Below, in pieces: positions 1 through 64,000 of a DNA stretch of 64,000 nt; the first letter of the stretch is position 1; the number at the start of each line of letters is the position of its first letter. The notes beneath the pieces are model-generated. The model was not told where the DNA came from. It ran no database searches and saw nothing but the letters and a program-made list of their open reading frames with translations. This DNA comes from Cyclobacterium xiamenense (GTDB taxonomy: Bacteria; Bacteroidota; Bacteroidia; Cytophagales; Cyclobacteriaceae). The position numbers and the translations under genes are program-made. The stretch is taken from contig NZ_WIOK01000008.1 of NCBI RefSeq assembly GCF_009467825.1, positions 62,001-126,000 on the forward strand. The letters are read 5' to 3'.

Positions 1-1040
1 AGAAAGAAAAAGGCCTGGATGCCATTTGTTGTTCTACCCCGGACAATACCCATGCCTTTGTTACTTACGCGTCTATGAAATCCGGCAAACATGTCTACTG
101 CGAAAAGCCGCTGACGCACAATATTTGGGAGGCCCGAATGATCAAACAATTGACGAAGGAAACCGGGCTGGCCACGCAAATGGGCAATGTGGGCCACAGT
201 ACCGACGGTATCCGGCAGACCGTGGAGTATTTGCGTGCGGGTGTAATCGGTGAGGTAAGGGAAACCCATTCCTGGGTACCCGCTTCCCGTTGGATTCCCG
301 AACTCCGGGGCTTGCCGACAACGGGCACGACCAAACCGCACGGCCTTGATTGGGACCTTTGGCTGGGCCCCTCCGCAAACAGACCGTATCACGAATGGTA
401 TTCGCCGGTTACCTGGCGGGATTTTTGGGATTTTGGTTGTGGAGCACTCGGGGACTTTGGCTGTCACGATATGGATGCGGCTACCTGGGCCTTCGAATTG
501 GGCTATCCCGAAACCATTGAAGTATTCCCTGCAGGATTTAGCAACGAACACATCGCTCCTTACGGCGAAATCGGGTACTACCGTTTTCCCGAGAATAATA
601 CCGGCAAGCCGATCGACCTGACCTGGTATTCCGGAGGGGTTAAACCGCCGCTTCACCCTTCCCTGCCACAAGGCTATCAGTGGCCCTCCAGGGGCACCTT
701 GTTTGTCGGTGACAAAGGCATCATCGTTAATGGGGGCGATCGCGTGCCGCACGTGTTTCCGGAAAGCCTGGCTACAAGCATGAAGCAGCCGAAAGAAGTC
801 ATTCCACGTTCAAAGGGCCATTTCAGGGATTGGGTCGATGCGATAAAAGGCGGGGCTGCTGCCAGTGCAAATTTCGAATACGGGGCACACCTTACTGAAA
901 TCACCCTTCTTGGTGTCCTTTCCCTGCGGATGCGGGGACAGAAAATTCATTGGGATTCACAAAACCTTAAGGCAAAAGGCCTGGATGCAGCAGATGCCTA
1001 CATCAAGGAACCGGTCAGGCCGGGATGGGAAATGAGCTAA
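1..1040 (+). CDS. Gfo/Idh/MocA-family oxidoreductase, 5'-truncated
   Basis: The frame is open from the first bases of the window, so the N-terminal NAD-binding Rossmann half lies outside; about 345 residues are visible. The visible part starts in the segment leading to the family signature EKPLTHN, which holds the conserved Lys of Gfo/Idh/MocA enzymes, and continues through the substrate-binding C-terminal domain (WDLWLGP, DFGCHDMD, GDKGI). Many members of this type in Bacteroidota are secreted or periplasmic and act on glycosides or inositols through NAD-dependent oxidation; the substrate cannot be read here. The gene ends just before a hairpin terminator and converges on batA. The DUF1080 and GMC genes further along the window could act in related sugar oxidation, but they are 44 kb away. 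Family assignment is firm, substrate unknown. Confidence 0.9.
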   Translation, partial: KEKGLDAICCSTPDNTHAFVTYASMKSGKHVYCEKPLTHNIWEARMIKQLTKETGLATQMGNVGHSTDGIRQTVEYLRAGVIGEVRETHSWVPASRWIPELRGLPTTGTTKPHGLDWDLWLGPSANRPYHEWYSPVTWRDFWDFGCGALGDFGCHDMDAATWAFELGYPETIEVFPAGFSNEHIAPYGEIGYYRFPENNTGKPIDLTWYSGGVKPPLHPSLPQGYQWPSRGTLFVGDKGIIVNGGDRVPHVFPESLATSMKQPKEVIPRSKGHFRDWVDAIKGGAAASANFEYGAHLTEITLLGVLSLRMRGQKIHWDSQNLKAKGLDAADAYIKEPVRPGWEMS

Positions 1041-1068
1041 AAAGGCTCAAATTAATGGAAAAAGATGG

Positions 1069-1097
1069 CCCCGGTCCCAAAAAGATCGGGGTTTTTT
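1069..1097 (+). terminator. Intrinsic terminator after the Gfo/Idh gene
   Basis: An 8-bp stem (CCCCGGTC at 1069-1076 with GATCGGGG at 1084-1091, one G-U pair) and a 7-nt loop are followed by six T. It lies between two convergent genes, and a looser T-rich run also follows on the other strand, so it may serve batA too. Confidence 0.75.
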
Positions 1098-1114
1098 ACT
1101 ATTCAGAATCGGGA

Positions 1115-2155
1115 TTAATCCAGCAAGAAATTATTGAAAAAGGTGCTCTTTAAAACCATCCAGGCGAAGAAGAACAAAATTCCCCAAAACAGGTACGGCC
1201 GGTAGTAGTCCATCGTCTCCTTGTACCTGGATTCGATAATTTCGGCTTTTTCCAATTCGTCAATTCGCGTAAAGATGTTTTCGAGGGCTCCGTCATCGGA
1301 TGCCCGGAAAAATTCCCCCTCGGTAATGCTGGCAATGTTGCGGAGAGTTTCCTCGTTGAGGTAACTTTCGATCATTTGCGGCCTGCCGAAGAAGTCGGTC
1401 CCGTAGGGTACCATTCCATCTTTTCCCACAGCAATGGTATAGATTTTTATGTCCATGGCTTCGGCCAGCTGTGCGGCAAATACCGGGTCCACATTGCCGG
1501 CGTTATTGTCTCCATCGCTGAGCAACACCATTACCTTCGATTTGGCTTCCGATTCGCGCATCCGATTGGTAGCGGTAGAAACAGCACTGCCAATGGCCGT
1601 TCCCTTGGCATCCATCATGTTGAAGGTAATGCTACCTACCAGGTCAGTCAGGAGTTCGTAATCCGTGGTAAGCGGAGCAAGCGAAAACGCTTCGCCCGAA
1701 AAAATCACCATGCCAATCCGGTCGGCTATTCGGCCATTGATAAAATCAATGGCTGTTTCCTTGGCGGCTTCCAGCCGGTTGGGAGTAAAGTCCTGCAGGT
1801 CCATGGATTCTGAAATATCCATTACCAGCATGATGTCTATGCCTTCGGTGTATTGTTCGACTTTCTCATTGGTTCGCTGTGGCCTTGCCAGGGCAATAAC
1901 CACCATCCACATGGCCAGTAGAAAGAAAAGCGATGGGATCAGGCGCAAATAGGTCCAGGGATTTTTTCTGGCAGCTATCTTGGGCAGCGAAAGCTCCAAG
2001 ACCGGTTTTTTCAGAAATTTGATAAACTTTCTGACGAGCAAGAAAAGGGGGATAACCCAAATTAAATGAAGTAGGAAAAAATTCTCCCATTCAAACGATC
2101 GGAAGGTTTCGGGTGCAAACCAGCTCCAGGAGATATAGGAAGAGGTATCATTCAT
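1115..2155 (-). CDS. batA: BatA-like von Willebrand factor A membrane protein
   Basis: 346 residues from the ATG at 2155. An N-terminal membrane segment (FFLLHLIWVIPLFLLV) and a second one (LFFLLAMWMVVIAL) precede a VWA domain with the complete MIDAS motif DISES at about residues 113-117. A final hydrophobic segment (YLFWGILFFFAWMVL) is near the C-terminus. This is the BatA/BatB architecture of the Bacteroides aerotolerance operon. The VWA domain would face the periplasm or cytoplasmic face next to the inner membrane and bind a metal-dependent protein partner. The frame also has an upstream TTG at 2173, preceded by GGAAG, but the ATG gives an 8-nt overlap with the upstream gene, matching the other junction in this operon. 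No batB, batC or batD follows; the next gene is convergent. Confidence 0.85.
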   Translation of the reverse strand: MNDTSSYISWSWFAPETFRSFEWENFFLLHLIWVIPLFLLVRKFIKFLKKPVLELSLPKIAARKNPWTYLRLIPSLFFLLAMWMVVIALARPQRTNEKVEQYTEGIDIMLVMDISESMDLQDFTPNRLEAAKETAIDFINGRIADRIGMVIFSGEAFSLAPLTTDYELLTDLVGSITFNMMDAKGTAIGSAVSTATNRMRESEAKSKVMVLLSDGDNNAGNVDPVFAAQLAEAMDIKIYTIAVGKDGMVPYGTDFFGRPQMIESYLNEETLRNIASITEGEFFRASDDGALENIFTRIDELEKAEIIESRYKETMDYYRPYLFWGILFFFAWMVLKSTFFNNFLLD

Positions 2156-3053
2156 GATGGTGAATTTTTTCAATTTTTTCTTCCAATTGATTTCTTGAGA
2201 TTTGCAGCAGGTTTTCGCAAGCCTCGCGGATATTGTTGTCCACCCGGTTGGCGTAAATTATTAATTCGATTTTCCTGAAATCAGTTACTACTTCCGGCTG
2301 CTGAAGGAACGCAGCCGTTTCGGTGGCGGTCCACTCTCTAAACGGAAGCCCGGTTAAGTTTTCCAGGTAACTTTTCCAAAGACCCAGCAGCTCGTCGGCC
2401 TCCTGGATTTGAGGATTGTTTACCAATTGTTTCATCGATAGCTCCCAGTCCTCCACGAAGCGTTTGAATTTCCTTTTTTCCCGGTACACCTGCCAGCGTT
2501 TTTTCAAGCCCTCTCCAAAAAAGTAAAAACCTGCGATCAAAAGAACCACAACCACCAGGATGCCCACGATCAGGTAGGGGTAGTTGAAGGAAGGAGGAAT
2601 GTATTGGTAGCTGTCGTTTTGGCGAAAGGAAAGCTCCTCCGGTATTTCATCGATGGTCAGCACCAGGTGCAGCGGTGCGGGCTCAGGTACGTGGTGTATG
2701 CTATCGTACCGAACGATTTCAAAAACAGGAATGCGGTAATTTTGCACCGAATCCAGCGAAAAGTTTGATAGCCAGTAAACGGCGCTGTCCAGGGTGACGC
2801 CATCCGCCGTGGCGGAGGTAAAGGTTTGCTTGCCCAGGTATTCGAAATCGCCAAAGCGATAGGTAGAGTCTGGAAACAAAACAGGCATCTCGCTCGGATA
2901 GCGTGCCTTTAGTACGTAGCCTACTCGCTCGCCCAATCGGGCCGAGTCCTGCAAAAAGTACCCTTCTACCGCCACGTCCTGCCCTTGAGAAAGGCTTGGT
3001 TGCAGTACCAGTACCATCCATACACCTACCACTAGCTTCCCGATTTTATCCAC
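2148..3053 (-). CDS. Bat-operon membrane protein, DUF4381-like (function unknown)
   Basis: 301 residues. A signal peptide (residues 1-24, ending near LSQG) is followed by a 140-residue extracytoplasmic beta-rich domain, one membrane segment (PYLIVGILVVVVLLIAGFYFF, about 160-180) and a charged helical cytoplasmic tail. This layout and its place between the DUF58 and BatA genes match the uncharacterised membrane proteins of bacterial MoxR/Bat loci. The start is a GTG: an in-frame stop lies just upstream and the next ATG would cut into the signal peptide. It overlaps the DUF58 stop by 8 nt and batA by 8 nt, so the three proteins are probably made in fixed ratio as one complex. Biochemical role unknown. 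Confidence 0.75.
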   Translation of the reverse strand: MDKIGKLVVGVWMVLVLQPSLSQGQDVAVEGYFLQDSARLGERVGYVLKARYPSEMPVLFPDSTYRFGDFEYLGKQTFTSATADGVTLDSAVYWLSNFSLDSVQNYRIPVFEIVRYDSIHHVPEPAPLHLVLTIDEIPEELSFRQNDSYQYIPPSFNYPYLIVGILVVVVLLIAGFYFFGEGLKKRWQVYREKRKFKRFVEDWELSMKQLVNNPQIQEADELLGLWKSYLENLTGLPFREWTATETAAFLQQPEVVTDFRKIELIIYANRVDNNIREACENLLQISRNQLEEKIEKIHHHE

Positions 3054-3924
3054 GTTTCATGGTTTTATTTCTCAACTTAAATAATTCCATTAGCGGGAGT
3101 ACAATATCCTGCCGGGTGTCTATTTGTAGGTAATTGATCTGATTTTTTTTGCAAAACTCTTTGAGATGCTGCCGTTCACTGCCGAACGAAGAAGAAATCT
3201 TTCTGGAAAAACCGCCAAAAGCCGTATTCACCCAGGTAGTTTTCCCCGCTTCCTTGTCGTAAACGGGAATGATGCCCAGGGAAGGAAGCGCAGACTCGAT
3301 TGGGTCCGTAAGCTGTAAGACCACCAGATCGTGCTTGGTCGCCAGTGCTTTCAGCGGTCGTTCGTAACCGGTGTCAATGAAATCGGAGATGACGATGAGA
3401 ATGCTTCTTTTCTTAATCAAGTTGAGGCAAAAGGTGAACATGCCGTTCAGGTCGGTTTGCTGGGACTTCTTTTCCTCAGCAAAAATGCCTTTTATGATTT
3501 TCACTGCTTGCCGGCTCCCTTTTCCAGGCAGAATAATCTTTTCTTTTGTATCCGAATAACTGATCAGACCCGTTTGCGAGCCCTCGTGAATGGCTGCCAA
3601 TGTGAGCACGCCTGCAATTTCTCGTCCCAGGTCAATTTTCTTCCGATCCTTACTCCCGATTTCCTGCGAGCCACTTACGTCAAGTAAAAAATAGACCGAT
3701 TGATCCTTGTCTTCCTTAAAGGTTTTTACAAAGGTTCCGTGCCCTTTGGCGGATACTTTCCACTCAATAGTTCGGATATCGTCCCCATACTGGTAGGGAC
3801 GCAGGTCGTCAAACTCCAGCCCGGCACCCTTAAAGATGGAATGGTGGTCACCCTGCAGGTGACTATTGGCCACCTTTCTCAGGATGATTTCATACCTTCT
3901 TAGTTTTTTTATCAGTTGGTTCAT
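3046..3924 (-). CDS. DUF58 domain protein (Bat/MoxR locus)
   Basis: 292 residues, no signal peptide or membrane segment. The DUF58 core G-x-G-x-EFDDLRPYQYGDD-R-IEWKVSAK occupies residues 33-60 and a VWA-like fold follows, with the D82-V-S-G-S MIDAS-type motif. DUF58 proteins are usually the cytosolic partners of MoxR AAA+ ATPases, thought to act as chaperone-like complexes in envelope stress and aerotolerance. The gene heads a three-gene overlapping operon (DUF58, membrane protein, BatA). The moxR gene that normally precedes it is absent: upstream lies a divergent DUF4296 gene. It may be elsewhere in the genome. Confidence 0.88.
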   Translation of the reverse strand: MNQLIKKLRRYEIILRKVANSHLQGDHHSIFKGAGLEFDDLRPYQYGDDIRTIEWKVSAKGHGTFVKTFKEDKDQSVYFLLDVSGSQEIGSKDRKKIDLGREIAGVLTLAAIHEGSQTGLISYSDTKEKIILPGKGSRQAVKIIKGIFAEEKKSQQTDLNGMFTFCLNLIKKRSILIVISDFIDTGYERPLKALATKHDLVVLQLTDPIESALPSLGIIPVYDKEAGKTTWVNTAFGGFSRKISSSFGSERQHLKEFCKKNQINYLQIDTRQDIVLPLMELFKLRNKTMKRG

Positions 3925-3994
3925 TTTTCAGTTACAATGAAAAGCCTAATTTAGCAGTCTCCCGTGAATAATAAAACGACTTCGCGGTTACTTA

Positions 3995-4026
3995 TTGCCA
4001 ATTGTAAAAGGAATTGGGTAATTTTG
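3995..4026 (+). promoter_or_regulatory. Possible promoter for the DUF4296-mutS2 pair
   Basis: TAATTTTG at 4019-4026 fits the Bacteroidota -7 box TAnnTTTG, and a TTG lies 21 nt upstream at 3995-3997. If used, transcription would begin at or next to the GTG start at 4031, giving an almost leaderless mRNA, which is a reason for caution. Confidence 0.3.
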
Positions 4027-4030
4027 TGGT

Positions 4031-4366
4031 GTGAATAGTATACGTCGAGTAGTTGCACTCTTTTTGGTGATGGTTTCCTGCGGTCCCGATGAGAAGCCAG
4101 AAGAGCTTTTGTCAGAGGACACCATGGTAGAAATCCTCGTGGATATTCACCTCGCCGAGGGATTTGTTCAGTCCCTTTCCATACCTTATGATTCCTCCAA
4201 AGTACTCTACCCCATACTAGAAAGACAAATTTTTGAAAAACATGGTGTTGCCGACAGCGTTTACATCCAGAGTCTGGAATATTACCTTCTGGATGCTGCC
4301 AAAATGGAATACCTCTACGAACGGACGATAGATTCGTTGACGTTGAAAGAAAAAATCACCCGATAA
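4031..4366 (+). CDS. DUF4296 domain lipoprotein
   Basis: 111 residues. The N-terminus is a lipoprotein signal with lipobox LVMVSC and Cys17 as the predicted lipidated residue, followed by an acidic linker (GPDEKPEE). The remaining 90 residues match the DUF4296 pattern of Bacteroidota lipoproteins (M-x-x-I-L-x-D-I-H-L-A-E near the front, and a helical Y-Y-L segment). Function is unknown; it is probably anchored in an envelope membrane. The start is GTG. The stop is 3 nt from the mutS2 start, so the two are probably co-transcribed, although no functional link is evident. Confidence 0.8.
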   Translation: MNSIRRVVALFLVMVSCGPDEKPEELLSEDTMVEILVDIHLAEGFVQSLSIPYDSSKVLYPILERQIFEKHGVADSVYIQSLEYYLLDAAKMEYLYERTIDSLTLKEKITR

Positions 4367-4369
4367 TCA

Positions 4370-6763
4370 ATGAAATTGTATCCAACGAATCTGGAAGAGA
4401 AAATCGATTTTGACAAAATCAAAGAATTGATCAAAGAGGAGTGTACCAGTACGCTGGGCGCGGATTTCGTTAAAAAAGTCTCGTTTTCCAGGGATCGGGT
4501 CCTGCTTACCAAATTGCTGGCGCAGACGGATGAATTCCGCAAAATTCTTGTTTCCGGCGAACTCTTCCCCTCCTCGAATTTTATCAATATTTACCCCTAT
4601 TTGGACAAGGCAAAAATAGCGGGTACGTTTCTGTTTGAGGACGAATTTCATGAAATCCGGCTGGGATTAAAGACCCTGGAGGGCTGCGTGGCCTTCTTCC
4701 ACCGGTTTCAGGAAGAATACCCGCAACTGCATCAGCTGCTAGGCATGGTGGAGGAAGACATACCTTTGGAAAAAAGTATTGGGCGGGTGCTCGATGACAA
4801 GGGCAAGGTAAAAAACAACGCATCCCAGGAGTTAAATTTAATCCGTACGCAACTGGCTTACGAAGAGAGCCGCATCCGCAAAGTACTGGAACAAATCTAC
4901 CGCTCGGTCAAAGCACAGGGGTTTACCCCCGAAGATGCGTCGGTCACCATTCGTGCGGGTAGAATGGTGATTCCGGTTTTGGCCGAATACAAAAAGCGAA
5001 TCAAAGGTTTTATCCACGATGAATCGGCCACCGGACAAACCGTTTACCTGGAACCTGCGGAAGTCCTGGACATCAACAATGAGATAAAAGACCTGGAGTA
5101 CATGGAACGCCGGGAAGTGCAGAAGATCCTGACCAAGCTTACAGACGAACTTCGCGGATATATTCCAGCCCTAAGGCGGGCCTTTTATTTTTTGGGGATG
5201 GTGGATTTTATCCGCGCCAAAGCAAAATTTGCGCTTAAAATCAATGCGGTAAATCCCGAAATGGCTCGGGTGCGGGAGATGTCCTGGCTGAAAGCCCGAC
5301 ACCCGCTACTGGAAATGGCGCTTCGTCAGCAACGGAAAGCAATCGTCCCGGTCAGCCTTTCCCTGGACCCCAACCACCGGCTGCTGGTGATTTCGGGACC
5401 CAATGCCGGGGGAAAATCCGTTACCTTGAAAACCGTAGCCCTTGTCCAGTATATGTACCAATGTGGCCTGTTGGTTCCCATGGAACCGAATTCCTCCTGC
5501 GCGGTGTTTGATCAATTTTTTATCGATATAGGCGACGAACAAAATATCGAAAACGACCTGAGTACCTATAGTTCCCACTTGATGAACATGAAGCATTTCA
5601 CGCTGCATGCCAACAAGAAAACACTTTTTTTCATCGACGAATTTGGTACCGGTACCGAACCCCAATTTGGCGGTGCGATTGCGGAAGCCATTTTGACGGC
5701 CTTGAATAAGTCTGGAGCCTACGGAATTGTCACCACCCATTACGGAAACCTGAAGCAACTGGCCTCCAAAAGCCAGGGGATGGTCAATGGAGCCATGCGC
5801 TACGATGTGGACGAGTTGGAGCCCTTGTACGAACTGGAAATCGGTAAGCCCGGAAGTTCCTTCGCCTTTGAGATCGCCGGAAAAATCGGGATCGACCAGG
5901 AAATTATCCTTCATGCAAAAGCACAGGTGGGGGAGACCCGCGTCAAATACGACAAGCTGCTGCTAAAAGTAGAAAGTGAAAAAAACAAGTACGAAAGCCT
6001 GCTTTCCGAAATTGAGCGAAAAGACCGCTTGCTGAATCAGCGCCTGCAGGAATACAATTCGCTAAAGACCACCCTGGACGAACAGCGCAAGGCCATTCTA
6101 AACGAAGCCAAAGCCCAGGCCAACGTTCTCCTGGAAGAGGCCAACAAAAAAATCGAGCACACCATCCGTTCCATCAAGGAAACGCAGGCGGACAAACTTG
6201 CCACGCAGCGCGCGAGAAAAGAACTGGATGCGCACAAAACGACCATAAAACCCGAGAAGCAACAAAGCGCACCGCCCAAAACCATTCGGGTCGTGGAGGG
6301 TGAAATCAATCCAGGTGATCAGGTGCGGGTGAAAGACAACGGGGCCCTGGCAGAAGTGCTTGAAATCAAAGGAAAGCAAGTGAGCATTCTGATAGGAGAT
6401 CTCAAGTCCAACGTGAAACTAAGCCGGCTGGAGAAAATTTCCAATACCTCCCTAAAAAAGGAGAAAAAAGCGATAGCCCGACGGATTAGCTACGATACCC
6501 AGTCCAAAATGGCGAATTTCTCCCCCAATCTGGATATCCGCGGAAAAAGAGGAGAGGAAGTCCTTCCCCTGATACAGAACTTCATCGACGAGGGATACAT
6601 GCTGGGCATGAACGAGCTCAAGATCATTCACGGAAAAGGTGACGGCATCTTGCGGGGGCTCACCCGAAACTTCATCAGCAAAATGCCATCTGTGGCCGGC
6701 TTTTCAGACGAACATGCCGACCGGGGAGGTTCGGGGATTACCCTGGTTCAACTCAAATCGTAG
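4370..6763 (+). CDS. mutS2: MutS2 family ATPase with Smr nuclease domain
   Basis: 797 residues, the usual MutS2 length. It lacks the MutS mismatch-recognition domains and begins with the core and clamp helices. The ATPase has Walker A GPNAGGKS near residues 343-350 and the Walker B/signature stretch FFIDEFGTGTEP. A long coiled coil follows (about 510-630) and then a C-terminal Smr domain with both hallmark motifs, LDIRG near 719 and HGKGDG near 753. MutS2 suppresses recombination or rescues collided ribosomes in different bacteria; the Smr domain cleaves branched DNA or RNA. The start ATG at 4370 is 3 nt after the preceding stop. A decayed copy of the last 55 codons lies at 12143-12307. Confidence 0.95.
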   Translation: MKLYPTNLEEKIDFDKIKELIKEECTSTLGADFVKKVSFSRDRVLLTKLLAQTDEFRKILVSGELFPSSNFINIYPYLDKAKIAGTFLFEDEFHEIRLGLKTLEGCVAFFHRFQEEYPQLHQLLGMVEEDIPLEKSIGRVLDDKGKVKNNASQELNLIRTQLAYEESRIRKVLEQIYRSVKAQGFTPEDASVTIRAGRMVIPVLAEYKKRIKGFIHDESATGQTVYLEPAEVLDINNEIKDLEYMERREVQKILTKLTDELRGYIPALRRAFYFLGMVDFIRAKAKFALKINAVNPEMARVREMSWLKARHPLLEMALRQQRKAIVPVSLSLDPNHRLLVISGPNAGGKSVTLKTVALVQYMYQCGLLVPMEPNSSCAVFDQFFIDIGDEQNIENDLSTYSSHLMNMKHFTLHANKKTLFFIDEFGTGTEPQFGGAIAEAILTALNKSGAYGIVTTHYGNLKQLASKSQGMVNGAMRYDVDELEPLYELEIGKPGSSFAFEIAGKIGIDQEIILHAKAQVGETRVKYDKLLLKVESEKNKYESLLSEIERKDRLLNQRLQEYNSLKTTLDEQRKAILNEAKAQANVLLEEANKKIEHTIRSIKETQADKLATQRARKELDAHKTTIKPEKQQSAPPKTIRVVEGEINPGDQVRVKDNGALAEVLEIKGKQVSILIGDLKSNVKLSRLEKISNTSLKKEKKAIARRISYDTQSKMANFSPNLDIRGKRGEEVLPLIQNFIDEGYMLGMNELKIIHGKGDGILRGLTRNFISKMPSVAGFSDEHADRGGSGITLVQLKS

Positions 6764-6840
6764 CAGCCTCACTGCCTGTACGTCTGCTCGTCCAATCACC
6801 GGCAATAATTGCCTTTGCTATTTCATACGGTCAAAACCGC

Positions 6841-6896
6841 TTTTTCCACCGCTGCAGGTCCCCGGGATTAGCGGAAACCCACAGCGGATGGAAAAA
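6841..6896. repeat. Inverted repeat downstream of mutS2
   Basis: TTTTTCCACCGCTG at 6841-6854 is complementary to CAGCGGATGGAAAAA at 6882-6896 with one bulged base. The arms begin with T and end with A on both strands, so it lacks the T-tail of an intrinsic terminator. It sits in the 165-bp gap between the convergent mutS2 and lipoprotein genes. It could be a Rho-related or RNA-stabilising hairpin. Confidence 0.4.
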
Positions 6897-6928
6897 AATC
6901 GGTGTTTGAGACACGGATTACTGGAATG

Positions 6929-7405
6929 CTACTCAAGCCGAACCAGTGCAAATACATACGAACCCGCCAGGGCCGATACCCGTGCGTTTGAAGGTGCCGG
7001 AACGGTCCATTGCAGCTGGAGATTGTTTCCAGTCTGTGTAAAGGAGATTTCCTTATTCGCAGCCGGCTGAACTCCGGTCAGTTCAATCTTTGCAAAGTTC
7101 CCCCCGGCGAAGGACCAAGTACCACTGGCATCGAAGAGCAGGTTGCTGCCTTGTGTACTGTAGGTCTTGCTGCTGCCACTGGAAGTAAATGTGATTTCAA
7201 AATCGATGTAGTCATCGGTCTCATTCGTACCGTCCTTCGTTACCGATCCGCCGTTTCGTACCACCCAGGTTGTTCCTGTTAGCGCTTGTATAGCCACTTC
7301 CTCTGGGCTTGGTTCAGGGGGGGTGGGCTGAGGTTCTTCTTCTTCACATCCAGCCAAATTGACAGCGAGGAATAGCACAAGGAGTATTCGTGTTAAAGCA
7401 ACCAT
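6929..7405 (-). CDS. Small secreted lipoprotein, paralogue of the 12744-13226 protein
   Basis: 158 residues. The lipoprotein signal has lipobox NLAGC and is followed by an acidic, proline-rich linker (EEEEPQPTPPEPSPEE). The rest is a compact beta-rich domain with W-V-V-R-N-G-G-S-V-x-K-D-G, D-F-E-I-x-F, NLLFD, W-x-F-x-G-x-NF and the segment VQPAANKEISFT. The same motifs in the same order occur in the protein at 12744-13226, so the two are clear paralogues. No characterised family is recognised; the fold could be a small lipocalin-like barrel. It lies 169 bp downstream of the giant T9SS protein gene on the same strand and converges on mutS2. The paralogue converges on the decayed mutS2 copy, so gene and neighbour seem to have been duplicated together. 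Confidence 0.75.
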   Translation of the reverse strand: MVALTRILLVLFLAVNLAGCEEEEPQPTPPEPSPEEVAIQALTGTTWVVRNGGSVTKDGTNETDDYIDFEITFTSSGSSKTYSTQGSNLLFDASGTWSFAGGNFAKIELTGVQPAANKEISFTQTGNNLQLQWTVPAPSNARVSALAGSYVFALVRLE

Positions 7406-7525
7406 ACGTCTGATTTATTTTAGAAAGTTTTAAGATCAACTATATATTTTTTATAAAATCCCGGAAAATCGCAGGAAGTGGCTTTTCCCCGGTTTTTTTG
7501 GCGCCTGTTCATAGGCGTTTACTAA

Positions 7526-7562
7526 AGCCTGTACTTCCGATTCCGGTTCGGGAGCACAGGCT
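7526..7562 (-). terminator. Weak hairpin after the T9SS protein gene
   Basis: AGCCTGT and ACAGGCT form the outer arms of a 37-nt hairpin, with a second small CCGA/TCGG stem inside the loop. On the minus strand it follows the stop codon of the giant gene and is followed by a short T-rich run. It may end or attenuate transcription before the lipoprotein gene. Confidence 0.35.
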
Positions 7563-7574
7563 GCTTCATGGACA

Positions 7575-10500
7575 CTACTGTTTGATGACTCTGGTAACGG
7601 ACCTTCCCTGATCGCTTAGAAGAACGATGATGTAGGTTCCATTCGGGTAGTTTCGAAGATCAATTTCAGTGATAGCACTCGTAACAAGCCCTTTGGCTAC
7701 GGTCTTCCCGGACAGGTCGTACACCTGGTAGCTGATGTCCTGACTCTCGTGGTAATTCGTTTCTACGATAAAGATGCCAGGACCTGGATTGGGGTACACG
7801 GAGAAACTTCTTTCCCGATTCTCGCGCAGCGAAGTCACGATATCCATGGTAAAGTTGGTAGCACTTTCCACCTGCCCTCCGGCATAGGTCAAGATGATGC
7901 TGCCGGTCGTTGTACCATCGGGTACCACGACCTCTAGGGTGTTTGCATCAACCAGGGTAAAATCTGCTGCCGTACCGTTTAGGGAAATAGCCGTTACTAA
8001 ATCCAGCTTTTCGCCGGTCAGGGTAAGCTTGTCGCCCACCCAACCCCGTTTGGGAGAGAAATCACTCAATGAGGGCATCGGTACGGTTACGGTAATTTCG
8101 AAACTATCCGCTGCCGTAGCCCCCTTACCGTCGTCCACAGTAATCGTGATACCGATCGAGCCCAAATCGCTCGATCCAGGCGTACCGCTGAACGTAAGGC
8201 TGCCCGTATCGAATGTGAGCCATGCGGGAAGCGCAGAACCGTCTTCCAGTGTGGCCGTGTACGTAAGGTCATCGTCATCCGCGTCGCTAAAGGTAGTAGC
8301 GGGTACCACAAAGGTGAACGGTTCATTCTCGGTAGCATTCTGATCCGAAAGTGCATTGACCAAAACGGGAGCGGTATTGATGATCAGTACAAAACGATCC
8401 TCCGCCGTTGCGCCTTTGCCGTCCACGGCAGTTACTTTGATGGTAATGCTACCTACATCCGAGCTTGTAGCCGTACCGCTGAAGCTGCGTGTGGCGCCAT
8501 CGAACGCTAACCAGGCGGGCAAGGCGGAGTCATCAGCTAACGTGGCCGTATACGTGAGTTCGTCACCGTCGGCATCCGCAAAGGTGTTAGCAGGGAACGT
8601 AAAGCCAAAGGCCTCGTCCACCAATGCATTCTGGTCATCGATCGGATTGGCCAGGGACGGTTTGGCATTTATGCTTATGGTAAAACTGTCCTCCGCCGTG
8701 GCCCCTTTACCGTCGTCGGCAATAACCTTTACCGTAAGCGTTCCCGCATCACCACCGCCCGGCGTGCCGCCGAAGGTACGGGAGGTACCAGTAAAGGTGA
8801 GCCAGGAAGGAAGGGTAGACCCATCGTCCAGCATGGCGGTATAGCTGAGATCATCGCCGTCGGCATCCGAAAACGTGTCATCCGGGAAGGTGAAGGTGAA
8901 TGGTTCGCCCGTTATACCTTCCTGGTCGGAAATGGCATTTGCCAAAACGGGCGCGGTATTCACTGTAAGTGCGAAGGTGTCCTCCGCGGTGCCGCCGTTG
9001 CCATCATCTGCGGTCACTTTGATGTTGATGCTGCCCACGTCACTGGCCTCTGGTGTCCCGCTGAATGTACGTGTCGCGGCATCAAAGGTCAGCCAGGAGG
9101 GCAGGGCCGTCCCGTCATCCAGGGTTGCGGCATAGCTGAGATCATTACCGTCCACATCCGAAAAGGTGTTTTCTGGGAACGTGAAGGTGAAGGCCTCGCT
9201 CGTCAGGATGGTGCTATCTGCAAGGGCATTGGCCACAACCGGTGCCGTATTGGATGCTACGAAGCTAAAATTATCAAGGTATATTCCATCTCCATCGGCA
9301 TCATCATACCGCTGAAAGCGGACGATAAAGGTGTTGGTCAGTGCAAGGCCGGCATCGTTTGCCAGGTCGGTAATGTTGAGATCCTGAGTAACCCACCGTC
9401 CATTCGGAATCTTGCTGAAATCCCAATCCATTGCTTTGGTGAAGGTTTCCCCACCATCGTTACTAAAGAAAATGGCATCCATGTCGGGTGTGAATTCCTC
9501 TCCTCGGTCCGTAATATCGTAGGAGAGTATCAATTGCGTGCCCAGCGACGCATCCAGATGAAGATCCACAGCTGAAGTAGTAAATATACCGTCGCAACTG
9601 TTTCCCATAAATAGGTAGTAATTCGTTCGATTCGCATCTGGCTGCACATCAAATAAAGAGGGTTGAACGCGCAGGTCTTCCCGTATGGTCGTTACCGGCT
9701 GCGCCCATTGAAATGCGCTGGGCAGGTCCTGATTGTTGAACGATTCAGAAAATGGAGCCGTGACATAGGAAGGTTGGGGTTCGTACACCTTTATATTGTC
9801 TATTCGCATTCCATCTGATTCACGCCCACTTGCGCTAAAATCAGCATTATCGTATTGCTGGAAACGAATAATAAATTGATCCGTCAAGGACAGGCCGTTC
9901 GCTGCAGCTAGTGCGTCTACGTCAAATGGCGCAAAGTTTGACCAGGCATTGTTGCACCAGTTTTCTGGTTCGAAGGCATAGACTTGCTCAAAGCTTGCTC
10001 CACCATCATCGCTAAAGTAGAGCCCTTCCATAAGGGGTTGGCTTTCGTCCCTAACGTCGTTCACATCAAAGGTAAGGGCTACCTGTGACTGTTCGGATAG
10101 GTCCAAATGCAAATCCAGTGCATTGGTCGCGAATGAACCATCGCAATCTTTTCCCATCTCTACCCAGTAATTCGTCTGATTGGCATCGGATTTTAAATCG
10201 AAGTAGCCGGAGGGAATAATGGTGGTGGTATCCGTTGTCGACTCGGTAGCCTGTGCCCAACTCCAGGCGGTTTTCATCGTACCCGTATTGAAATCATCCT
10301 CAAAAGGCAGGCTGGAGTAGCTGATGGGCGGTACCCGGACCCGTACGTTGTCCAATCGCATTCCATCTCGGCCGCTACCGGACCAGCTAAAATCATGGTT
10401 GTCGTATTGTTGAAAGCGGATCACAAACTGACTGCTTAATGTAAGTCCGTTTTCTCTGGCCAGTTTATCGACATCAAAAGGCGCATAACTTCCCCATTCG

Positions 10501-11450
10501 TCACACCATTGTTCCGGGTTAAACGAAAACACCTTGACAAAGGTATCGCCCCCATCATCACTAAAGAATAGGCCATCGTTGGGATGATTTTCATCAGAAA
10601 AACCGTAGATATCGAACCACATTTCCACCTCGATCTCTCCTGCTAAGTCTAACAGTAAATCGTAGGCATTGGTATAAAACTCACCGTCACAGGTTCCGCC
10701 CATTTCCAGGTAATAGTCTGTTCGGTTGGCATCTGAATCAATTCCCTGTACCCGTATGGGCGTAATTGAGTTGGGGTCGTCTGTGGTCTGATCCGGAAGT
10801 GCGACCTGCCAATGGTCGGGAATGTCTCTATCGTCAAAATCATCGTCCACGGGTAGTTTGGCGTGTACGGCGGGGGAGGTGCGAACGACCACATTGTCCA
10901 GGGAAAATCCATCTCGGCCGCTACCGGACCAGCTAAAATCATGGTTGTCGTATTGTTGAAAGCGGATCACAAACTGACTATTTAAGGTGAGGCCGTGATC
11001 GGTAGCCAACTTGCTGACGCTTAGGGGAGGAAAGCTACCCCAGGCATCAGCACACCAAAATCCGGGCTTAAAGTCAAAAACTTTGGTGAAGGTACTTCCT
11101 CCATCGTCACTCATGTAGAGGCCATCCGCGTCTTGGGTTTCGTCACTATAATTATTTATCGCAAAAAGAAGCTCCACATCCGTTTGTCCGGTTAAATCCA
11201 GGCTTAGATCCAAGGCATTGGTGGTAAATCCGCCCGCGTCGGACGATTTGCCTAAGCGCACGTAGGAACTGCCATCGCTGTTCGTAAAAATCTCTGCGAT
11301 GCCATTTTGGCCTCCGTCTATGTTGGGCCGGGCGGTCCACTGGGCGCCAAATGTTCCCGTTTCAAAATCGTCTTCGAAGATCACCTCCTGCCCGTAGAGG
11401 GAGGAGGCTACGAAGCATAACCAGGCGATTGTTAGTAATTTTGGTTTCAT
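7575..11450 (-). CDS. Giant modular T9SS-secreted surface protein
   Basis: 1291 residues. A signal peptide (about 1-20, cleavage near YGQ) leads four related beta-rich modules of about 180 residues (roughly 22-192, 193-374, 375-565, 566-735), each with LFFSDDGG-type and FVIRFQQYD-type motifs. These are followed by four cadherin-like/putative-Ig repeats of about 95 residues (from 736, 831, 927 and 1024), each opening N-T-A-P-V-like and containing LPSWLTFD-like and SGTP motifs. A TIG/IPT-like domain follows (about 1120-1205), then a T9SS type A sorting domain (SVYPNPGPG, LRNYPNGTYIIVLL). It should be exported by Sec and T9SS and attached to or released from the cell surface, probably as an adhesin or glycan-binding protein; no catalytic domain is visible. 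porX lies 7 kb away. Modules 1 and 2 share a 72-bp perfect repeat. Confidence 0.88.
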   Translation of the reverse strand: MKPKLLTIAWLCFVASSLYGQEVIFEDDFETGTFGAQWTARPNIDGGQNGIAEIFTNSDGSSYVRLGKSSDAGGFTTNALDLSLDLTGQTDVELLFAINNYSDETQDADGLYMSDDGGSTFTKVFDFKPGFWCADAWGSFPPLSVSKLATDHGLTLNSQFVIRFQQYDNHDFSWSGSGRDGFSLDNVVVRTSPAVHAKLPVDDDFDDRDIPDHWQVALPDQTTDDPNSITPIRVQGIDSDANRTDYYLEMGGTCDGEFYTNAYDLLLDLAGEIEVEMWFDIYGFSDENHPNDGLFFSDDGGDTFVKVFSFNPEQWCDEWGSYAPFDVDKLARENGLTLSSQFVIRFQQYDNHDFSWSGSGRDGMRLDNVRVRVPPISYSSLPFEDDFNTGTMKTAWSWAQATESTTDTTTIIPSGYFDLKSDANQTNYWVEMGKDCDGSFATNALDLHLDLSEQSQVALTFDVNDVRDESQPLMEGLYFSDDGGASFEQVYAFEPENWCNNAWSNFAPFDVDALAAANGLSLTDQFIIRFQQYDNADFSASGRESDGMRIDNIKVYEPQPSYVTAPFSESFNNQDLPSAFQWAQPVTTIREDLRVQPSLFDVQPDANRTNYYLFMGNSCDGIFTTSAVDLHLDASLGTQLILSYDITDRGEEFTPDMDAIFFSNDGGETFTKAMDWDFSKIPNGRWVTQDLNITDLANDAGLALTNTFIVRFQRYDDADGDGIYLDNFSFVASNTAPVVANALADSTILTSEAFTFTFPENTFSDVDGNDLSYAATLDDGTALPSWLTFDAATRTFSGTPEASDVGSINIKVTADDGNGGTAEDTFALTVNTAPVLANAISDQEGITGEPFTFTFPDDTFSDADGDDLSYTAMLDDGSTLPSWLTFTGTSRTFGGTPGGGDAGTLTVKVIADDGKGATAEDSFTISINAKPSLANPIDDQNALVDEAFGFTFPANTFADADGDELTYTATLADDSALPAWLAFDGATRSFSGTATSSDVGSITIKVTAVDGKGATAEDRFVLIINTAPVLVNALSDQNATENEPFTFVVPATTFSDADDDDLTYTATLEDGSALPAWLTFDTGSLTFSGTPGSSDLGSIGITITVDDGKGATAADSFEITVTVPMPSLSDFSPKRGWVGDKLTLTGEKLDLVTAISLNGTAADFTLVDANTLEVVVPDGTTTGSIILTYAGGQVESATNFTMDIVTSLRENRERSFSVYPNPGPGIFIVETNYHESQDISYQVYDLSGKTVAKGLVTSAITEIDLRNYPNGTYIIVLLSDQGRSVTRVIKQ
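10362..10433. repeat. 72-bp perfect direct repeat, copy in module 2
   Basis: These 72 bases are identical to 10908-10979, including every third codon position. They encode residues 340-363 of the giant T9SS protein. The offset is 546 bp, i.e. exactly 182 codons, so recombination between copies would remove or add one whole module in frame. Confidence 0.9.
10908..10979. repeat. 72-bp perfect direct repeat, copy in module 1
   Basis: This is the partner of 10362-10433 and encodes residues 158-181 of the same protein. Flanking sequence is much less similar, which suggests recent gene conversion between neighbouring modules or very recent exchange. Confidence 0.9.
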
Positions 11451-12142
11451 AGTTCGTGTTTTTTAACGTGAGTTTGACCAGGTACGGGAACCAGTTCCCT
11501 ATATTTGGCGTATATTTGGTTAGATTGTAGATTCGACTGGTAAAGCAGATGGTCTATTCATTCAACATGACTTGGCTACTCTCAAAAGAGCCTTCGGAAA
11601 AAAGCCGCTTACGATTTCGGTTCGCTATTGAGACATATGTACTCAAGTCAAAGAAAACCAAGTACGTATACCAGCAAATAGGCTTGATTATATGCTTGGC
11701 CCATCGTACTTTTATACCAGTGCATCGTCCATTTCCGGGCCTGTTTCCACGGGTTCCTCCAGCTAACGCCTATCCGAAAGCTTGACACAATATGCCTTTT
11801 TCTAACCATTTTAACCTGCACAAATTCGTGAAGCTACCCGATGGATTCGTCAATGTGCCCGATCGTTGCGTAAAGGTAAATTGGTTGAAAGCCAGAAGAA
11901 TACATTCTAAATGCAAAAAAATGGAGGTGATCGAATAGTGACTGGGCGGTTTTACCGCTGATACCACTTAAAAGTATCTCCTAAATACTTAGTAATTTGT
12001 ACTGCTAAGGATTTGATCAGCTAGCGCAGGGGATATACGGCTTCGTCTGCATTGCTTTGAAGACTGCACCAAGCCAAAAAATTGTATGTATGCGGTACTT
12101 GCAGGAACATCTTTTCTCGACAGCTGGAGATAGGCAGGATAG
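11451..12142. other. Long non-coding stretch upstream of the T9SS gene
   Basis: No convincing gene is seen in these 690 bp. Two tandem TATATTTG boxes at 11500-11507 and 11511-11518 match the -7 consensus on the plus strand but have no clear gene behind them. A 48-codon ATG frame at 11792-11938 and a 78-codon frame at 11549-11785 have no recognisable product. The right edge runs into the mutS2 remnant, and weak similarity to mutS2 may extend left to about 12085 with indels. Confidence 0.5.
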
Positions 12143-12307
12143 CTACCGGGCGGGAACGAACGCAAGGCCATTCAGGGAAGAGGTGACAGCATTCCAAGAG
12201 CGATCACCTGATACCTCGTTCGAAAAATGGCTGCTGACATCCTGTCGTCGGATCAGCATGCTTACCGGGGAGGTTCGGGGGTTACCCTGGTTCAACTCAA
12301 ATCTTAG
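12143..12307 (+). pseudogene. Decayed 3' fragment of a mutS2 copy (Smr domain end)
   Basis: This stretch aligns without gaps, codon for codon, to the last 55 codons of mutS2 at 6599-6763. Read in that frame it gives L-P-G-G-N-E-R-K-A-I-Q-G-R-G-D-S opposite M-L-G-M-N-E-L-K-I-I-H-G-K-G-D-G of MutS2, then an in-frame TGA at 12209-12211, and ends RGGSGVTLVQLKS against RGGSGITLVQLKS. The last 44 bases match at 42 positions; the part before is more diverged. The catalytic His of the HGKGDG motif is Gln. With no start, an internal stop and no remaining ATPase, it is a remnant, not a gene. Its stop codon overlaps the 3' end of the convergent NTF2-like gene. Confidence 0.85.
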
Positions 12308-12729
12308 CGCTTGAAAGCCTGGCGAGCCAACAGGCGCCAATTTTTTCCTTTCTTCTGCCAAACGGTCAGCACCCCCAGATTGACCGGCGCCGGGTCACTG
12401 TCGCGGTTGTGCGTTTGCCCGATCAAAAAATGCCGAACCAGGGCAATGTTATCCTTGATATCGATGGATTGGTTTTCGATGTTGATTTCTGTAAAATTGG
12501 ATACCCTGGAGCGGATGGCTTCGATGTAGGCTTCCTGATCTTCAATCAATCCGTTGGAATGACCGTAGGTCAACTGCGGATCGGTAAGGTTTCTTAGTCG
12601 GGTTTCGTCGCCGACGATCATGGCGTCTACCAGCTCGGCTACTGCTTTTTCCACGGCGGCCACCTCTTTGTTTTGGGCGAAGGTGACGGTAGAAGCGAGG
12701 AATAAAAAGAGGAAAAGGTACGTGTGCAT
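12304..12729 (-). CDS. Secreted NTF2-like (DUF4440/SnoaL-type) protein
   Basis: 141 residues with a signal peptide (cleavage near TFAQ, residue 19) and a single NTF2-like domain of the DUF4440 kind: V-E-x-A-V-A-x-L-V-x-A-M, LTYGHSNG, then strands ending V-W-Q-K-K-G-K-N-W-R-L-L-A-R-Q. Such secreted single-domain members often have no known substrate; the cone-shaped fold can bind small ligands. It lies 14 bp downstream of the second lipoprotein gene on the same strand, so the two are probably one transcript. Its 3' end overlaps the mutS2 remnant, and it has no counterpart between mutS2 and the first lipoprotein. Confidence 0.82.
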   Translation of the reverse strand: MHTYLFLFLFLASTVTFAQNKEVAAVEKAVAELVDAMIVGDETRLRNLTDPQLTYGHSNGLIEDQEAYIEAIRSRVSNFTEINIENQSIDIKDNIALVRHFLIGQTHNRDSDPAPVNLGVLTVWQKKGKNWRLLARQAFKR

Positions 12730-12743
12730 GGGTTTATTGGAGT

Positions 12744-13226
12744 TTATTCAAGTAAAACAAGGTCAAAGACGTAAAAGCCTACGAGTCCCGTGACACGGGC
12801 ATTTTGGGGGGCAGGCACGGTCCACTCAAGCCGGAGTCGGTTTTGACTTCGCGTGAAAGATATTTCCTTATTTGCTGCCGGCTGGATTCCGGAAAGGGTG
12901 ATTTTATCGAAATTTTCCCCTTCAAAGGCCCAGTTGCCGTTGTTATCGAAAAGCAGGTTGCTGTTTTGCGTAATGTAGGTTTTTCCGGTATTGTTGGAAA
13001 TAAAGCGGATTTCAAAATCGGCAAAATCTGCGCTTTGAAGTGATCCATCTTTCGATACCGAACCGCCGTTGCTTACGGTCCAGGTTTCACTACCCGAAGT
13101 ACCGGCGAGCTTTTCAATGGCAAGTTGCTCGGCTGATTTTTCCGGCTCTCCGTTATCTCCTCCGTTACATGCAGTCAGCGCCACGGCGAGAAGTACTACC
13201 CAAAACGTCTTTGTTAAAGCTATCAT
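12744..13226 (-). CDS. Small secreted lipoprotein, paralogue of the 6929-7405 protein
   Basis: 160 residues. The lipobox is ALTAC, followed by a short charged linker and the same beta-rich domain as the protein at 6929-7405: NGGSV-x-KDG, DFEI-x-F, SNLLFD, GNW-x-F-x-G-x-NF, then IQPAANKEISFT, L-x-WTVPAP-x-NARV and a C-terminal YVF-x-LV-LE. The two are clearly homologous across their full length. Function is unknown. It is followed closely by the NTF2-like gene on the same strand. Its relation to the decayed mutS2 copy mirrors that of its paralogue to mutS2, which supports a shared duplication. Confidence 0.75.
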   Translation of the reverse strand: MIALTKTFWVVLLAVALTACNGGDNGEPEKSAEQLAIEKLAGTSGSETWTVSNGGSVSKDGSLQSADFADFEIRFISNNTGKTYITQNSNLLFDNNGNWAFEGENFDKITLSGIQPAANKEISFTRSQNRLRLEWTVPAPQNARVTGLVGFYVFDLVLLE

Positions 13227-13269
13227 AAACCCGACCTAAAGTGGTAAATTTAATCAATTCCCAAATGAA

Positions 13270-13905
13270 TCAAAGTAATCTTTGCCTTTTATAATCTTCC
13301 AGGCTAAGGATTTGTTCACAAAAGTCGTATTCTCTGGAGTCATTGGATGCGATGAGCAGGCATTTGTTGGCTCCGTAGTCGGTTACCAGGTTTCTGTACC
13401 ATTGTATGCCCCGGGCATCCAGGTTCGACGTAGGTTCGTCCAGCAGGATCAGAGGAGCCTGGGAAAAAAAGCAAATACCCAATTTCAGTCGCTGTTTCAT
13501 TCCGGAGGAAAACAGGGAAATCGGTTTATCCACGGCATTTTCCAGGTATAGTAATTTTACCAGTTCTTTCGCGTCAACTTCCGGGTTTAGTTTTTTGAAG
13601 GAGAAATGAAACCGAAGAAATTCACGGAGCGTAAATTCTTCGGGCAGCTCCAGGTAGGGGGCGCTGATGACCAGGTATTGGTAAATGTCCTCTGCCGGAA
13701 TCGGTTTTTCGTTCCAGGAAAAATGGAGGGTGCCCTCGGTGAGTGGCATTTGCGCGGACAGGCATTTGAGGAGGGTAGATTTGCCGGACCCGTTTCCTCC
13801 CGTGATGGCAATTTTTTCACCACTGGAAGCACGAAGGGGCAGCTGTTTAAATATCCATTCCCGCTGAAATCGTTTTCCTCCCAGCTCCAGATTTACAGAA
13901 AACAT
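13270..13905 (-). CDS. ABC transporter ATP-binding protein, lone ATPase next to lpxA
   Basis: 211 residues, a single short ATPase domain. Walker A is GGNGSGKST (about 36-44), the signature is FSSGMKQRL and Walker B is LILLDEPTSNLD. The size and signature resemble the CcmA/export-type ATPases of Bacteroidota. It starts 2 bp after lpxA on the same strand, so it is the last gene of the lipid A operon here, but no permease is nearby. It may pair with a membrane subunit encoded elsewhere; a role in lipid or envelope export is a guess from context only. Confidence 0.85.
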   Translation of the reverse strand: MFSVNLELGGKRFQREWIFKQLPLRASSGEKIAITGGNGSGKSTLLKCLSAQMPLTEGTLHFSWNEKPIPAEDIYQYLVISAPYLELPEEFTLREFLRFHFSFKKLNPEVDAKELVKLLYLENAVDKPISLFSSGMKQRLKLGICFFSQAPLILLDEPTSNLDARGIQWYRNLVTDYGANKCLLIASNDSREYDFCEQILSLEDYKRQRLL

Positions 13906-13907
13906 GT

Positions 13908-14687
13908 CTATTGGATGTACCCTTTCATCACGCCTCGTTCGGATGAGCGGATAAAATTCACGATTTCATCCCGCTCTTTGGTAGCGGGAAGATTGATTTC
14001 GATTTCCTCCAGCGCGCGGCTATTGTTCCAGCTATTTAAAAACAAATAGCGGTAGACTTCCTGAATTTCACTGATTGTCTGGCTCTCAAAGCCACGTCTT
14101 CGAAGTCCGAGCGAATTCACCCCGGCGTAACTGAGAGGTTCTCGGGCCGCTTTGGTAAAGGGGGGCACGTCTTTTCGGACCAGCGAGCCTCCGGACACCA
14201 TGCTGTGCATGCCAATTTTTACAAATTGGTGGATGGCGCTGCTCCCGCCGATAAACGCCCAGTCATCGATGGTGACATGCCCGGCTACCTGTACGGAATT
14301 AGCGATGATCACCCGATCGTGAATGAGGCAGTCATGCGCGATGTGCACATAAGCCATGAGCAGGCAATTATTCCCTATTCGTGTAGTTTGTTTGTCGGCA
14401 GTCCCTCTGTTTATTGTAACAAACTCCCGAATGGTCGTTCCATCTCCGATTTCCACGAGGGAGTCTTCTCCTTTAAATTTCAGGTCCTGTGGAATGGCGG
14501 CGATCACGGCACCGGGAAAAATTCTGCAATTTTTTCCAATTCTGGCTCCTGGATAAATGGTTACATGGGAGCCAATCCAGGTTCCTTCACCAATTTCAAC
14601 ATTGGGATGAATGGATGTAAATGCTTCTATCGAGACATTCTCCCCAATTTGGGCCTTTTCACTTATTTCAGATAGCTTACTGATCAT
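13908..14687 (-). CDS. lpxA: Acyl-ACP--UDP-N-acetylglucosamine O-acyltransferase
   Basis: 259 residues, normal LpxA length. The N-terminal two thirds is a left-handed parallel beta-helix with hexapeptide repeats (IGEGTWIGSHVTIYPGARIG). The catalytic His is H118 in YVHIAHDC, equivalent to His125 of E. coli LpxA. The helical C-terminal domain contains the LGLRRRGF stretch. It performs the first step of lipid A synthesis in the cytoplasm. The ATG overlaps the stop codon of lpxC-fabZ in an ATGA arrangement, indicating translational coupling in the order lpxD, lpxC-fabZ, lpxA. Confidence 0.96.
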   Translation of the reverse strand: MISKLSEISEKAQIGENVSIEAFTSIHPNVEIGEGTWIGSHVTIYPGARIGKNCRIFPGAVIAAIPQDLKFKGEDSLVEIGDGTTIREFVTINRGTADKQTTRIGNNCLLMAYVHIAHDCLIHDRVIIANSVQVAGHVTIDDWAFIGGSSAIHQFVKIGMHSMVSGGSLVRKDVPPFTKAAREPLSYAGVNSLGLRRRGFESQTISEIQEVYRYLFLNSWNNSRALEEIEINLPATKERDEIVNFIRSSERGVMKGYIQ

Positions 14688-16078
14688 GCGTCTTTTCTTA
14701 CGATACTGGCAGTCATAACGGCTTCACATACCAAGGTGTTTCCTACGAACGCTTCTCCCTTCATTTTTGCGATTCCCCGCCGAATAGGGTTGAGTAATTC
14801 GCATTTGAAAATCAGCGTATCCCCGGGCAATACCATTTTCCTGAATTTGCAATTTTCTATACTAAGGAAATAGGTCCAATAATTTTCCGGATCTTCTACG
14901 GTACTTAATACCAAAATCCCTCCTGTTTGCGCCATGGCTTCCACCTGAAGCACACCTGGCATGACTGGATTGTTTGGAAAATGTCCCATAAAAAACGGCT
15001 CGTTGATCGTCACGTTTTTCACGCCGGCCACCACCTTATCGTCCAGGTAAATGATCTTATCCACCAGTTGAAACGGGTACCTATGGGGCAAGATATTGCT
15101 GATTTGGTTAATATCCAGAACCGGAGGCGATTTCGGATCGTAGTAGGGGATATTCATGGGGCCTGCTTTTTCCATGGCCCGTTTGATTTTTTTTGCGAAG
15201 GCGACGTTTGCGGCATGCCCTGGGCGTGCGGCGAGAATTTGCGCCTTTAAGGGTCTTCCAACGAGAGCCAGATCGCCAATTACGTCCAGTAGTTTGTGTC
15301 GGGCCGGCTCGTTTTTGTACCGAAGCTCCACGTTATTCAGAATGCCTTCCTTTTTTACTTCGACCTTTTGCTTGTTAAACATTTTGGCCAGGCTGGACAA
15401 TTCGGCTTCTTCTACTACGCGGTCCACTACCACAATGGCATTGTTAAGGTCTCCACCTTTGATCAGGTTGTTGTTGTAGAGCATTTCTAATTCGTGGAGG
15501 AAGCAGAAGGTTCTGCACGAGGCAATTTCCTGCCGAAATTGGCTGATATCGGTGATGGATGCATGCTGACTGCCCAAAACCGGCGAGTTGTAGTCCACCA
15601 TCACGGTGACCCGGAAATCGTCAAGCGGAAGCGCGGCCATTTCCACTTCCCGGGCGCTGTCTTTGTAATGGATGCTTTCCGGTACTTCGAAAAACCGACG
15701 CAGCGCATTTTGTTCTTCCAGGCCCGCGTCTTCCAGAATATCGATAAATTGTATGCTACTGCCATCTAAAATGGGCGGTTCGGGTCCGCTTAATTGGATC
15801 AATACATTGTCTACCTCCATACCAACCAGTGCCGCCAGGACATGCTCTACCGTAAATACCCGCGCTCCGCTTTGTTCCAATGTCGTGCCGCGTGACACGT
15901 CCACCACGTTGTCTACATCTGCATCGATGATCGGCTGACCTTCGAGGTCCATTCGTTGAAACTTATAGCCATGATTTGGGCTAGCGGGCAAAAATGTCAT
16001 GTTTGCTTCAATTCCAGTATGCAAGCCTACACCCGAAATGGTCACTTGTTTTTTTATGGTATGCTGTTTTACTTTCAT
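14684..16078 (-). CDS. lpxC-fabZ: Bifunctional UDP-3-O-acyl-GlcNAc deacetylase / 3-hydroxyacyl-ACP dehydratase
   Basis: 464 residues made of two enzymes. Residues 1 to about 310 are LpxC, with zinc ligand H79 in TVEHVLAAL and the C-terminal R-H-K-L-L-D-V-I-G-D-L motif. Residues from about 320 are FabZ, with ILPHRYPFQLVDKI (catalytic His) and GHFPNNPVMPGVLQVEAMAQ (catalytic Glu). LpxC makes the committed step of lipid A synthesis; FabZ dehydrates 3-hydroxyacyl-ACP in fatty acid synthesis and so competes for the same acyl donor pool. The fusion is known from Bacteroidota and is one of the better lineage markers in this window. It lies 47 bp after lpxD. Confidence 0.96.
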   Translation of the reverse strand: MKVKQHTIKKQVTISGVGLHTGIEANMTFLPASPNHGYKFQRMDLEGQPIIDADVDNVVDVSRGTTLEQSGARVFTVEHVLAALVGMEVDNVLIQLSGPEPPILDGSSIQFIDILEDAGLEEQNALRRFFEVPESIHYKDSAREVEMAALPLDDFRVTVMVDYNSPVLGSQHASITDISQFRQEIASCRTFCFLHELEMLYNNNLIKGGDLNNAIVVVDRVVEEAELSSLAKMFNKQKVEVKKEGILNNVELRYKNEPARHKLLDVIGDLALVGRPLKAQILAARPGHAANVAFAKKIKRAMEKAGPMNIPYYDPKSPPVLDINQISNILPHRYPFQLVDKIIYLDDKVVAGVKNVTINEPFFMGHFPNNPVMPGVLQVEAMAQTGGILVLSTVEDPENYWTYFLSIENCKFRKMVLPGDTLIFKCELLNPIRRGIAKMKGEAFVGNTLVCEAVMTASIVRKDA

Positions 16079-16125
16079 TAAGATGGTTAACTAATTAACT
16101 GAGACCTGCCGAATAACTGACAAAT

Positions 16126-17148
16126 TTATAGTTTTTTTTCCAGCTCTCTTAATTTGTTCTCTAGTAAAGGTAATTTTTTGAAAATTGAATACGATTTCAA
16201 ATAGGATTTAATATCCATGCCAATATAGCCTAAAAACGTTTTACCCGGCTCTTTCACGGTTTTCATGATGCCGGTATTTGCGCCCACGGTGGTGCGGTCT
16301 GCCAGCTGAATGTGTCCGACGATACCGCTTTTTCCGGCGAGCACACAATTCTTTCCGAGGGTGGTGGAACCCGAAATACCCGCCTGGGATGCAATGACGG
16401 TATTTTCGCCCAGGATCACGTTGTGGGCGATTTGTACCAGGTTATCTATTTTTACCCCCTTCCCGATACGCGTGGCCCCCAAGGTGGCACAATCAATGGT
16501 GGTGTTGGCCCCGATGCTTACATTGTCTTCCAGAATCACATTGCCCAGTTGGGGAATGTTTTTATAGGTGCCGTCAGCCTGGGGCGCAAAGCCAAAGCCA
16601 TCCGATCCGATCACACTTCCTGCCTGAATTTCACAGTTATTCCCAACGATGGTCCCGGAATAGAGCTTTACGCCCGGGTGAAAAATGCAATTATCGCCAA
16701 TCGTGACCTGATCCCCAATGTATACTTGAGGGTAAATCTTTACATTATCGCCGATGCTGCAATCCCTGCCAATGTACGAAAAAGCTCCCCGGAAAAAATT
16801 GGCACCAATGGTACTGCTCTCGTGTTTGAAGCTGGGATTTTCCGTGCCGATAAGCTCGGGTTTCGTTATTTTTTGGTAGGTTTCCAGTAGTTTGGTAAAG
16901 CCGATGTACGGGTCTTTCACCCGAATAAGTGTGGCTGTTGTCTCCTTTTGAGGCTGGAAGTTTTCCGATACGAGGATAGCTGAACATTGGGTCTGGTACA
17001 GGTGTTTTTCGTACGTAAGATTGGCTAAAAAGCCGATACTACCGGCTGTTCCTTCCTGTATTTTATCCAGGCGATTGATTTTGGTTGATCCATCTCCTTC
17101 CACATTTCCATCTAAAAGTTGTGCAATTTGATCGATGGTAAATTCCAT
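16126..17148 (-). CDS. lpxD: UDP-3-O-(3-hydroxyacyl)glucosamine N-acyltransferase
   Basis: 340 residues. An N-terminal uridine-binding domain (MEFTIDQIAQLLDGNVEGDG to about 100) is followed by a long left-handed beta-helix of hexapeptide repeats. The catalytic His is H242 in LVQIAHNVILG, matching His239 of E. coli. The C-terminus is a helical extension (KLPLLENKLRELEKKL). It adds the second acyl chain in lipid A synthesis. It leads the lpxD, lpxC-fabZ, lpxA cluster and starts 15 bp after the HD-domain gene stop, so transcription may read in from there. Confidence 0.96.
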   Translation of the reverse strand: MEFTIDQIAQLLDGNVEGDGSTKINRLDKIQEGTAGSIGFLANLTYEKHLYQTQCSAILVSENFQPQKETTATLIRVKDPYIGFTKLLETYQKITKPELIGTENPSFKHESSTIGANFFRGAFSYIGRDCSIGDNVKIYPQVYIGDQVTIGDNCIFHPGVKLYSGTIVGNNCEIQAGSVIGSDGFGFAPQADGTYKNIPQLGNVILEDNVSIGANTTIDCATLGATRIGKGVKIDNLVQIAHNVILGENTVIASQAGISGSTTLGKNCVLAGKSGIVGHIQLADRTTVGANTGIMKTVKEPGKTFLGYIGMDIKSYLKSYSIFKKLPLLENKLRELEKKL

Positions 17149-17163
17149 GAGGTTCTGATTGTT

Positions 17164-18405
17164 TTACCGTAAAGTTAAATTTTTAGCATGACAAGCATAG
17201 TATTTTTTGACAATTTTACTCATCGCTTTGATGTTTGGAAGATCCGCGGCCATGGCTACGTCTATCACTTCTCCTTTTTTTGTTAGAATTAAGATTTTGT
17301 CTTCAGCAAGGTAGCCGTAATTGCTGATTTCGCCGGCCGAGAAAAAATACCTTAATTCCTGCTCGGAAATCGAAAGCCTGGATTGGACGCTTTCTTTCAA
17401 CTGCGAAATTGCCTCTGCGGAAAAAGGATGGTTTACCAGTTGGATTTTAAATAAATTCCTTGTCAGGAACATGTGGGAAATCTCTCGCAATACGAGGTCT
17501 TTGTCGTTTTTCCATAGTTTGATTGCTCCCCAGATATCGTAGTCGTCCAGCTGGGAAAAATCATCCAGCCAATCCGGAATTCCGGACGGGTCTTCCTGTG
17601 AAAGGTCCCGGGAGAGAAATTGCAACAATTCGGTGGACCCGGCGAGCGTACTTCCCGAAATCACCAGTTCTTTTGCCCGAAGAATCAGGTTAATCAGCAT
17701 TTTTTCTGCGCAAACAGTGGTTTTGTGCAGGTATACCTGCCAGTACATCAGCCTTCGGGCGCTCAAAAAGTTTTCGATGCTGTATATGCCTTTTTCTTCG
17801 ATGACCAGGCGGTCGTCTACAATCGTCATCATTTTAATGATCCGATCCGCCCCGATGGTGCCTTCCGAAACTCCGGTAAAATAACAGTCACGTTGCAAAT
17901 AATCCAGCCGATCAATGTCAAGTTGGCTGGAAACCAGTTGATGGAAAAATTTTCTTTCGTAACTTCCCACAAAAATCTTTCTGGCCAGGGAAAGTTGGCC
18001 ATGAAATTGCTCGTTTAAGTTATCAAAAAACAGAAGCGAAAGGGATTCATGGTGCTGTCCTTTGAGCAGGACGGATTCCAGGGCATGCGAGAAGGGGCCA
18101 TGGCCGATGTCGTGCAGCAATATGGCAATCAGCGCCGCTTCGTATTCTTGCTCAGAGATTTCAATTCCTTTCGTTCGAAGTTGGTCGAGGGTGATGCTCA
18201 TCAGGTGCATGGCCCCGAGTGCATGGTGAAACCGGGTATGCAGGGCGCCCGGATAAACCATATCGGTCAAACCTAGCTGTTTGATTCTGCGTAACCTCTG
18301 GAAGTAGGGATGATCTATAACGGCAAAAATAAGCTCACTGGGGATGGTGATAAACCCGTACACCGGGTCGTTGATTATTTTATGGCTTTTCAATGTCCTT
18401 TTCAT
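17164..18405 (-). CDS. HD-domain phosphohydrolase (dGTPase/SAMHD1-like)
   Basis: 413 residues from the ATG at 18405; a TTG five codons earlier is unlikely because the ATG begins the conserved part. The HD metal site is intact: RFHH (H60-H61), LLHDIGHGPFSHALE (H98-D99) and QLDIDRLDYLQRD. The motif DPVYGFI and the R-L-R-R-I-K-Q-L-G segment at the N-terminus are typical of the SAMHD1/YdhJ-like branch. Such proteins hydrolyse dNTPs or other nucleotides; the exact substrate is unknown. It is divergent from porX with about 50 bp between starts and lies upstream of lpxD on the same strand. Confidence 0.88.
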   Translation of the reverse strand: MKRTLKSHKIINDPVYGFITIPSELIFAVIDHPYFQRLRRIKQLGLTDMVYPGALHTRFHHALGAMHLMSITLDQLRTKGIEISEQEYEAALIAILLHDIGHGPFSHALESVLLKGQHHESLSLLFFDNLNEQFHGQLSLARKIFVGSYERKFFHQLVSSQLDIDRLDYLQRDCYFTGVSEGTIGADRIIKMMTIVDDRLVIEEKGIYSIENFLSARRLMYWQVYLHKTTVCAEKMLINLILRAKELVISGSTLAGSTELLQFLSRDLSQEDPSGIPDWLDDFSQLDDYDIWGAIKLWKNDKDLVLREISHMFLTRNLFKIQLVNHPFSAEAISQLKESVQSRLSISEQELRYFFSAGEISNYGYLAEDKILILTKKGEVIDVAMAADLPNIKAMSKIVKKYYACHAKNLTLR

Positions 18406-18456
18406 CCGGCAACAGGCCAAAAGTAACTAAACTTAAAAAGAATTAAACCAATTACT

Positions 18457-20010
18457 ATGCAAAATTTCAAAATATTATGGGCAGATGATGAGATTGATCT
18501 GCTGAAACCCCATATTTTATTTTTACAGCAACGCGGCTACGATATTGTCACGGTAAACAGTGGTTTGGATGCGGTAGAGAAGGTTGAGGAGGAAAATTAC
18601 GATTTGGTATTTTTAGACGAAATGATGCCAGGCATGACCGGTTTGGAAACCTTGCAGCAGATCAAAAGCCTGAAACCACAAATTCCTGTGGTAATGATCA
18701 CCAAAAGTGAAGAGGAGCACATCATGGACGATGCGATTGGGGGCAAAATTGCCGACTACCTCATCAAACCTATCAACCCCAATCAGATTCTTTTGTCTGT
18801 CAAGAAGATTTTGCAGAACAAGCAACTGATCAGTGAAAAGACAAATCTATCGTATCAGCAAGACTTCCGGAATATCAGCATGGCGTATAACGATGCTATC
18901 GACCATGAGGAGTGGGCAGATATTTTCAAAAAATTGACTTATTGGGAATTGGAAATTGACGAAACCGAAAACAAAAGCATGCAGGAGGTTTTGGAATCGC
19001 AAAAAGTGGAGGCGAATGTTAATTTTGCCCGGTTTATCAAGGAGAATTACCTGGACTGGCTGAATATTCCCAACAGCAGCAAGCCGGTGCTTTCCCATCA
19101 GGTGATGAAGCAACACGTGTTTCCAAAATTGAAGGAAGGGAAACCTTTGTTTTTTATAGTCATCGATAATCTACGGCTGGACCAGTGGGAAATGATTGAA
19201 AATCAACTCCGTGACTATTTTACTGTAAAGGAAGACCTGACTTATTACAGCATTCTTCCAACGACTACGGCATTTTCCAGAAATGCCCTTTTTAGTGGAA
19301 TGATGCCTTTGGATATGGCCAAATCACATCCCGATCTTTGGGAAGGGGAGGAAACCGAGGAAGGCAAAAACAACAATGAGGAGGAATTTCTTAAAATAAA
19401 CCTGAAGAGAAACAGGCTATCAATCCGGTCTAGTTACCAGAAAATCCTGCAAACCAATCAGGGGAAAGCCGTGCTGGATCAGTTTCCCAATCTGATCAAA
19501 AACGATCTCAATGTATTGGTATACAACTTTGTAGATATGATGTCGCACGCCAGGACGGACATGAAAATGATCCGTGAGTTGGCACCGGACGAGTCGGCCT
19601 ACCGCTCACTCACCATCAGTTGGTTTTTGCATAGCTCCCTTTTTGAGCTGTTTAAAAAAATCAGTCAATCCGGCGCCGAGGTCATTGTCACGACCGATCA
19701 CGGCACCAAACGTGTCAATAAGCCCTATAAAATCATTGGTGACCGAAATGTGACCACAAATTTGCGGTACAAGCAGGGAAAAAACCTTAATTTTGAATCC
19801 GGGAAGGTTTTTGAAATCAAAAAGCCCGAAGAAGCCAGACTCCCGCAATTGAATATCTCATCCAGTTACGTATTCGCGGTGGAGGACTATTTCTTTGCTT
19901 ATCCCAACAATTACAACTATTACGTGAATTTTTACAAGGATACGTTTCAACACGGAGGGGTTTCACTCGAGGAGATGATTATTCCTATCGTTCATTTACA
20001 GCCAAAATAG
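18457..20010 (+). CDS. porX: PorX-type response regulator with PglZ domain
   Basis: 517 residues. Residues 1-120 are a REC domain with acidic pocket D10-D11, phospho-acceptor D54 in FLDEMMPG and the conserved Lys in YLIKP. A helical linker leads to a PglZ domain of the alkaline-phosphatase fold (about 200-510): FFIVIDNLRLDQW, the T-T-T-A-F-S-R-N nucleophile region, NFVDMMSHAR, VTTDHGT and Q-H-G-G-V-S-L-E-E. PorX works with the sensor PorY to control T9SS genes in Porphyromonas, and its PglZ domain is known as a metal-dependent phosphodiesterase acting on oligonucleotides. All expected acidic and His residues appear present. No porY is adjacent; tsaE follows on the same strand. Confidence 0.94.
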   Translation: MQNFKILWADDEIDLLKPHILFLQQRGYDIVTVNSGLDAVEKVEEENYDLVFLDEMMPGMTGLETLQQIKSLKPQIPVVMITKSEEEHIMDDAIGGKIADYLIKPINPNQILLSVKKILQNKQLISEKTNLSYQQDFRNISMAYNDAIDHEEWADIFKKLTYWELEIDETENKSMQEVLESQKVEANVNFARFIKENYLDWLNIPNSSKPVLSHQVMKQHVFPKLKEGKPLFFIVIDNLRLDQWEMIENQLRDYFTVKEDLTYYSILPTTTAFSRNALFSGMMPLDMAKSHPDLWEGEETEEGKNNNEEEFLKINLKRNRLSIRSSYQKILQTNQGKAVLDQFPNLIKNDLNVLVYNFVDMMSHARTDMKMIRELAPDESAYRSLTISWFLHSSLFELFKKISQSGAEVIVTTDHGTKRVNKPYKIIGDRNVTTNLRYKQGKNLNFESGKVFEIKKPEEARLPQLNISSSYVFAVEDYFFAYPNNYNYYVNFYKDTFQHGGVSLEEMIIPIVHLQPK

Positions 20011-20017
20011 CGATCGT

Positions 20018-20446
20018 TTGGAAACCTGGGAGTGCAAACAATTGGATGAAATTTCAAAATCCGCCGAATTAATCCTAGATTTATGCAGAGATTTTGACGT
20101 TTGGGTGTTCAGGGGAGAAATGGGAGCAGGCAAAACGACCCTGATCAAGGCCATTTGCAGTCTTCTGGAAGTGGAAGATCCGGTAAGCAGTCCCACCTTT
20201 GCCCTGGTTAATGAATACCAAACAAAAAATGCTAAAATCATCTATCACTTTGACTTTTACAGGATCGAAGATCCTGTGGAGGCGTTGGACATAGGCGTTG
20301 AGGAGTATTTCTATAGCGGGAATTACTGTTTTGTAGAGTGGGCAGAAAAAATTCCTTCTTTTTTGCCGGATTCGTTTGCAGTAATCGAAATACAGAAGGG
20401 AAAAGGAGAAACAAGGCATCTAGCGGTAAAATTTATCCATCAATGA
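20018..20446 (+). CDS. tsaE: tRNA threonylcarbamoyladenosine synthesis ATPase TsaE
   Basis: 142 residues, normal for TsaE. Walker A is G-E-M-G-A-G-K-T-T (about 33-41). The family motifs VSSPTFALVNEY, Y-H-F-D-F-Y-R and FVEWAEKI follow. It works with TsaB and TsaD to make t6A37 in tRNAs that read ANN codons. The start is a TTG 7 bp after the porX stop; no ATG or GTG gives a full-length protein. It overlaps the next gene by 4 nt (ATGA), so the alanine-dehydrogenase paralogue is translationally coupled to it. Confidence 0.92.
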   Translation: METWECKQLDEISKSAELILDLCRDFDVWVFRGEMGAGKTTLIKAICSLLEVEDPVSSPTFALVNEYQTKNAKIIYHFDFYRIEDPVEALDIGVEEYFYSGNYCFVEWAEKIPSFLPDSFAVIEIQKGKGETRHLAVKFIHQ

Positions 20447-21663
20447 TAACGGGATCAGGATTTTCTGAAATAGCGACAGAAACACGCGTATACACCCAAG
20501 AATCCATGGCGCGGGTTAAAAAAAGGGGCGCCCAGGTCGTCATCGGAATCCCTCGTGAAACCGCAGATCAGGAAAAGCGGGTGGTGCTTACGCCCGAAGC
20601 GGTTTCTCTTTTGGTACAGAATGGGCAGCGGGTAAAGGTAGAGACGAATGCCGGGAAATTGGCGAAGTTTTCCGATACGGATTATTCGGAAGCAGGAGCT
20701 TCCGTGGTCTTTAGCAATCGAGAGGCACTGGACGCGGATGTGGTGTTGAAAGTAGAGCCTCCAACCCTGGAAGAGATTGATTTTTTACGGCAAGGATCCT
20801 GTTTAATATCTGCCCTTCAACTAGGCAAGCAAAATGCTGCCTTCATTCAGGGTTTGAATCAAAAGAAGATCACGGCTGTCGCGTTTGAGCATTTGGAAGA
20901 CAAGGTGGGGGGCATGCCGGTAGTCAGGGCCATGAGTGAGATTGCGGGTAGCACCGTGATGTTAATAGCTGCCGAATACTTAAGCAGTGCGAACGAAGGA
21001 AAAGGACTGGTGTTGGGGGGAATCACGGGAGTGCCGCCGACCCAGGTAGTAATCATCGGTGCGGGCACGGTGGCGGAGTATGCTGCGCGGGCAGCGCTGG
21101 GACTGGGGGCTACCATCAAGATTTTCGACAATCACATCTACAAACTTCGGAGGATCAAGCAGGTGCTCGGGCAGCAGGTGTTTACCTCTACGATAGATAA
21201 CTACGTATTGGGACAGGCGCTCAAGGAGTCAGATGTAGTCATCGGTGCACTACGGGCTGAAAAGGGCAGACCAAAAGTGGTGGTTTCCGAGGAAATGGTG
21301 GCGCAGATGATGGAAGGAAGCATCCTGATAGACGTGAGTATCGATCAGGGGGGCTGCATTGCTACGTCAGAAATGACCAGTCACAACGATCCCGTATACA
21401 GAAAGCACGGGGTGATTCATTACTGCGTACCAAATATTGCAGCGAGGGTATCCCGGACAGCTTCCTATTCGTTGAGTAATATTTTTACACCCATCTTGTT
21501 ACAAATGGCGGACCTTGGTGGCGCAGAGGAGATGATCTTCAACTATAAATGGTTTATGAAGGGGGTCTATACCTATAGGGGTAGCCTGACAAACGCCCAC
21601 CTGGGGAGGAAATTCCAGATGGCACACAAAGAGCTTCAACTTTTGCTGGCTGCAAGGTATTGA
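20443..21663 (+). CDS. Alanine dehydrogenase/PntA-like paralogue lacking catalytic residues
   Basis: 406 residues from the ATG that overlaps the tsaE stop. It aligns over its whole length with the alanine dehydrogenase at 59536-60657, after an extra 30 residues at the N-terminus. The NAD-binding motif G-A-G-T-V-A-E-Y-A-A and the D-V-S-I-D-Q-G-G loop are kept, as is R46 (Ald R15). The Ald substrate Lys (KVKEP, K75) is replaced (KVEPP, E105), and the catalytic His96 (FTYFHFA) becomes Gln126 (ISALQLG). NAD(P) transhydrogenase alpha subunits also lack this His. The protein probably still binds NAD, but alanine dehydrogenase activity is doubtful, although it would be annotated so by similarity. 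Confidence 0.85.
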   Translation: MITGSGFSEIATETRVYTQESMARVKKRGAQVVIGIPRETADQEKRVVLTPEAVSLLVQNGQRVKVETNAGKLAKFSDTDYSEAGASVVFSNREALDADVVLKVEPPTLEEIDFLRQGSCLISALQLGKQNAAFIQGLNQKKITAVAFEHLEDKVGGMPVVRAMSEIAGSTVMLIAAEYLSSANEGKGLVLGGITGVPPTQVVIIGAGTVAEYAARAALGLGATIKIFDNHIYKLRRIKQVLGQQVFTSTIDNYVLGQALKESDVVIGALRAEKGRPKVVVSEEMVAQMMEGSILIDVSIDQGGCIATSEMTSHNDPVYRKHGVIHYCVPNIAARVSRTASYSLSNIFTPILLQMADLGGAEEMIFNYKWFMKGVYTYRGSLTNAHLGRKFQMAHKELQLLLAARY

Positions 21664-21673
21664 ATCGCAGCCT

Positions 21674-22138
21674 TTAGGAAAGCAGATTTTGTCGAAGGAG
21701 AAATTCCAACTGGTCATTGGCCTTTAGCAGGCTATCCGTGAGTTGCTTGTTTTCTTTCCTCAGCGAGAATACTTCGAATGCATTTTTCACCACGGTTCGC
21801 AGGTAATCTTCCTCCCAGGGTTTGGTCAGGTAATGGTACACTTTACCTTTATTAATGGCATCGATCACGGCTTGTATATCGGTGTACCCCGTCAACAAAA
21901 TCCGCATAGGATCGGGATGCATGGGGATGATTGATTCCAAAAAGTCTACCCCGTTTTCCTTGGGCATCCGTTGGTCAGTAATGATGATGTCAATATCCTG
22001 CTGTAGTAATATATCTCTGCCCTCGTCTGCGGATTCTGCCAGAAAGATCTTATAGTCCCTTCTAAAGGTAGCCTTAAACGCCTTGAGATTATTCACCTCA
22101 TCATCCACATACAATATCCTGATCTTTTCTTTTTCCAT
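21674..22138 (-). CDS. Stand-alone REC response regulator with C-terminal coiled coil
   Basis: 154 residues. A single receiver domain has acidic pocket YVDDE (D12, D13), phospho-acceptor in IITDQRMP, T/S in LLTGYTD and K in YLTKPWEE. It is followed by a 30-residue helical tail (SLRKENKQLTDSLLKANDQLEFLLRQNLL) and no output domain. The motifs LLTGYTD and KPW are typical of receivers paired with HD-GYP or histidine kinase modules. It is a close relative of the receiver of the REC-kinase at 26339-27427 and faces away from the ThiF/GNAT/kinase operon across a 260-bp AT-rich region. It may take phosphate from the same sensor kinase. Confidence 0.88.
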   Translation of the reverse strand: MEKEKIRILYVDDEVNNLKAFKATFRRDYKIFLAESADEGRDILLQQDIDIIITDQRMPKENGVDFLESIIPMHPDPMRILLTGYTDIQAVIDAINKGKVYHYLTKPWEEDYLRTVVKNAFEVFSLRKENKQLTDSLLKANDQLEFLLRQNLLS

Positions 22139-22292
22139 GCCTTAAATATCGTAATTGCCCATTAATTTGTAAAGAATAAAAAATTGAATTTTTAATTTTA
22201 ATAAAATAACCGTTATTTTCAATTATTATTCATTAGTTTAATCGTAATTTATTTATATTCAAAAGTTTATTTTATAAATTAAGGAATTAAAC

Positions 22293-22300
22293 CAAAAATA
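22293..22300 (-). promoter_or_regulatory. Possible -7 box for the REC gene
   Basis: On the minus strand these bases read TATTTTTG, a match to TAnnTTTG. It lies about 155 nt upstream of the REC start in an AT-rich intergenic region. No TTG is found at the expected -33 distance, so support is partial. Confidence 0.3.
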
Positions 22301-22328
22301 CAAAAAAAAATATAATAAATTAATTCTG

Positions 22329-22336
22329 TATTTTTG
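22329..22336 (+). promoter_or_regulatory. Possible -7 box for the ThiF/GNAT/kinase operon
   Basis: TATTTTTG matches TAnnTTTG, about 64 nt before the ATG at 22400. It faces the minus-strand box 29 bp to its left, giving a divergent promoter pair between the operon and the REC gene. No clear -33 element is seen. Confidence 0.35.
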
Positions 22337-22399
22337 ATTGTTTATGATTACAAAAATATAACTTTACCAATATTATCACCTGTTTTAGTCATAAAAATT

Positions 22400-23512
22400 A
22401 TGGACAACTCAGCCAAAAAAAATGAGTTAGATCATGCATGGAAACCTGTCATCCTTTCTCCTAGAAACCAGGAGGATACAGATGTAGTAAAAAAATTGAA
22501 GGATACAGGTAAAGTAATGTTTTTTGATACATTTGAACTACAGTTGACAGAGTTGATCAAGGCGCGCAATCCGAAAAGAAATTTAAGTCTGGAGGAGTTG
22601 TCGGAAAAAAAGGCAGATTTTTTTTCAGCCTCCGGGAAGAGTTCGATGGAATCTGGTAACTGGGTATATTATCCATGGAGGAACACACTGGTTCGGATTC
22701 TGGAAGAAAACGAATTTGTGCAGTTACGAACGGTCAGAAACCGGTATAAAATCACCCAGGAAGAGCAGGAAAAGCTTCAAAATCAAGTAATTGGGGTGAT
22801 TGGACTTTCTGTAGGGCAGAGCGTTGCACTTTGTCTGGCGATGGAACGCTGTTTTGGCGAACTTCGGATTGCCGACTTTGACACCCTGGATTTGAGCAAC
22901 ATGAACCGCATTCGGACGGGTTTGTTTAATCTTGGGATTAAAAAATCCTGGATCGTGGCGCGTGAAATAGCAGAAATCGATCCCTACCTGAAGGTAACCT
23001 TGTTTAATGAGGGAGTGACCGAAAGCAACCTGGAGACGTTTTTTACCTGGGAGGGAAAAAAACTGGACGTTTTAATCGAGGAATGTGATAGTTTGCCAAT
23101 TAAATTACTTAGTAGAATTCAAGCCAAGGCCATGCGGATTCCCGTGATGATGGATACCAGCGATCGAGGCATGATGGACATAGAGCGATTTGACAGGGAG
23201 CCGGAAAGGCCTATTTTTCACGGGCTGTTAGAAGCGTTCGGCGAGGAAAAGAGCCTATTGGCAAAATTGCCTGAAAATGGGAAGGAGGTAATGATGGCGC
23301 TTTTGCAGTTTGAAAACCTATCTGATCGCGTAAAGTACAGTTTTTCTGAGCTTGGAAAATCCATTACTTCCTGGCCTCAACTGGCCTCATCTGTTATTTT
23401 GGGAGGCGCTGCCTGTTGCCATTATGCCAGGATGTTGCTTCTTGGGCGAGAGCTGGCCTCGGGAAGGTTTTATGTTGATTTGGACCATATAATCAATCTG
23501 AATGAAGGTTAG
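22400..23512 (+). CDS. ThiF/E1-like nucleotide-binding protein (Rv1355c-like N-terminal part)
   Basis: 370 residues from the ATG at 22400; a TTG at 22334 lies on the probable -7 box and is rejected. A 125-residue N-terminal region precedes a ThiF/E1 Rossmann domain: VIGVIGLSVGQS (about 130-141), the acidic strand ADFDTLDLSNMNRI (about 158-171), and L-I-E-E-C-D-S-L-P where E1 enzymes carry their conserved Asp. The segment MDTSDRGMMDIERFD recalls the Rv1355c family, in which a ThiF domain is joined to a nitroreductase; no nitroreductase is present here. CxxC zinc motifs of ThiF/MoeB and a catalytic Cys of E1 ligases are not seen. It may adenylate a carboxylate, substrate unknown. It overlaps the next gene by 11 nt. 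Confidence 0.75.
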   Translation: MDNSAKKNELDHAWKPVILSPRNQEDTDVVKKLKDTGKVMFFDTFELQLTELIKARNPKRNLSLEELSEKKADFFSASGKSSMESGNWVYYPWRNTLVRILEENEFVQLRTVRNRYKITQEEQEKLQNQVIGVIGLSVGQSVALCLAMERCFGELRIADFDTLDLSNMNRIRTGLFNLGIKKSWIVAREIAEIDPYLKVTLFNEGVTESNLETFFTWEGKKLDVLIEECDSLPIKLLSRIQAKAMRIPVMMDTSDRGMMDIERFDREPERPIFHGLLEAFGEEKSLLAKLPENGKEVMMALLQFENLSDRVKYSFSELGKSITSWPQLASSVILGGAACCHYARMLLLGRELASGRFYVDLDHIINLNEG

Positions 23513-24203
23513 AGTTAGGATCGTCAGGGCTATAGATGACATTGAAGCCACCGAGAAATACATTTTTGGTCACCATAAGGTGTTAGAATCTTATGGCATT
23601 ACCAAGGTAACATCTGCAGACCGCTCCTGGGCGTTGAATCCGCATGTCTATTTGATCTTGTTTGAGTCCATGGAGGATTTACGGATTTTGGGTGGAGGAA
23701 GAATCCAGTTGCGAACGGAAAATTTCCCGTTGCCATTTGAGTTAGCGATCAAAGAAATTGATCCCAAAATCATGGATTACCTGTCGGTCTTTAAGGATCT
23801 GGAGGTGGCAGAATATTGCGGCCTGTGGAATAGCCGAGAAGTAGCGGGTTATGGTATCGGTAGCATTTACCTGGTACGGGTGGGTATAGCCATCTTGCCC
23901 CAGTTAAATCTCAAAAAATTATTTGGTTTGAGTTCACCGGTTACCTTGAGTATTTCCAAAAGCGTTGGTTACGAGGTCATTTCCATGCTGGGGGACAACG
24001 GCTCTTTTTATTACCCCAAAGAGGGCTTGATTGCCACTGCACTGGAAATCAACGATATCAATGAGCTTTCTCATGCACAAGATACCGAGCGATCGTATAT
24101 TTTTGATTTGAGAAAGAAAATAAACTTCAATACGATTGAAAGCGGACCAAAAGGGGAAATGGAACTGCAGTTTGAACTTCAAATACCTAAGCCTGATAAA
24201 TGA
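23502..24203 (+). CDS. Putative GNAT-fold acyltransferase, LuxI/FeeM-like (tentative)
   Basis: 233 residues, no signal peptide. The predicted pattern is that of GNAT/autoinducer-synthase-like proteins: a strand NPHVYLILFES, a basic strand GGGRIQLRTENFPLPFE resembling the substrate-pocket strand of LuxI and FeeM, then VAEYCGLWNSREV followed by a long strand and helix (IYLVRVGIAILPQLNLKKLF), and a Y-E-V-I helix near 180. LuxI/FeeM enzymes move acyl groups from acyl-ACP to an amino compound. The match is by pattern only and several LuxI invariant residues cannot be placed. Its start overlaps the ThiF-like gene by 11 nt and its stop overlaps the sensor kinase gene by 4 nt, so the three are translated in concert. 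Confidence 0.5.
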   Translation: MKVRVRIVRAIDDIEATEKYIFGHHKVLESYGITKVTSADRSWALNPHVYLILFESMEDLRILGGGRIQLRTENFPLPFELAIKEIDPKIMDYLSVFKDLEVAEYCGLWNSREVAGYGIGSIYLVRVGIAILPQLNLKKLFGLSSPVTLSISKSVGYEVISMLGDNGSFYYPKEGLIATALEINDINELSHAQDTERSYIFDLRKKINFNTIESGPKGEMELQFELQIPKPDK

Positions 24204-26332
24204 AAAACCTGTACAATTACCTGAGGAGCATTGGACTCTCCTTGTTTTTGATTCTTTTTGTCACTGTTCCGATCATTTATTACCTGGGGGTCTTTAGTCA
24301 GGATGAGGGCATGCGTTTTGAAAGCTTCTCCTATTTTACTTCGGAGGAGGCTATTCCCTACGATCCGCTCGATATGGAGTTGTTCACCCAGAATGCAACC
24401 CAAAAACTTGATCTCGGCGTGGTGACTGAAAACGTATATCTAAAGCTGGATTTAAATGATGTGGATGGTATCTTGCGCGATAGCCTCTACATTATTGAAC
24501 TGAGCAACCCCTCGTTTCGAGAGGTAGAGTTGGTGCGGCTAGATAGCAATGGAAACCTCGCGTTTACGGAAAGCGCCGGAACGTTATTTTCAGGCTCCAA
24601 CCCCCTTAAGAACCCCAACCCATTTTTTGAAATCAAGCATACCGAAGCACTCAGTCCCCAGTTTGTCTTTCGAATTCGAGCCAATGTTCCGGTAGAATTT
24701 GATGTAGCAATTTCACCGGAGAGCTCGTTTTTTCAAAATTACAGTCTGCGGTTAATCATCATCAGTACCTATTTTGGAATAATGATTGCCTTGTTTCTGT
24801 ACAATCTTATTCTTTATTTTTCGGTCAAAGACAAGGTCTATCTCTACTATTGTTTCTATATCCTGTTTATTGCCATGGCACAACTATCCCTTTCGGGGTA
24901 CTCGTATTTTTTTCTATTCGAGGACGCATTTCTTTACGAAATCAGTATCATCGGTTTTACTACCGTATCCAGTATTTTTGTGATTCCATTTATTCAGCTG
25001 TTCCTAAAAACAGACGTCTATGTACCCAAATACGATAAGCTGCTGTATTTAATCCCCGCGGCATATATTATCACGTTGGTTTTCAGAATGCTGGGTTACG
25101 TGGCGTTGAGCTATTCCCTGACAAATTTAAATGGACTGATTTTAGCCGTATGTTTTTTTAGCATCGGTATAGTGGCAGCAAGGAAGGGATACCGATCCGC
25201 CTATTTCTTTTTGCTGGCCTGGAGTTTTCTGCTTTTTGGCCTGGTAGTATTTATTATGCATAACCTCCGCATCATCGACCTGGGTTCTTATGCCAATTTC
25301 CCGCTTTTGGCCGGAACGGCCATCGAGGCGTTGCTGCTTTCCTTTGCCCTGGCAGATAAGATCAACATCTTAAAAAAGGAAAAGGAACACGAGCAATTGG
25401 ATAAATTGGAGGCACTCAAGGAAAATGAACGCCTGATAAAAGAGCAAAACCTTTACTTGGAGGAAATGGTCAAGTCCAGAACAGAGGAGTTGGAAATGAC
25501 ATTAAAAAACCTCCAAAACACACAAACTCAGTTGGTAAACCAGGAAAAAATGGCTTCTCTCGGTCAGCTAACTGCGGGGATTGCACATGAAATCAATAAT
25601 CCAATCAATTTTGTGAGTTCGAACATTTCTCCGCTAAAACGAGATTTGAAGGATATTTTGGAGTTGATGGAGATTTACCGGGAGAAAGGAAAGGAAGAGT
25701 TTAACGAGGAAAGTAAGTCGGAAATCGAAGAGATGGAAGAGGACATCGAACTCGATTACTTGATCGAAGAAGTAGAGCAATTACTCAACGGAATGGAAGA
25801 CGGCGCCAAACGGACCGTTGAAATAGTCCGTGGGCTAAAATTGTTTTCCAGGGTGGACGAGCAGGATGTTAAACAGGTTGACTTACACGACGGATTGGAT
25901 AGTACGTTGATCCTATTGAACAGCAACATGTCAGGGAAAATAAAGCTGACAAAGAACTATGGATCCATACCTCAGGTAGAGTGTCTGGCAGGCAAAATCA
26001 ATCAGGTATTTATGAATATTATCAGCAACGCAATTCATGCGCTGTTGGATCATCCCGTGGAGGGGAGGGAACCCGAGCTTACCATCGGTACTGCTTTGGA
26101 AAATGGCCGGGTAATCATCAAAATTCAAGATAACGGTCCGGGAATGCCCCCCCATGTACGGGATAAGATTTTCGAACCTTTCTTTACTACCAAAGCAGTT
26201 GGAAAAGGTACCGGATTGGGACTTTCCATCGTATACACAATTATTGAAAACCATAAGGGTACTATTAAAGTTGAGTCAGAAGAACAAGTAGGAACTATTT
26301 TTATTATTGATCTGCCGATCAATCAAAATTAA
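24200..26332 (+). CDS. 7TM (7TMR-DISM) sensor histidine kinase
   Basis: 710 residues. A first membrane segment (about 10-30) precedes an extracytoplasmic domain (about 40-170) of the 7TMR-DISM extracellular type. Seven membrane helices follow (about 178-385) and a signalling coiled coil (390-450). The kinase core has H463 in GQLTAGIAHEINNPINF, an acidic insertion (EEFNEESKSEIEEMEEDIE) between the dimerisation helices, N-box NQVFMNIISNAIHAL, G1 DNGPGM and G2 GKGTGLGLS. DISM receptors sense small extracellular ligands, often carbohydrates or lipids. It is translationally coupled to the GNAT-like gene and is 6 bp from the REC-kinase. It may sense a product of the first two genes, or control them; neither is shown by sequence. 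Confidence 0.88.
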   Translation: MKNLYNYLRSIGLSLFLILFVTVPIIYYLGVFSQDEGMRFESFSYFTSEEAIPYDPLDMELFTQNATQKLDLGVVTENVYLKLDLNDVDGILRDSLYIIELSNPSFREVELVRLDSNGNLAFTESAGTLFSGSNPLKNPNPFFEIKHTEALSPQFVFRIRANVPVEFDVAISPESSFFQNYSLRLIIISTYFGIMIALFLYNLILYFSVKDKVYLYYCFYILFIAMAQLSLSGYSYFFLFEDAFLYEISIIGFTTVSSIFVIPFIQLFLKTDVYVPKYDKLLYLIPAAYIITLVFRMLGYVALSYSLTNLNGLILAVCFFSIGIVAARKGYRSAYFFLLAWSFLLFGLVVFIMHNLRIIDLGSYANFPLLAGTAIEALLLSFALADKINILKKEKEHEQLDKLEALKENERLIKEQNLYLEEMVKSRTEELEMTLKNLQNTQTQLVNQEKMASLGQLTAGIAHEINNPINFVSSNISPLKRDLKDILELMEIYREKGKEEFNEESKSEIEEMEEDIELDYLIEEVEQLLNGMEDGAKRTVEIVRGLKLFSRVDEQDVKQVDLHDGLDSTLILLNSNMSGKIKLTKNYGSIPQVECLAGKINQVFMNIISNAIHALLDHPVEGREPELTIGTALENGRVIIKIQDNGPGMPPHVRDKIFEPFFTTKAVGKGTGLGLSIVYTIIENHKGTIKVESEEQVGTIFIIDLPINQN

Positions 26333-26338
26333 CAGCTA

Positions 26339-27427
26339 ATGGCAAAAAAAATCAATGTGCTGTACATTGATGACGAAGATAATAATCTGAGTTCATTCAA
26401 GGCAGCATTGAGGAGGGAGTTTAAAGTCTATACGGCATTGGATGCCGAAGAAGGACTGGAACTAGCCAGGACCAAGGAATTTGAGGTGGTGATTGCCGAT
26501 CAGCGGATGCCAGGCCTGACCGGCGTGGAATTTTTTGAAAAACTTGTGGAGGTCAATCCCAACCCCATTCGCATATTACTTACCGGGTATTCCGACATTG
26601 CCAGCGTGATTGATGCCATCAACCGTGGTGAGGTGTACCGGTTTATAGACAAACCCTGGAACCTGGAGCAGATAAAAAATGCCATTATCAATGCCTCTGA
26701 AATCTACTATGCACGAAAGGAGCTAAAGGAGAAAAACGAACGATTGGAGAAACTGCACACGGAAATGAATCAGTTTGTGTACAGCCTCTCCCACGAATTG
26801 AGAGGGCCACTCATGAGTATCTCCGGAATCTCAAAGCTGGCGAAAACCGAAGTTCTCGAACCGGGGATCATTGAATATTTTGAAATGATCGACTCCGCTA
26901 CGTTGAAATTGGACGATTTTATTTACAAAATGCTGGACTTTTACCGGTCTACCAAAATTGAGAACAAAGTCGTCCCCATTAATTTTGAAGACATCATGGG
27001 CCAATTGGTGGACGAATACAACCTGAAATGGGATTTGAGTCGCCTTGATACAAAACTTGAAATCGAACAGGAGGGTGTGTTTTACTCGGACGAATCCAAA
27101 ATTCGCGTGATTATCAACAATCTATTTAGTAATGCCTACAAGTTTCAAAAAGAAAGCGGATCCGGCTGGATCTGTATCCGGATAAAGGTAAGGGTAGGTA
27201 ACGCTTTTCTAGAGGTCTCGGACAATGGCATAGGCATAGAAGAAAAGCACCAAACGGATGTATTTAATCTTTTTCATCGTGCCACCCAACGAAACGTTGG
27301 GTCAGGATTGGGTTTGTACATGGTGAAAGAATCCGTGGAGCAATTAAAGGGTACCGTGCAGCTTTCTTCGGAAGTAGGCAAAGGCACCGTGATTCGGGTA
27401 GATTTGCCCAGCCTTGAAACCTCTTGA
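26339..27427 (+). CDS. REC-histidine kinase hybrid (receiver first)
   Basis: 362 residues, soluble. A receiver (1-125) has D11-D12, phospho-acceptor D54 in VIADQRMPG and K in FIDKPW. A short coiled coil leads to HisKA with H152 in SLSHELRGPL, and an ATPase domain with N-box IINNLFSNAYKF, DNGIGI and GSGLGLYMV. A receiver upstream of a kinase suggests a relay: phosphate from the 7TM kinase gates the second kinase, whose target is not encoded here unless it is the REC protein at 21674-22138. It ends the operon; no DNA-binding output domain is present anywhere in the island. Confidence 0.9.
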   Translation: MAKKINVLYIDDEDNNLSSFKAALRREFKVYTALDAEEGLELARTKEFEVVIADQRMPGLTGVEFFEKLVEVNPNPIRILLTGYSDIASVIDAINRGEVYRFIDKPWNLEQIKNAIINASEIYYARKELKEKNERLEKLHTEMNQFVYSLSHELRGPLMSISGISKLAKTEVLEPGIIEYFEMIDSATLKLDDFIYKMLDFYRSTKIENKVVPINFEDIMGQLVDEYNLKWDLSRLDTKLEIEQEGVFYSDESKIRVIINNLFSNAYKFQKESGSGWICIRIKVRVGNAFLEVSDNGIGIEEKHQTDVFNLFHRATQRNVGSGLGLYMVKESVEQLKGTVQLSSEVGKGTVIRVDLPSLETS

Positions 27428-27629
27428 GGAGTAGCTTCCCCAATTTGGTTCGGTGACATCCCTTGACCGATCGCACTGCCAGGCCGGAAGGGAAAAGGCT
27501 GTTATTTTTAATGGGATCTTTCCCAGGAGCTTTCGGGATCGCCAAATAAAATTTTCCCTAATTGCTTTGTTGAGAGGTAAATTGGGAGTAATTTGCACCG
27601 CAAATAATGGTAATTAAAATGTTTTTTTT

Positions 27630-28175
27630 ATGATTAATCCTTGGCATGACGTAAGTATTGGCGCAGATTCTCCGGAATTCGTAATGGGCGTAATTGAGAT
27701 TCCCAAAGGAAGCAAAGGCAAATACGAGCTAGACAAAGAGTCCGGCATGTTGTTGTTGGACCGGGTTCTTTTTTCGGCGGTCCATTATCCTGCCAACTAT
27801 GGCTTTATTCCCCAAACATTTTGTGAGGACCATGACCCGCTGGATATTTTAATCATTTCTCAAATAGATATTCCGTCTATGACCCTGGTCAAGGCGAAGG
27901 TCATCGGTGTCATGCGCATGGTGGATGGCGGGGAAGCGGATGACAAGATCATAGCGGTCGCTGCTGATGATCAATCGGTCAACTACATTGACGATATTTC
28001 CGAGCTCCCGCCACATTTGATGAAGGAAACCCATCGATTCTTTGAAGATTACAAAAAATTGGAAAACAAAGAGGTGAAGGTTGAAGACTTTTTGGGCAAA
28101 GCGGATGCAACCCGCATCATCAACGAGGCCATCGCTCTATACGACAAGACCTTTCGAACACTTCGGCAAAAATGA
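27630..28175 (+). CDS. ppa: Inorganic pyrophosphatase, family I
   Basis: 181 residues. Family I active-site motifs are complete: [13 protein letters not shown] near residues 24-36, the acidic signature D-H-D-P-L-D-I-L near 67-74, and A-D-D-K-I-I-A-V. The enzyme hydrolyses cytosolic pyrophosphate to phosphate and drives biosynthetic reactions. It stands alone, about 200 bp after the signalling operon, and is followed by a small hairpin with a T-run. Start ATG at 27630 follows an AT-rich leader. Confidence 0.96.
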
Positions 28176-28196
28176 GTGGGTATAGCGCTCTTTTTT
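28174..28196 (+). terminator. Probable terminator of ppa
   Basis: The hairpin GAGTG/CGCTC (5 bp, one G-U) with a 7-nt loop is followed by six T, right at the stop codon of ppa. The stem is short, but the T-run is good. Confidence 0.45.
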
Positions 28197-28483
28197 CTGT
28201 TTTCACCCTCGGGGAGAAAAAGCAGGCGCATCTGAAAACGGAGAAAACAACAGTTGCCGTTTGGTTACCTGGAGACTTCGGATGCCTTTGATATAGAGGT
28301 ATGTCGGGAAAAAACGGGAGGCATCACTTTTTTTCCTGGTAACCCGAGCGCTGTTGTTAAGGAAAACAACCAAGTTTGCTTTTATTGATTTACCAATGCC
28401 ATTAAGCGCAGGCCTGACCTGCCTGAATAACACCATCCCTGGGTGCCGCTTCCCGGCTCCTGGCCCACCATGCACCTCCATTG
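28197..28483. other. Intergenic region with no recognised feature
   Basis: This separates ppa from the convergent metallophosphoesterase gene. Open frames here are short and show no domain, and no RNA gene or repeat was recognised. Confidence 0.5.
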
Positions 28484-29452
28484 CTAGAAATCGAATTCCA
28501 GGTACCGTTCGGTGATTTGGGGCTTGACTACCTCCTTTAGATGCTCCGGATAGCCCAATTCCCAGGGGGAGGGGCCAACGTATTCGGAATAGCTGCCTGC
28601 AATTTTGATGAACCCCTCGGTAGAAATTTCCACTACCGTAAAAAGCGGGTCTTTGTACGGAGCGGTATACTTGATCCAGCGGAAGTCTTTGTCCACCGCT
28701 TCGCTGTACCGAATGTGGGCGTATTCCTCACCCAGCCATTTGTAGGACATGGAATTGATGGTAATGTACCAGATACCTTTCCTGTTTTCCACATGGTCGT
28801 GGTGGGTGTGCCCGTTAAAGCAGGCAATGATCTTCGATTTGGGATTCGCTTGGTTGTGTGCGTCGAACAGCGCCCGTACTTCGGCATCGTTTTCAATGGA
28901 GTACCGCTCACCGGGGTTGCCGGGGTCCGATCCGATTCCCTGATGCGAAAAGACGACGATCGGCATGGTGGAGGTGGCCAGTTGTTTCTGTAGCCATTGG
29001 ATCTGGGCGGGTCCCATGTAAGAGCGGTATCCCTTTTGGTCCGGAAACTTTTTGTCGTTACCGTCGAGTACAATGAAAAGGAATCCCTTTTGCTTAAAGG
29101 TATAATACGAATTCTCCATGCCTCGGTAGGCGAGGGCCTCTTCAAGCGAGGTTCCTCCGTCCATTTCATGATTGCCGATCACGTGGTATTTGGGACCCGG
29201 AAAACGTTTCCACAGCTCGTAAAAGGGGGCATACTTTTCGTCAGGTATCAGAAAATCACCCAGTTCGATGATGAAATCCGGCTGGGCGATTTCCATGCTG
29301 TCAACAAAACTTGTGATTCGTTTTTCGGAGTCGTGCATGGTGGGCAGGTGCACGTCGCTGCACATGCCTATACGCACTGACTGGTAGTGGGGTGCTGGTT
29401 GGCAGTGAGCGAATAAGCAAATCAAAAGAATGCTAGCAAAAAACAGTCGCAT
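28484..29452 (-). CDS. Metallophosphoesterase lipoprotein
   Basis: 322 residues. The N-terminus is a lipoprotein-type signal with Cys17 in LFAHC. The calcineurin-like metal site is complete: CSDVH (about 31-35), ELGDF, GNHEMDGG, FSHQG and GHTHHDH. A C-terminal beta-rich extension ends the protein. It is probably anchored in the envelope and hydrolyses phosphomonoesters or diesters outside the cytoplasm; substrate not predictable. It is a single-gene unit, convergent with ppa. Confidence 0.9.
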   Translation of the reverse strand: MRLFFASILLICLFAHCQPAPHYQSVRIGMCSDVHLPTMHDSEKRITSFVDSMEIAQPDFIIELGDFLIPDEKYAPFYELWKRFPGPKYHVIGNHEMDGGTSLEEALAYRGMENSYYTFKQKGFLFIVLDGNDKKFPDQKGYRSYMGPAQIQWLQKQLATSTMPIVVFSHQGIGSDPGNPGERYSIENDAEVRALFDAHNQANPKSKIIACFNGHTHHDHVENRKGIWYITINSMSYKWLGEEYAHIRYSEAVDKDFRWIKYTAPYKDPLFTVVEISTEGFIKIAGSYSEYVGPSPWELGYPEHLKEVVKPQITERYLEFDF

Positions 29453-29924
29453 AGATCGTTAGAATCATTTCTACATGAATACCGGGTAGGCGGCAGAAAG
29501 GACTAATATAAAAATGAACAAAGAAGTCCTCCTCCCCACTAGCATTCTTTTTTTGATAGTGTACGGACGTAGGTGCTACGCCTTTTTTAGGCACAGGTTT
29601 CCTGTGCGTTTGCAATGAATTGATGCGCGGTTTACCGCCGATAGACACCTATTTGCACCTATTTTTCTTGGGAATACATTCGCTGTAGTTCGCAAAATAG
29701 TCAGGTGGGTACAACAACCCAGGCATTTGCCATGCCTGTTCTGACAGAAAGCACGAAAGAAGGCTATGTCTTTAATTTCTGGCCGGTTTAAGCGATTACA
29801 AATGGGCTTGGGACGCGAATTAACTACCGAAAGCAGCGAAAAAAGGAAGTCGTAGGTACAAAATTCGCCCGATGGACGGTTTTAAGCAAACGAATGAAAT
29901 TTGTTTTTTCCTTTGGACACCCGG
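29453..29924. other. 472-bp intergenic region with two small hairpins
   Basis: No gene is supported. CGTAG-GTG-CTACG at 29568-29580 is followed by CC and six T (plus-strand terminator-like). Ten bases later GCACAGG-TTT-CCTGTGC at 29591-29607 forms a perfect 7-bp stem. Nothing obvious is transcribed into them on the plus strand. Confidence 0.45.
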
Positions 29925-30791
29925 CTATACTTCTGTAGGTTTTTTAAAATCCCTGGGCTTATCCGTTTGGCTGATGGGCTCGAACTTCTCTTCTATTTCT
30001 TCGCCGGTCAGGTAGCGATTGATCAATTCACGTACTTCCTGAAAGGACAGGTTGTGTAAGATTTTCCCATTTTTGGCCAGAGAAACCTGGCCGGTTTCTT
30101 CCGAAACAATCAAGATCAGTGCGTCGGTTGCTTCCGACATGCCGATGGCGGCCCGGTGGCGAAGACCAAACTGGGCAGGTACTTCCCGTTCGGTTACAGG
30201 CAGTATGCAGCGGGCGGCCTTTACCCGGCCATTGAAAATGATCACCCCACCGTCGTGCAGGGGAGAGTATTTGTTGAAAATCGATACCAGTAGGCGCTTG
30301 GATACCAGTGCATCGATAAGGTCTCCACTTTCAGCGTAGAATTTTAGCTCTGAATTTCTGGAAAGCACGATCAGGGCCCCGGTACTGCTTCCGGATAGGG
30401 TTTTGGAGGCCTCGATGATAGGCGTCACGTTAAACGCCTGGCTTTCCTTTTTTCGCCAGAAAAGAATCTCCTGCCAGAGGTTTTCGTTAGAAAAAATGGA
30501 GGACTTGCCGACGATTAACAAAAATTTTCGGATTTCCTGTTGAAACAAGATAATGGCAGCAAGCACACCCACACCCATAAACTGTCCCAAAATAATGGTT
30601 AGCAGTTCCATTTGCGCCGCGCTGACGACCAGGTAAATCAGGTAGATCGACAAAAACCCCAAAAATATCTTTATGGCCACACTTCCCCGCATCAACTTGT
30701 ACACTTGGTAGATAAGTATACTTACCAGGGTAATGTCAATAAGATTGACCAGGGAAACGTCCAAAAAGCCTATTTTAAAGAGTAAGTTCAA
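29925..30791 (-). CDS. cdaA: Diadenylate cyclase (c-di-AMP synthase) CdaA
   Basis: 288 residues: three membrane helices at the N-terminus (to about residue 90), then a DAC domain with LHDGG (canonical DGA in most enzymes, here Gly in third place) and FGLRHRAAIG. It makes c-di-AMP from two ATP at the inner membrane. The start is a TTG embedded in the folP stop (TTGA); no ATG occurs in the first 30 residues, so TTG is the only start that keeps the first membrane helix. This implies translational coupling with folP. No cdaR-like partner is adjacent. A charged C-terminal tail (EEIEEKFEPIS) follows the DAC domain. Confidence 0.93.
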   Translation of the reverse strand: MNLLFKIGFLDVSLVNLIDITLVSILIYQVYKLMRGSVAIKIFLGFLSIYLIYLVVSAAQMELLTIILGQFMGVGVLAAIILFQQEIRKFLLIVGKSSIFSNENLWQEILFWRKKESQAFNVTPIIEASKTLSGSSTGALIVLSRNSELKFYAESGDLIDALVSKRLLVSIFNKYSPLHDGGVIIFNGRVKAARCILPVTEREVPAQFGLRHRAAIGMSEATDALILIVSEETGQVSLAKNGKILHNLSFQEVRELINRYLTGEEIEEKFEPISQTDKPRDFKKPTEV

Positions 30792-31672
30792 GCGATCAGT
30801 TGTTTATAGAGTAATAGTGTTTCATTTGCTTCTTTTACATCGTGTACCCGCAGGATGCTTGCACCCTGCATCAGTGCCGCCATGTGTAGCGCTGTGCTTC
30901 CGTTTAGCGCCTCCTCGGGACTGCATTTTAGCACCTTGTAAATCATGGACTTACGTGACAAGCCTACCAAAAGTGGCAATTGTAAGGTTTTAAAAAGGGA
31001 TATATTGCGGAGTAACTGGTAATTCTGCTCCAGATTTTTCGAAAAACCCAATCCTATATCTACAATAACATCTTTTATGCCAGCTTCGTAACAGGCCCGT
31101 ATTTTTCGGGAAAAATAATCCAGCAATTCTTTTTCCAGGTGCTCGTACTGCGTTTGTCGCTGCATGGTTTGAGGCGTTCCTTTCATGTGCATGCAGATAT
31201 ACGGGGTTCCCAATTTTCCAACCGTATCGTGCATGCAGGCGTCCATAGCTCCTCCTGAGATGTCATTTACCATATCCGCCCCGGCCGCAACAGCTTCTTT
31301 GGCTACCCGGTGCCGAAACGTATCGATGGAAACCAGCGTCTCCGGAAACCGTTCCTTTATATCAGTGATAACGGAAATGACCCTTTTTAGTTCGGTTTCT
31401 TCGGCTACAAAATCAGCTCCCGGCCGGGAACTGTAGCCGCCGATATCCAAAATTTGGGCACCCTGTATCACCATAGTCTCGGCTTTGTCCAGTACTTCCT
31501 TTTTTCTGGAGCTGGTTCGACTCCCTTTAAAAAACGAATCCGGGGTGCTGTTGATGATTCCCATGATCCAGGGGCTGTTCAGGGCAAGGAGCTTTCCTTT
31601 TATCCGAAGTGTTATTTTTGGGGGAAATAAAGTATCTTCGGGCTTACTACCCGAATGTAGATTTTCTAACAT
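30788..31672 (-). CDS. folP: Dihydropteroate synthase
   Basis: 294 residues from the ATG at 31672; the longer frame upstream runs through the divergent DUF1599 gene and is not coding. Signature motifs are present: MGIINSTPDSFF, ILDIGGYSSRPGA, SIDTFR, NDISGG, HMKG and DIGLGFSKN. It condenses 6-hydroxymethyl-dihydropterin pyrophosphate with p-aminobenzoate in folate synthesis and is the sulfonamide target. It is coupled to cdaA by a 4-nt TTGA overlap. Its start is 21 bp from the divergent DUF1599 start, so promoters must lie inside the opposite genes or overlap. Confidence 0.95.
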   Translation of the reverse strand: MLENLHSGSKPEDTLFPPKITLRIKGKLLALNSPWIMGIINSTPDSFFKGSRTSSRKKEVLDKAETMVIQGAQILDIGGYSSRPGADFVAEETELKRVISVITDIKERFPETLVSIDTFRHRVAKEAVAAGADMVNDISGGAMDACMHDTVGKLGTPYICMHMKGTPQTMQRQTQYEHLEKELLDYFSRKIRACYEAGIKDVIVDIGLGFSKNLEQNYQLLRNISLFKTLQLPLLVGLSRKSMIYKVLKCSPEEALNGSTALHMAALMQGASILRVHDVKEANETLLLYKQLIA

Positions 31673-31693
31673 AAAAACACCGTTGCTTTGGAA

Positions 31694-32236
31694 ATGCAAA
31701 CTGCAAGCGAATATAATGAAGTTATTGGCCTTTGTAAAGAACTTTTTAAGAAGAAAACACAGGATTACGGAACCGCGTGGAGGATTTTGCGGCTTCCCTC
31801 GCTGACTGACCAGCTTTTTATCAAAGCGCAACGCATTCGTTCCATTCAGGAAAAAGGCACCCAAAAAGTCACCGATTCCATTAAAGACGAGTTTGTGGGC
31901 ATCATCAATTACTGCCTGATTGCCTTGATTCAGCTGGAATTGAGGGAGGACAAACGCATGGAGATCGATTTCAAGGAGTTGGAGCCCCTGTACGACAAAT
32001 GGGTGCGTGCTACACAGGAATTGCTTGCCAATAAAAACCACGATTATGACGAAGCCTGGCGAAACATGCGGGTAGCTTCCATGACGGATATCATCCTAAT
32101 GAAACTGCTGCGCGTCAAGCAAATCGAAGACCACCAGGGAAAGACCCTGGTATCCGAAGGTGTAGCGGCCAATTATCAGGACATGCTTAACTATGCGGTA
32201 TTTTGTATGATAAAACTGAATCAGAATGATCGTTAA
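31694..32236 (+). CDS. DUF1599 protein with internal duplication
   Basis: 180 residues from the ATG at 31694 (a TTG two codons earlier is possible). Two halves are similar: KKKTQDYGTAWRILRLPSLTDQ, then IKAQRIRSIQ, in the first, and NKNHDYDEAWRNMRVASMTD, then MKLLRVKQIE, in the second. DUF1599 is a helical family also called nucleotide modification associated domain; biochemical function here is unknown. It starts a plus-strand operon: its 3' end overlaps the BT_3928-type gene by 11 nt, and that gene overlaps aroK by 4 nt. Confidence 0.82.
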   Translation: MQTASEYNEVIGLCKELFKKKTQDYGTAWRILRLPSLTDQLFIKAQRIRSIQEKGTQKVTDSIKDEFVGIINYCLIALIQLELREDKRMEIDFKELEPLYDKWVRATQELLANKNHDYDEAWRNMRVASMTDIILMKLLRVKQIEDHQGKTLVSEGVAANYQDMLNYAVFCMIKLNQNDR

Positions 32237-33332
32237 ACTGCTCCTCGCTTCCGCCCGTTTTCTGGTGGGCGGCCTCTTTGTATTTTCGGGACTCATCAAG
32301 GTAAATGACCCCGTTGGTACCTCCATTAAGATGCAAGAATATTTCGATGTGTTTGCCACCGATATTTCTCCCCTATTTGCGCATCTAAAAGCACTTTCTC
32401 TGCCGATTGCCGTTTTACTGGTGGTGCTGGAAGTAGCCTTGGGAGTGATGGTGCTCACCGGCTGGAAAATTAAGACCGGCATCTACCTGCTGCTGGGGAT
32501 GATCCTCTTTTTTACTTTTTTGACGTTCTATTCGGCCTATTTTAATAAAGTGACGGATTGTGGCTGTTTTGGCGATGCCATCAAGTTGACGCCTTGGGAG
32601 TCTTTTTACAAAGATCTGGTCCTGCTCGCCCTTATTTTGTTGTTGCTTGCGTTCAGAAAGCGACTTCCGGAGGGACGTTTTTTGCTGGGCAAGTGGATGA
32701 CGATCGGATCCTTGCTGGTATCCCTGCTGCTTGCTGTTCTGGCCATCCGAAACCTGCCTTTTATTGATTTCCGAGCCTTTAAAGAAGGAGTGTCGATCCC
32801 CGAAGCCATGCAACCTTCCGCGAATCTGGAGTACCGGTACCTGATGCGTAAGGATGGAGAAACGGTGATCTTTGACCAATACCCCGACGACGAGCGCTAC
32901 GAATTTGTGGAAATGCAGTTGAAAAACCCGGAAGCCTTACCGAAAATCTCGGACTTCGCCATTTGGAACGATGCCGGAGACCATACGGAAGAAATGCTTA
33001 CTGGCAAGAAAGTGCTGCTGCTTTCCCACCAGATTTCTAAAATAGACCTTTCTATTGGGCAGATGGAACAGATCAGTGCACTGATCAATACTTTTCAAGG
33101 GACAGATGTGCAGGTGGTATTGGTAGCGGCCTCCTCGGAGGATGAGATGGAAACGTTCCTGAGCGACCACGGGCTGAAATTGGGCTATTACATGGCCGAC
33201 GCTACCGTCGTAAAGACCATTATCCGATCCAATCCAGGAATCGTATTCCTGGAAGAGGGAAGGGTGCTAGGCAAGTTCCATTTCCGGAATACGCCGGACC
33301 CGGAAACGGCCAAAGCCTACTTTGCGCCATGA
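32226..33332 (+). CDS. BT_3928-type membrane protein (DoxX/MauE-like)
   Basis: 368 residues. Four membrane helices in the first 180 residues form a DoxX/MauE-like unit (VGGLFVFSGLIKVNDPVG), with a CGCFG motif in the loop near residue 110 like that of the MauE quinone-thiol redox family. A further helix precedes an extracytoplasmic domain with a thioredoxin-like layout that lacks a CxxC motif. The family is common in Bacteroidota and annotated BT_3928; a redox role in the envelope is plausible but unproven. It overlaps both neighbours (11 nt and 4 nt), so it belongs to an operon with DUF1599 and aroK. Confidence 0.85.
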   Translation: MIVKLLLASARFLVGGLFVFSGLIKVNDPVGTSIKMQEYFDVFATDISPLFAHLKALSLPIAVLLVVLEVALGVMVLTGWKIKTGIYLLLGMILFFTFLTFYSAYFNKVTDCGCFGDAIKLTPWESFYKDLVLLALILLLLAFRKRLPEGRFLLGKWMTIGSLLVSLLLAVLAIRNLPFIDFRAFKEGVSIPEAMQPSANLEYRYLMRKDGETVIFDQYPDDERYEFVEMQLKNPEALPKISDFAIWNDAGDHTEEMLTGKKVLLLSHQISKIDLSIGQMEQISALINTFQGTDVQVVLVAASSEDEMETFLSDHGLKLGYYMADATVVKTIIRSNPGIVFLEEGRVLGKFHFRNTPDPETAKAYFAP

Positions 33333-33865
33333 TAGATCCAAAAAAGATCGTTTTGGTGGGCATGCCGGGAAGCGGTAAATCTACGCTGGGCCGTGTGTTG
33401 GCGGGAAAGATCAATTTCCCCTTTTACGACCTGGATGACTTGATTGAGGAGAAAGAAGGAAAGAAGATAGCCCGCATCTTTGCGGAAAAAGGGGAGGGGT
33501 ATTTCCGAAAGCTAGAATCGTCCGTGCTCAGCGAGCGGCTCGCTGGTGGGGAAGCCTTTGTTTTGGCTACCGGCGGTGGGGCTCCTTGTTACAACGAAAA
33601 CATGCAGCGGATCAACAGCAAGGGTGTGTCGGTATTTTTGGATGTGCCCTTGAATCACATTTTGCAACGGCTGACGCAAACAGCGCTGGACATCCGGCCC
33701 CTTTTTTCTGGTATGGACACCTCTGAAATCATCCTTAAGCTGAAAAACATGTACGTAGAGCGTAGCCCGTTTTACGAACAGGCAAAAATAAAGCTCAGGG
33801 GAGAAGATATCTCCCCTGAGCTTGTGATTGCTTCCTGGATGCCCTTATTAAAAGCGAAATCCTAG
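33329..33865 (+). CDS. aroK: Shikimate kinase
   Basis: 178 residues. Walker A is G-M-P-G-S-G-K-S-T (11-19); the shikimate-site residues appear in YDLDDLIE, FRKLE and ATGGGAPC, and the lid has DIRPLF. The enzyme phosphorylates shikimate in the chorismate pathway. Its ATG overlaps the previous stop (ATGA). The 3' end overlaps the convergent porin gene by 18 bp, and codons 155-165 contain a 14-bp-stem hairpin that serves as terminator for the opposite strand. Confidence 0.95.
   Translation: MIDPKKIVLVGMPGSGKSTLGRVLAGKINFPFYDLDDLIEEKEGKKIARIFAEKGEGYFRKLESSVLSERLAGGEAFVLATGGGAPCYNENMQRINSKGVSVFLDVPLNHILQRLTQTALDIRPLFSGMDTSEIILKLKNMYVERSPFYEQAKIKLRGEDISPELVIASWMPLLKAKS
33781..33823 (-). terminator. 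Intrinsic terminator of the FadL-like gene, inside aroK
   Basis: 33791-33804 and 33810-33823 are perfectly complementary (14 bp) around a 5-nt loop. On the minus strand the hairpin lies 25 nt beyond the porin gene stop and is followed by TATTTTTGCC. On the plus strand there is no T-run, so the aroK message would not be ended here. Confidence 0.85.
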
Positions 33866-35323
33866 AGTCAGCATGCCGGTGATCCGGTTGTTTTCGGTAG
33901 TGGCCAAATCAGCACCGGGATAGGAGGTGTAAAAGCTGTTAAATTGACTATTGACCAGGCTGAAATCCACGCTGAAGGAGGGGAGTTTCAGTCCGACACC
34001 TCCCGAAATCTGCGTGGTGCTCCGGTCAAGTCCCCCGGTTTCTCCAAAGGGGTCGCCAAAGAAGGCATAGCCTGCCCGGAGGCGAAATTTTTGCAGGCGG
34101 TATTCGCCTCCAACGCTGTAGTTTATGGCTTGGGAATAGATGCGACGAATTTCGCTGTTGTCTTGTCCCGTATTAAATACGTTTGAACGTAAATTCGCGG
34201 TACTGTAGTCCAGGTAATTGATATCTCCGGAGATGAACCCATTTTTTCCAAAGAAGTAGGTCAGGCCTGCCCCCAGTTGCATCGGCGTGCGCAAGTTGTA
34301 ACTGCTAATAAAAATATCCGTTTCCGCATCCGATTCGGCAATGGTTCCAAATTCGGGATCCTCGTAAGGGGGGGAGAAGTCGGCAAACAGGTCGGCGTCG
34401 TATTCCTCGTTTATCCGGTTCCAGGTCGGCGACTTGAAATTTAGTCCCAAATTCAGCTGATCTACTGGCTTGTAAATAACCCCTACGCCCAGATTGATTC
34501 CGGATCCTTCCAGGAAAAGATTTTCTTGCAGGGAGCTGAAGAGGGTGGTTTGTTGCCCACCGTCGTCAAAAAACTCTTCGTTGTAGGTTTTGGTGGAGCG
34601 GTAGAGAATGCTATTGATTCCCAGAGAGGCGCCCAGGAAGAGTTTATTTTTGTAATTCCCTCCGTATGAAAAACTGATTTGCGTCAGGTTCCCCGCGTTT
34701 TCGATCAGTTCGGATTTTTCGAGGGCGTTGCTGGCATTGGGTACAAAGCCATAACCACCACCATCTACTGGGTTGATCAGAAAGGCATCAAAAAACAAGG
34801 CATCCGTACCTGTAGGTACGCCCTGCTCGTTGTACAAGTCCACGTAGTAGTCGAGGATGGAACCTTGCTCCCGCTGGTTTGAAAAGTATCCGAAATCCTG
34901 GTTGTACGTTGATTGCCGGTTAAGGCTGATGCCAAACGAACCTCCCCGCCAGTCACCAATTTCCAACGGTCCCTTTGCCCGGCTGATCACTGCACCTATA
35001 TTGGGCAGGGAGAAGTTGGTCGTATTGTAGCCTCGCAATTGATTTCTCAAAAAGGTATCCGAGGTCCAGTCTCCATAGGCAGCAGAAACACTGAATTCCG
35101 AGTTTTGGAAAAAACCCAGTCCCGCAGGATTTCCGTGTACATTGCTGATATCTCCTCCAAGTGACGTTTGCGTTCCTCCCAAAGCAGTAATGCGGGCGGA
35201 ACCCGTCTGTCCAAACTGGCTAAACCTCAGCGCGTCTTCCACATAGCCGCTCTGTGCCTTCAGCTGCTGAAAATGAAAGATCAGCAGGACAGCCGTGGTA
35301 ACGATTAATTTTAATCCTTTCAT
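33848..35323 (-). CDS. OmpP1/FadL-family outer membrane protein
   Basis: 491 residues with a signal peptide (cleavage near LKAQ, residue 24). The mature start ALRFSQFGQTGSARITALGGTQTSLGGD-like region with G-N-P-A-G-L-G-F-F is typical of the FadL/TodX family, which uses an N-terminal plug segment. Alternating amphipathic strands fill the rest, ending in an aromatic C-terminal strand (TLGFRF). It is expected to be a 14-stranded outer-membrane barrel taking up hydrophobic compounds; substrate unknown. It is convergent with aroK, and its terminator is embedded in that gene. Confidence 0.88.
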   Translation of the reverse strand: MKGLKLIVTTAVLLIFHFQQLKAQSGYVEDALRFSQFGQTGSARITALGGTQTSLGGDISNVHGNPAGLGFFQNSEFSVSAAYGDWTSDTFLRNQLRGYNTTNFSLPNIGAVISRAKGPLEIGDWRGGSFGISLNRQSTYNQDFGYFSNQREQGSILDYYVDLYNEQGVPTGTDALFFDAFLINPVDGGGYGFVPNASNALEKSELIENAGNLTQISFSYGGNYKNKLFLGASLGINSILYRSTKTYNEEFFDDGGQQTTLFSSLQENLFLEGSGINLGVGVIYKPVDQLNLGLNFKSPTWNRINEEYDADLFADFSPPYEDPEFGTIAESDAETDIFISSYNLRTPMQLGAGLTYFFGKNGFISGDINYLDYSTANLRSNVFNTGQDNSEIRRIYSQAINYSVGGEYRLQKFRLRAGYAFFGDPFGETGGLDRSTTQISGGVGLKLPSFSVDFSLVNSQFNSFYTSYPGADLATTENNRITGMLTLGFRF

Positions 35324-35559
35324 GTCAACTAAACTAGTTTTGATGAAGCGTTCTACGTGCTACAACGGATGTTTCCGTACGCTTCAGGGGTTTTCGAAAT
35401 AAGAAAGACTTACTATCCGAAACGGAAATCGTGAAATTAAGTTGAAATATACGTACCGTCGGAGTAGAAGTTTAACTTATTTTATGAGGGTATCGGTGAG
35501 TCCAGGAAAGGCTGTGCGTCCCTGAGAAAGAATAAAAAAAGGAGTTGTTGGAAACGGAG

Positions 35560-35587
35560 AAAAAAAAGAGGGAATTAATTCCCTCTT
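35560..35587 (-). terminator. Terminator overlapping the stop of the repeat-rich lipoprotein gene
   Basis: A perfect 22-bp palindrome at 35566-35587 (AAGAGGGAA, then TTAA-centred, then TTCCCTCTT) includes the TAA stop codon in its centre. On the minus strand it runs directly into a T-run. It is a classic intrinsic terminator. Confidence 0.8.
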
Positions 35588-36957
35588 CTACTGCCTCCGA
35601 CACTACCTCCTCTGGATGCGCCTCCTCCGTAGCTGCTCCTGCTAGGAGCGCTGTAGGACGACGACGATCTGGATGGAGCAGAATAGGTGCTTCTGCTTGG
35701 AGAGGTAGATCGTTGTTGATAACTTGGTGTGGTTGTCCGAGTGGACCCACTTCGATTGTACGAAGGTGAAGCACTACGGCTATTGCTCCTTGGAGTCGAA
35801 TAGGTAGATCGATTACTACTTCTAGAATTGTAAGTTCGCGAATTGCTATTTGAAGGCGATACGGAACGATTGTATGAATTACTACTCCTTGGTGCATTGT
35901 AACTGCTTCGAGTCGACGTGCTACCAGCGCGATTCATGGCTGGAGAATTGATGGTTCGTCGAGCCGGGGCTGCTGAAGCCGCATTGTAGTAATCATTTTG
36001 CGACCGAGAGAACGAATTGTTGGTCGCCGCGGTACGGTTTCTATTTAGCGCACTGCTATTCATCGCTTCCCTACGTGCAGATGCTCTGGATGAACTCGGC
36101 TGCGCAATATTTCGGGAAGATCTGTTTGCAGAATTTGCCAGAGAAGAAGACCTACCTGGTCGTGCACCCTGCACCACTGGTCGTCGGTTCCCTTCGTTAC
36201 CTCCGGGAAGTACAATGATGTTATTGCCCCAGAAATTGTTGCCCCACATTCCTCCGCCGTACAATCCACCAAAACCGGGTCTGAATCCAAAACCAGGTCC
36301 CCAGAAGGGATCATAGAACCCAAATCCTGGCCTCATGAAGGGACTTCCCCAACCGAAGCCACCCATACCAAATCCCATACCGATGCTGAGATTAAATCCG
36401 GGTCGGAAACCAAACCCTGGTCCCCAGAAGGGATCGTAGAAGCCCATTCCTCCAAAGCCTGGTCCCCAGAAGGGATCGTAAAAACCGCCCATTCCCATCA
36501 TCGGGAACATTCCCATTCCCATCATGGGACTCATGAAGAAATTATTGGTGACGCCGGCGTTGTTTCCGTTCGTTCCCCGATAATTATCGTATGCGTTAAT
36601 ATTCGGTTGGCCCTGCGGAAGGTCTCCGTTGGCTTGAGAGTCGTCAAAATAGACGGTTCCTTCCTCTTCCGCCGGGGCGGTTGAGCGTTGGTATTTGGCA
36701 ATGTATTCGGGATTGACGTTTTTGGCAGAGAAATTATCTGCTTCCCGGTCAAACGAACGAATGTCTTCTATTTCCTTGAAATTATCAGGGTTGTTGTTTT
36801 TCACGGCGAATTCAGTGGCGATGCGCGCATCTGAAGCCATAAAATACAAGTTGTCGATTTCTTCGCCACCTCTGCTTGCCGTGTAGCTCGTGCTACAAGA
36901 AGCGAGGCCCAAAATCGCCAATGCACCTACGGTCCGAATTGGATTGAAATGAATCAT
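35575..36957 (-). CDS. Repeat-rich lipoprotein with Gly/Phe/Trp repeats and Ser/Arg tail
   Basis: 460 residues, no recognised family. The lipobox is GLASC (Cys21). Residues 22-130 are ordinary and acidic. Residues about 140-250 are rich in Gly, Met, Phe and Trp and contain three copies of FYDPFWGPGFG, two followed by FRPGF. Residues about 265-460 are low-complexity Ser, Arg, Asn, Tyr and Ala (S-R-S-S-S-S-Y-S-A-P and similar), strongly basic. Together it looks like an intrinsically disordered, surface-exposed protein that could bind polyanions or self-assemble; this is inference. It stands alone between the porin and proS genes. Confidence 0.7.
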   Translation of the reverse strand: MIHFNPIRTVGALAILGLASCSTSYTASRGGEEIDNLYFMASDARIATEFAVKNNNPDNFKEIEDIRSFDREADNFSAKNVNPEYIAKYQRSTAPAEEEGTVYFDDSQANGDLPQGQPNINAYDNYRGTNGNNAGVTNNFFMSPMMGMGMFPMMGMGGFYDPFWGPGFGGMGFYDPFWGPGFGFRPGFNLSIGMGFGMGGFGWGSPFMRPGFGFYDPFWGPGFGFRPGFGGLYGGGMWGNNFWGNNIIVLPGGNEGNRRPVVQGARPGRSSSLANSANRSSRNIAQPSSSRASARREAMNSSALNRNRTAATNNSFSRSQNDYYNAASAAPARRTINSPAMNRAGSTSTRSSYNAPRSSNSYNRSVSPSNSNSRTYNSRSSNRSTYSTPRSNSRSASPSYNRSGSTRTTTPSYQQRSTSPSRSTYSAPSRSSSSYSAPSRSSYGGGASRGGSVGGSRRGN

Positions 36958-37024
36958 GGGGTTTTCAGTTTATTACTCCCTACTATATACGGGAACATAG
37001 CAGGAGGGTTATCATTTTTTAAAT

Positions 37025-37032
37025 TATATTTG
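37025..37032 (+). promoter_or_regulatory. Possible -7 box for proS
   Basis: TATATTTG fits TAnnTTTG and lies 57 nt before the proS ATG. No TTG is at the usual -33 position. Confidence 0.4.
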
Positions 37033-37088
37033 CCTGAAATCAAGAATCGAAATATAGCGAGTTTTTTTATTACAACAAAGAAATACTA

Positions 37089-38567
37089 ATGAGCAAAGGA
37101 TTACCGAAACGAAGCGAGGATTATTCCCTCTGGTACAATGAATTGGTGAAAAGGGCGGATCTCGCGGAAAATAGTGCGGTGAGGGGCTGTATGGTGATCA
37201 AACCCTATGGATTCAGCATATGGGAAAAAATGCAGGCCGAATTGGACCGGATGTTTAAAAAGACGGGGCACTCCAATGCCTACTTTCCATTGTTCATCCC
37301 CAAGTCTTATTTATCCCGGGAAGCCAGTCACGTGGAAGGCTTTGCCAAAGAGTGCGCGGTGGTTACGCATTACCGCCTAAAGGCGGATCCCTCGGGAAAG
37401 GGAGTCATCGTAGACCCCGAGGCAGCGCTGGAAGAGGAGTTGATCGTCCGGCCCACTTCGGAAACCGTGATTTGGAGCACCTATAAAAACTGGATACAGT
37501 CCTACCGGGACCTTCCGCTGCTAATCAACCAATGGGCAAATGTGGTGCGCTGGGAGATGCGGACCCGCCTTTTTTTGCGGACTTCGGAATTTCTCTGGCA
37601 GGAGGGGCATACGGCGCACGAAACCAAAAAAGAAGCCGAAGAGGAGACCATCCGCATGATGAATGTCTACGCTACCTTTGCGGAAAATTTCATGGCCTTG
37701 CCGGTAATTAAAGGTAAAAAGTCCGAAAGCGAAAAATTTGCCGGTGCAGAATCCACCTATTGTATTGAGGCGATGATGCAGGACGGGAAGGCCTTGCAGG
37801 CCGGTACCTCTCATTTCCTGGGGCAAAATTTCGCCAAGGCCTTCGACGTGAAGTTTGCCACCCGGGAAGGAGGGCTGGAATACGTCTGGGGAACATCCTG
37901 GGGCGTAAGTACCCGGCTAATGGGTGCGTTGATCATGGCCCATTCCGACGATCAGGGATTGGTACTCCCACCAAAATTGGCGCCGATTCAGGTGGTAATT
38001 ATTCCCATATTCAAGCGGGAAGACGAGTTGGAGGCCATTCGTGCCAAAGCCAACGAAATCATGGAATCCCTGGAAGACCTCGGGATTTCGGTAAAATTTG
38101 ACGATCGGGATACCCACAAGCCGGGCTGGAAATTTGCGGAGTACGAACTCAAAGGCGTGCCCTTGCGCTTGGGTATCGGTCCCCGGGATTTGGCCAACAA
38201 CACCGTCGAAATGGCCCGCCGCGATACGCTTAGCAAGTCCGTGGTGGACCTGGACGAACACCTTGCGGCAACAATACAGGAAACATTGGCGGATATACAG
38301 GAATCCATCTACCGCAAGGCATCGGCCTTTACGCAGGAGAAAACCACCACAGTAGACACCTGGGAGGATTTTGTGGAGGTGCTGGAACAAAAAGGAGGAT
38401 TTATTGCTGCCCACTGGGATGGCACCGCGGAAACCGAAGAACGCATCAAGGAGCAAACAAAAGCCACCATCCGCTGCATTCCGTTGGATCAGCAAGCCGA
38501 GGAAGGCAGCTGCATCCTGACCGGTAAACCTTCCGTAGGGCGGGTGCTCTTTGCCCGGGCTTATTGA
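37089..38567 (+). CDS. proS: Prolyl-tRNA synthetase, short (archaeal/eukaryotic) type
   Basis: 492 residues, the compact ProRS without the bacterial editing insertion. Class II motifs: motif 2 region [24 protein letters not shown] and motif 3 [13 protein letters not shown]. The anticodon-binding domain begins near [13 protein letters not shown], and the C-terminal zinc-type domain near residues 400-492 ends VLFARAY; only some Cys positions remain ([12 protein letters not shown]). It charges tRNA-Pro in the cytoplasm. Single gene with its own likely promoter. Confidence 0.96.
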
Positions 38568-38695
38568 GGAGGTGGTAGAAAATAGTATCGCTGCTACTAC
38601 AGATGAATTCGGCTTTGGGCTTTCTATTGTTCCGATTTCTTGTAAATTTACAAAAGTCCGGCGTTGTCGGGGCTTGATACTAATAATTCCAATAC

Positions 38696-39157
38696 ATGGC
38701 CTGGTTAATCGTAGGAAGCCTTATTCTGTTTGGGGCACTTCTGGTACTGCTGGAAGTGGTGTTTGTCCCCGGAACCACCCTGGTAGGAGGGCTGGGACTC
38801 TTATTCACCGGAGCCGGGGTCTATTATGCGTTTCTCAGTTTTTCCACCGGGGTTGGGTACACGGTTCTTGCATTAAGCCTTCTGGTAAATCTGGGATTTC
38901 TCGTCTACGGGTTTAAGTCCGGGGTATGGAAGCAGTTTGCCTTGAAAGATACGCTGCAAAACCGCACCTACGACGATCGGCTTGCCGGACTGGAAATCGG
39001 TCAGATCGGCCGCACCATTTCGGATTGCAAACCCTATGGAAAAGTAGAAATTGGAGAAAAAATGTACGAAGCCAAATCCGAGGGCGGATTTATTGCCGCC
39101 GGAACCAAGGTGACCGTACTGAAAATTGCTAACAATACACTTATCATAAAACCGTAA
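38696..39157 (+). CDS. NfeD-family membrane protein
   Basis: 153 residues. Two or three membrane helices in the first 80 residues (LFGALLVLLEVVFVPG, LGLLFTGAGVYYAFL, TVLALSLLVNLGFLVYG) are followed by a small OB-fold domain (L-x-G-x-x-G-x-x-x-S, KMYEAKSEGGFIAAGTKVTVLKI). This is the short NfeD type that pairs with flotillin-like FloA, encoded 3 bp downstream. It probably assists flotillin assembly in membrane microdomains. A 12-bp palindrome TGTAAATTTACA lies 44 bp upstream of the start. Confidence 0.9.
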   Translation: MAWLIVGSLILFGALLVLLEVVFVPGTTLVGGLGLLFTGAGVYYAFLSFSTGVGYTVLALSLLVNLGFLVYGFKSGVWKQFALKDTLQNRTYDDRLAGLEIGQIGRTISDCKPYGKVEIGEKMYEAKSEGGFIAAGTKVTVLKIANNTLIIKP

Positions 39158-39160
39158 ATC

Positions 39161-40168
39161 ATGGACATTTCTAATTCGGCCTTTATTTTGATCGCGGCGT
39201 TTGCCGGCCTGATCCTCCTCTTTGTCTTCTTGTATTTTGTACCGGTCAATCTTTGGATTACCGCCATCTTTTCCAATGTAAAAGTTGGCTTATTGGAGTT
39301 GGTGGGGATGCGGATCCGGAAGGTGCCTCCCGGAGTGATCGTTAATTCCCTTATCACGGCCACCAAGGCCGGGCTAAACCTGACCACCAACGACCTGGAA
39401 ACCCACTACCTGGCGGGAGGAAACGTGCCCAATGTGATTCGGGCACTGATTTCCGCCGATAAGGCAAACATCACCCTTTCCTTCAAGCAAGCTACGGCAA
39501 TTGATCTGGCCGGAAGGGATGTATTCGAAGCCGTGCAGATTTCGGTCAATCCCAAGGTGATCAATACCCCCAGCGTGGCCGCAGTGGCTGCGGATGGCAT
39601 TCAACTTATTGCCAAAGCCAGGGTGACCGTTCGTGCCAATATCGCCCAACTCGTGGGTGGGGCCGGGGAAGAAACCATCCTTGCCCGGGTAGGAGAGGGG
39701 ATCGTTACCTCCATTGGTTCTGCCAAAAATCACAAAAGCGTGCTTGAAAATCCGGATAAAATCTCCAAACTGGTTTTGGAGCGGGGTTTGGATGCGGGAA
39801 CGGCCTTTGAGATTCTTTCGATAGATATTGCAGATATCGACGTTGGATCCAATATCGGTGCCAAATTGCAGATAGATCAGGCCACTGCGGATTTGAAAGT
39901 AGCCGAGGCGCGGGCCGAAGAAAGACGAGCCATGGCTGTAGCCTTGGAGCAGGAGATGAAAGCCAAGAATGTAGAAATGAAAGCCAAGGTCACCGAAGCG
40001 GAAGCAGAAATCCCAAAGGCGATTTCAGAAGCTTTCCGTTCCGGAAATTTGGGAATCATGGATTATTACAAAATGGAGAACGTAAAATCCGACACCAGCA
40101 TGCGGGACTCCATCGCCAATTCGGATGAAAGCAAATCTGGAGGATCGAAAGGGAGCGACAAAAAATAA
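39161..40168 (+). CDS. floA: Flotillin-like protein FloA
   Basis: 335 residues: N-terminal membrane hairpin ([21 protein letters not shown]), a PHB/SPFH domain ([13 protein letters not shown] to GAKLQIDQ), an Ala/Glu-rich helical region ([24 protein letters not shown]) and a Ser/Lys-rich tail. This matches YqfA/FloA of Firmicutes and Bacteroidota. It forms membrane scaffolds that gather signalling and secretion proteins. Four bases separate it from nfeD; both belong to one transcript. The stop is followed by a terminator shared with the convergent WG-repeat gene. Confidence 0.94.
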
Positions 40169-40176
40169 TGTAACCA

Positions 40177-40212
40177 AACGGGGGCCTTAGGCTCCCGTTG
40201 TTTTCCTCTTTT
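40177..40212 (+). terminator. Terminator of the nfeD-floA operon
   Basis: A 10-bp stem (AACGGGGGCC with GGCTCCCGTT, one G-U) with loop TTA is followed by GTTTTCCTCTTTTT. The loop coincides with the TAA stop of the convergent gene at 40187-40189, so the T-run is inside that gene's last codons. Confidence 0.75.
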
Positions 40213-41770
40213 TCTTTGCCTTTTTTCCAGCAGTCTCCTTTTCGAGAGCCGTCTCGTTTGCCTCACTTTTCGCCAGGATTTTCTGATTTTCCTCGTCAAA
40301 TAGTATCCGGCTGTAATACAGCGGTAGCACAAAATCCCCATTTTCCTGCATGATGCCGTAGCTGCCTTCCTTGCGAACCAGAATTTGGTTTGGACCTTCC
40401 CTGCGGATTTCGTCAAATTGCGGGCTGCAGATCAGATGGCCATTGGGTTTGGCCAGGCCGAAAAGCCCGTTTTTTTCCAGCAGGTAATACCCGTCTTGCG
40501 TCCGACTGATGCGGTCACAGGCCTCTCCTAGTTTTTCCCCATTTCGGCCAATGAGCTGCCGTTGCTCCCCTTCCCGTACGACTGCAACTCCCTGCGAAAA
40601 GGGACCGGCAGCATCGAAATCATAGGGAACGGACAGCTCGTTTGCAGCATTGATATAGCCCCATTTACTGCCCACCTGCACGGCGGCCAGGCCTTCCGAA
40701 AAAGGAAGAACCCGGTCGTATTGGGCCTTGATTGCGGTGTTTCCCGTAGCGTCTACGTACCCATAGCTTCCGCCCATCCTGGCACCATACAAGCCTTCAT
40801 TTCCAGGTAGCAGCTGGCTGGCTGCGGCCGTGGGCCGCACTTCCCATTTGCCCTCCGGATTAAGCAGACCGGTGGAAGCGTCCCGGAAATGAACGTTGTA
40901 ATAGTCATCAATTTTTCGCACCGAATCCATGCCCACAATGTCTAGCAGGATTCCGTCCTTTTTCATGATTCGCCGGAGTTTTCCATGGATGTATTCCACC
41001 AGTACCCCCTTTTCTATACTTATTTGGTGAAAACTGTTGTACCGGATATCGGCGTCTGTGGAAAGGGCATTGATCAACAAGTACTCCCGGTCATTTTTGG
41101 CAAAGAAATGGTTTTCTTCCAGGTGGCTGATTTCGTCAATAATGGGTTCCAGTATGTATGTACCTTCTCGGTTGATTAAACCGTAACCCGATGCTTCCTG
41201 GGCCAGGATCACATCCGGTGCTGGGTCCGTAAGGGAAACAAACCGCCGATCGGGCTCTGGTGACAAGGGCAGTGCAAAGGATCCGTCCGCATGCCGGGCA
41301 ATTACCTGCCCGTTTCTCGCAATTCGCGCTTCGGCGAAAGAACCAATCGCCCGAGTAGTTCGCTGACCCCGGTCATACACGAAATAGTCCGTCCCCTTTC
41401 TTGCCAGAAGATGGGTGTAAAAGGTGGTGATTTCGTCGTATGTGCTTTCCAGCACCTGTTCTCCATATTCATGGAAGGCCCCGTAATTTTTTCCGTTTTT
41501 GATCACAATCCAGGGCTCCATGTACTGGTACAGGCGTGCGCTGTCGATCCGGGCAAAGGAATTGTATTCGGGGTCCAGAAAAGACAAATCATCCTCCCAA
41601 ACGTTAATCCGTAAGGAGTTTCCAAGGAGGAAAATATTGCCGGAAGCAATCTTTTTTTCCAGGTTAAAATTGCTATCAAAGACTTCCCAGGTTTGCGCCT
41701 GAGTTTTGGGAAGTACTACCGACCACAGTAGAGCGAAAAATAGAATACCAATTGGGTAGTTTTTTTGCAT
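40187..41770 (-). CDS. Secreted WG-repeat protein
   Basis: 527 residues from the ATG at 41770; an upstream TTG at 41818 would bury the signal peptide. The signal peptide is 1-25 (LPKTQAQ). The body is made of about 40-residue WG/KWG beta repeats with tokens such as YGYVDATGNTAI, KWGYINAANEL, GLINREGTYIL, GLLNPEGKW and GIMQENGDFVLP. The C-terminus is Lys-rich (AGKKAKKKRKTTGA). WG repeats form beta structures thought to bind ligands or proteins in the envelope. The C-terminal codons overlap the terminator of floA. Function unknown. Confidence 0.82.
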   Translation of the reverse strand: MQKNYPIGILFFALLWSVVLPKTQAQTWEVFDSNFNLEKKIASGNIFLLGNSLRINVWEDDLSFLDPEYNSFARIDSARLYQYMEPWIVIKNGKNYGAFHEYGEQVLESTYDEITTFYTHLLARKGTDYFVYDRGQRTTRAIGSFAEARIARNGQVIARHADGSFALPLSPEPDRRFVSLTDPAPDVILAQEASGYGLINREGTYILEPIIDEISHLEENHFFAKNDREYLLINALSTDADIRYNSFHQISIEKGVLVEYIHGKLRRIMKKDGILLDIVGMDSVRKIDDYYNVHFRDASTGLLNPEGKWEVRPTAAASQLLPGNEGLYGARMGGSYGYVDATGNTAIKAQYDRVLPFSEGLAAVQVGSKWGYINAANELSVPYDFDAAGPFSQGVAVVREGEQRQLIGRNGEKLGEACDRISRTQDGYYLLEKNGLFGLAKPNGHLICSPQFDEIRREGPNQILVRKEGSYGIMQENGDFVLPLYYSRILFDEENQKILAKSEANETALEKETAGKKAKKKRKTTGA

Positions 41771-41889
41771 ACGGACTTCGTTTGACGTGAAAGTAAAAAT
41801 AAACCGGCGTAATTTCAATTAAAAAAAACGGTCGCAACAAACGAAGACAAAAAGAAACGCGCACTAGTCCCCATAATGGAAGCAAGTAG

Positions 41890-43164
41890 TTATTCCTGCT
41901 TTTTCTCCTCTTGCTTTTCCAGGTCGAAAAGGTCGTTGATGATATCAATCATTTCCTCTGCCTGATCCCGCTTGCAGGCAGCCCGCAATTGTACCACCGG
42001 TACCTTTAGGATTTTCTGCATCATGCTCTTGGTGATTTTATCGATGATTTCGAACTGGTTGTCGGAGGTGTTTTTCAGATACCGTTCCAATTCTTCCTTG
42101 CGTATTTGTTCCAAACTGTTTTTCAGTTTGTTGATGGTAGGGGATACCATCATTTCTTTTTTCCAATCGTAAAATTCACGGATACTCTCTTCAATAATTG
42201 CCTCTACCAATGGAATGGCCGCGGTGCGTTTGCTTAGCGTCTCACTGGCTTTGCTTCGAATGTTATCCACATTGTACAACAACACACCCGGAATGTCTTC
42301 CAGAGCAGTATCAATGCTCCTGGGTACAGACAGGTCCACAAATAGTTTGTAGCTCTTTATTTCAAAATTGCTTACCAAACCCTTTGTGATAAAAGGTTGA
42401 GATTTCATGACAGAGGAAATGATCACGTCCGAATCTTTCATGGCCTCGAAGCAATCTTCAAATGGGATGGCTTCAAAGCCGTATTCAGCAGCGAGGACCT
42501 CTGCTTTGGTATACGTCCGGTTCGAAATCACGATGCGGGCATCTTTCAGATAGGCCAAATTTTTAGCGACGTCCTCTCCGATTTCACCCAATCCGATCAA
42601 CAATACCCGGGGTTGGTGGGTATTGGAAGTCAATTCTTCTATCAGTTCTACGGCGGCGTAGGAGACCGATGCGGCTCCATCCCGGAACGCCGTTTCTTGT
42701 ACCACCTTCTTATTGGTGAAAAAGATGGTGTGCATCAACCGGTGAAGAAACGGACCAGCCATCTCCATATCTGCGGCTGCCTGATAGGCTCTTTTCACCT
42801 GATTGGCTATTTGCATGTCCCCGATTACCTGTGCTTCCAGGCCCATGGCCACCCGAAATAGATGCTCTATGGCATCTTTATCGTTAGGAAACAAATCAAA
42901 GTATTCCAGATAGGAAATCGTATCAACCAGCCCTTTTTCCAAACCTACCAGCTTGATGATCTCGGTTGAAAGATCCAATTCATGGCTGTAATAGATTTCC
43001 GTGCGGTTACAGGTCGAAAGAATCAAGGTATCCGTAAGGCTAAAAAATTCCTTTAATTTTCCAAGCAGCGAACGCACAGCACCCTCATCCAACGAAACCA
43101 GTTCCCTGATTTCTACAGGGGCGTTTTTGTATGAGAGACTTAAAGCTTTAAACTTTGATTGCAT
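41890..43164 (-). CDS. hemA: Glutamyl-tRNA reductase
   Basis: 424 residues from the ATG at 43164 (a GTG two codons earlier is possible). The catalytic domain has ILSTCNRTEIY with the nucleophilic Cys, then the helix VIGDMQIANQVKRAY, where most families have GE in place of GD. The NADPH-binding domain has LLIGLGEIGEDVAKNL and the C-terminal dimerisation helix follows. It reduces glutamyl-tRNA to glutamate-1-semialdehyde, the first step of C5 haem synthesis. It lies divergent to the helix-hairpin-helix gene. hemN is 15 kb further right. Confidence 0.95.
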   Translation of the reverse strand: MQSKFKALSLSYKNAPVEIRELVSLDEGAVRSLLGKLKEFFSLTDTLILSTCNRTEIYYSHELDLSTEIIKLVGLEKGLVDTISYLEYFDLFPNDKDAIEHLFRVAMGLEAQVIGDMQIANQVKRAYQAAADMEMAGPFLHRLMHTIFFTNKKVVQETAFRDGAASVSYAAVELIEELTSNTHQPRVLLIGLGEIGEDVAKNLAYLKDARIVISNRTYTKAEVLAAEYGFEAIPFEDCFEAMKDSDVIISSVMKSQPFITKGLVSNFEIKSYKLFVDLSVPRSIDTALEDIPGVLLYNVDNIRSKASETLSKRTAAIPLVEAIIEESIREFYDWKKEMMVSPTINKLKNSLEQIRKEELERYLKNTSDNQFEIIDKITKSMMQKILKVPVVQLRAACKRDQAEEMIDIINDLFDLEKQEEKKQE

Positions 43165-43297
43165 GGACACGATACTTTCGGCTACAAATTTATTACAGAA
43201 AACGGACGAAAGGAATTAATTCAGTCACTGGAAATTAATTTATAATCCTTCTAAATAATTTTCCCATCCACTTCTCAACATGCAATAATGCGAATTT

Positions 43298-43314
43298 TTG
43301 GAATATAATTCCAA
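43298..43314. promoter_or_regulatory. Palindrome between hemA and the HhH gene
   Basis: TTGGAAT-ATA-ATTCCAA has perfect 7-bp arms. It lies 35 bp upstream of the HhH gene start and 134 bp from the hemA start. It could be an operator; no regulator is identified. Confidence 0.35.
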
Positions 43315-43348
43315 TATTATTAATTTATGAAGGCAATAGATAAAACCG

Positions 43349-44062
43349 ATGGCGGATAAGTTGTTTTATTTTCTAAAGGGTTACCTGGGTTTTACCCGAA
43401 AAGAGTCCAGGGGATTCGTCTTCGTTATTCCCCTGCTGTTGGTTCTGCACGCGGTTCCCAGCCTGATTTCGGGTTATTTGCGATCCGTAGAACAAAAGAA
43501 ATACCGGAGGTACCTTGAGGCGGCAGATGCACTCCCCGAGATATCCTTGCAGTCACCGGTCAATTCTGATACCACACTCCGCACCGCCTCGTTTCAGGAG
43601 GAAAAGGGCAAGCGGGGTACCGAAAGAAAGGCGGGCGGACTCAGTCGACCCCAAGCGCCAGGTTTAAACACGGTGCTGTTTCCGGAGGCTGGTTCGGTAG
43701 AACTGCAGATGGTATCGGGCGTGGGGCCGGTCCTTTCGGCACGTATTGAGGCCTTTCGTGAAAAACTTGGAGGATTTCATTCTCCGGCACAATTGCTGGA
43801 AGTGTACGGTATAGACGGGGAGCTGGCGGACAAAATTTATGCAGTATTCCCTTTTCAGGCCAGAATAGTCCGAACCATTGCGATCAATGAACTGGAGGTC
43901 GGGGAGCTGGCAAACCATCCCTATATCGGTTTTGGAGAGGCCAAGGTAATTGTCGCGTACCGGAAGCAACACGGGCCCTATACGCGTGCTGCAGACCTAC
44001 TTCAAATCAAGATATTCACTGAAGAATGGGTGGATCGCATTGCGCCTTACCTGAGTTTTTAG
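43349..44062 (+). CDS. Membrane-anchored helix-hairpin-helix protein (ComEA-like)
   Basis: 237 residues. One N-terminal membrane helix (VFVIPLLLVLHAVPSLI, about 24-42) and a low-complexity linker precede two helix-hairpin-helix regions: LQMVSGVGPVLSARIEAFREKLGGF with LLEVYGI, and ELANHPYIGFGEAKVIVAYRKQHGPY with LLQIKIF. ComEA-type HhH domains bind double-stranded DNA without sequence specificity at the cell envelope, often during uptake. The protein could hold DNA at the inner membrane; role in transformation is not shown. It is 55 bp from the HsdR-N-like gene on the same strand. Confidence 0.82.
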   Translation: MADKLFYFLKGYLGFTRKESRGFVFVIPLLLVLHAVPSLISGYLRSVEQKKYRRYLEAADALPEISLQSPVNSDTTLRTASFQEEKGKRGTERKAGGLSRPQAPGLNTVLFPEAGSVELQMVSGVGPVLSARIEAFREKLGGFHSPAQLLEVYGIDGELADKIYAVFPFQARIVRTIAINELEVGELANHPYIGFGEAKVIVAYRKQHGPYTRAADLLQIKIFTEEWVDRIAPYLSF

Positions 44063-44117
44063 GACACATTTTTAAAAAGGTATTGGCCGGATGGTTTTTT
44101 TCCCGCAACTTTGCATC

Positions 44118-44594
44118 ATGGTCGACAAGCTGCAGCATTGGCGTGAACAAAAGTTAAACCTACCTGCTTTTGATGTTCGGTTCCGGGAGGAAGAAAATGG
44201 GAATGTGTCGATTTTTGATCCCCTGAGAAGGAAGTACCTGGTGCTTACCCCGGAAGAATGGGTTCGGGTTCATCTGGTCCACTACTTGACGGCGTATTTG
44301 GACTACCCGAAAAGTTTGATTTCTCTGGAACGAGGGCTTCGATACCACGTCCTACAAAAGCGGTTTGATATTCTCGTCAGGGACCGGACCGGTGCAGCTT
44401 TTTTATTGATTGAATGCAAGGCTCCGGGAATCCCCCTTACCCAAAAAGTGGTGGAACAGGTCAGTGTGTACAATCAAAAAATTCAGGCGGCCTTTTTAGG
44501 GATCAGCAATGGAAACACACACATCTGCATGCAACGAGACGCCGGAACGGGAAAGTACAGGCAGATTCAGCATTTTCCCGATTTTTCAAGTTAG
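44118..44594 (+). CDS. HsdR-N-terminal-like nuclease-fold protein
   Basis: 158 residues from the ATG at 44118, which begins the conserved N-terminal segment L-N-L-P-A-F; an ATG at 44091 adds nine unlikely residues. The protein is the small stand-alone type that resembles the N-terminal domain of type I restriction HsdR, with RYHVLQKRFDILV and LLIECKAPG, i.e. D...ECK of the PD-(D/E)xK fold, and a final LGISNGNTHICM. No HsdM, HsdS or helicase is nearby, so it is not a restriction system. Such single-domain proteins are common in Bacteroidota; the function is unknown. Confidence 0.8.
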   Translation: MVDKLQHWREQKLNLPAFDVRFREEENGNVSIFDPLRRKYLVLTPEEWVRVHLVHYLTAYLDYPKSLISLERGLRYHVLQKRFDILVRDRTGAAFLLIECKAPGIPLTQKVVEQVSVYNQKIQAAFLGISNGNTHICMQRDAGTGKYRQIQHFPDFSS

Positions 44595-44631
44595 CTTTCC
44601 AAACTAAATTACAGAAATAGTGAAAGTTCAG

Positions 44632-44643
44632 TGACTTTAGTCA
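44632..44643. promoter_or_regulatory. Crp/Fnr-type box upstream of the regulator
   Basis: TGACTTTAGTCA is a perfect TGA-N6-TCA palindrome, the half-site spacing of CRP/FNR operators. It is 52 nt upstream of the regulator ATG at 44696, which suggests autoregulation. A 9-bp inverted repeat CTAAATTAC/GTAAATTAG (44604-44612, 44645-44653) surrounds it. Confidence 0.4.
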
Positions 44644-44695
44644 TGTAAATTAGTAAATTTAGGGTATAGATTTCCAGTGAATTTGACAACGCAAC

Positions 44696-45409
44696 ATGAA
44701 CAATCCGGTAAAAAACACCCCCTGTGAATTGTGTTTGAGTAGAAAGTTTTCCATGTTTTCGGATTTGGGAGAAGCCCACCTATGCACCGTTTCCGATAGC
44801 AAGAACTTCATTTCTCACAAAAAAGGTCAGATACTGTATTACGAGAATACCAAACCGTTGGGAGTTTTTTGTGTCAACAGCGGGGTGGTAAAGATTTTTA
44901 AGACTGCCTCCAATGGAAAAGAACAAATCATTCGTCTGGCGAAAAAAGGTGATTTTGTAGGGTATACCTCCCTTATAGGCGAGGAGGCGTATTCTACGAC
45001 CGCTACGATTGTGGAGGACGCCAAGATTTGCTTCGTCCCGAAGGAGGTTTTTCTGAAGGTGTTGGGCGAGGATAACAACTTCCACCGCCGCCTAACCCAA
45101 GCCCTCTGCCACGACATGGGCGTCATGGAAAGCAAGTTGACCGATGCTACCCAGAAATCCATTCGGGAACGCCTGGCCCTGGCTCTGTTAAAATTGGGTG
45201 ATAGTTACGGCGTAGACGGGGGCAACAAGCAACGATTGGATATCACCCTGACGCGGGAGGAAATTGCCGGGATTGTGGGTACCGCTACCGAAACAGTGAT
45301 TCGCCTGCTGTCAGAGTTTAAAAAAGATGGTTTGATCGATCTTCAGGGGAAGAAAATTCTGCTGCTGGACCGAAAAGGACTTGCACGCCTGTCGGACTTC
45401 TACGGCTGA
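44696..45409 (+). CDS. Crp/Fnr-family transcription regulator with candidate Fe-S cysteines
   Basis: 237 residues. A cyclic-nucleotide-binding-like domain (about 20-140) is joined by a long helix to a winged HTH, whose recognition helix has E-T-V-I-R-L-L, close to the FNR E-T-I-S-R-L-L. Cysteines at 10, 13, 30 and 112 recall FNR (C20, C23, C29, C122): a CxxC near the N-terminus and a Cys in the KICFVP strand that aligns with C122. It may sense oxygen or NO through an iron-sulfur cluster. A CRP-like box precedes it. Single gene with a terminator. Confidence 0.85.
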   Translation: MNNPVKNTPCELCLSRKFSMFSDLGEAHLCTVSDSKNFISHKKGQILYYENTKPLGVFCVNSGVVKIFKTASNGKEQIIRLAKKGDFVGYTSLIGEEAYSTTATIVEDAKICFVPKEVFLKVLGEDNNFHRRLTQALCHDMGVMESKLTDATQKSIRERLALALLKLGDSYGVDGGNKQRLDITLTREEIAGIVGTATETVIRLLSEFKKDGLIDLQGKKILLLDRKGLARLSDFYG

Positions 45410-45411
45410 GT

Positions 45412-45446
45412 CCGGCCGGTTCATTCGGAAAGGCCGGTAATTTTTT
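45412..45446 (+). terminator. Terminator of the Crp/Fnr gene
   Basis: CCGGCC at 45412-45417 pairs with GGCCGG at 45432-45437, with a 14-nt loop, followed by TAA and six T. It lies inside the 3' end of the convergent DUF1080 gene. Confidence 0.55.
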
Positions 45447-46119
45447 CAAGGATTAATTTCCGAAATTCGACTTCGGCTCCCTCTGCCTGTACCGCAATTT
45501 GCCCGCTGCTGGCGGTAGCATTGTAGCCGTCGTTGACGAGGTCGCCGTTTACCCATACGCGCACCCGATCTTCAAAGCATTCGATGACCATTTCATTCCA
45601 GGCCCCCGGAGGGTTTTCCGAGCCGTCGGTTAGGTTCAGAATGCGTCGGTTTTTTCCCTCGGTAATGCCCCAATCTTTTTTCGGTCCCCTTCGCGCTACC
45701 ATGTTGTCCACCTCAATGTCTTCCACGATGCACCAGAAATCGCCAGCATTTTCGTGCATCATTTGGACTTCGATGGATTTGGGAAACATCCCGTACAGCG
45801 ACCGGGGTGCAGAGGCGTGGACCAATATGCCGCAATTGCCCGTCTCTCCCGGGAAACGGTACTCGGCGGTAATACGGTAGTTTTCATGGATCGCATCACT
45901 GATCAGATGCCCCTGAGGGGTTCCCAGGCTCACGAGCATGCCGTCTCGAACCAAAAAAGAAGGTCCCAGGTCCGGATTCTTATCTTTTTCGGGGACATCG
46001 GCATGCCAGCCACTCAGGTCTTTTCCGTTAAATAAGGGTACGTGTTGCCCCTTCGCAGCAAAGACGAGCAAAAAGGCTGCAAGCATGGGTAAGTAAAAAA
46101 AAGGCTTCATCGGCATCAT
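45421..46119 (-). CDS. DUF1080 (3-keto-disaccharide hydrolase) family protein
   Basis: 232 residues from the ATG at 46119 (further ATGs at 46116 and 46110 are possible); a TTG at 46161 is rejected since the signal peptide begins at the ATGs. Signal peptide to AAKGQ. The mature part is a concanavalin-like DUF1080 domain: LFNGKDLSGWHAD, FLVRDGMLVSLG, Y-R-I-T-A-E-Y-R-F-P-G-E-T-G-N-C-G-I-L-V-H, EVQMMHENAGDF and W-N-E-M-V-I-E. Family members hydrolyse 3-keto-glycosides or bind glycans. It is the last gene of a cluster with Gluc3-like and GMC genes, all on the minus strand, suggesting oxidation of a sugar at C3 followed by cleavage. Confidence 0.88.
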   Translation of the reverse strand: MMPMKPFFYLPMLAAFLLVFAAKGQHVPLFNGKDLSGWHADVPEKDKNPDLGPSFLVRDGMLVSLGTPQGHLISDAIHENYRITAEYRFPGETGNCGILVHASAPRSLYGMFPKSIEVQMMHENAGDFWCIVEDIEVDNMVARRGPKKDWGITEGKNRRILNLTDGSENPPGAWNEMVIECFEDRVRVWVNGDLVNDGYNATASSGQIAVQAEGAEVEFRKLILEKITGLSE

Positions 46120-46209
46120 GGGTTCCTGTTGGTGGATAGAATAGGGCCGGAAGCAAGGCAATCCCCTACTTCCGGCGCTTGGATGAAAAGAAGAAAAGAC
46201 CTTCGGGTC

Positions 46210-46926
46210 TTACCCGATCAGGTTGCCCTCATCGTCCCATTGGGCAATGGTGCCTCGGGTGGAGATATCCAGGTAAACGTCCTTGTACTTGGGATCGTTT
46301 TGGAGACCGTGCTTGGCCAAAACGGCTTCCGGTACTCCATCCCAGGCATTGGGACGGTTTCCTACGTAGCCCAGGTCTTTAAACCCCTCTTCGCTGGTAA
46401 AAAAACCGGTCGCAGTCAGGTTGCGGAGCATGTTGAAAAACCGAACGCCACCTTCGTTTTCAGGTTTGGCTTTGTCTGGCCAGGCAATCTCGTCAATGAC
46501 CTGAATGCGTTGTGCTTCGCTGATTTCGAGAAATTTTGCACCAAACATTTCGTCGGAAAGGTGATCCAGCCACAACAGCCCTCCCCGCATGGGGGTTTGG
46601 TACGTAGGGATGTCTTTCATCATGAACTCAATGAAATCCGGGACACCGGCCTGCGTAGCACTGCCCGAAGTATCGTCTGCGGGAATAATGATGTCTACCA
46701 GTATATCCAGTTTTTTTCGTTCTTCTTCGGTAAAAAAAGTTTGAGACTTGAGGGTTTCGTTGTGAAGAATTTCCTCTGGGGTACGGCCATAACTCCCAAA
46801 TTCACCGATAGTAGGATTGTGTGGAATTTCCGTGGATTCGGGTGCCTCGGGACCACAGCCCGTAAAAAGGAAGCCCGAAGCCAGGGACCCCGTGAATAAC
46901 AGCTTTAAATTTTCTCTTCTGTTCAT
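46210..46926 (-). CDS. Gluconate 2-dehydrogenase subunit 3-like lipoprotein
   Basis: 238 residues. The N-terminus (MNRRENLKLLFTGSLASGFLFTGC) combines a twin-arginine-like RR with a lipobox, Cys24. The body matches the gluconate 2-dehydrogenase subunit 3 family (F-x-x-E-E-R-x-x-L-D-x-L-V-D-x-I-I-P-A-D-D-T-S-G-S-A, then V-P-D-F-I-E-F-M). Subunit 3 is the small partner of the GMC flavoprotein, helping its maturation or export. The gene lies 3 bp downstream of the GMC gene, so the pair is a complex. Its lipoprotein or Tat anchor would place it, with the bound GMC subunit, outside the cytoplasm. Confidence 0.88.
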   Translation of the reverse strand: MNRRENLKLLFTGSLASGFLFTGCGPEAPESTEIPHNPTIGEFGSYGRTPEEILHNETLKSQTFFTEEERKKLDILVDIIIPADDTSGSATQAGVPDFIEFMMKDIPTYQTPMRGGLLWLDHLSDEMFGAKFLEISEAQRIQVIDEIAWPDKAKPENEGGVRFFNMLRNLTATGFFTSEEGFKDLGYVGNRPNAWDGVPEAVLAKHGLQNDPKYKDVYLDISTRGTIAQWDDEGNLIG

Positions 46927-46929
46927 GGC

Positions 46930-48669
46930 TTAGATGTTTTGCTTTGCTAATTGATCGATGATGTATTCGGAGGTTCTCCAGGAAAGTGCCAGTATGGTCC
47001 AGGTGGGGTTTTTATCGGCTTGTGAGACAAATGGTCCGCCATCGACCACAAATAGATTTTTGCAATCGTGCGCCTGGGAGAACTTATTGAGTACGGAAGT
47101 CTCCGGGTTGTCACCCATACGGGTGGTTCCCACTTCGTGAATGATCCTCCCGGGCTTGTGCAAACCGTACTGTTGCTCGGCTCCCGGCTTGGATCCCAGA
47201 ATAATGGCCCCCATGCTGCCCAGTATTTCCTCAAAGGTATCGTGCATGTGCCTGGCTTGCTTGAGCTCCTGATCGGTCCACTTGTAGTGAAATTTCAAAA
47301 CAGGAATCCCGTATTTGTCGACCACCTGGTTGTCGATTTCACAGTAGTTGCTGTACTGCGGGATGCTTTCGCCTCTTCCCGACATGCCCACGGTGCTGCC
47401 ATAAAATCGGCGAATGTCTTTTTTCAAGCCCTCACCGTATCCACCATTCGGACTCGGGTTGCCAAATTCGTCTTTCACGTACTTGCGCATGGTATCCATC
47501 CCACCGCCAAAGCCGTAGGAAGGCATACCCATCCCACCCCAGTACTCAATGTGGTAGCCTCGGGCAAAATCCAGGTTTTTTTCGTTGAGCCACCAGGGTG
47601 TGTAAACGTGCATGCCGCCGACTCCGTCCTCGTTGTACCGCTCCCGGTCCATCATGTCTGGCAGAATGCCCATGCGGTCGGCCCCGGTAGAATCGTGCAG
47701 GTAGTGCCCGACTTGTCCCGAGCTGTTTCCCAATCCATTGGGATGGGTCTGGGATTTGGAATTGAGCATGATTCGGGCGGATTCGCAGGCAGAGGCACCG
47801 AGCACCACCACCCGGGCATTGAGGGTATATTCCTGCATGTCCAGCTTGCTGATGTACCGTACGCCGGTGGCTTCGCCCCGATCATTGGTAACCACCTTGC
47901 GCACCATGGCCATGGTAAACAGATCCACTTGCCCTTTTTTCATGGCAGGTTTTACCAGACAGGTACCGGAAGAGAAATCTGCATACACCTGACAGGCCCG
48001 GTTGCATTGGCTACAGAAAAAGCAGGTGCCCCGGTCGTTAGTTACAGGTCGGGTCAAGATGGACAACCTGGATGGAATCACGGGAATCCCAACCTTATCG
48101 GCTCCTTTTTTGATATGCAATTCGTGCAAACGCGGCTTCGGTGGGGGAAGGAAAAAACCGTCCGGCTCGTTGCGAATCCCCTCCTTGGAGCCAAATACGC
48201 CTATCAGCTGATCTACCTTGTCGTAGTAGGGTGCGACGTCTTCGTAGCCTATCGGCCAATTATCACCCATCCCGTCCAGGTCTTTTCGTTTGAAATCCAA
48301 GGGACCAAAACGAAGGGAAATTCGCCCCCAATGGTTGGTCCTGCCGCCCAGCATTCGGGACCGAAACCAATCAAACTCACTGTCGTCGCCCCGGGTGTAG
48401 GGCTCTCCTTCGATGTCCCAGCCACCAATGGCGGCATCAAAATCGCCAAAGGGCCGAACGGTTCCGGCACCCCTGCGTGGGGATTCCCAAGGAGGACGAA
48501 GCTGTGTCCGGTGTTCCTCTTTGGCCGGGTCAAAATCTGCACCTGCCTCGACTACTGCTACTTTTAACCCGGCTTCGGCCAGGATTTTTGACGCCATGCC
48601 ACCTCCTGCTCCCGATCCCACGATCACTACATCGTAGGCATCCCCGGCAGTTTGGATATGTGTACTCAT
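46930..48669 (-). CDS. GMC-family flavoprotein oxidoreductase (sugar dehydrogenase large subunit)
   Basis: 579 residues. FAD-binding GxGxxG is VVIVGSGAGGGMASKIL; the second FAD region includes R-M-L-G-G-R-T-N-H-W-G. The C-terminal GMC domain has HEVGTTRMG with the catalytic His and the final LFVVDGGPFVSQADKNPTWTILALSWRTSEYI. A CFFCSQCNRACQ cluster-like Cys motif is present near residue 215. No signal peptide is seen; export may depend on the partner subunit. It pairs with the Gluc3-like gene 3 bp downstream and belongs to the cluster with DUF1080. Likely oxidises a sugar or sugar acid; substrate unknown. Confidence 0.92.
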   Translation of the reverse strand: MSTHIQTAGDAYDVVIVGSGAGGGMASKILAEAGLKVAVVEAGADFDPAKEEHRTQLRPPWESPRRGAGTVRPFGDFDAAIGGWDIEGEPYTRGDDSEFDWFRSRMLGGRTNHWGRISLRFGPLDFKRKDLDGMGDNWPIGYEDVAPYYDKVDQLIGVFGSKEGIRNEPDGFFLPPPKPRLHELHIKKGADKVGIPVIPSRLSILTRPVTNDRGTCFFCSQCNRACQVYADFSSGTCLVKPAMKKGQVDLFTMAMVRKVVTNDRGEATGVRYISKLDMQEYTLNARVVVLGASACESARIMLNSKSQTHPNGLGNSSGQVGHYLHDSTGADRMGILPDMMDRERYNEDGVGGMHVYTPWWLNEKNLDFARGYHIEYWGGMGMPSYGFGGGMDTMRKYVKDEFGNPSPNGGYGEGLKKDIRRFYGSTVGMSGRGESIPQYSNYCEIDNQVVDKYGIPVLKFHYKWTDQELKQARHMHDTFEEILGSMGAIILGSKPGAEQQYGLHKPGRIIHEVGTTRMGDNPETSVLNKFSQAHDCKNLFVVDGGPFVSQADKNPTWTILALSWRTSEYIIDQLAKQNI

Positions 48670-48791
48670 AAACTTGTTCTTTGATTAAAATTTTTCAAAA
48701 AGTAAGATAATTTTCTTAAAATAAAAAACGAATTGTCGTTCTGACCCGGAATACCGGAGGATCCGAAATCGGGCTATTCGGCAACGCCCGT

Positions 48792-49466
48792 CTACAGCAA
48801 GGGTTGCAGGTATTGCCAAACGGTTTCCGCTACGAGCAGGTGCCCCTCCTCCGTGGGATGTATGCCATCCGGTAAATTTAATTCGGGGTCCCCGGCTACA
48901 CCTTCCAGGAGAAATGGAATCAGTGCTACCCCGGTCTCTGCCGCGATTTGGGCGTACATACTCCGGAAATCTGCAGCGTACTCGGTACCCATGTTCGGCG
49001 GGATTTGCATGCCGGCCAGTACAATTTGGGTCTCGGGGTATTTTTCGCGTACCTGTGAAATAATGCCCCTCAGGTTTTTTCGGGTTTCTTCCAGCGATAT
49101 CCCCCGCAGGCCGTCGTTTCCACCCAGTTCGAGGATAAACAGGTCGGGCTGCTCCTCCAGAAACCAATCCAGACGACTCAATCCGCTCGCCGTGGTCTCG
49201 CCGCTTAATCCGGCATTGATGACGCGGTAATCCATCCCAAGACTATCGATCCGATCCTGGATCAAGGCAGGAAAGGCATCTTCTTCGTCAATCCCGTACC
49301 CCGCAGTAAGGCTATTTCCAAAAAATAAAATCGTTTTTACAGCGGTTTCTGCCTGCTGGCTGGCTTCGGTATTTTCGGTCTCTTGTTTCTCCGGTTGTTT
49401 TTGACTACAGGAAAGCACCAGGAATACCGGCAGTACAATCAGAATTAATCGATGGATACGTTTCAT
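48792..49466 (-). CDS. SGNH/GDSL hydrolase lipoprotein (TesA-like)
   Basis: 224 residues from the ATG at 49466; the upstream ATG at 49499 would spoil the signal and sits at the predicted transcription start. The lipobox is LVLSC (Cys20). The SGNH blocks are complete: FFGNSLTAGYG (catalytic Ser), INAGLSGETT, LGGNDGLRG (Gly-Asn) and DGIHPTEEG (Asp-His). Similar to TesA/arylesterase in length and order. It probably cleaves acyl esters in the envelope. It is divergent to the YbbA-YbbP transporter genes, an arrangement also known for tesA and ybbAP in E. coli. Confidence 0.9.
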   Translation of the reverse strand: MKRIHRLILIVLPVFLVLSCSQKQPEKQETENTEASQQAETAVKTILFFGNSLTAGYGIDEEDAFPALIQDRIDSLGMDYRVINAGLSGETTASGLSRLDWFLEEQPDLFILELGGNDGLRGISLEETRKNLRGIISQVREKYPETQIVLAGMQIPPNMGTEYAADFRSMYAQIAAETGVALIPFLLEGVAGDPELNLPDGIHPTEEGHLLVAETVWQYLQPLL

Positions 49467-49504
49467 GAATAGTAAATTTGACAAGAAATTAGCGTTCATT
49501 TATC

Positions 49505-49512
49505 AAAATTAC
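49505..49512 (-). promoter_or_regulatory. Possible -7 box of the SGNH gene
   Basis: On the minus strand it reads TAATTTTG, matching TAnnTTTG, 39 nt upstream of the ATG at 49466. This supports the downstream start codon. No TTG at -33. Confidence 0.4.
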
Positions 49513-49570
49513 TAAACTTAATTCACTATTGTTTTTGTTAACAGGGGATAAGTATTTTTATTTGAAGTGT

Positions 49571-50248
49571 ATGAATGTATTGAAAGTTGAAAATCTGACG
49601 AAAAATTACCGAAGTGGCAACCGGGAGCTTACCGTATTGGACGAGGTGAATTTTGAAGTGGCATTGGGGGAAACCCTTTCGATCGTGGGCCCCTCCGGAA
49701 GCGGAAAAACCACCCTTCTGGGACTCTGCGCAGGATTGGATGTGGCCAGTTCTGGATCCGTAGTTTTGGACGGGCAGGCATTGGAAACCCTGACTGAAGA
49801 CCAACGCGCGGGCGTACGGAACCAATTGGTGGGATTTATTTTCCAGAATTTTCAACTCCTACAGACCCTTACAGCCCTGGAAAACGTCATGGTTCCACTG
49901 GAATTAAAGAAACGGAAAGATGCCCGGGAAAAAGCCCTGGAACTGTTGCGAAAAGTCGGCCTGGAAGACCGGGTTACGCATTATCCCAACCAGCTTTCAG
50001 GGGGCGAGCAACAACGGGTTTCCATCGCCCGGGCCTTTGCCAACGAACCGAAGATTCTGTTTGCTGACGAACCGACCGGCAACCTGGATACCGAAACGGG
50101 AGAAATGGTGGAAAATTTGATTTTTAAACTGAACGAGGAAGAAGGGACCACCTTGATTTTGGTTACTCACGATTTGGAATTGGCCGCCCGGACCCATCAG
50201 TCCATTCATATTAAAGGTGGTAAATTACAGGAGGCGCTCAATGGTTGA
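49571..50248 (+). CDS. ABC transporter ATP-binding protein, YbbA/LolD type
   Basis: 225 residues from the ATG at 49571; the open frame extends 14 codons upstream only through TTG. Walker [11 protein letters not shown]-loop FIFQNFQLL, signature LSGGEQQR, Walker [13 protein letters not shown] and H-loop VTHD are all present. The spacing of [15 protein letters not shown] and the [13 protein letters not shown] segment is the MacB/LolD/YbbA type. It pairs with the large permease, overlapping it by 8 nt, and is divergent to the TesA-like gene. Together they probably form an exporter or lipid-extracting machine in the inner membrane. Confidence 0.93.
50229..50234 (+). promoter_or_regulatory. Strong Shine-Dalgarno deciding the permease start
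   Basis: AGGAGG lies 6 nt before the ATG at 50241, inside the end of the ATPase gene. Such sites are rare in this window, so it is good evidence for that start over the GTG at 50217. Confidence 0.7.
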
Positions 50249-52757
50249 TTGGAAATGGTCCCTGTTGATGGCCAAAAGAGACCTGCGAAAAACGGGAGGA
50301 AGGCTCATTCTTTTTGTATCCGCTATTGTGACCGGGATCGCCGCGTTGGTAGCCGTGACCTCCTTTGGTGATAACCTTAGTAAAGACATTGACGAGCAAG
50401 CCAAGGAATTGCTTGGAGCAGATTTGTCCCTGGAAAAGAACCAGCCCATTGAGTTTCCCGACCTTGAAGACCGGGCCGCAAGGCGGGCCCTGGAGGTGAA
50501 TTTTGCCTCCATGGTCTATTTTCCCAAAGTAGGCGAAAGCAGGCTAACCCAGGTGCGTGCCCTGGAGGGAGATTTTCCGTTTTATGGAAGTCTGGAAACC
50601 CTACCTGCTGCAGGTGACGGGGAATTCCGAAAGGGAGGGAAACGCGCCTTGGTTGAAAAAACCCTCCTGGCCCAGTTCGGAGCCAGCGTGGGGGACCGCA
50701 TTAAAGTGGGCAATGTTACCCTGGAAATCGTTGGCGCCTTGCAAAAGGTTCCCGGGCAAAACGGCATTACCGCCACCGTGGCACCTGCTGTCTACATTCC
50801 CATGGACCAATTGGAAGCCTCGGGCCTGGTACAGTACGGCAGCCGCGTCAATTACGTGCATTATTTCCAATTTCCGGAAGAATTTGACCTGGAAGCTCTG
50901 ATTACCGAAAAAAAAGAATCCTGGGAAGAGGATAAAGTCAGGCTCGAAACGGTGCAGTCCCAAAAGGAGTCCACGGGAAGGTCGTTTCAAAACCTGTCAA
51001 ACTTCCTGGTATTGGTGGCATTTATCGCCGTCCTCCTGGGATGCGTGGGAGTGGGGAGCGCCATCAATGTCTTCGTAAAGGAAAAATTACCCTCGGTCGC
51101 GGTATTGCGCTGCCTGGGCGTACGCGCAAAGGAAATCGTATTTGTATACCTGGTGCAGATTTTTATCATGGGACTCTTTGGTTCCCTCCTGGGTGCAACC
51201 GCCGGCGCTTTTTTGCAGTTTTTGCTGCCACTTGTCTTTAGTGACTTCCTCCCAGTGGAAGTAACGGTGCAGGTTTCCTGGAGAGCGGTGGCGATGGGTA
51301 CCATTACCGGGGTGTTGATATCGGTGTTGTTTGCCTTGATCCCACTGCTGAAAGTCCGGAAGGTTTCTCCCATGATGACGCTGCGACCAGACGATCCTGC
51401 CGCCGGTTTTGGAAAAGATCCGCTTCGCTGGATGGTGCTGTTGGCTATCTTGTTGTTTATTCTGGGATTCAGCTATTACCTGCTGGAAGAGTGGGACCAA
51501 ACGTTTTGGTTTACGGGATTTGTGGTGTTTGCCTTTGGATCCTTGTGGCTATTGGCCGTAGGGATTATGAAGGCCATTCGGAAATTTTTACCCATCTCCC
51601 TGAACTACCCCGTCCGACAGGCCTTGTCCAACCTGTACCGACCCAATAACCAAACCGTTTCTCTGCTGGCGACCATTGGCCTGGGAACGGCCATGATCGG
51701 TACGCTCTTTTTTATTCAGGATCAGCTACTCGATGAGGTGCGCTTTGCGGATAAGGAAGATCAGCCAAACATGCTGTTCTTTGACATACAAACCCATCAG
51801 GTAGACAGCATGAAAGCGGTACTGGAGGCGGAAGGGCTGCCCGTGCTGCAACATGTCCCTATCGTGACCATGGGGGTAGCAGAGGTTAACGGTCTCACCA
51901 AACAAGACAATGAGGAACTGGAGGAAGAAGAACGACGGTCCAATTCGATGTACAACCGGGAATTTCGGGTCACTTACCGCGATACCCTGATCGCCACGGA
52001 AGAGTTGACCGCTGGAAAGTTGGTGCCATTCGGAAAAAGCGACAGCATTTTTGTTTCCATGGAAGAAGGCTACGCCGAGAGAAACAATGTTTCCCTGGGG
52101 GATGAGGTGGTATTCAACGTGCAGGGAAGGCCGCTTACTACCTATGTGGGGAGCTTTCGGAAAGTGAATTTTCGGCGGGTATCAACGAATTTCCTTGTGG
52201 TTTTCCCGGACAGGGTACTGGACAATGCCCCCAAGTTTCACGTGTTGATCACCCGTACCAAAAACGATCAGGAATCCGCAGACCTGCAAAATCTCATCGT
52301 GCGTCAATTCCCCAATGTTTCGGTCGTAAACCTCAGCATGATCGTAGAAACCCTTGAGGATATTCTAGGAAAAATTAGCTTTGTCATCCAATTCATGGCC
52401 TTGTTTAGTATACTCACGGGTGTGTTGGTGCTGATTAGTTCGCTGTTGATTAGCAAATTTCAACGGATTCGGGAAAATATCCTGCTGCGTACCATCGGCG
52501 CCAGCCGCAATACGTTACTAAAAATTAACGCGCTGGAATACTTGTTCCTCGGAGGGTTGGCTGCCGGGGGTGGTATCCTGCTATCGGTACTGGCGGCTTT
52601 TCTGCTAACCCGGTACGTATTTGAGATATCCTTTCGCATGGAATGGGGCCCCTTAGCCCTGGTTTTTTTCCTGATCACCCTCCTTACGGTGATTTTGGGC
52701 TGGATCAATAGCACCAGTATTTTAAAAGCAAAAACCATGGATATCCTGCGAACCTAA
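50241..52757 (+). CDS. FtsX-like ABC permease, YbbP type
   Basis: 838 residues. The first membrane helix (LILFVSAIVTGIAALVAV) is followed by a large extracytoplasmic MacB-PCD-like domain, then an FtsX unit of three helices (VLVAFIAVLLGCVGVGSAI, IFIMGLFGSLLGATAG, GTITGVLISVLFALIPLL), two more helices, a second periplasmic domain and a second FtsX unit near the C-terminus. This two-FtsX layout is the YbbP type; the E. coli protein partners YbbA. A Shine-Dalgarno site and an 8-nt overlap with the ATPase gene support this start. Substrate unknown; the neighbouring TesA-like esterase suggests lipids. Confidence 0.9.
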   Translation: MVDWKWSLLMAKRDLRKTGGRLILFVSAIVTGIAALVAVTSFGDNLSKDIDEQAKELLGADLSLEKNQPIEFPDLEDRAARRALEVNFASMVYFPKVGESRLTQVRALEGDFPFYGSLETLPAAGDGEFRKGGKRALVEKTLLAQFGASVGDRIKVGNVTLEIVGALQKVPGQNGITATVAPAVYIPMDQLEASGLVQYGSRVNYVHYFQFPEEFDLEALITEKKESWEEDKVRLETVQSQKESTGRSFQNLSNFLVLVAFIAVLLGCVGVGSAINVFVKEKLPSVAVLRCLGVRAKEIVFVYLVQIFIMGLFGSLLGATAGAFLQFLLPLVFSDFLPVEVTVQVSWRAVAMGTITGVLISVLFALIPLLKVRKVSPMMTLRPDDPAAGFGKDPLRWMVLLAILLFILGFSYYLLEEWDQTFWFTGFVVFAFGSLWLLAVGIMKAIRKFLPISLNYPVRQALSNLYRPNNQTVSLLATIGLGTAMIGTLFFIQDQLLDEVRFADKEDQPNMLFFDIQTHQVDSMKAVLEAEGLPVLQHVPIVTMGVAEVNGLTKQDNEELEEEERRSNSMYNREFRVTYRDTLIATEELTAGKLVPFGKSDSIFVSMEEGYAERNNVSLGDEVVFNVQGRPLTTYVGSFRKVNFRRVSTNFLVVFPDRVLDNAPKFHVLITRTKNDQESADLQNLIVRQFPNVSVVNLSMIVETLEDILGKISFVIQFMALFSILTGVLVLISSLLISKFQRIRENILLRTIGASRNTLLKINALEYLFLGGLAAGGGILLSVLAAFLLTRYVFEISFRMEWGPLALVFFLITLLTVILGWINSTSILKAKTMDILRT

Positions 52758-52837
52758 GGGTGGTTTTCAACCGCTACGTTGAGGGGTAAAGAAAAAATTG
52801 GAAAAAAAGCGCTGCATCCTGAACTTTTTGATTACTA

Positions 52838-52855
52838 TTAATGTCTATACATTAA
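52838..52855. promoter_or_regulatory. MarR-type operator upstream of marR
   Basis: TTAATGTCTATACATTAA has perfect 7-bp arms and a 4-nt spacer. It is 16 nt before the marR ATG and matches the palindrome at 53337-53354 at 15 of 18 positions. Its place at the promoter fits autorepression. Confidence 0.7.
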
Positions 52856-52871
52856 ATACAATCGAAATTAA

Positions 52872-53321
52872 ATGAAAATTGAAGAGGAGATTAGGCAAAA
52901 GCCATTCAAAGATGTTTACAACAAAGCGGTGGTCAACCTGCTGTATACCCACAGTTACCTGGTCACCCGACAGAGCAAAATTTTTAAGCCCTTTGACTTA
53001 TCTCCCGAGCAATACAATGTGCTCCGCATCTTACGGGGACAGCACCCCAGCCCGATCACGGTATCGTCTATACAAGACCGGATGCTTAACAAAATGAGTA
53101 ATGCTTCCCGACTGGTGGAGAAGTTAAAGGTAAAAGGTATGGTGAACCGGACAGAATGTGCCGAAGATCGGCGACAGGTAGATATCACCATCACAGAAAA
53201 AGGGCTGGCCGTTTTGAAGGAGTTGGAAGAAGAAGTAAAAAAATTCAATAAAGACACCCTTCACTTGACAGAAGCAGAAGTAGAAACACTCAACGAACTT
53301 CTAGACAAATTGCGTGGGTAA
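52872..53321 (+). CDS. MarR-family transcription regulator (MhqR-like by context)
   Basis: 149 residues, full-length MarR. The HTH region L-S-P-E-Q-Y-N-V-L-R-I-L-R-G leads to ITVSSIQDRMLNKMSNASRLVEKL, and the wing has C-A-E-D-R-R-Q-V-D-I-T-I-T-E-K-G. One Cys is in the wing region (NRTECAEDRR). Its probable operator appears twice, before this gene and before yceI. The genes that follow include relatives of MhqO and MhqD, which in Bacillus are controlled by the MarR-type repressor MhqR in response to quinones. An electrophile-responsive repressor is therefore likely. Confidence 0.88.
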   Translation: MKIEEEIRQKPFKDVYNKAVVNLLYTHSYLVTRQSKIFKPFDLSPEQYNVLRILRGQHPSPITVSSIQDRMLNKMSNASRLVEKLKVKGMVNRTECAEDRRQVDITITEKGLAVLKELEEEVKKFNKDTLHLTEAEVETLNELLDKLRG

Positions 53322-53336
53322 AAAAATTTACCTAAA

Positions 53337-53354
53337 TAAATGTATATACATTTA
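53337..53354. promoter_or_regulatory. MarR-type operator upstream of yceI
   Basis: TAAATGTATATACATTTA is an 18-bp perfect palindrome, 15 bp after the marR stop and 48 nt before the yceI ATG. An extra half-site TTAATGT follows at 53352-53358. It should let MarR control the yceI-mhq-like operon separately from its own gene. Confidence 0.72.
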
Positions 53355-53402
53355 ATGTATTAATATATAAATCAATTCCAACAAATACTAAATTTTAAAA
53401 AG

Positions 53403-53930
53403 ATGAGTAAAGCAAAATGGATCATCGATCCCACCCATTCGGAAGTAGCGTTCAAGGTAAAGCACCTTGTTATTTCTACCGTTACCGGTTATTTTCGTGA
53501 ATTCAAAGGAGAAGCAGAGAGCGATTCGGATGATTTCTCCAATACTAGCATTGCCTTTTCGGCAGCCGTAGACAGCATTGATACCAACCAAAAGGACCGG
53601 GACGCCCATTTGAAGTCAGCCGACTTTTTTGACGCCGCAAACCATCCGGAGCTCACTTTCAGCAAGGGAAAGCTGGAAAAAAAGGAGGGGGAATGGGTCG
53701 TCAACGGTGACCTGACCATTCGGGGTACCACGCATCCCATCTCGCTGAAAGCGGACATTGGAGGCATCGCTCAGGATCCCTACGGGCAGACAAAGGCCGG
53801 CTTTGAGCTAGAAGGCAAACTCTCCAGAAAAGCCTTCGGACTGACCTGGTCGGCGGTTACGGAAGCGGGCAGCGTCGTCGTTGGAGACGAAGTTAAAATC
53901 TTTGCCAGCATTCAGCTGGTCAAACAATAA
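53403..53930 (+). CDS. YceI-family lipid-binding-like protein, cytoplasmic form
   Basis: 175 residues with no signal peptide, unlike the periplasmic YceI of E. coli. The lipocalin-like pattern is clear: W-x-I-D-P-T-H-S-E-V-x-F-K-V-K-H, F-x-D-A-A-N-H-P-E-L-T-F, V-N-G-D-L-T-I-R-G-T-T-H-P-I and F-E-L-E-G-K-L-S-R-K-A-F-G-L. YceI proteins bind polyisoprenoid or quinone-like molecules, which fits a quinone-response operon. It lies between the second MarR operator and the ring-cleaving dioxygenase gene. Confidence 0.9.
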   Translation: MSKAKWIIDPTHSEVAFKVKHLVISTVTGYFREFKGEAESDSDDFSNTSIAFSAAVDSIDTNQKDRDAHLKSADFFDAANHPELTFSKGKLEKKEGEWVVNGDLTIRGTTHPISLKADIGGIAQDPYGQTKAGFELEGKLSRKAFGLTWSAVTEAGSVVVGDEVKIFASIQLVKQ

Positions 53931-53935
53931 TCCAA

Positions 53936-53964
53936 TCCGGACTCCCGGTATTCGGGAGTCCGGA
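53936..53964 (+). repeat. 12-bp stem hairpin between yceI and the dioxygenase gene
   Basis: TCCGGACTCCCG and CGGGAGTCCGGA form a perfect 12-bp stem with a 5-nt loop (GTATT). It is followed by ATAAAACCC, not by a T-run. It may be a partial stop or an RNA-stability element that lowers or protects the downstream message. Confidence 0.65.
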
Positions 53965-53980
53965 ATAAAACCCATAAGTC

Positions 53981-54940
53981 ATGATTCAGCCGATATCTGG
54001 CATCCACCACATCACCGCAATCGCCTCGGACCCGCAGCGGAATGTAGATTTTTACACCCGCGTGCTGGGATTGAGGTTGGTGAAGAAGACCATCAATTTT
54101 GATTCGCCGGATGTGTACCATTTTTATTTTGGAGACGAAAGAGGAAGCCCGGGTACGATCCTCACCTTTTTTCCATTCAGTGGAGCGACAAAGGGTAAAC
54201 GAGGGATGGGCGAATTAACCTTTACGGCACTTTCCATCCCCCAGGAATCCATTTCGTTTTGGCGAAAGCGATTGAAGGGGTTTGGGATTCCGGTCTCGGA
54301 TACGTTGCAGCGTTTTGGAGAGGAAGTGATACGTTTCACCGATCCGGATGGGATGGGGATCGAGCTGCTGGCAGTGACGCAGGATGCGCGAACCGGCTGG
54401 GCGGGCGCGAGCGTTCCTGAGGAGCATGCCATTCGCGGAATCGCTGGAGCAACGCTAAACCTCCGCGATCCAGAGCCCACTGCTGCGTTATTGACGCAGG
54501 TGTTGAATTACCGGTTTGAGCAAGCGCTGCCCGGAAAACGTTTCCGCTATGGAATTGAGGGAAAGCCTGGCGAGGCAATCGACCTGGTGGTGCAGGACCC
54601 TCCGGATCAGTTCATACAGAGCGCCGGTTCTGTCCATCACATCGCCTTTCGGACGGCTACCATGGACCAGCAAGTGGAAATACAGCGCCATTTGCAGAAT
54701 CAGGGGGTGCCCGTCACCGAAGTGAAAGACCGAAGTTATTTTAAGTCCATTTATTTCCGCGAGCCGGGCGGCCTGCTATTCGAGGTAGCGACCGACTCCC
54801 CCGGTTTTGCAACAGACGAACCTTTGGAATCCCTGGGAACACGGCTGATGTTGCCGGACTGGGTGGCCCCACAGCGCGAGCAGATTGAAAGCAAATTGAA
54901 GCCCATTCGGGTAAACTATCAAGAACCATGGACCAACTGA
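53981..54940 (+). CDS. Ring-cleaving dioxygenase, MhqO/MhqA/LinE type
   Basis: 319 residues made of two pairs of VOC/glyoxalase motifs. The first has GIHHITAIASD, FYTRVLGLRLVKKTINFD and FTDPDGMGIELLAV. The second has GATLNLRDPEPTAALL, GSVHHIAFRTATMDQ, and REPGGLLFEVATD, with His and Glu ligands for a metal. The family cleaves or detoxifies hydroquinones and catechols with Fe(II). It overlaps the hydrolase gene by 13 nt. It and that gene resemble the mhqO-mhqD pair. Confidence 0.88.
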   Translation: MIQPISGIHHITAIASDPQRNVDFYTRVLGLRLVKKTINFDSPDVYHFYFGDERGSPGTILTFFPFSGATKGKRGMGELTFTALSIPQESISFWRKRLKGFGIPVSDTLQRFGEEVIRFTDPDGMGIELLAVTQDARTGWAGASVPEEHAIRGIAGATLNLRDPEPTAALLTQVLNYRFEQALPGKRFRYGIEGKPGEAIDLVVQDPPDQFIQSAGSVHHIAFRTATMDQQVEIQRHLQNQGVPVTEVKDRSYFKSIYFREPGGLLFEVATDSPGFATDEPLESLGTRLMLPDWVAPQREQIESKLKPIRVNYQEPWTN

Positions 54941-55548
54941 TACAGACCGGCACTGACCGCAGCCGTGCAAGGGGTATCGCCATTGTTTTGCATGGAAGGG
55001 GCGGAACCGCTTCCGGTATGAAACCGCTCTTGGCAGCCTTGGATCTCCCGGAATTTGCCTTTCTGATTCCCCAGGCTCCGGGCAATACCTGGTATCCGTA
55101 TGGGTTCATGGTAGACGAGTCGGATAACGAACCGTTTTTGCAGCAATCCCTGGAAGGGATCCATGCCCTGGTCGCTTCCGTGCAGGCTGAGGGCCAGCCT
55201 TCCTCCAGCATTTACTTTATCGGTTTTTCTCAGGGGGCTTGTCTTGCATTGGAGTACGTGGCACGGTATCCCCGGTTTTATGGTGGTGTTTGCGCATTCA
55301 CGGGAGGCTTGATTGGCAAATACCTTCCGGAGGAAAAATACCAGGGGGATCTGGCCGGTACGACTATTTTTATCGGTGCGAGTGAACGGGATATTCACGT
55401 GCCCATGAACCGTATTCGGTTGTCTGGTGAACGCCTATCCCAGATGGGGGCCGTGGTGAAGGTTCTCGGATTCGATGACGCCTTGCATACCATTCGTGAG
55501 GAGGAGATAGTCGCTGGGAAAGAATTTGTTTTTCGGGAGCATACGTGA
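54928..55548 (+). CDS. Alpha/beta-hydrolase, phospholipase/carboxylesterase type (MhqD-like)
   Basis: 206 residues. The oxyanion region is IVLHGRGG, the nucleophile elbow GFSQG with Ser, the Asp lies in ASERDIHVP and the His in DALHTI. This is the catalytic triad of the phospholipase/carboxylesterase family that includes MhqD. The start codon overlaps the dioxygenase gene (13 nt). Substrate unknown; in the Mhq system the hydrolase works with the dioxygenase in removing quinone-like electrophiles. Confidence 0.88.
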   Translation: MDQLIQTGTDRSRARGIAIVLHGRGGTASGMKPLLAALDLPEFAFLIPQAPGNTWYPYGFMVDESDNEPFLQQSLEGIHALVASVQAEGQPSSSIYFIGFSQGACLALEYVARYPRFYGGVCAFTGGLIGKYLPEEKYQGDLAGTTIFIGASERDIHVPMNRIRLSGERLSQMGAVVKVLGFDDALHTIREEEIVAGKEFVFREHT

Positions 55549-55634
55549 GCGGTATGGCCCGGGTTTTGACGGAACATTCCTGCACCCCTACTCGTACAAA
55601 GGGAGGTGATCGTTACTTAAAAACTGCAGCCTGT

Positions 55635-56354
55635 ATGAAAACTTTCCTTTTGTTTTTTGCGCTTGCCCTGGTTGGCCCTTTATTTCAGGCGATTTCCCAG
55701 GAGTTGCCCCAGATCTCCGTCGAGGGGCAGAGTGAGATTCAGGTAATGCCGGATCAGGCCCTACTGACCGTCATGTTACGTGCAACCGCCATGGAAACCG
55801 CTAAGGCGACCGCTGAATTAAATAAAAAGGCAGAAGAAGTGACAGCTGCACTGGAAAATTCCGGGTTGAGGGGCTACGAATTGACCGCCGAAAACTACTA
55901 CGTAAACGTGAATCGGGTCTACGTTAAGGGGAGTTCCAGGGATAGTGGCTACGTAGCCAGTCAAACCCTAAAAATTCTTGTTCGGGATACGGGCGAAAAG
56001 TTACTTTCGATCGTTCAGGTATTGCATGGATCCACCGATCTGGAGTTTCAGATCGCCTATCAGCTATCCGCTGAAAAAAAGAAACGTTACGGTGAGGAAC
56101 TGGTAAAACTGGCCATTGCGGATGCGCGCGTGAAAGGAGAGGCGATCGCCACAGCGCTTGACATCAATGAGATCGTTGTGCATCGGGTCAGCTATCAGGG
56201 TGGTCAATCTTTTGATCCGGTAGTCTACCGGGCCAAGGGGATGCGGATGGAGGCCGCGGATGCAGCCGTGCCTCCTACGCTACAACCGGGGGAACAAACC
56301 CTGTCTGAACGGGTGCATATCATTTATACCTTTGCGCAAAAAGCTCCCCGATAG
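55635..56354 (+). CDS. Secreted SIMPL-domain protein (DUF541)
   Basis: 239 residues from the ATG at 55635, where the signal peptide begins (cleavage near AISQ, residue 22). The SIMPL fold is shown by ISVEGQSEIQVMPDQALLTV, the helix A-T-A-E-L-N-K-K-A-E-E-V, V-N-R-V-Y-V-K-G and Y-Q-L-S-A-E-K-K-K-R-Y-G-E-E-L-V-K-L-A-I-A-D-A-R-V-K-G-E. Related to BP26/OMP28 oxidative-stress proteins of the envelope. Single gene after the mhq-like operon; an 86-bp gap separates them. Confidence 0.85.
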   Translation: MKTFLLFFALALVGPLFQAISQELPQISVEGQSEIQVMPDQALLTVMLRATAMETAKATAELNKKAEEVTAALENSGLRGYELTAENYYVNVNRVYVKGSSRDSGYVASQTLKILVRDTGEKLLSIVQVLHGSTDLEFQIAYQLSAEKKKRYGEELVKLAIADARVKGEAIATALDINEIVVHRVSYQGGQSFDPVVYRAKGMRMEAADAAVPPTLQPGEQTLSERVHIIYTFAQKAPR

Positions 56355-56520
56355 GCCGGAGCGATGTCAGTAAATTGGCAGTTGAGACGGTATTGTCGGT
56401 GCATCGCTCTCCGGGTAACCCATTAGCAAAAAAAAGGAATATATTTTCTCCATAAGTACGCAGGCCTGCGTACCTTTCGACCAGGTTATAACATTTGGTA
56501 CAGGACGCGGTTTTACCAGT

Positions 56521-57204
56521 ATGAATGCGCATATACTAATGAATTTTCTTCGGGAATTGTCGGCGAACAATTCCAAAGAGTGGATGGATGCCAACCGGAA
56601 GCGCTTTCTTCGGGCGAAACAGGTATTGGAAGCCGATGCAGCGGTGATTTTGGCTGGGTTAAGTGCCAATCAGCCTGAATTTGCCAGCTTACGCCCCAAG
56701 GACTGCCTCTTTCGTCAAAATCGGGACATTCGTTTTTCCCCCAATAAGCTGCCGTACAAAACCAATATGTCGGCCTATTTTGCTATAGGTGGGAAGAAAT
56801 CTGAAGGGCCGGGGTATTACCTGCATTTGGAGCCCGGTAAAAGTTTTCTAGCAGGAGGTATTTGGATGCCTGAACCCGATATCCTGAAAAAGATACGGCA
56901 GGAAATTGACTATTCCGGGCAGGATTTTGAAGCCATTGTAAAAGAACCCACGTTTTTCGGATATTTTGGCGACATGCAGGGAGAACAATTGAAGACCTCC
57001 CCGAAAGACTACCCAAAAGAGCATCCCTACATTCACTACCTGCGGTATAAAAGTTTTATTGTATCCAAGCCGCTGGATGATGAAGCGATTGATTCCGGCC
57101 GGCACGTCTCTCTGGCGCTGGAAGCTTTTGCATGCATGCGCCCATTTATGGATTTTTTAGATCGCGCGGTAGCAACTTCCGACGACGAGGGCTATTTGAT
57201 TTAA
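56521..57204 (+). CDS. DUF2461 domain protein
   Basis: 227 residues, no signal peptide. It matches DUF2461 by FLRELSANNSKEWMDANRKRF, then F-R-Q-N-R-D-I-R-F-S-P-N-K-L-P-Y-K-T-N and Y-Y-L-H-L-E-P-G-K-S-F-L-A-G-G-I-W-M-P. Members are widespread but uncharacterised. It ends 4 bp inside the convergent HAD gene stop. No functional prediction is made. Confidence 0.88.
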   Translation: MNAHILMNFLRELSANNSKEWMDANRKRFLRAKQVLEADAAVILAGLSANQPEFASLRPKDCLFRQNRDIRFSPNKLPYKTNMSAYFAIGGKKSEGPGYYLHLEPGKSFLAGGIWMPEPDILKKIRQEIDYSGQDFEAIVKEPTFFGYFGDMQGEQLKTSPKDYPKEHPYIHYLRYKSFIVSKPLDDEAIDSGRHVSLALEAFACMRPFMDFLDRAVATSDDEGYLI

Positions 57205-58019
57205 AGCAGGTGTTTTTCGATGGCCCTGGCTACGCCATCTGCGGTGTTACTGGCGGTAATCTCCCGAGCTACCGCTTTTACTTCCCGGACTGCATTTTCC
57301 ACGGCTATTCCCAGACCTACAGAAGATAGCAGCTCGATATCGTTGTAGTTGTCGCCAAAGGCGATGACCTCTTCCATTTTAATGTCCAGCTTTGACAGTA
57401 CTTCCCGCAGCCCGGTGGCCTTCGAAATGGGTTTGGGGGCAATTTCGAGATAGGTATCCTTGGAACGGTACAGGTGCAGCACCGAGGATAAGCGTTCGTC
57501 CAGTTCCTCGTACAGTGCCTGTATTTCCTTGGCCGGACCCATGCACATCACTTTATGTGCGCCGGATCGGTTCTGTTTCCAGTGTGACAAGACGGCGCTG
57601 TTTTCAAGCAAGGTAGCTTTGACTTTGGTGGCATGCTCTTCTTTTGCTGTCCAGGCGTCCATTTTGGGCGCGTACCAGGAATTTTCCGAATACAGACTCA
57701 GGTGGATGTTGGTGGATTCGCTGAGCTGGGCGATTTGCTGGCAAACCTCCACCGGTATCCAAACCGAACGAATGGGCAGTGGTTGGGAGGAGGAGTAGGC
57801 CGGGAGTACGAAACCACCGTTGTAACAAATGAGGGGATTGTTTTCCCGGCGCAGGTCTTTCAGCAAATGAATCATGGCAGAAGGCATCCTGGAAGAAGCC
57901 AAAATGACCGGAAATTCAGGAGGCAAGCTGGCAAAAGCTTTGCGGGTTCTCGGGGAGAGTTCCCGGTTTCGATCCAGCAAGGTGCCGTCGATGTCTGTAC
58001 AAATCGCTTTTATGGGCAT
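57201..58019 (-). CDS. Cof-type HAD-superfamily phosphatase
   Basis: 272 residues from the ATG at 58019; a TTG at 58058 would add 13 non-conserved residues and overlap hemN. HAD motif I D9-I-D11-G-T-L-L-D, motif II LASSR, the cap domain (about 90-190) of type IIB, motif III K in PKPISKATGL and motif IV FGDNYNDIELL are complete. Members dephosphorylate sugar phosphates, flavin or nucleotides; the substrate is not predictable. It is downstream of hemN on the same strand. Confidence 0.9.
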   Translation of the reverse strand: MPIKAICTDIDGTLLDRNRELSPRTRKAFASLPPEFPVILASSRMPSAMIHLLKDLRRENNPLICYNGGFVLPAYSSSQPLPIRSVWIPVEVCQQIAQLSESTNIHLSLYSENSWYAPKMDAWTAKEEHATKVKATLLENSAVLSHWKQNRSGAHKVMCMGPAKEIQALYEELDERLSSVLHLYRSKDTYLEIAPKPISKATGLREVLSKLDIKMEEVIAFGDNYNDIELLSSVGLGIAVENAVREVKAVAREITASNTADGVARAIEKHLL

Positions 58020-58054
58020 TAAAAAGGGTTTTTTGAAAAAGCGAAGATAGGCAA

Positions 58055-59404
58055 TCAAATAGCTTTACTAAAGGCAGTAGCAGATTTTTTGTCCAAACTC
58101 ATGTAGGGGTCAAATGCCATGCAAATGTTTCGGACAAACGGTTTTCCTTCGTCCAGAATATGCATTCCCTGTTGATCAAACGCGATCAGCCCATCCGTTT
58201 CAAAATCCAGGAGTTTTTCAAGCAGCCCATCCGGGAGTTCATCCATATTGGTCCACGAAGCGCAGCGATTGCAAATAAGCTGCAGGATGATGGCCTTGAC
58301 TTTTAGGTTTTCTTCCGTTTGGACGTGCCCCTTGATAAGCGGCAATTCGCCCATAAGGATGTTTTTTTTGTATGCTTCGACGGATTTTTCGTTTTGGCCG
58401 TACGCATGGTAAATATCGCTGATTGCGCTGCATCCCAGGCCCAGCAGAATTCTCGACGGGGAGGTAGTGTACCCCATGAAGTTGCGGTGGAGGGTTTTGT
58501 CCTTTTTTGCCTGCAACAGCGGGTCTCCGGGCAGCGCAAAATGATCCATACCAATTTCTTCGTAGCCCATTTCCTCCAGCCAGGTTTTTCCCTGCTCGTA
58601 AAGGGCCCGCTTTTCATCTTCTTTTGGTAGGAAAGCTTCAAACGATTTTTGGGCAGGAAAAGCCGAAGGCAGATGTGCGTAACTGTAAAAGGCAATTCGC
58701 TCCGGCAGTAATTCCTGTACCTTTGCGAAGGTATCTTTCAGTGTGTCCAGCGTTTGGTGGGGCAGCCCGTAGATCAGGTCAAAATTGACCGAGGTGTACC
58801 CCAGTCGCCGGCTACTCTCCGTTACCTGCTTTACTTTTTCGAAAGGTTGTATCCGGTGAATCGTTTGCTGCACCTGTGGATCGAAATCCTGTATGCCAAA
58901 ACTGACCCGTGTAAACCCATGGCGTGCCAGGGTTTCCAAATGTGCTTCCGTTGTATTGTTTGGGTGCCCCTCAAAGCTGAAGGAAGGATTTTCTACGAGG
59001 GTGGAGGTACTTCCTAGATGCTTCAAAAGAATGTTCAGGGTTTCCGGAGCAAAGAAAGTAGGCGTGCCACCGCCTAGGTGGATGCCAGCTAATTTGGGTT
59101 TTTGATCCAGCCAATCCAGGTACATGTTCCACTCTTTCATAAGGGAAGAAATGTACGGCAGTTCCACCTTGTGGTTTTGTGTAATTCGCTTGTTGCAGCC
59201 GCAGTAGGTACATAAGCTTTCGCAAAAAGGTAGGTGTATGTACAAGGTCATGCCTTCTTTCTCCCCAAACTCCGAATACGCTTGTTGAAAGAGCGTCTTC
59301 CAGCGCATCGGATCTAGGAAATTATTCCAATGCGGAACTGCAGGATACGAAGTATACCTGGGGGCCGGTACGTTGTATTTTTGAATCAGGGACATCTTCT
59401 CCAT
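58055..59404 (-). CDS. hemN: Oxygen-independent coproporphyrinogen III oxidase
   Basis: 449 residues from the ATG at 59404 (ATG at 59395 also possible). Motifs: NVPAPRYTSYPAVPHW at the N-terminus, radical-SAM cluster C-E-S-L-C-T-Y-C-G-C, GGGTPTF, FDLIYGLPHQ and the C-terminal M-G-Y-T-T region. It decarboxylates coproporphyrinogen III to protoporphyrinogen IX under low oxygen in haem synthesis. A 7-bp inverted repeat (TTGTTTG-AG-CAAACAA at 59421-59436) lies 17 nt upstream of the start and may be an operator. HAD phosphatase follows on the same strand. Confidence 0.94.
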   Translation of the reverse strand: MEKMSLIQKYNVPAPRYTSYPAVPHWNNFLDPMRWKTLFQQAYSEFGEKEGMTLYIHLPFCESLCTYCGCNKRITQNHKVELPYISSLMKEWNMYLDWLDQKPKLAGIHLGGGTPTFFAPETLNILLKHLGSTSTLVENPSFSFEGHPNNTTEAHLETLARHGFTRVSFGIQDFDPQVQQTIHRIQPFEKVKQVTESSRRLGYTSVNFDLIYGLPHQTLDTLKDTFAKVQELLPERIAFYSYAHLPSAFPAQKSFEAFLPKEDEKRALYEQGKTWLEEMGYEEIGMDHFALPGDPLLQAKKDKTLHRNFMGYTTSPSRILLGLGCSAISDIYHAYGQNEKSVEAYKKNILMGELPLIKGHVQTEENLKVKAIILQLICNRCASWTNMDELPDGLLEKLLDFETDGLIAFDQQGMHILDEGKPFVRNICMAFDPYMSLDKKSATAFSKAI

Positions 59405-59420
59405 AATCGTCGTATGCTGC

Positions 59421-59436
59421 TTGTTTGAGCAAACAA
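59421..59436. promoter_or_regulatory. Inverted repeat upstream of hemN
   Basis: TTGTTTG-AG-CAAACAA, perfect 7-bp arms around 2 nt, 16 nt before the hemN start. Possibly an operator for an oxygen-responsive regulator; unproven. Confidence 0.4.
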
Positions 59437-59476
59437 AGTACGGGAAGCCAGGGATCAAAAAACATGACCGACACGG

Positions 59477-59508
59477 TTCAAAAACCTGATACTAATCAGG
59501 TTTTTGAA
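59477..59508 (-). terminator. Bidirectional terminator of ald
   Basis: A perfect 14-bp stem (59477-59490 with 59495-59508) and a 4-nt loop contain CCTGAT/ATCAGG flanked by A5 on one side and T5 on the other. It lies 28 bp beyond the ald stop, before hemN. Confidence 0.8.
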
Positions 59509-59535
59509 AGGAGCCGTTACCGTTTAACTGCCGGA

Positions 59536-60657
59536 TTAATGCTGATTGAGGTAATAACTAACGGGCACATAGGGTAAGTCGAAGGTTTCGGCCACTGCCT
59601 GGTACACCACATCTCCTTTGATAATGTTGAGTCCGGACCTGAGCTCCGGATAGTGCAAACAGGCGTCTTGCCAGCCGTTTTTTGCCAGGGCCAGCGCGTA
59701 GGGAAGTGTAGCGTTGGTCAGAGCCAGGGTGGAGGTATAGGGAACGGCTCCCGGCATGTTTGCTACGCAGTAATGCAGTACACCATCGATGGTATAGGTA
59801 GGGTTTTCGTGAGTGGTAGGCTCACAGGTTTCGATACAGCCTCCCTGGTCAACTGCCACGTCTACCATCACGGTCCCGGGAAGCATTTCCTGAAGCATGT
59901 CCCGTGTGATAAGGTGTGGTGCCTTGGCTCCGGGAATCAAAACCGCACCGATAATTAAGTCAGTCGATCCGATCAGTTTGCGGATATTGTATTCGTTGGA
60001 CATCATGGTTTTGACATTTTTTGGCATGACATCTGAGAGGTAGCGCATGCGGGGTAGGGATACATCCATAATGATCACATCTGCCCCCAGTCCCGCTGCC
60101 ATCCAGGCTGCCTGAGTTCCTACCACGCCTCCACCCAAAATAAGGACCTTTGCAGGTAGGGTTCCCGGCACGCCACCAAGCAAGATACCCCTTCCTCCTA
60201 AGGGTTTTTCCAGGTAATTGGCGCCTTTTTGTGCGGCCATCCGTCCGGCTACTTCCGACATGGGTACCAAAAGTGGCAGGCTTCTATCGGGTTTCTCCAC
60301 CGTCTCGTAAGCCAGGCATACCGCCTTGCTGCGAATCATGGCACGGGTAAGTGGTTCGTTGGAAGCAAAGTGAAAATAGGTAAAAAGGAGTTGGTTTTCC
60401 CTGATGAGTGCGTATTCCGGCCCGATGGGTTCTTTAACTTTCAGGATCATATCGCCCGCTTCGTAGGTGGATTCGATGGTAGGTAAGATTTTCGCTCCGC
60501 TTAGCTGGTACGCCTCATCGCTAAATCCACTGCCCTCTCCGGCAGTCTGCTGTACAAAAACTTCGTGTCCTTCTTTGACAAACTCCTTGGCTCCTGCAGG
60601 GGTAAGGGCTACCCGGTTTTCGTTGTTTTTGATTTCTTTGGGGACGGCAATGCGCAT
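59536..60657 (-). CDS. ald: Alanine dehydrogenase
   Basis: 373 residues, the normal Ald length. Catalytic residues are intact: R15 in NRVALTP, K75 in KVKEP, H96 in FTYFHFA and the D in VDVAVDQGG. The NAD site is [11 protein letters not shown]. It interconverts L-alanine and pyruvate with NAD. A more diverged paralogue at 20443-21663 lacks K75 and H96. Single gene with its own terminator. Confidence 0.96.
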
Positions 60658-61020
60658 AATCTAAGATGTTAGGTTAAAGTCTGAGACAAATATAAACAGC
60701 CTGTTTGCCTAAGTGTAGCGTCTGGGGAAAAAATTGCCCGGAAATTTTCAATGGGCCGAAATCATCCGGCTTTTCTCTGGCTTTAGCCGCGACCTGGTCG
60801 GAATCGGCAAGGAAATTAAATTTGCGTCGATTCCCATGAAATACCCCTGCTTTTCACAAACCATTCGGAATAAAATTTGCTAATAATACTTATTAGGTTT
60901 GTTTAACAAAATAATATTTTTTTTAATCGATTTTATATCGGCTTATAAATTGGGATAACTCTAAAATTTGTGTATTTTTGAGATTGTTGGCAAACCCAAT
61001 TATTGAAAACAGTTTAAGTG
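60658..61020. other. Intergenic region with the E1 promoter
   Basis: This divergent region between ald and the E1 gene becomes AT-rich from about 60880. It holds the promoter at 60950-60980. No gene or RNA is recognised. Confidence 0.5.
60950..60980 (+). promoter_or_regulatory. Promoter of the E1 alpha/beta gene
   Basis: TTG at 60950-60952, a 20-nt spacer and TATTTTTG at 60973-60980 match the Bacteroidota housekeeping consensus at both boxes. Transcription would start about 60987, leaving a 34-nt leader before the ATG at 61021. Confidence 0.65.
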
Positions 61021-63441
61021 ATGAATATGGAATCCCTATCCACGTTGACTGAAGAAAAAACGGCATTTTTGGACAAGCAGCGCATTTTGGCGGACTATAA
61101 ACTGGTGATGATCAGTAGGCATGCCTCATTGACGGTGCGAAAGGAGGTGTTTATGGGAAAGGCCAAGTTTGGCATTTACGGGGACGGGAAAGAACTGGCC
61201 CAGGTGGCCATGGCGAGGTATTTTGAGCCGGGAGATTTCAGATCCGGCTATTACCGCGACCAAACCATGATGTTTGCCATGGGAGAGTTGGGTCTGCAGG
61301 AGTATTTTGCCCAGTTATACGCGCACACGGATGTTGATGCCGAACCTGCGAGCGCCGGTAGGCTGATGAATGGGCATTTTGCTACCCGGTCGTTAAATCC
61401 GGATGGTACCTGGAAAAATCTAATGGAAATTAAAAACTCCACGGCCGATATTTCGCCCACAGCTGCTCAAATGCCCAAACTTTTGGGCTTGGCTTACGCG
61501 TCCAAATTGTACCGGGAGAACCCAAAACTCCACGGTATGAAAACCTTTTCAAACAAAGGGAGGGAGGTAGCCTGGGGTACCATCGGTAATGCTTCTACTG
61601 CAGAAGGAATGTTTTTTGAGACCTTTAATGCAGGTGGGGTGCTACAGGTCCCCATGGTCATATCCGTTTGGGACGATGACTACGGTATCTCGGTAACCAA
61701 CGAGTATCAGGTTACCAAGGCAAGTATTTCCAAAGCATTGGAGGGCTTTCGGCGCAATCAGAACGAAAAAGGCTACGAAATACTGGTAGTAAAGGGCTGG
61801 GATTACGAAGAATTGGTGCGGGTATACGGCAAGGCAGCAAAATTAGCCAGGGAAGCACACGTACCCGTATTGGTGCACGTGGTCGAAATGACCCAGCCTC
61901 AGGGCCATTCCACTTCCGGCTCCCACGAGCGGTACAAAAACAAAGAGCGGCTGGCCTGGGAAGCGGCTTTTGATTGCGTGGTAAAATTCAGAGAATATAT
62001 TTTAACCAATCAGATCGCAAGCAAAAAAGAACTGGATCGCATTGACGAGTCAGCCAAACAGTTGGTTAAAGAAAACAAGGACAAGGCCTGGAAGGCGTTT
62101 ACCAGTACCATAAAAAAGGAATTGGACGAGGCGGTTGCGCTCATACGTGAGCTGGCCACGCATTGTGCTTGCTCCGAGGAATTGAATCAGTTGGCGCAGG
62201 ACCTGGTACAAACGCTAAACCCCATCCGCATGGATGTGATCGGGACCGTTCGAAAAGCCTTGCTTTTGGTTCGGAATGAGCCGCAGGAGATCAAAGCCAG
62301 CCTTCAGGATTGGTACAAATTACAACAACGGTTAAATAACGAAAGATACTCAAGTCACCAATACAGTGAATCTGCAGAAAATGCCAGGGCGATTGCTCCC
62401 CAGCCGGCCGTATATGATCCCGATGCTGCCATGGTGGATGGAAGGGAGATTTTAAAGGCCTGTTTTGACGCCATGCTTAGCCGGGATCCCCGGGTATTTG
62501 CCATCGGTGAGGACGTTGGGTTGATCGGAGACGTGAATCAGGCGTTTGCCGGGCTTCAGGCAAAACACGGGGAATTGCGGGTAACAGATACCGGCATCCG
62601 GGAAGTAAGCATCATCGGTCAGGGAATAGGTACTGCACTGAGAGGCTTGCGTCCCATTACCGAAATTCAGTATCTCGACTACCTGATTTATGCCTTGATG
62701 ACCTTGTCGGATGACCTGGCCTGTTTGCATTACCGGACAAAAGGAGGGCAAAAAGCACCCCTCATCATTCGTACCCGTGGCCATAGGCTGGAAGGTGTAT
62801 GGCATTCCGGTTCGCCCATAGGAATGATAGTGAATAGTCTGCGGGGCATTCTGGTCTGTGTTCCACGCAACATGACCCAGGCTGCAGGAATGTATAATAC
62901 ACTTTTGGAAGCGGATGAGCCCGCCTTGCTGATTGAGGTGTTGAATGGGTACCGTCTGAAAGAAAAAATGCCGGCAAATATCGGGGAATTTAAAGTGGCG
63001 TTGGGCGTACCCGAAATTTTGCGGGAGGGAGAGGACGTGACCATCGTTACCTATGGCGCCATGTGCCGGATTGTGATGAGCGCCGCCCAGCAGTTGGAAG
63101 AAATTGGCATTTCCGTGGAAGTTATTGACGTACAAACCCTCGTTCCCTTCGATTTGCAGGGGGTCATTTCCCGATCCATTCAAAAAACCAACCGGGTAAT
63201 CTTTGCTGATGAAGACGTACCGGGTGGGGCTTCGGCTTTCATGATGCAGCAGGTCATCGAAGAACAGAACGCGTATTTTTACCTGGACTCCAAACCCATC
63301 ACCCTATCGGCCAGGGAACACCGCCCGGCCTATTCTTCCGACGGCGATTATTTTTCCAAACCGAGTGTAGACGATGTGGTGGATAACGTATACCAACTCA
63401 TGCACGAAGCGAACCCCAACCGATTTCCTCCCATTTACTAG
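61021..63441 (+). CDS. 2-oxoacid dehydrogenase E1, fused alpha and beta subunits
   Basis: 806 residues from the ATG at 61021 (a GTG one codon earlier is rejected). Residues 1 to about 420 are E1-alpha, and from about 470 E1-beta (AIGEDVGLIGDVNQAF, VTDTGIREVSIIGQGIG, EIQYLDYL). The thiamine-diphosphate motif in alpha is unusual: the GDG of most E1 proteins reads GN (IGNASTAEG), and the later Asn region reads WDDDYGIS, so Asp and Asn ligands seem exchanged. The fusion is typical of Bacteroidota branched-chain or pyruvate-type dehydrogenase complexes. E2 and E3 are not in this window. Confidence 0.92.
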   Translation: MNMESLSTLTEEKTAFLDKQRILADYKLVMISRHASLTVRKEVFMGKAKFGIYGDGKELAQVAMARYFEPGDFRSGYYRDQTMMFAMGELGLQEYFAQLYAHTDVDAEPASAGRLMNGHFATRSLNPDGTWKNLMEIKNSTADISPTAAQMPKLLGLAYASKLYRENPKLHGMKTFSNKGREVAWGTIGNASTAEGMFFETFNAGGVLQVPMVISVWDDDYGISVTNEYQVTKASISKALEGFRRNQNEKGYEILVVKGWDYEELVRVYGKAAKLAREAHVPVLVHVVEMTQPQGHSTSGSHERYKNKERLAWEAAFDCVVKFREYILTNQIASKKELDRIDESAKQLVKENKDKAWKAFTSTIKKELDEAVALIRELATHCACSEELNQLAQDLVQTLNPIRMDVIGTVRKALLLVRNEPQEIKASLQDWYKLQQRLNNERYSSHQYSESAENARAIAPQPAVYDPDAAMVDGREILKACFDAMLSRDPRVFAIGEDVGLIGDVNQAFAGLQAKHGELRVTDTGIREVSIIGQGIGTALRGLRPITEIQYLDYLIYALMTLSDDLACLHYRTKGGQKAPLIIRTRGHRLEGVWHSGSPIGMIVNSLRGILVCVPRNMTQAAGMYNTLLEADEPALLIEVLNGYRLKEKMPANIGEFKVALGVPEILREGEDVTIVTYGAMCRIVMSAAQQLEEIGISVEVIDVQTLVPFDLQGVISRSIQKTNRVIFADEDVPGGASAFMMQQVIEEQNAYFYLDSKPITLSAREHRPAYSSDGDYFSKPSVDDVVDNVYQLMHEANPNRFPPIY

Positions 63442-63474
63442 GGAAAAAGCCGGCAATTGACGAGCGATTTCCGA

Positions 63475-64000
63475 CTACCTTTCAATCTGAGAAAGCGTAA
63501 AATCCGGGCTACTCACTACGTTACTTCTGTTCAGTGCGCGGTCTTGAATTTGAATCTCTAAACGGATGGTATCTGTCCGAAAGATACTGTTCCATCCAAG
63601 GGAAAGCATGGAATACCGTATTTGACCCTCTATGGAGCGGGGACGCTCTTCTTCAAGCATCCGCGGAAACCGTCCGTCAAAAGTGGTGAAGTAGGGGGGG
63701 GCGGACCAGTCAAACTCGGTGTAATTTCCCCCGCGTTTGATGAAAAAATCCACAAAAATATTGTAATGATCCGGGTTTTCGGATACCCACAAGGTATCTG
63801 GAATTTCTACGTTATTAATCAAAGGGAAAATCACCCAATCCCGGTTGTTAAAATCCGGGGCATCTTCCGGGCGGTTGCTGTAGGTGATGAAATTTCCACT
63901 GGCATCGGTGATGTAGTTTAATTCGTTGAAAGGGGGAAAGATATCCCGCGCATTCAATCCCAAATCACCCTCTGCATCTCGAAATTGAATCGAAAGAATC
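63475..64000 (-). CDS. Hypothetical Bacteroidota protein, 5'-truncated
   Basis: The frame is open to the right edge, so the N-terminal part is missing; about 175 residues are visible. The visible start reads ILSIQFRDAEGDLGLN, a pattern seen in Bacteroidota secreted proteins with F-x-D-x-D-G-D-L-G beta-sandwich repeats. A later segment repeats a similar strand order (LEIQIQDRALNRSNVVSS). No enzyme motif is seen. It is convergent with the E1 gene, 33 bp away. A lipoprotein is likely from homologous layout but cannot be seen here. Confidence 0.6.
   Translation of the reverse strand, partial: ILSIQFRDAEGDLGLNARDIFPPFNELNYITDASGNFITYSNRPEDAPDFNNRDWVIFPLINNVEIPDTLWVSENPDHYNIFVDFFIKRGGNYTEFDWSAPPYFTTFDGRFPRMLEEERPRSIEGQIRYSMLSLGWNSIFRTDTIRLEIQIQDRALNRSNVVSSPDFTLSQIER

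Follow-up and report, generated by a model that had tools for sequence, protein, structure and literature searches.

A probable autoinducer system of Bacteroidota: a FeeM-fold acyltransferase exchanged together with the input half of a neighbouring receptor kinase

What brings a ThiF-like protein and a GNAT-like protein into one operon with two histidine kinases? The question is raised by a stretch of 64,000 nucleotides of Cyclobacterium xiamenense DNA (the window, by which we mean the whole stretch analysed), in which four plus-strand genes are joined by overlaps of 11 nt and 4 nt and then by a gap of 6 bp (Table 1). A sequence-only reading had described this tight arrangement, which the junction sequences confirm, and had seen in it a self-contained signalling unit of four genes: an E1/ThiF-type protein lacking a zinc CxxC, a GNAT resembling autoinducer synthases, a 7TMR-DISM receptor kinase and a receiver-kinase, none of them with a DNA-binding output domain. 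The arrangement and these assignments were borne out by what follows; the frame of four genes proved slightly narrow, as the divergent single-domain receiver upstream is a fifth member. Promoter and terminator scans gave no excess over shuffles, the consensus promoter scan of the region between the receiver and the operon included.

Table 1. Features of the unit, in coordinates of the window.
Feature	Position	Strand	Basis
Single-domain receiver (REC), 154 aa, divergent from the operon	21674..22138	-	Pfam Response_reg 6.1e-19; DQRMP motif 76/76
AT-rich intergenic region of the REC/operon divergent pair; probable control region	22139..22399	.	Position only
Gene 1, ThiF-like ORF, 370 aa from ATG (TTG start at 22334 possible); putative oxazolone cyclase, corresponding to the N-terminal half of TrzS/Rv1355c, FDO half absent	22400..23512	+	NF005901, ThiF Pfam, alignment
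Asp230 (ECD motif), likely corresponding to Asp217 of TrzS (ATP site)	23087..23089	+	Alignment
Gene 2, acyltransferase; predicted N-acyl amino acid synthase, FeeM/LuxI-type GNAT	23502..24203	+	AlphaFold2 and Foldseek
Gene 3, 7TMR-DISM histidine kinase	24200..26332	+	Pfam; H[ED][IL]NNP motif 82/82
Extracytoplasmic beta-sandwich sensor domain of gene 3, residues 37-175; hypervariable, co-exchanged with the acyltransferase	24308..24724	+	Model of residues 1-400, Foldseek
7TM region of gene 3, residues 180-395; co-exchanged with the acyltransferase	24737..25384	+	PF07695 3.6e-37; partial r with acyltransferase 0.92
Kinase core of gene 3, residues 440-708; not co-exchanged	25517..26323	+	Pfam; partial r with acyltransferase -0.01
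Gene 4, receiver-kinase (REC-HisKA-HATPase_c)	26339..27427	+	Pfam

By its profile matches and alignment, gene 1 corresponds to the cyclase half of the oxazolone enzymes of the Rv1355c/TrzS family and lacks their flavin oxidase (FDO) half. It matches the ThiF family of Pfam (2.9e-15), and the comparison with ThiF and Rv1355c that the sequence-only reading had suggested returned NF005901 (Rv1355c/TrzS) with an E-value of 2.1e-133 over the cyclase half (profile positions 3-340 of 722), the score of 446 bits lying below the curated cut-off of 476 for the full-length family. Aligned with two actinobacterial TrzS relatives, the protein has a ThiF-like cyclase domain with its conserved aspartate: Asp230 is kept in all 14 rows, two of which have VCD instead of ECD, and the Asp of ECD is invariant across the 19 rows of alignment A1. 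This residue is likely the counterpart of Asp217 of TrzS, which acts in the ATP site (PMC12856293). The marks of a MoeB/ThiF sulfur-carrier E1 were not found: the sequence has no CxxC, and eight scanned neighbouring proteins gave no ThiS/MoaD match.

Gene 2 is modelled by AlphaFold2 (pLDDT 90.7) as a GNAT of the FeeM/LuxI type, BjaI, MesI, FeeM and FeeM taking the best ranks in a Foldseek search of the PDB, with the best TM-scores among the 50 matches listed (2g0b, TMt up to 0.78; 5w8a, E 1.9e-7). No Pfam family was matched above cut-off, and no autoinducer-synthase family of Pfam or NCBIfam at E up to 1. Since general GNATs rank close behind the FeeM group, the fold alone is no proof of the reaction; the position beside a cyclase gene is that of the FeeM-fold N-acyltransferases of oxazolone pathways, and we predict an N-acyl amino acid synthase. 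A mycobacterial pair of these enzyme kinds makes N-acyl amino acids and then cyclises them to oxazolones, the reactions of TrzA and TrzS being established (PMC12856293). Distant relatives of the acyltransferase (28-32% identity, five family genomes) adjoin an ORF resembling FAD-linked oxidases and a kinase (a Pfam scan covered four of these five kinases and one of the oxidases); we regard them as a different unit and not as support.

The two kinases are of the expected kinds. Gene 3 carries the 7TMR-DISM_7TM domain (PF07695, 128.7 bits against a cut-off of 29) followed by HisKA and HATPase_c (1.2e-24), and gene 4 has Response_reg (2.2e-18), HisKA and HATPase_c. Residues 1-400 of gene 3 were modelled with a pLDDT of 86, and Foldseek matched the sensor domain to the periplasmic domain of RetS (3jyb, E 8.5e-6, TMt 0.67). 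Several motif patterns, among them the N-box (26/82) and the receiver-kinase H-box (66/77), were too strict to use. A DNA-binding response regulator was not found in the locus, where Pfam gives only REC and REC-HisKA-HATPase_c as outputs.

The members of the unit are near-constant neighbours. Among 148 genomes of the family, 32 have gene 1, and acyltransferase and 7TM kinase adjoin it in 31; in one genome of the family a relative of gene 1 stands without either. All 11 gene-1 matches in a sample of 395 genomes of the phylum have both neighbours. The acyltransferase adjoins gene 1 in 78 and the kinase in 77 of 80 named loci, the best among the matches listed (L130 has neither beside gene 1), and the figures for 100 further loci (80 of 134 plus 20 of 55 matches) are 99 and 100, with a partial overlap in genomes between the family survey, these named loci and the later sets. 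An ortholog of the free receiver adjoins the ThiF gene in 31/31 family loci with the unit and in 91/100 further loci, and the receiver-kinase adjoins the unit in 27/31 and 98/100 (window included in both family counts). The unit recurs across orders of Bacteroidota in unrelated genomic surroundings, both gene orders occurring across the surveys, and the divergent receiver, which moves with the set into such surroundings, belongs to it. The sequence-only reading had taken rare co-occurrence, or a gene 2 that is not a GNAT, as grounds for abandoning the unit; we found the opposite on both counts. Many Bacteroidota, it appears, possess a small gene set that makes and senses a fatty-acid-linked amino acid signal. 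The kinase pair is kept without the synthase genes in at least three genomes, a lower bound, as the kinase searches scored 7 and 13 candidates per genome.

A plasmid search returned 13 actinobacterial records with relatives, and no directly adjoining kinase was found in the three of these that were examined. On one Streptomyces plasmid a ThiF gene and a GNAT gene overlap as a pair, with no kinase directly beside them; a response regulator and a protein with a sensor domain are encoded about 5 kb downstream.

Variation between close relatives carries the main finding. From 82 loci (the 80 named ones minus L115, L130, L149 and L151, plus L152-L156 and the window) we retained the 64 with both PorX and AlaDH flanks. 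Given flank identity, the acyltransferase tracks the 7TM region of gene 3 with a partial correlation of 0.92 and the sensor domain with 0.81, and has none with the kinase core (-0.01); the 7TM region and the kinase core are likewise uncorrelated (0.04), though they form one polypeptide. Tracking between acyltransferase and free receiver is weak (0.20, p 0.0005, permutation p-values here ignoring tree structure). In the 74 closest pairs, acyltransferase and 7TM both fall below 50% identity in 22 and one alone in none, kinase core and flanks staying similar; in the next 95 pairs both do so in 55 and again one alone in none, and at larger distance the 7TM region has diverged without the acyltransferase in 114 of 1346 pairs (the table covers the 1515 of 2016 pairs with flank identity of at least 75%). 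A. marincola and A. formosus illustrate the pattern, with 99% identity in the kinase core and 100% in PorX and AlaDH, 46% in the acyltransferase, 21% in the sensor and 41% in the 7TM region, and with sharp borders in the DNA at the acyltransferase start and the 7TM end. AU tests rejected all five species groups in the acyltransferase tree and in the 7TM tree; as the identity tables had been consulted before the groups were picked, the p-values do not count as those of a hypothesis set in advance. In the kinase-core tree four of the five come together (two of them with support of 90-91, below the tool's mark) and the fifth is not rejected. As in bacterial communication systems already known, the presumptive signal-making gene has been swapped among close relatives along with the half of the receptor that does the sensing.

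The FDO half offers a second view of this pairing. It is absent from gene 1 of the window and fused in 8 of 31 family loci, and many Bacteroidota copies carry it. After removal of one truncated kinase (L254) and of near-identical 7TM rows (180 to 172), FDO state was uniform in 25 of 26 multi-member receptor (7TM) classes, one being mixed; kinase-core classes were mixed in 3-4 of 17-23. Supply of an FDO from elsewhere in the genome was rejected, a search for one of the TrzS kind having found none (best E 0.37). The final product is therefore uncertain in the window's lineage, where it would stay saturated or reopen to the N-acyl amino acid; saturated oxazolones hydrolyse easily.

We think it probable that the locus is a self-contained autoinducer system, whose secreted N-acyl amino acid or oxazolone signal is sensed by the co-encoded kinase and whose matched cassettes of synthase and receptor half are exchanged between species. 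As its fold and the precedents of TrzA and TyzA suggest, the acyltransferase would acylate an amino acid, with acyl-CoA or ACP as the donor; the ThiF protein, on the model of TrzS, would adenylate the carboxylate and cyclise it to an oxazolone, which would remain saturated or reopen as described above. The product would leave the cell and, if the co-exchange is a guide, be read by the beta-sandwich and 7TM half of the kinase, which from the domains present would control how phosphate passes to the receiver-kinase and to the free receiver. Alternative acyltransferases (and cyclase/FDO versions) would be matched to alternative input halves, and swapping of a single cassette between species would create pherotype-like specificity groups. 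The sequence-only reading had proposed a unit that makes and senses an acyl-amino or adenylated small molecule: making and sensing gain support from the co-exchange, with direct sensing presumed, and an adenylated product has become less likely, since the kinship of gene 1 with the cyclase half of the TrzS/Rv1355c family favours a cyclised N-acyl amino acid.

The operon could instead be biosynthetic, its product an N-acyl amino acid or oxazolone lipid with a role in the membrane or in defence, and its kinases could respond to stress or to the envelope and regulate how much is made; the receptor kinase would then be a controller and not a receptor of the product. The RetS-like sensor fold is found also in kinases with other inputs, which counts for this explanation, as does the absence of a DNA-binding output that would point to quorum control. 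Related N-acyl tyrosines have been described as antimicrobial, and oxazolones have been discussed as stress-linked (PMC12856293). We nonetheless consider it unlikely, as it predicts neither that the input half of the receptor is exchanged with the synthase genes without the kinase core, nor that FDO state follows from receptor class.

Linkage has also to be weighed. In the window's gene order the acyltransferase and the receptor input half adjoin, so one recombination tract carries both and linkage alone explains part of the correlation; an outside driver, such as a phage using the exposed part of the 7TM protein, might have diversified the receptor while the synthase gene hitchhiked. Indeed, the acyltransferase (or ThiF) gene directly precedes the kinase gene, and in Mucilaginibacter-like loci (acyltransferase-ThiF-kinase) the receptor is tracked by the gene closest to it (ThiF-7TM 0.59, acyltransferase-7TM 0.03). 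We surveyed further genera with 83 loci (80 of the 100 further loci plus five earlier ones, minus those lacking acyltransferase, kinase or receiver-kinase; 20 Chitinophagaceae-type loci were left out). Tracking of acyltransferase and 7TM was replicated in two of three genera (partial 0.92 and 0.87), and in g101 the kinase core also tracks the acyltransferase (0.53) and the 7TM region (0.59). That physical linkage is the whole cause is improbable: the value of 0.92 holds in a genus with ThiF between acyltransferase and kinase, the acyltransferase is tracked less closely by the exposed sensor domain than by the 7TM region, the acyltransferase is itself split into deep classes in the pair table, and FDO state tracks receptor class.

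It is very improbable that gene 1 is an E1-like enzyme that conjugates proteins, or that it belongs, with the acyltransferase as partner, to an anti-phage system. PADLOC E1-E2 profiles do match gene 1, but weakly (best 2.2e-7) and only at residues 95-203, in its nucleotide-binding part, and the other three operon proteins match no PADLOC E1-E2 model; the NF005901 match is far stronger, the partner has the FeeM fold, and no E2, JAB or ubiquitin-like gene was seen in the unit. A PADLOC E1-E2 defence system and a protein-conjugating E1 were accordingly rejected. A chance neighbourhood, in favour of which we found nothing, is scarcely credible, refuted by conservation of the unit in unrelated surroundings and both gene orders across orders of Bacteroidota.

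In this work, enzymes of the oxazolone type are seen together with a receptor kinase in many Bacteroidota, and as the synthase changes so does the sensing half of that receptor, which makes the pairing of signal and receptor testable. On balance we favour a previously undescribed autoinducer family of Bacteroidota, in which N-acyl amino acids or oxazolones would be signals particular to a species or strain, 7TMR-DISM kinases would read them, and recombination of synthase-plus-receptor cassettes would exchange the specificity. We know of no well-characterised native small-molecule communication system in Bacteroidota; the unit would offer such a system, together with a candidate ligand class for 7TMR-DISM kinases. 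If true, it would also give a physiological function to oxazolones, whose role in bacteria is a major unresolved question according to the group that described the tryptazolone pathway (PMC12856293).

The oxazolone pathways TrzA-TrzS (Rv1356c-Rv1355c), TyzACB and OxzAB (PMC12856293, PMC10404671) resemble the unit in that a ThiF-like cyclase of the same family adjoins a FeeM-fold N-acyltransferase. The unit differs in adding a 7TMR-DISM kinase, a receiver-kinase and a free receiver, and, in the window's lineage, in being without the FDO; the word "kinase" is absent from the text of PMC12856293. LuxI-type enzymes and FeeM have the fold of gene 2 in common, whereas gene 2 has no autoinducer-synthase family match and always has a cyclase gene nearby. 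RetS shares its sensor fold and 7TM family with gene 3, but gene 3 sits in an operon with synthase genes and its input half is exchanged as a cassette. CqsA/CqsS, LqsA/LqsS and PhcB/PhcS follow the scheme proposed for the unit, in which an enzyme makes a small-molecule signal for a membrane histidine kinase whose gene is nearby, with different enzymes, chemistry, receptor class and phylum. CqsS is named a quorum-sensing kinase in PMC8895600. ComQXPA of Bacillus (PMC4008528) has a peptide signal and a DNA-binding response regulator, whereas no peptide gene and no DNA-binding output were seen in the unit. As in the unit, a signal-modifying enzyme (a signal-making one here, by homology) shares an operon with a receptor kinase, specificity groups exist, and the N-terminal membrane half of the receptor is variable and the cytoplasmic half conserved (PMC4008528); the co-exchange of acyltransferase and 7TM region around a conserved kinase core is the pherotype pattern of comQXPA.

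The four-gene, same-strand operon proposed by the sequence-only reading was reproduced in all its coordinates, both overlaps and its short gap, in a 5.78-Mb genome that is 99.99% complete. It encodes a ThiF-like cyclase, an acyltransferase (AT), a 7TMR-DISM kinase (sensor, 7TM region and kinase core) and a receiver-kinase (REC-HK); together with a divergent free receiver, these genes make up the unit.

Features of the unit and its upstream neighbour
Feature	Position in the window	Strand	Remark
PorX-like protein (REC + PglZ domain)	18457-20010		upstream of the unit
Free receiver (~155 aa)	21674-22138	-	single-domain REC
Gene 1, ThiF-like	22400-23512	+	
Gene 2, AT	23502-24203	+	overlaps gene 1 by 11 nt
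Gene 3, 7TMR-DISM kinase	24200-26332	+	overlaps gene 2 by 4 nt
Gene 4, REC-HisKA-HATPase_c	26339-27427	+	6-bp gap after gene 3

That these genes belong together, as had been suspected, is borne out by their neighbourhoods. In the family sample, gene 1 occurs in 32/148 genomes and is followed by the AT and 7TM kinase in 31, with the REC-HK in 27 of these; the sole exception (G059, L062:7954-9060) is a lone relative of 39% identity, with no AT or kinase match within its 18-kb surroundings. Gene 1 occurs in 11/395 genomes of the phylum sample (E <=1e-30), adjoined by AT and 7TM kinase in all 11, one at a contig edge. Of the best 80 named loci listed, 78 have the AT next to gene 1 and 77 have the kinase there; two of the incomplete loci (L115, L151) stop at contig ends, and in the third (L130), where the gene for ThiF fused to a flavin-dependent oxidase (FDO) is broken into two ORFs, neither AT nor 7TM kinase was found nearby. 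Gene 1 is also present in 134/351 genomes of the Sphingobacteriaceae-type family and 55/294 of the Chitinophagaceae-type family (E <=1e-60), and in 100 of these loci (80 and 20, respectively) it is adjoined by the kinase in 100, the AT in 99 and the REC-HK in 98. Because the flanks vary between orders, and the AT lies either before or after ThiF, the conserved unit is not inherited synteny alone. The free receiver adjoins it in 31/31 family loci and 91/100 further loci. Eleven loci, all outside Cyclobacteriaceae (L112, L125, L134-L137, L143, L145, L154-L156), encode a further single-domain receiver (about 131-162 aa) after the receiver-kinase. The PorX-like gene is kept nearby in the 30 unit-bearing family loci that were retrieved.

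The expected kinship of gene 1 to Rv1355c-type proteins was found in NCBIfam profile NF005901, 'Rv1355c family' (E 2.1e-133), with only the first half of the profile covered (positions 3-340 of 722) and a score of 446 bits, below the cut-off of 476. Its closest named relatives among the matches listed are from Cyclobacterium species. Rv1355c is described as TrzS, a ThiF-like cyclase with an FDO as its second half, which cyclises and then desaturates the N-acyl tryptophan made by TrzA (PMC12856293). The Asp of the ECD motif is the same in 19/19 rows of our alignment of the gene 1 family and in 14/14 rows that include actinobacterial TrzS relatives, two of them reading VCD; judged from sequence, it is probably the equivalent of TrzS D217. 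The FDO half is missing from gene 1, and a search across the genome found no FDO of TrzS type elsewhere. Another FDO-less arrangement, from a different phylum, is seen on a Streptomyces plasmid (L162), where the gene for a stand-alone ThiF protein overlaps a GNAT gene and no kinase lies immediately next to them.

Gene 2 matched no Pfam or NCBIfam family above cut-off. The GNAT/FeeM-like nature ascribed to it agrees with its predicted fold: in the AlphaFold2 model (36 sequences, pLDDT 90.7), the top-ranking Foldseek matches in the PDB are BjaI, MesI and FeeM, followed by general GNATs from E 2e-6, and the best TM-scores among the 50 matches listed are those of FeeM (<=0.63 by query, <=0.78 by target). 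FeeM and BjaI are also the reported nearest structures to TyzA (PMC10404671). The domain sets assigned to genes 3 and 4 were both confirmed, with the H-box of gene 3 in 82/82 loci. The N-terminal half of gene 3 is modelled as a beta-sandwich and a 7TM bundle (pLDDT 86), with the RetS periplasmic domain as second Foldseek match (E 8.5e-6, TMt 0.67). The first match, to human WLS (a 7TM protein that carries lipidated Wnt), is weak, because its TM-score is only about 0.35.

Our main finding is a pherotype pattern, in which the AT and the input half of the receptor are exchanged together as a cassette and the kinase core is not. Between E. shivajiensis and E. salinicaeni, identity is 95-98% in the flanks, 94-97% in the receivers and 90% in the kinase core, and falls to 68% in ThiF, 42% in the AT, 36% in the 7TM region and 15% in the sensor; the E. 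shivajiensis AT and 7TM region share 54-61% identity with distant Aquiflexum/Algoriphagus loci (L108, L107, L122). Across 64 syntenic loci, flanked by both PorX and AlaDH, AT identity correlates with that of the 7TM region (0.94; partial r given flank identity 0.92), the sensor (partial r 0.81), ThiF (0.65) and the free receiver (0.20). The kinase core follows the REC-HK (0.80), and neither the AT (partial r -0.01) nor, despite sharing its polypeptide, the 7TM region (partial r 0.04). When flanks are at least 92% identical (74 pairs), AT and 7TM both fall below 50% in 22 pairs and just one of them in 0; at 85-92% (95 pairs) the counts are 55 and 0, and at 75-85% coupling is looser (1346 pairs: both in 746, AT only in 5, 7TM only in 114). 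In the DNA alignment of A. marincola and A. formosus, identity drops from 93-100% to 42-56% between the start of the AT and near the end of the 7TM region, and returns to 90-100%, the alignment window spanning the left border standing at 88%. Two further pairs have the same borders, and in Echinicola the left one lies within ThiF. AU tests rejected keeping species groups together in 5/5 cases for the 7TM tree and 5/5 for the AT tree; the kinase-core tree groups 4/5, the fifth not being rejected.

The FDO also goes with the receptor class. It is fused in 8/31 family loci and 32/82 loci of the gene set, and the ThiF tree (85 rows) requires at least seven changes of state. Of 26 multi-member 7TM classes (60% identity), 25 are uniform in FDO state, the mixed one being L155, L211 and L217; mixed kinase-core classes number 3-4 of 17-23, depending on the threshold. 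The nearest neighbour shares the FDO state in 167/172 cases by 7TM versus 151/172 by kinase core, and among 292 pairs with kinase cores at least 85% identical, all 41 that differ in FDO state have 7TM regions below 60%. Three loci in three genomes (L063-L065) carry kinase and receiver-kinase between the same flanks as the unit, without ThiF and AT; each other left aside, their 7TM regions are closest to FDO-type receptors (46-58%), and they are possible listeners that have lost signal synthesis.

Further genera were compared through partial correlations controlled for receiver-kinase identity. The AT-7TM value is 0.92 in g89 (26 loci, ThiF between AT and kinase), 0.87 in g101 (39 loci), where the kinase core tracks AT (0.53) and 7TM (0.59) too, and 0.03 in the Mucilaginibacter-like g103 (18 loci, AT-ThiF-kinase), where ThiF-7TM reaches 0.59. 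The part of the synthase that tracks the receptor thus varies by lineage, and physical linkage contributes.

Homology suggests that the AT would make an N-acyl amino acid and the ThiF protein would cyclise it. Co-exchange and domain content point to a product that may be released from the cell and sensed by the sensor-7TM half of gene 3, with the receivers carrying the output.

For TrzAS, acyl-tryptophan is reported to build up mainly in the supernatant, with tryptazolone inside the cells, and a signalling role was proposed from c-di-GMP gene neighbours; the word 'kinase' is absent from the main text (PMC12856293). In other bacteria, ThiF and nitroreductase genes are described as adjoining N-acyl tyrosine synthases (PMC12479983). 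In the open-licence PMC literature, no title or abstract among the matches listed ties the ThiF-AT pair to a kinase. The enzymes are hence already known, and the receptor-kinase coupling and the pherotype pattern appear to be new within the literature searched. Distant AT relatives (28-32% identity) in L066-L070 (G104, G140, G127, G092, G002) lie near a FAD-linked oxidase-like ORF (FAD_binding_4 in 1/1 tested) and a histidine kinase (PAS kinases in 4/4 tested), possibly a second kind of kinase-tied N-acyl amino acid unit. A known parallel to the exchange itself is ComQXPA, in which ComP is described as having a variable N-terminal part, a conserved cytoplasmic part and specificity groups (PMC4008528), much as the unit combines an exchanged sensor-7TM half with a conserved kinase core.
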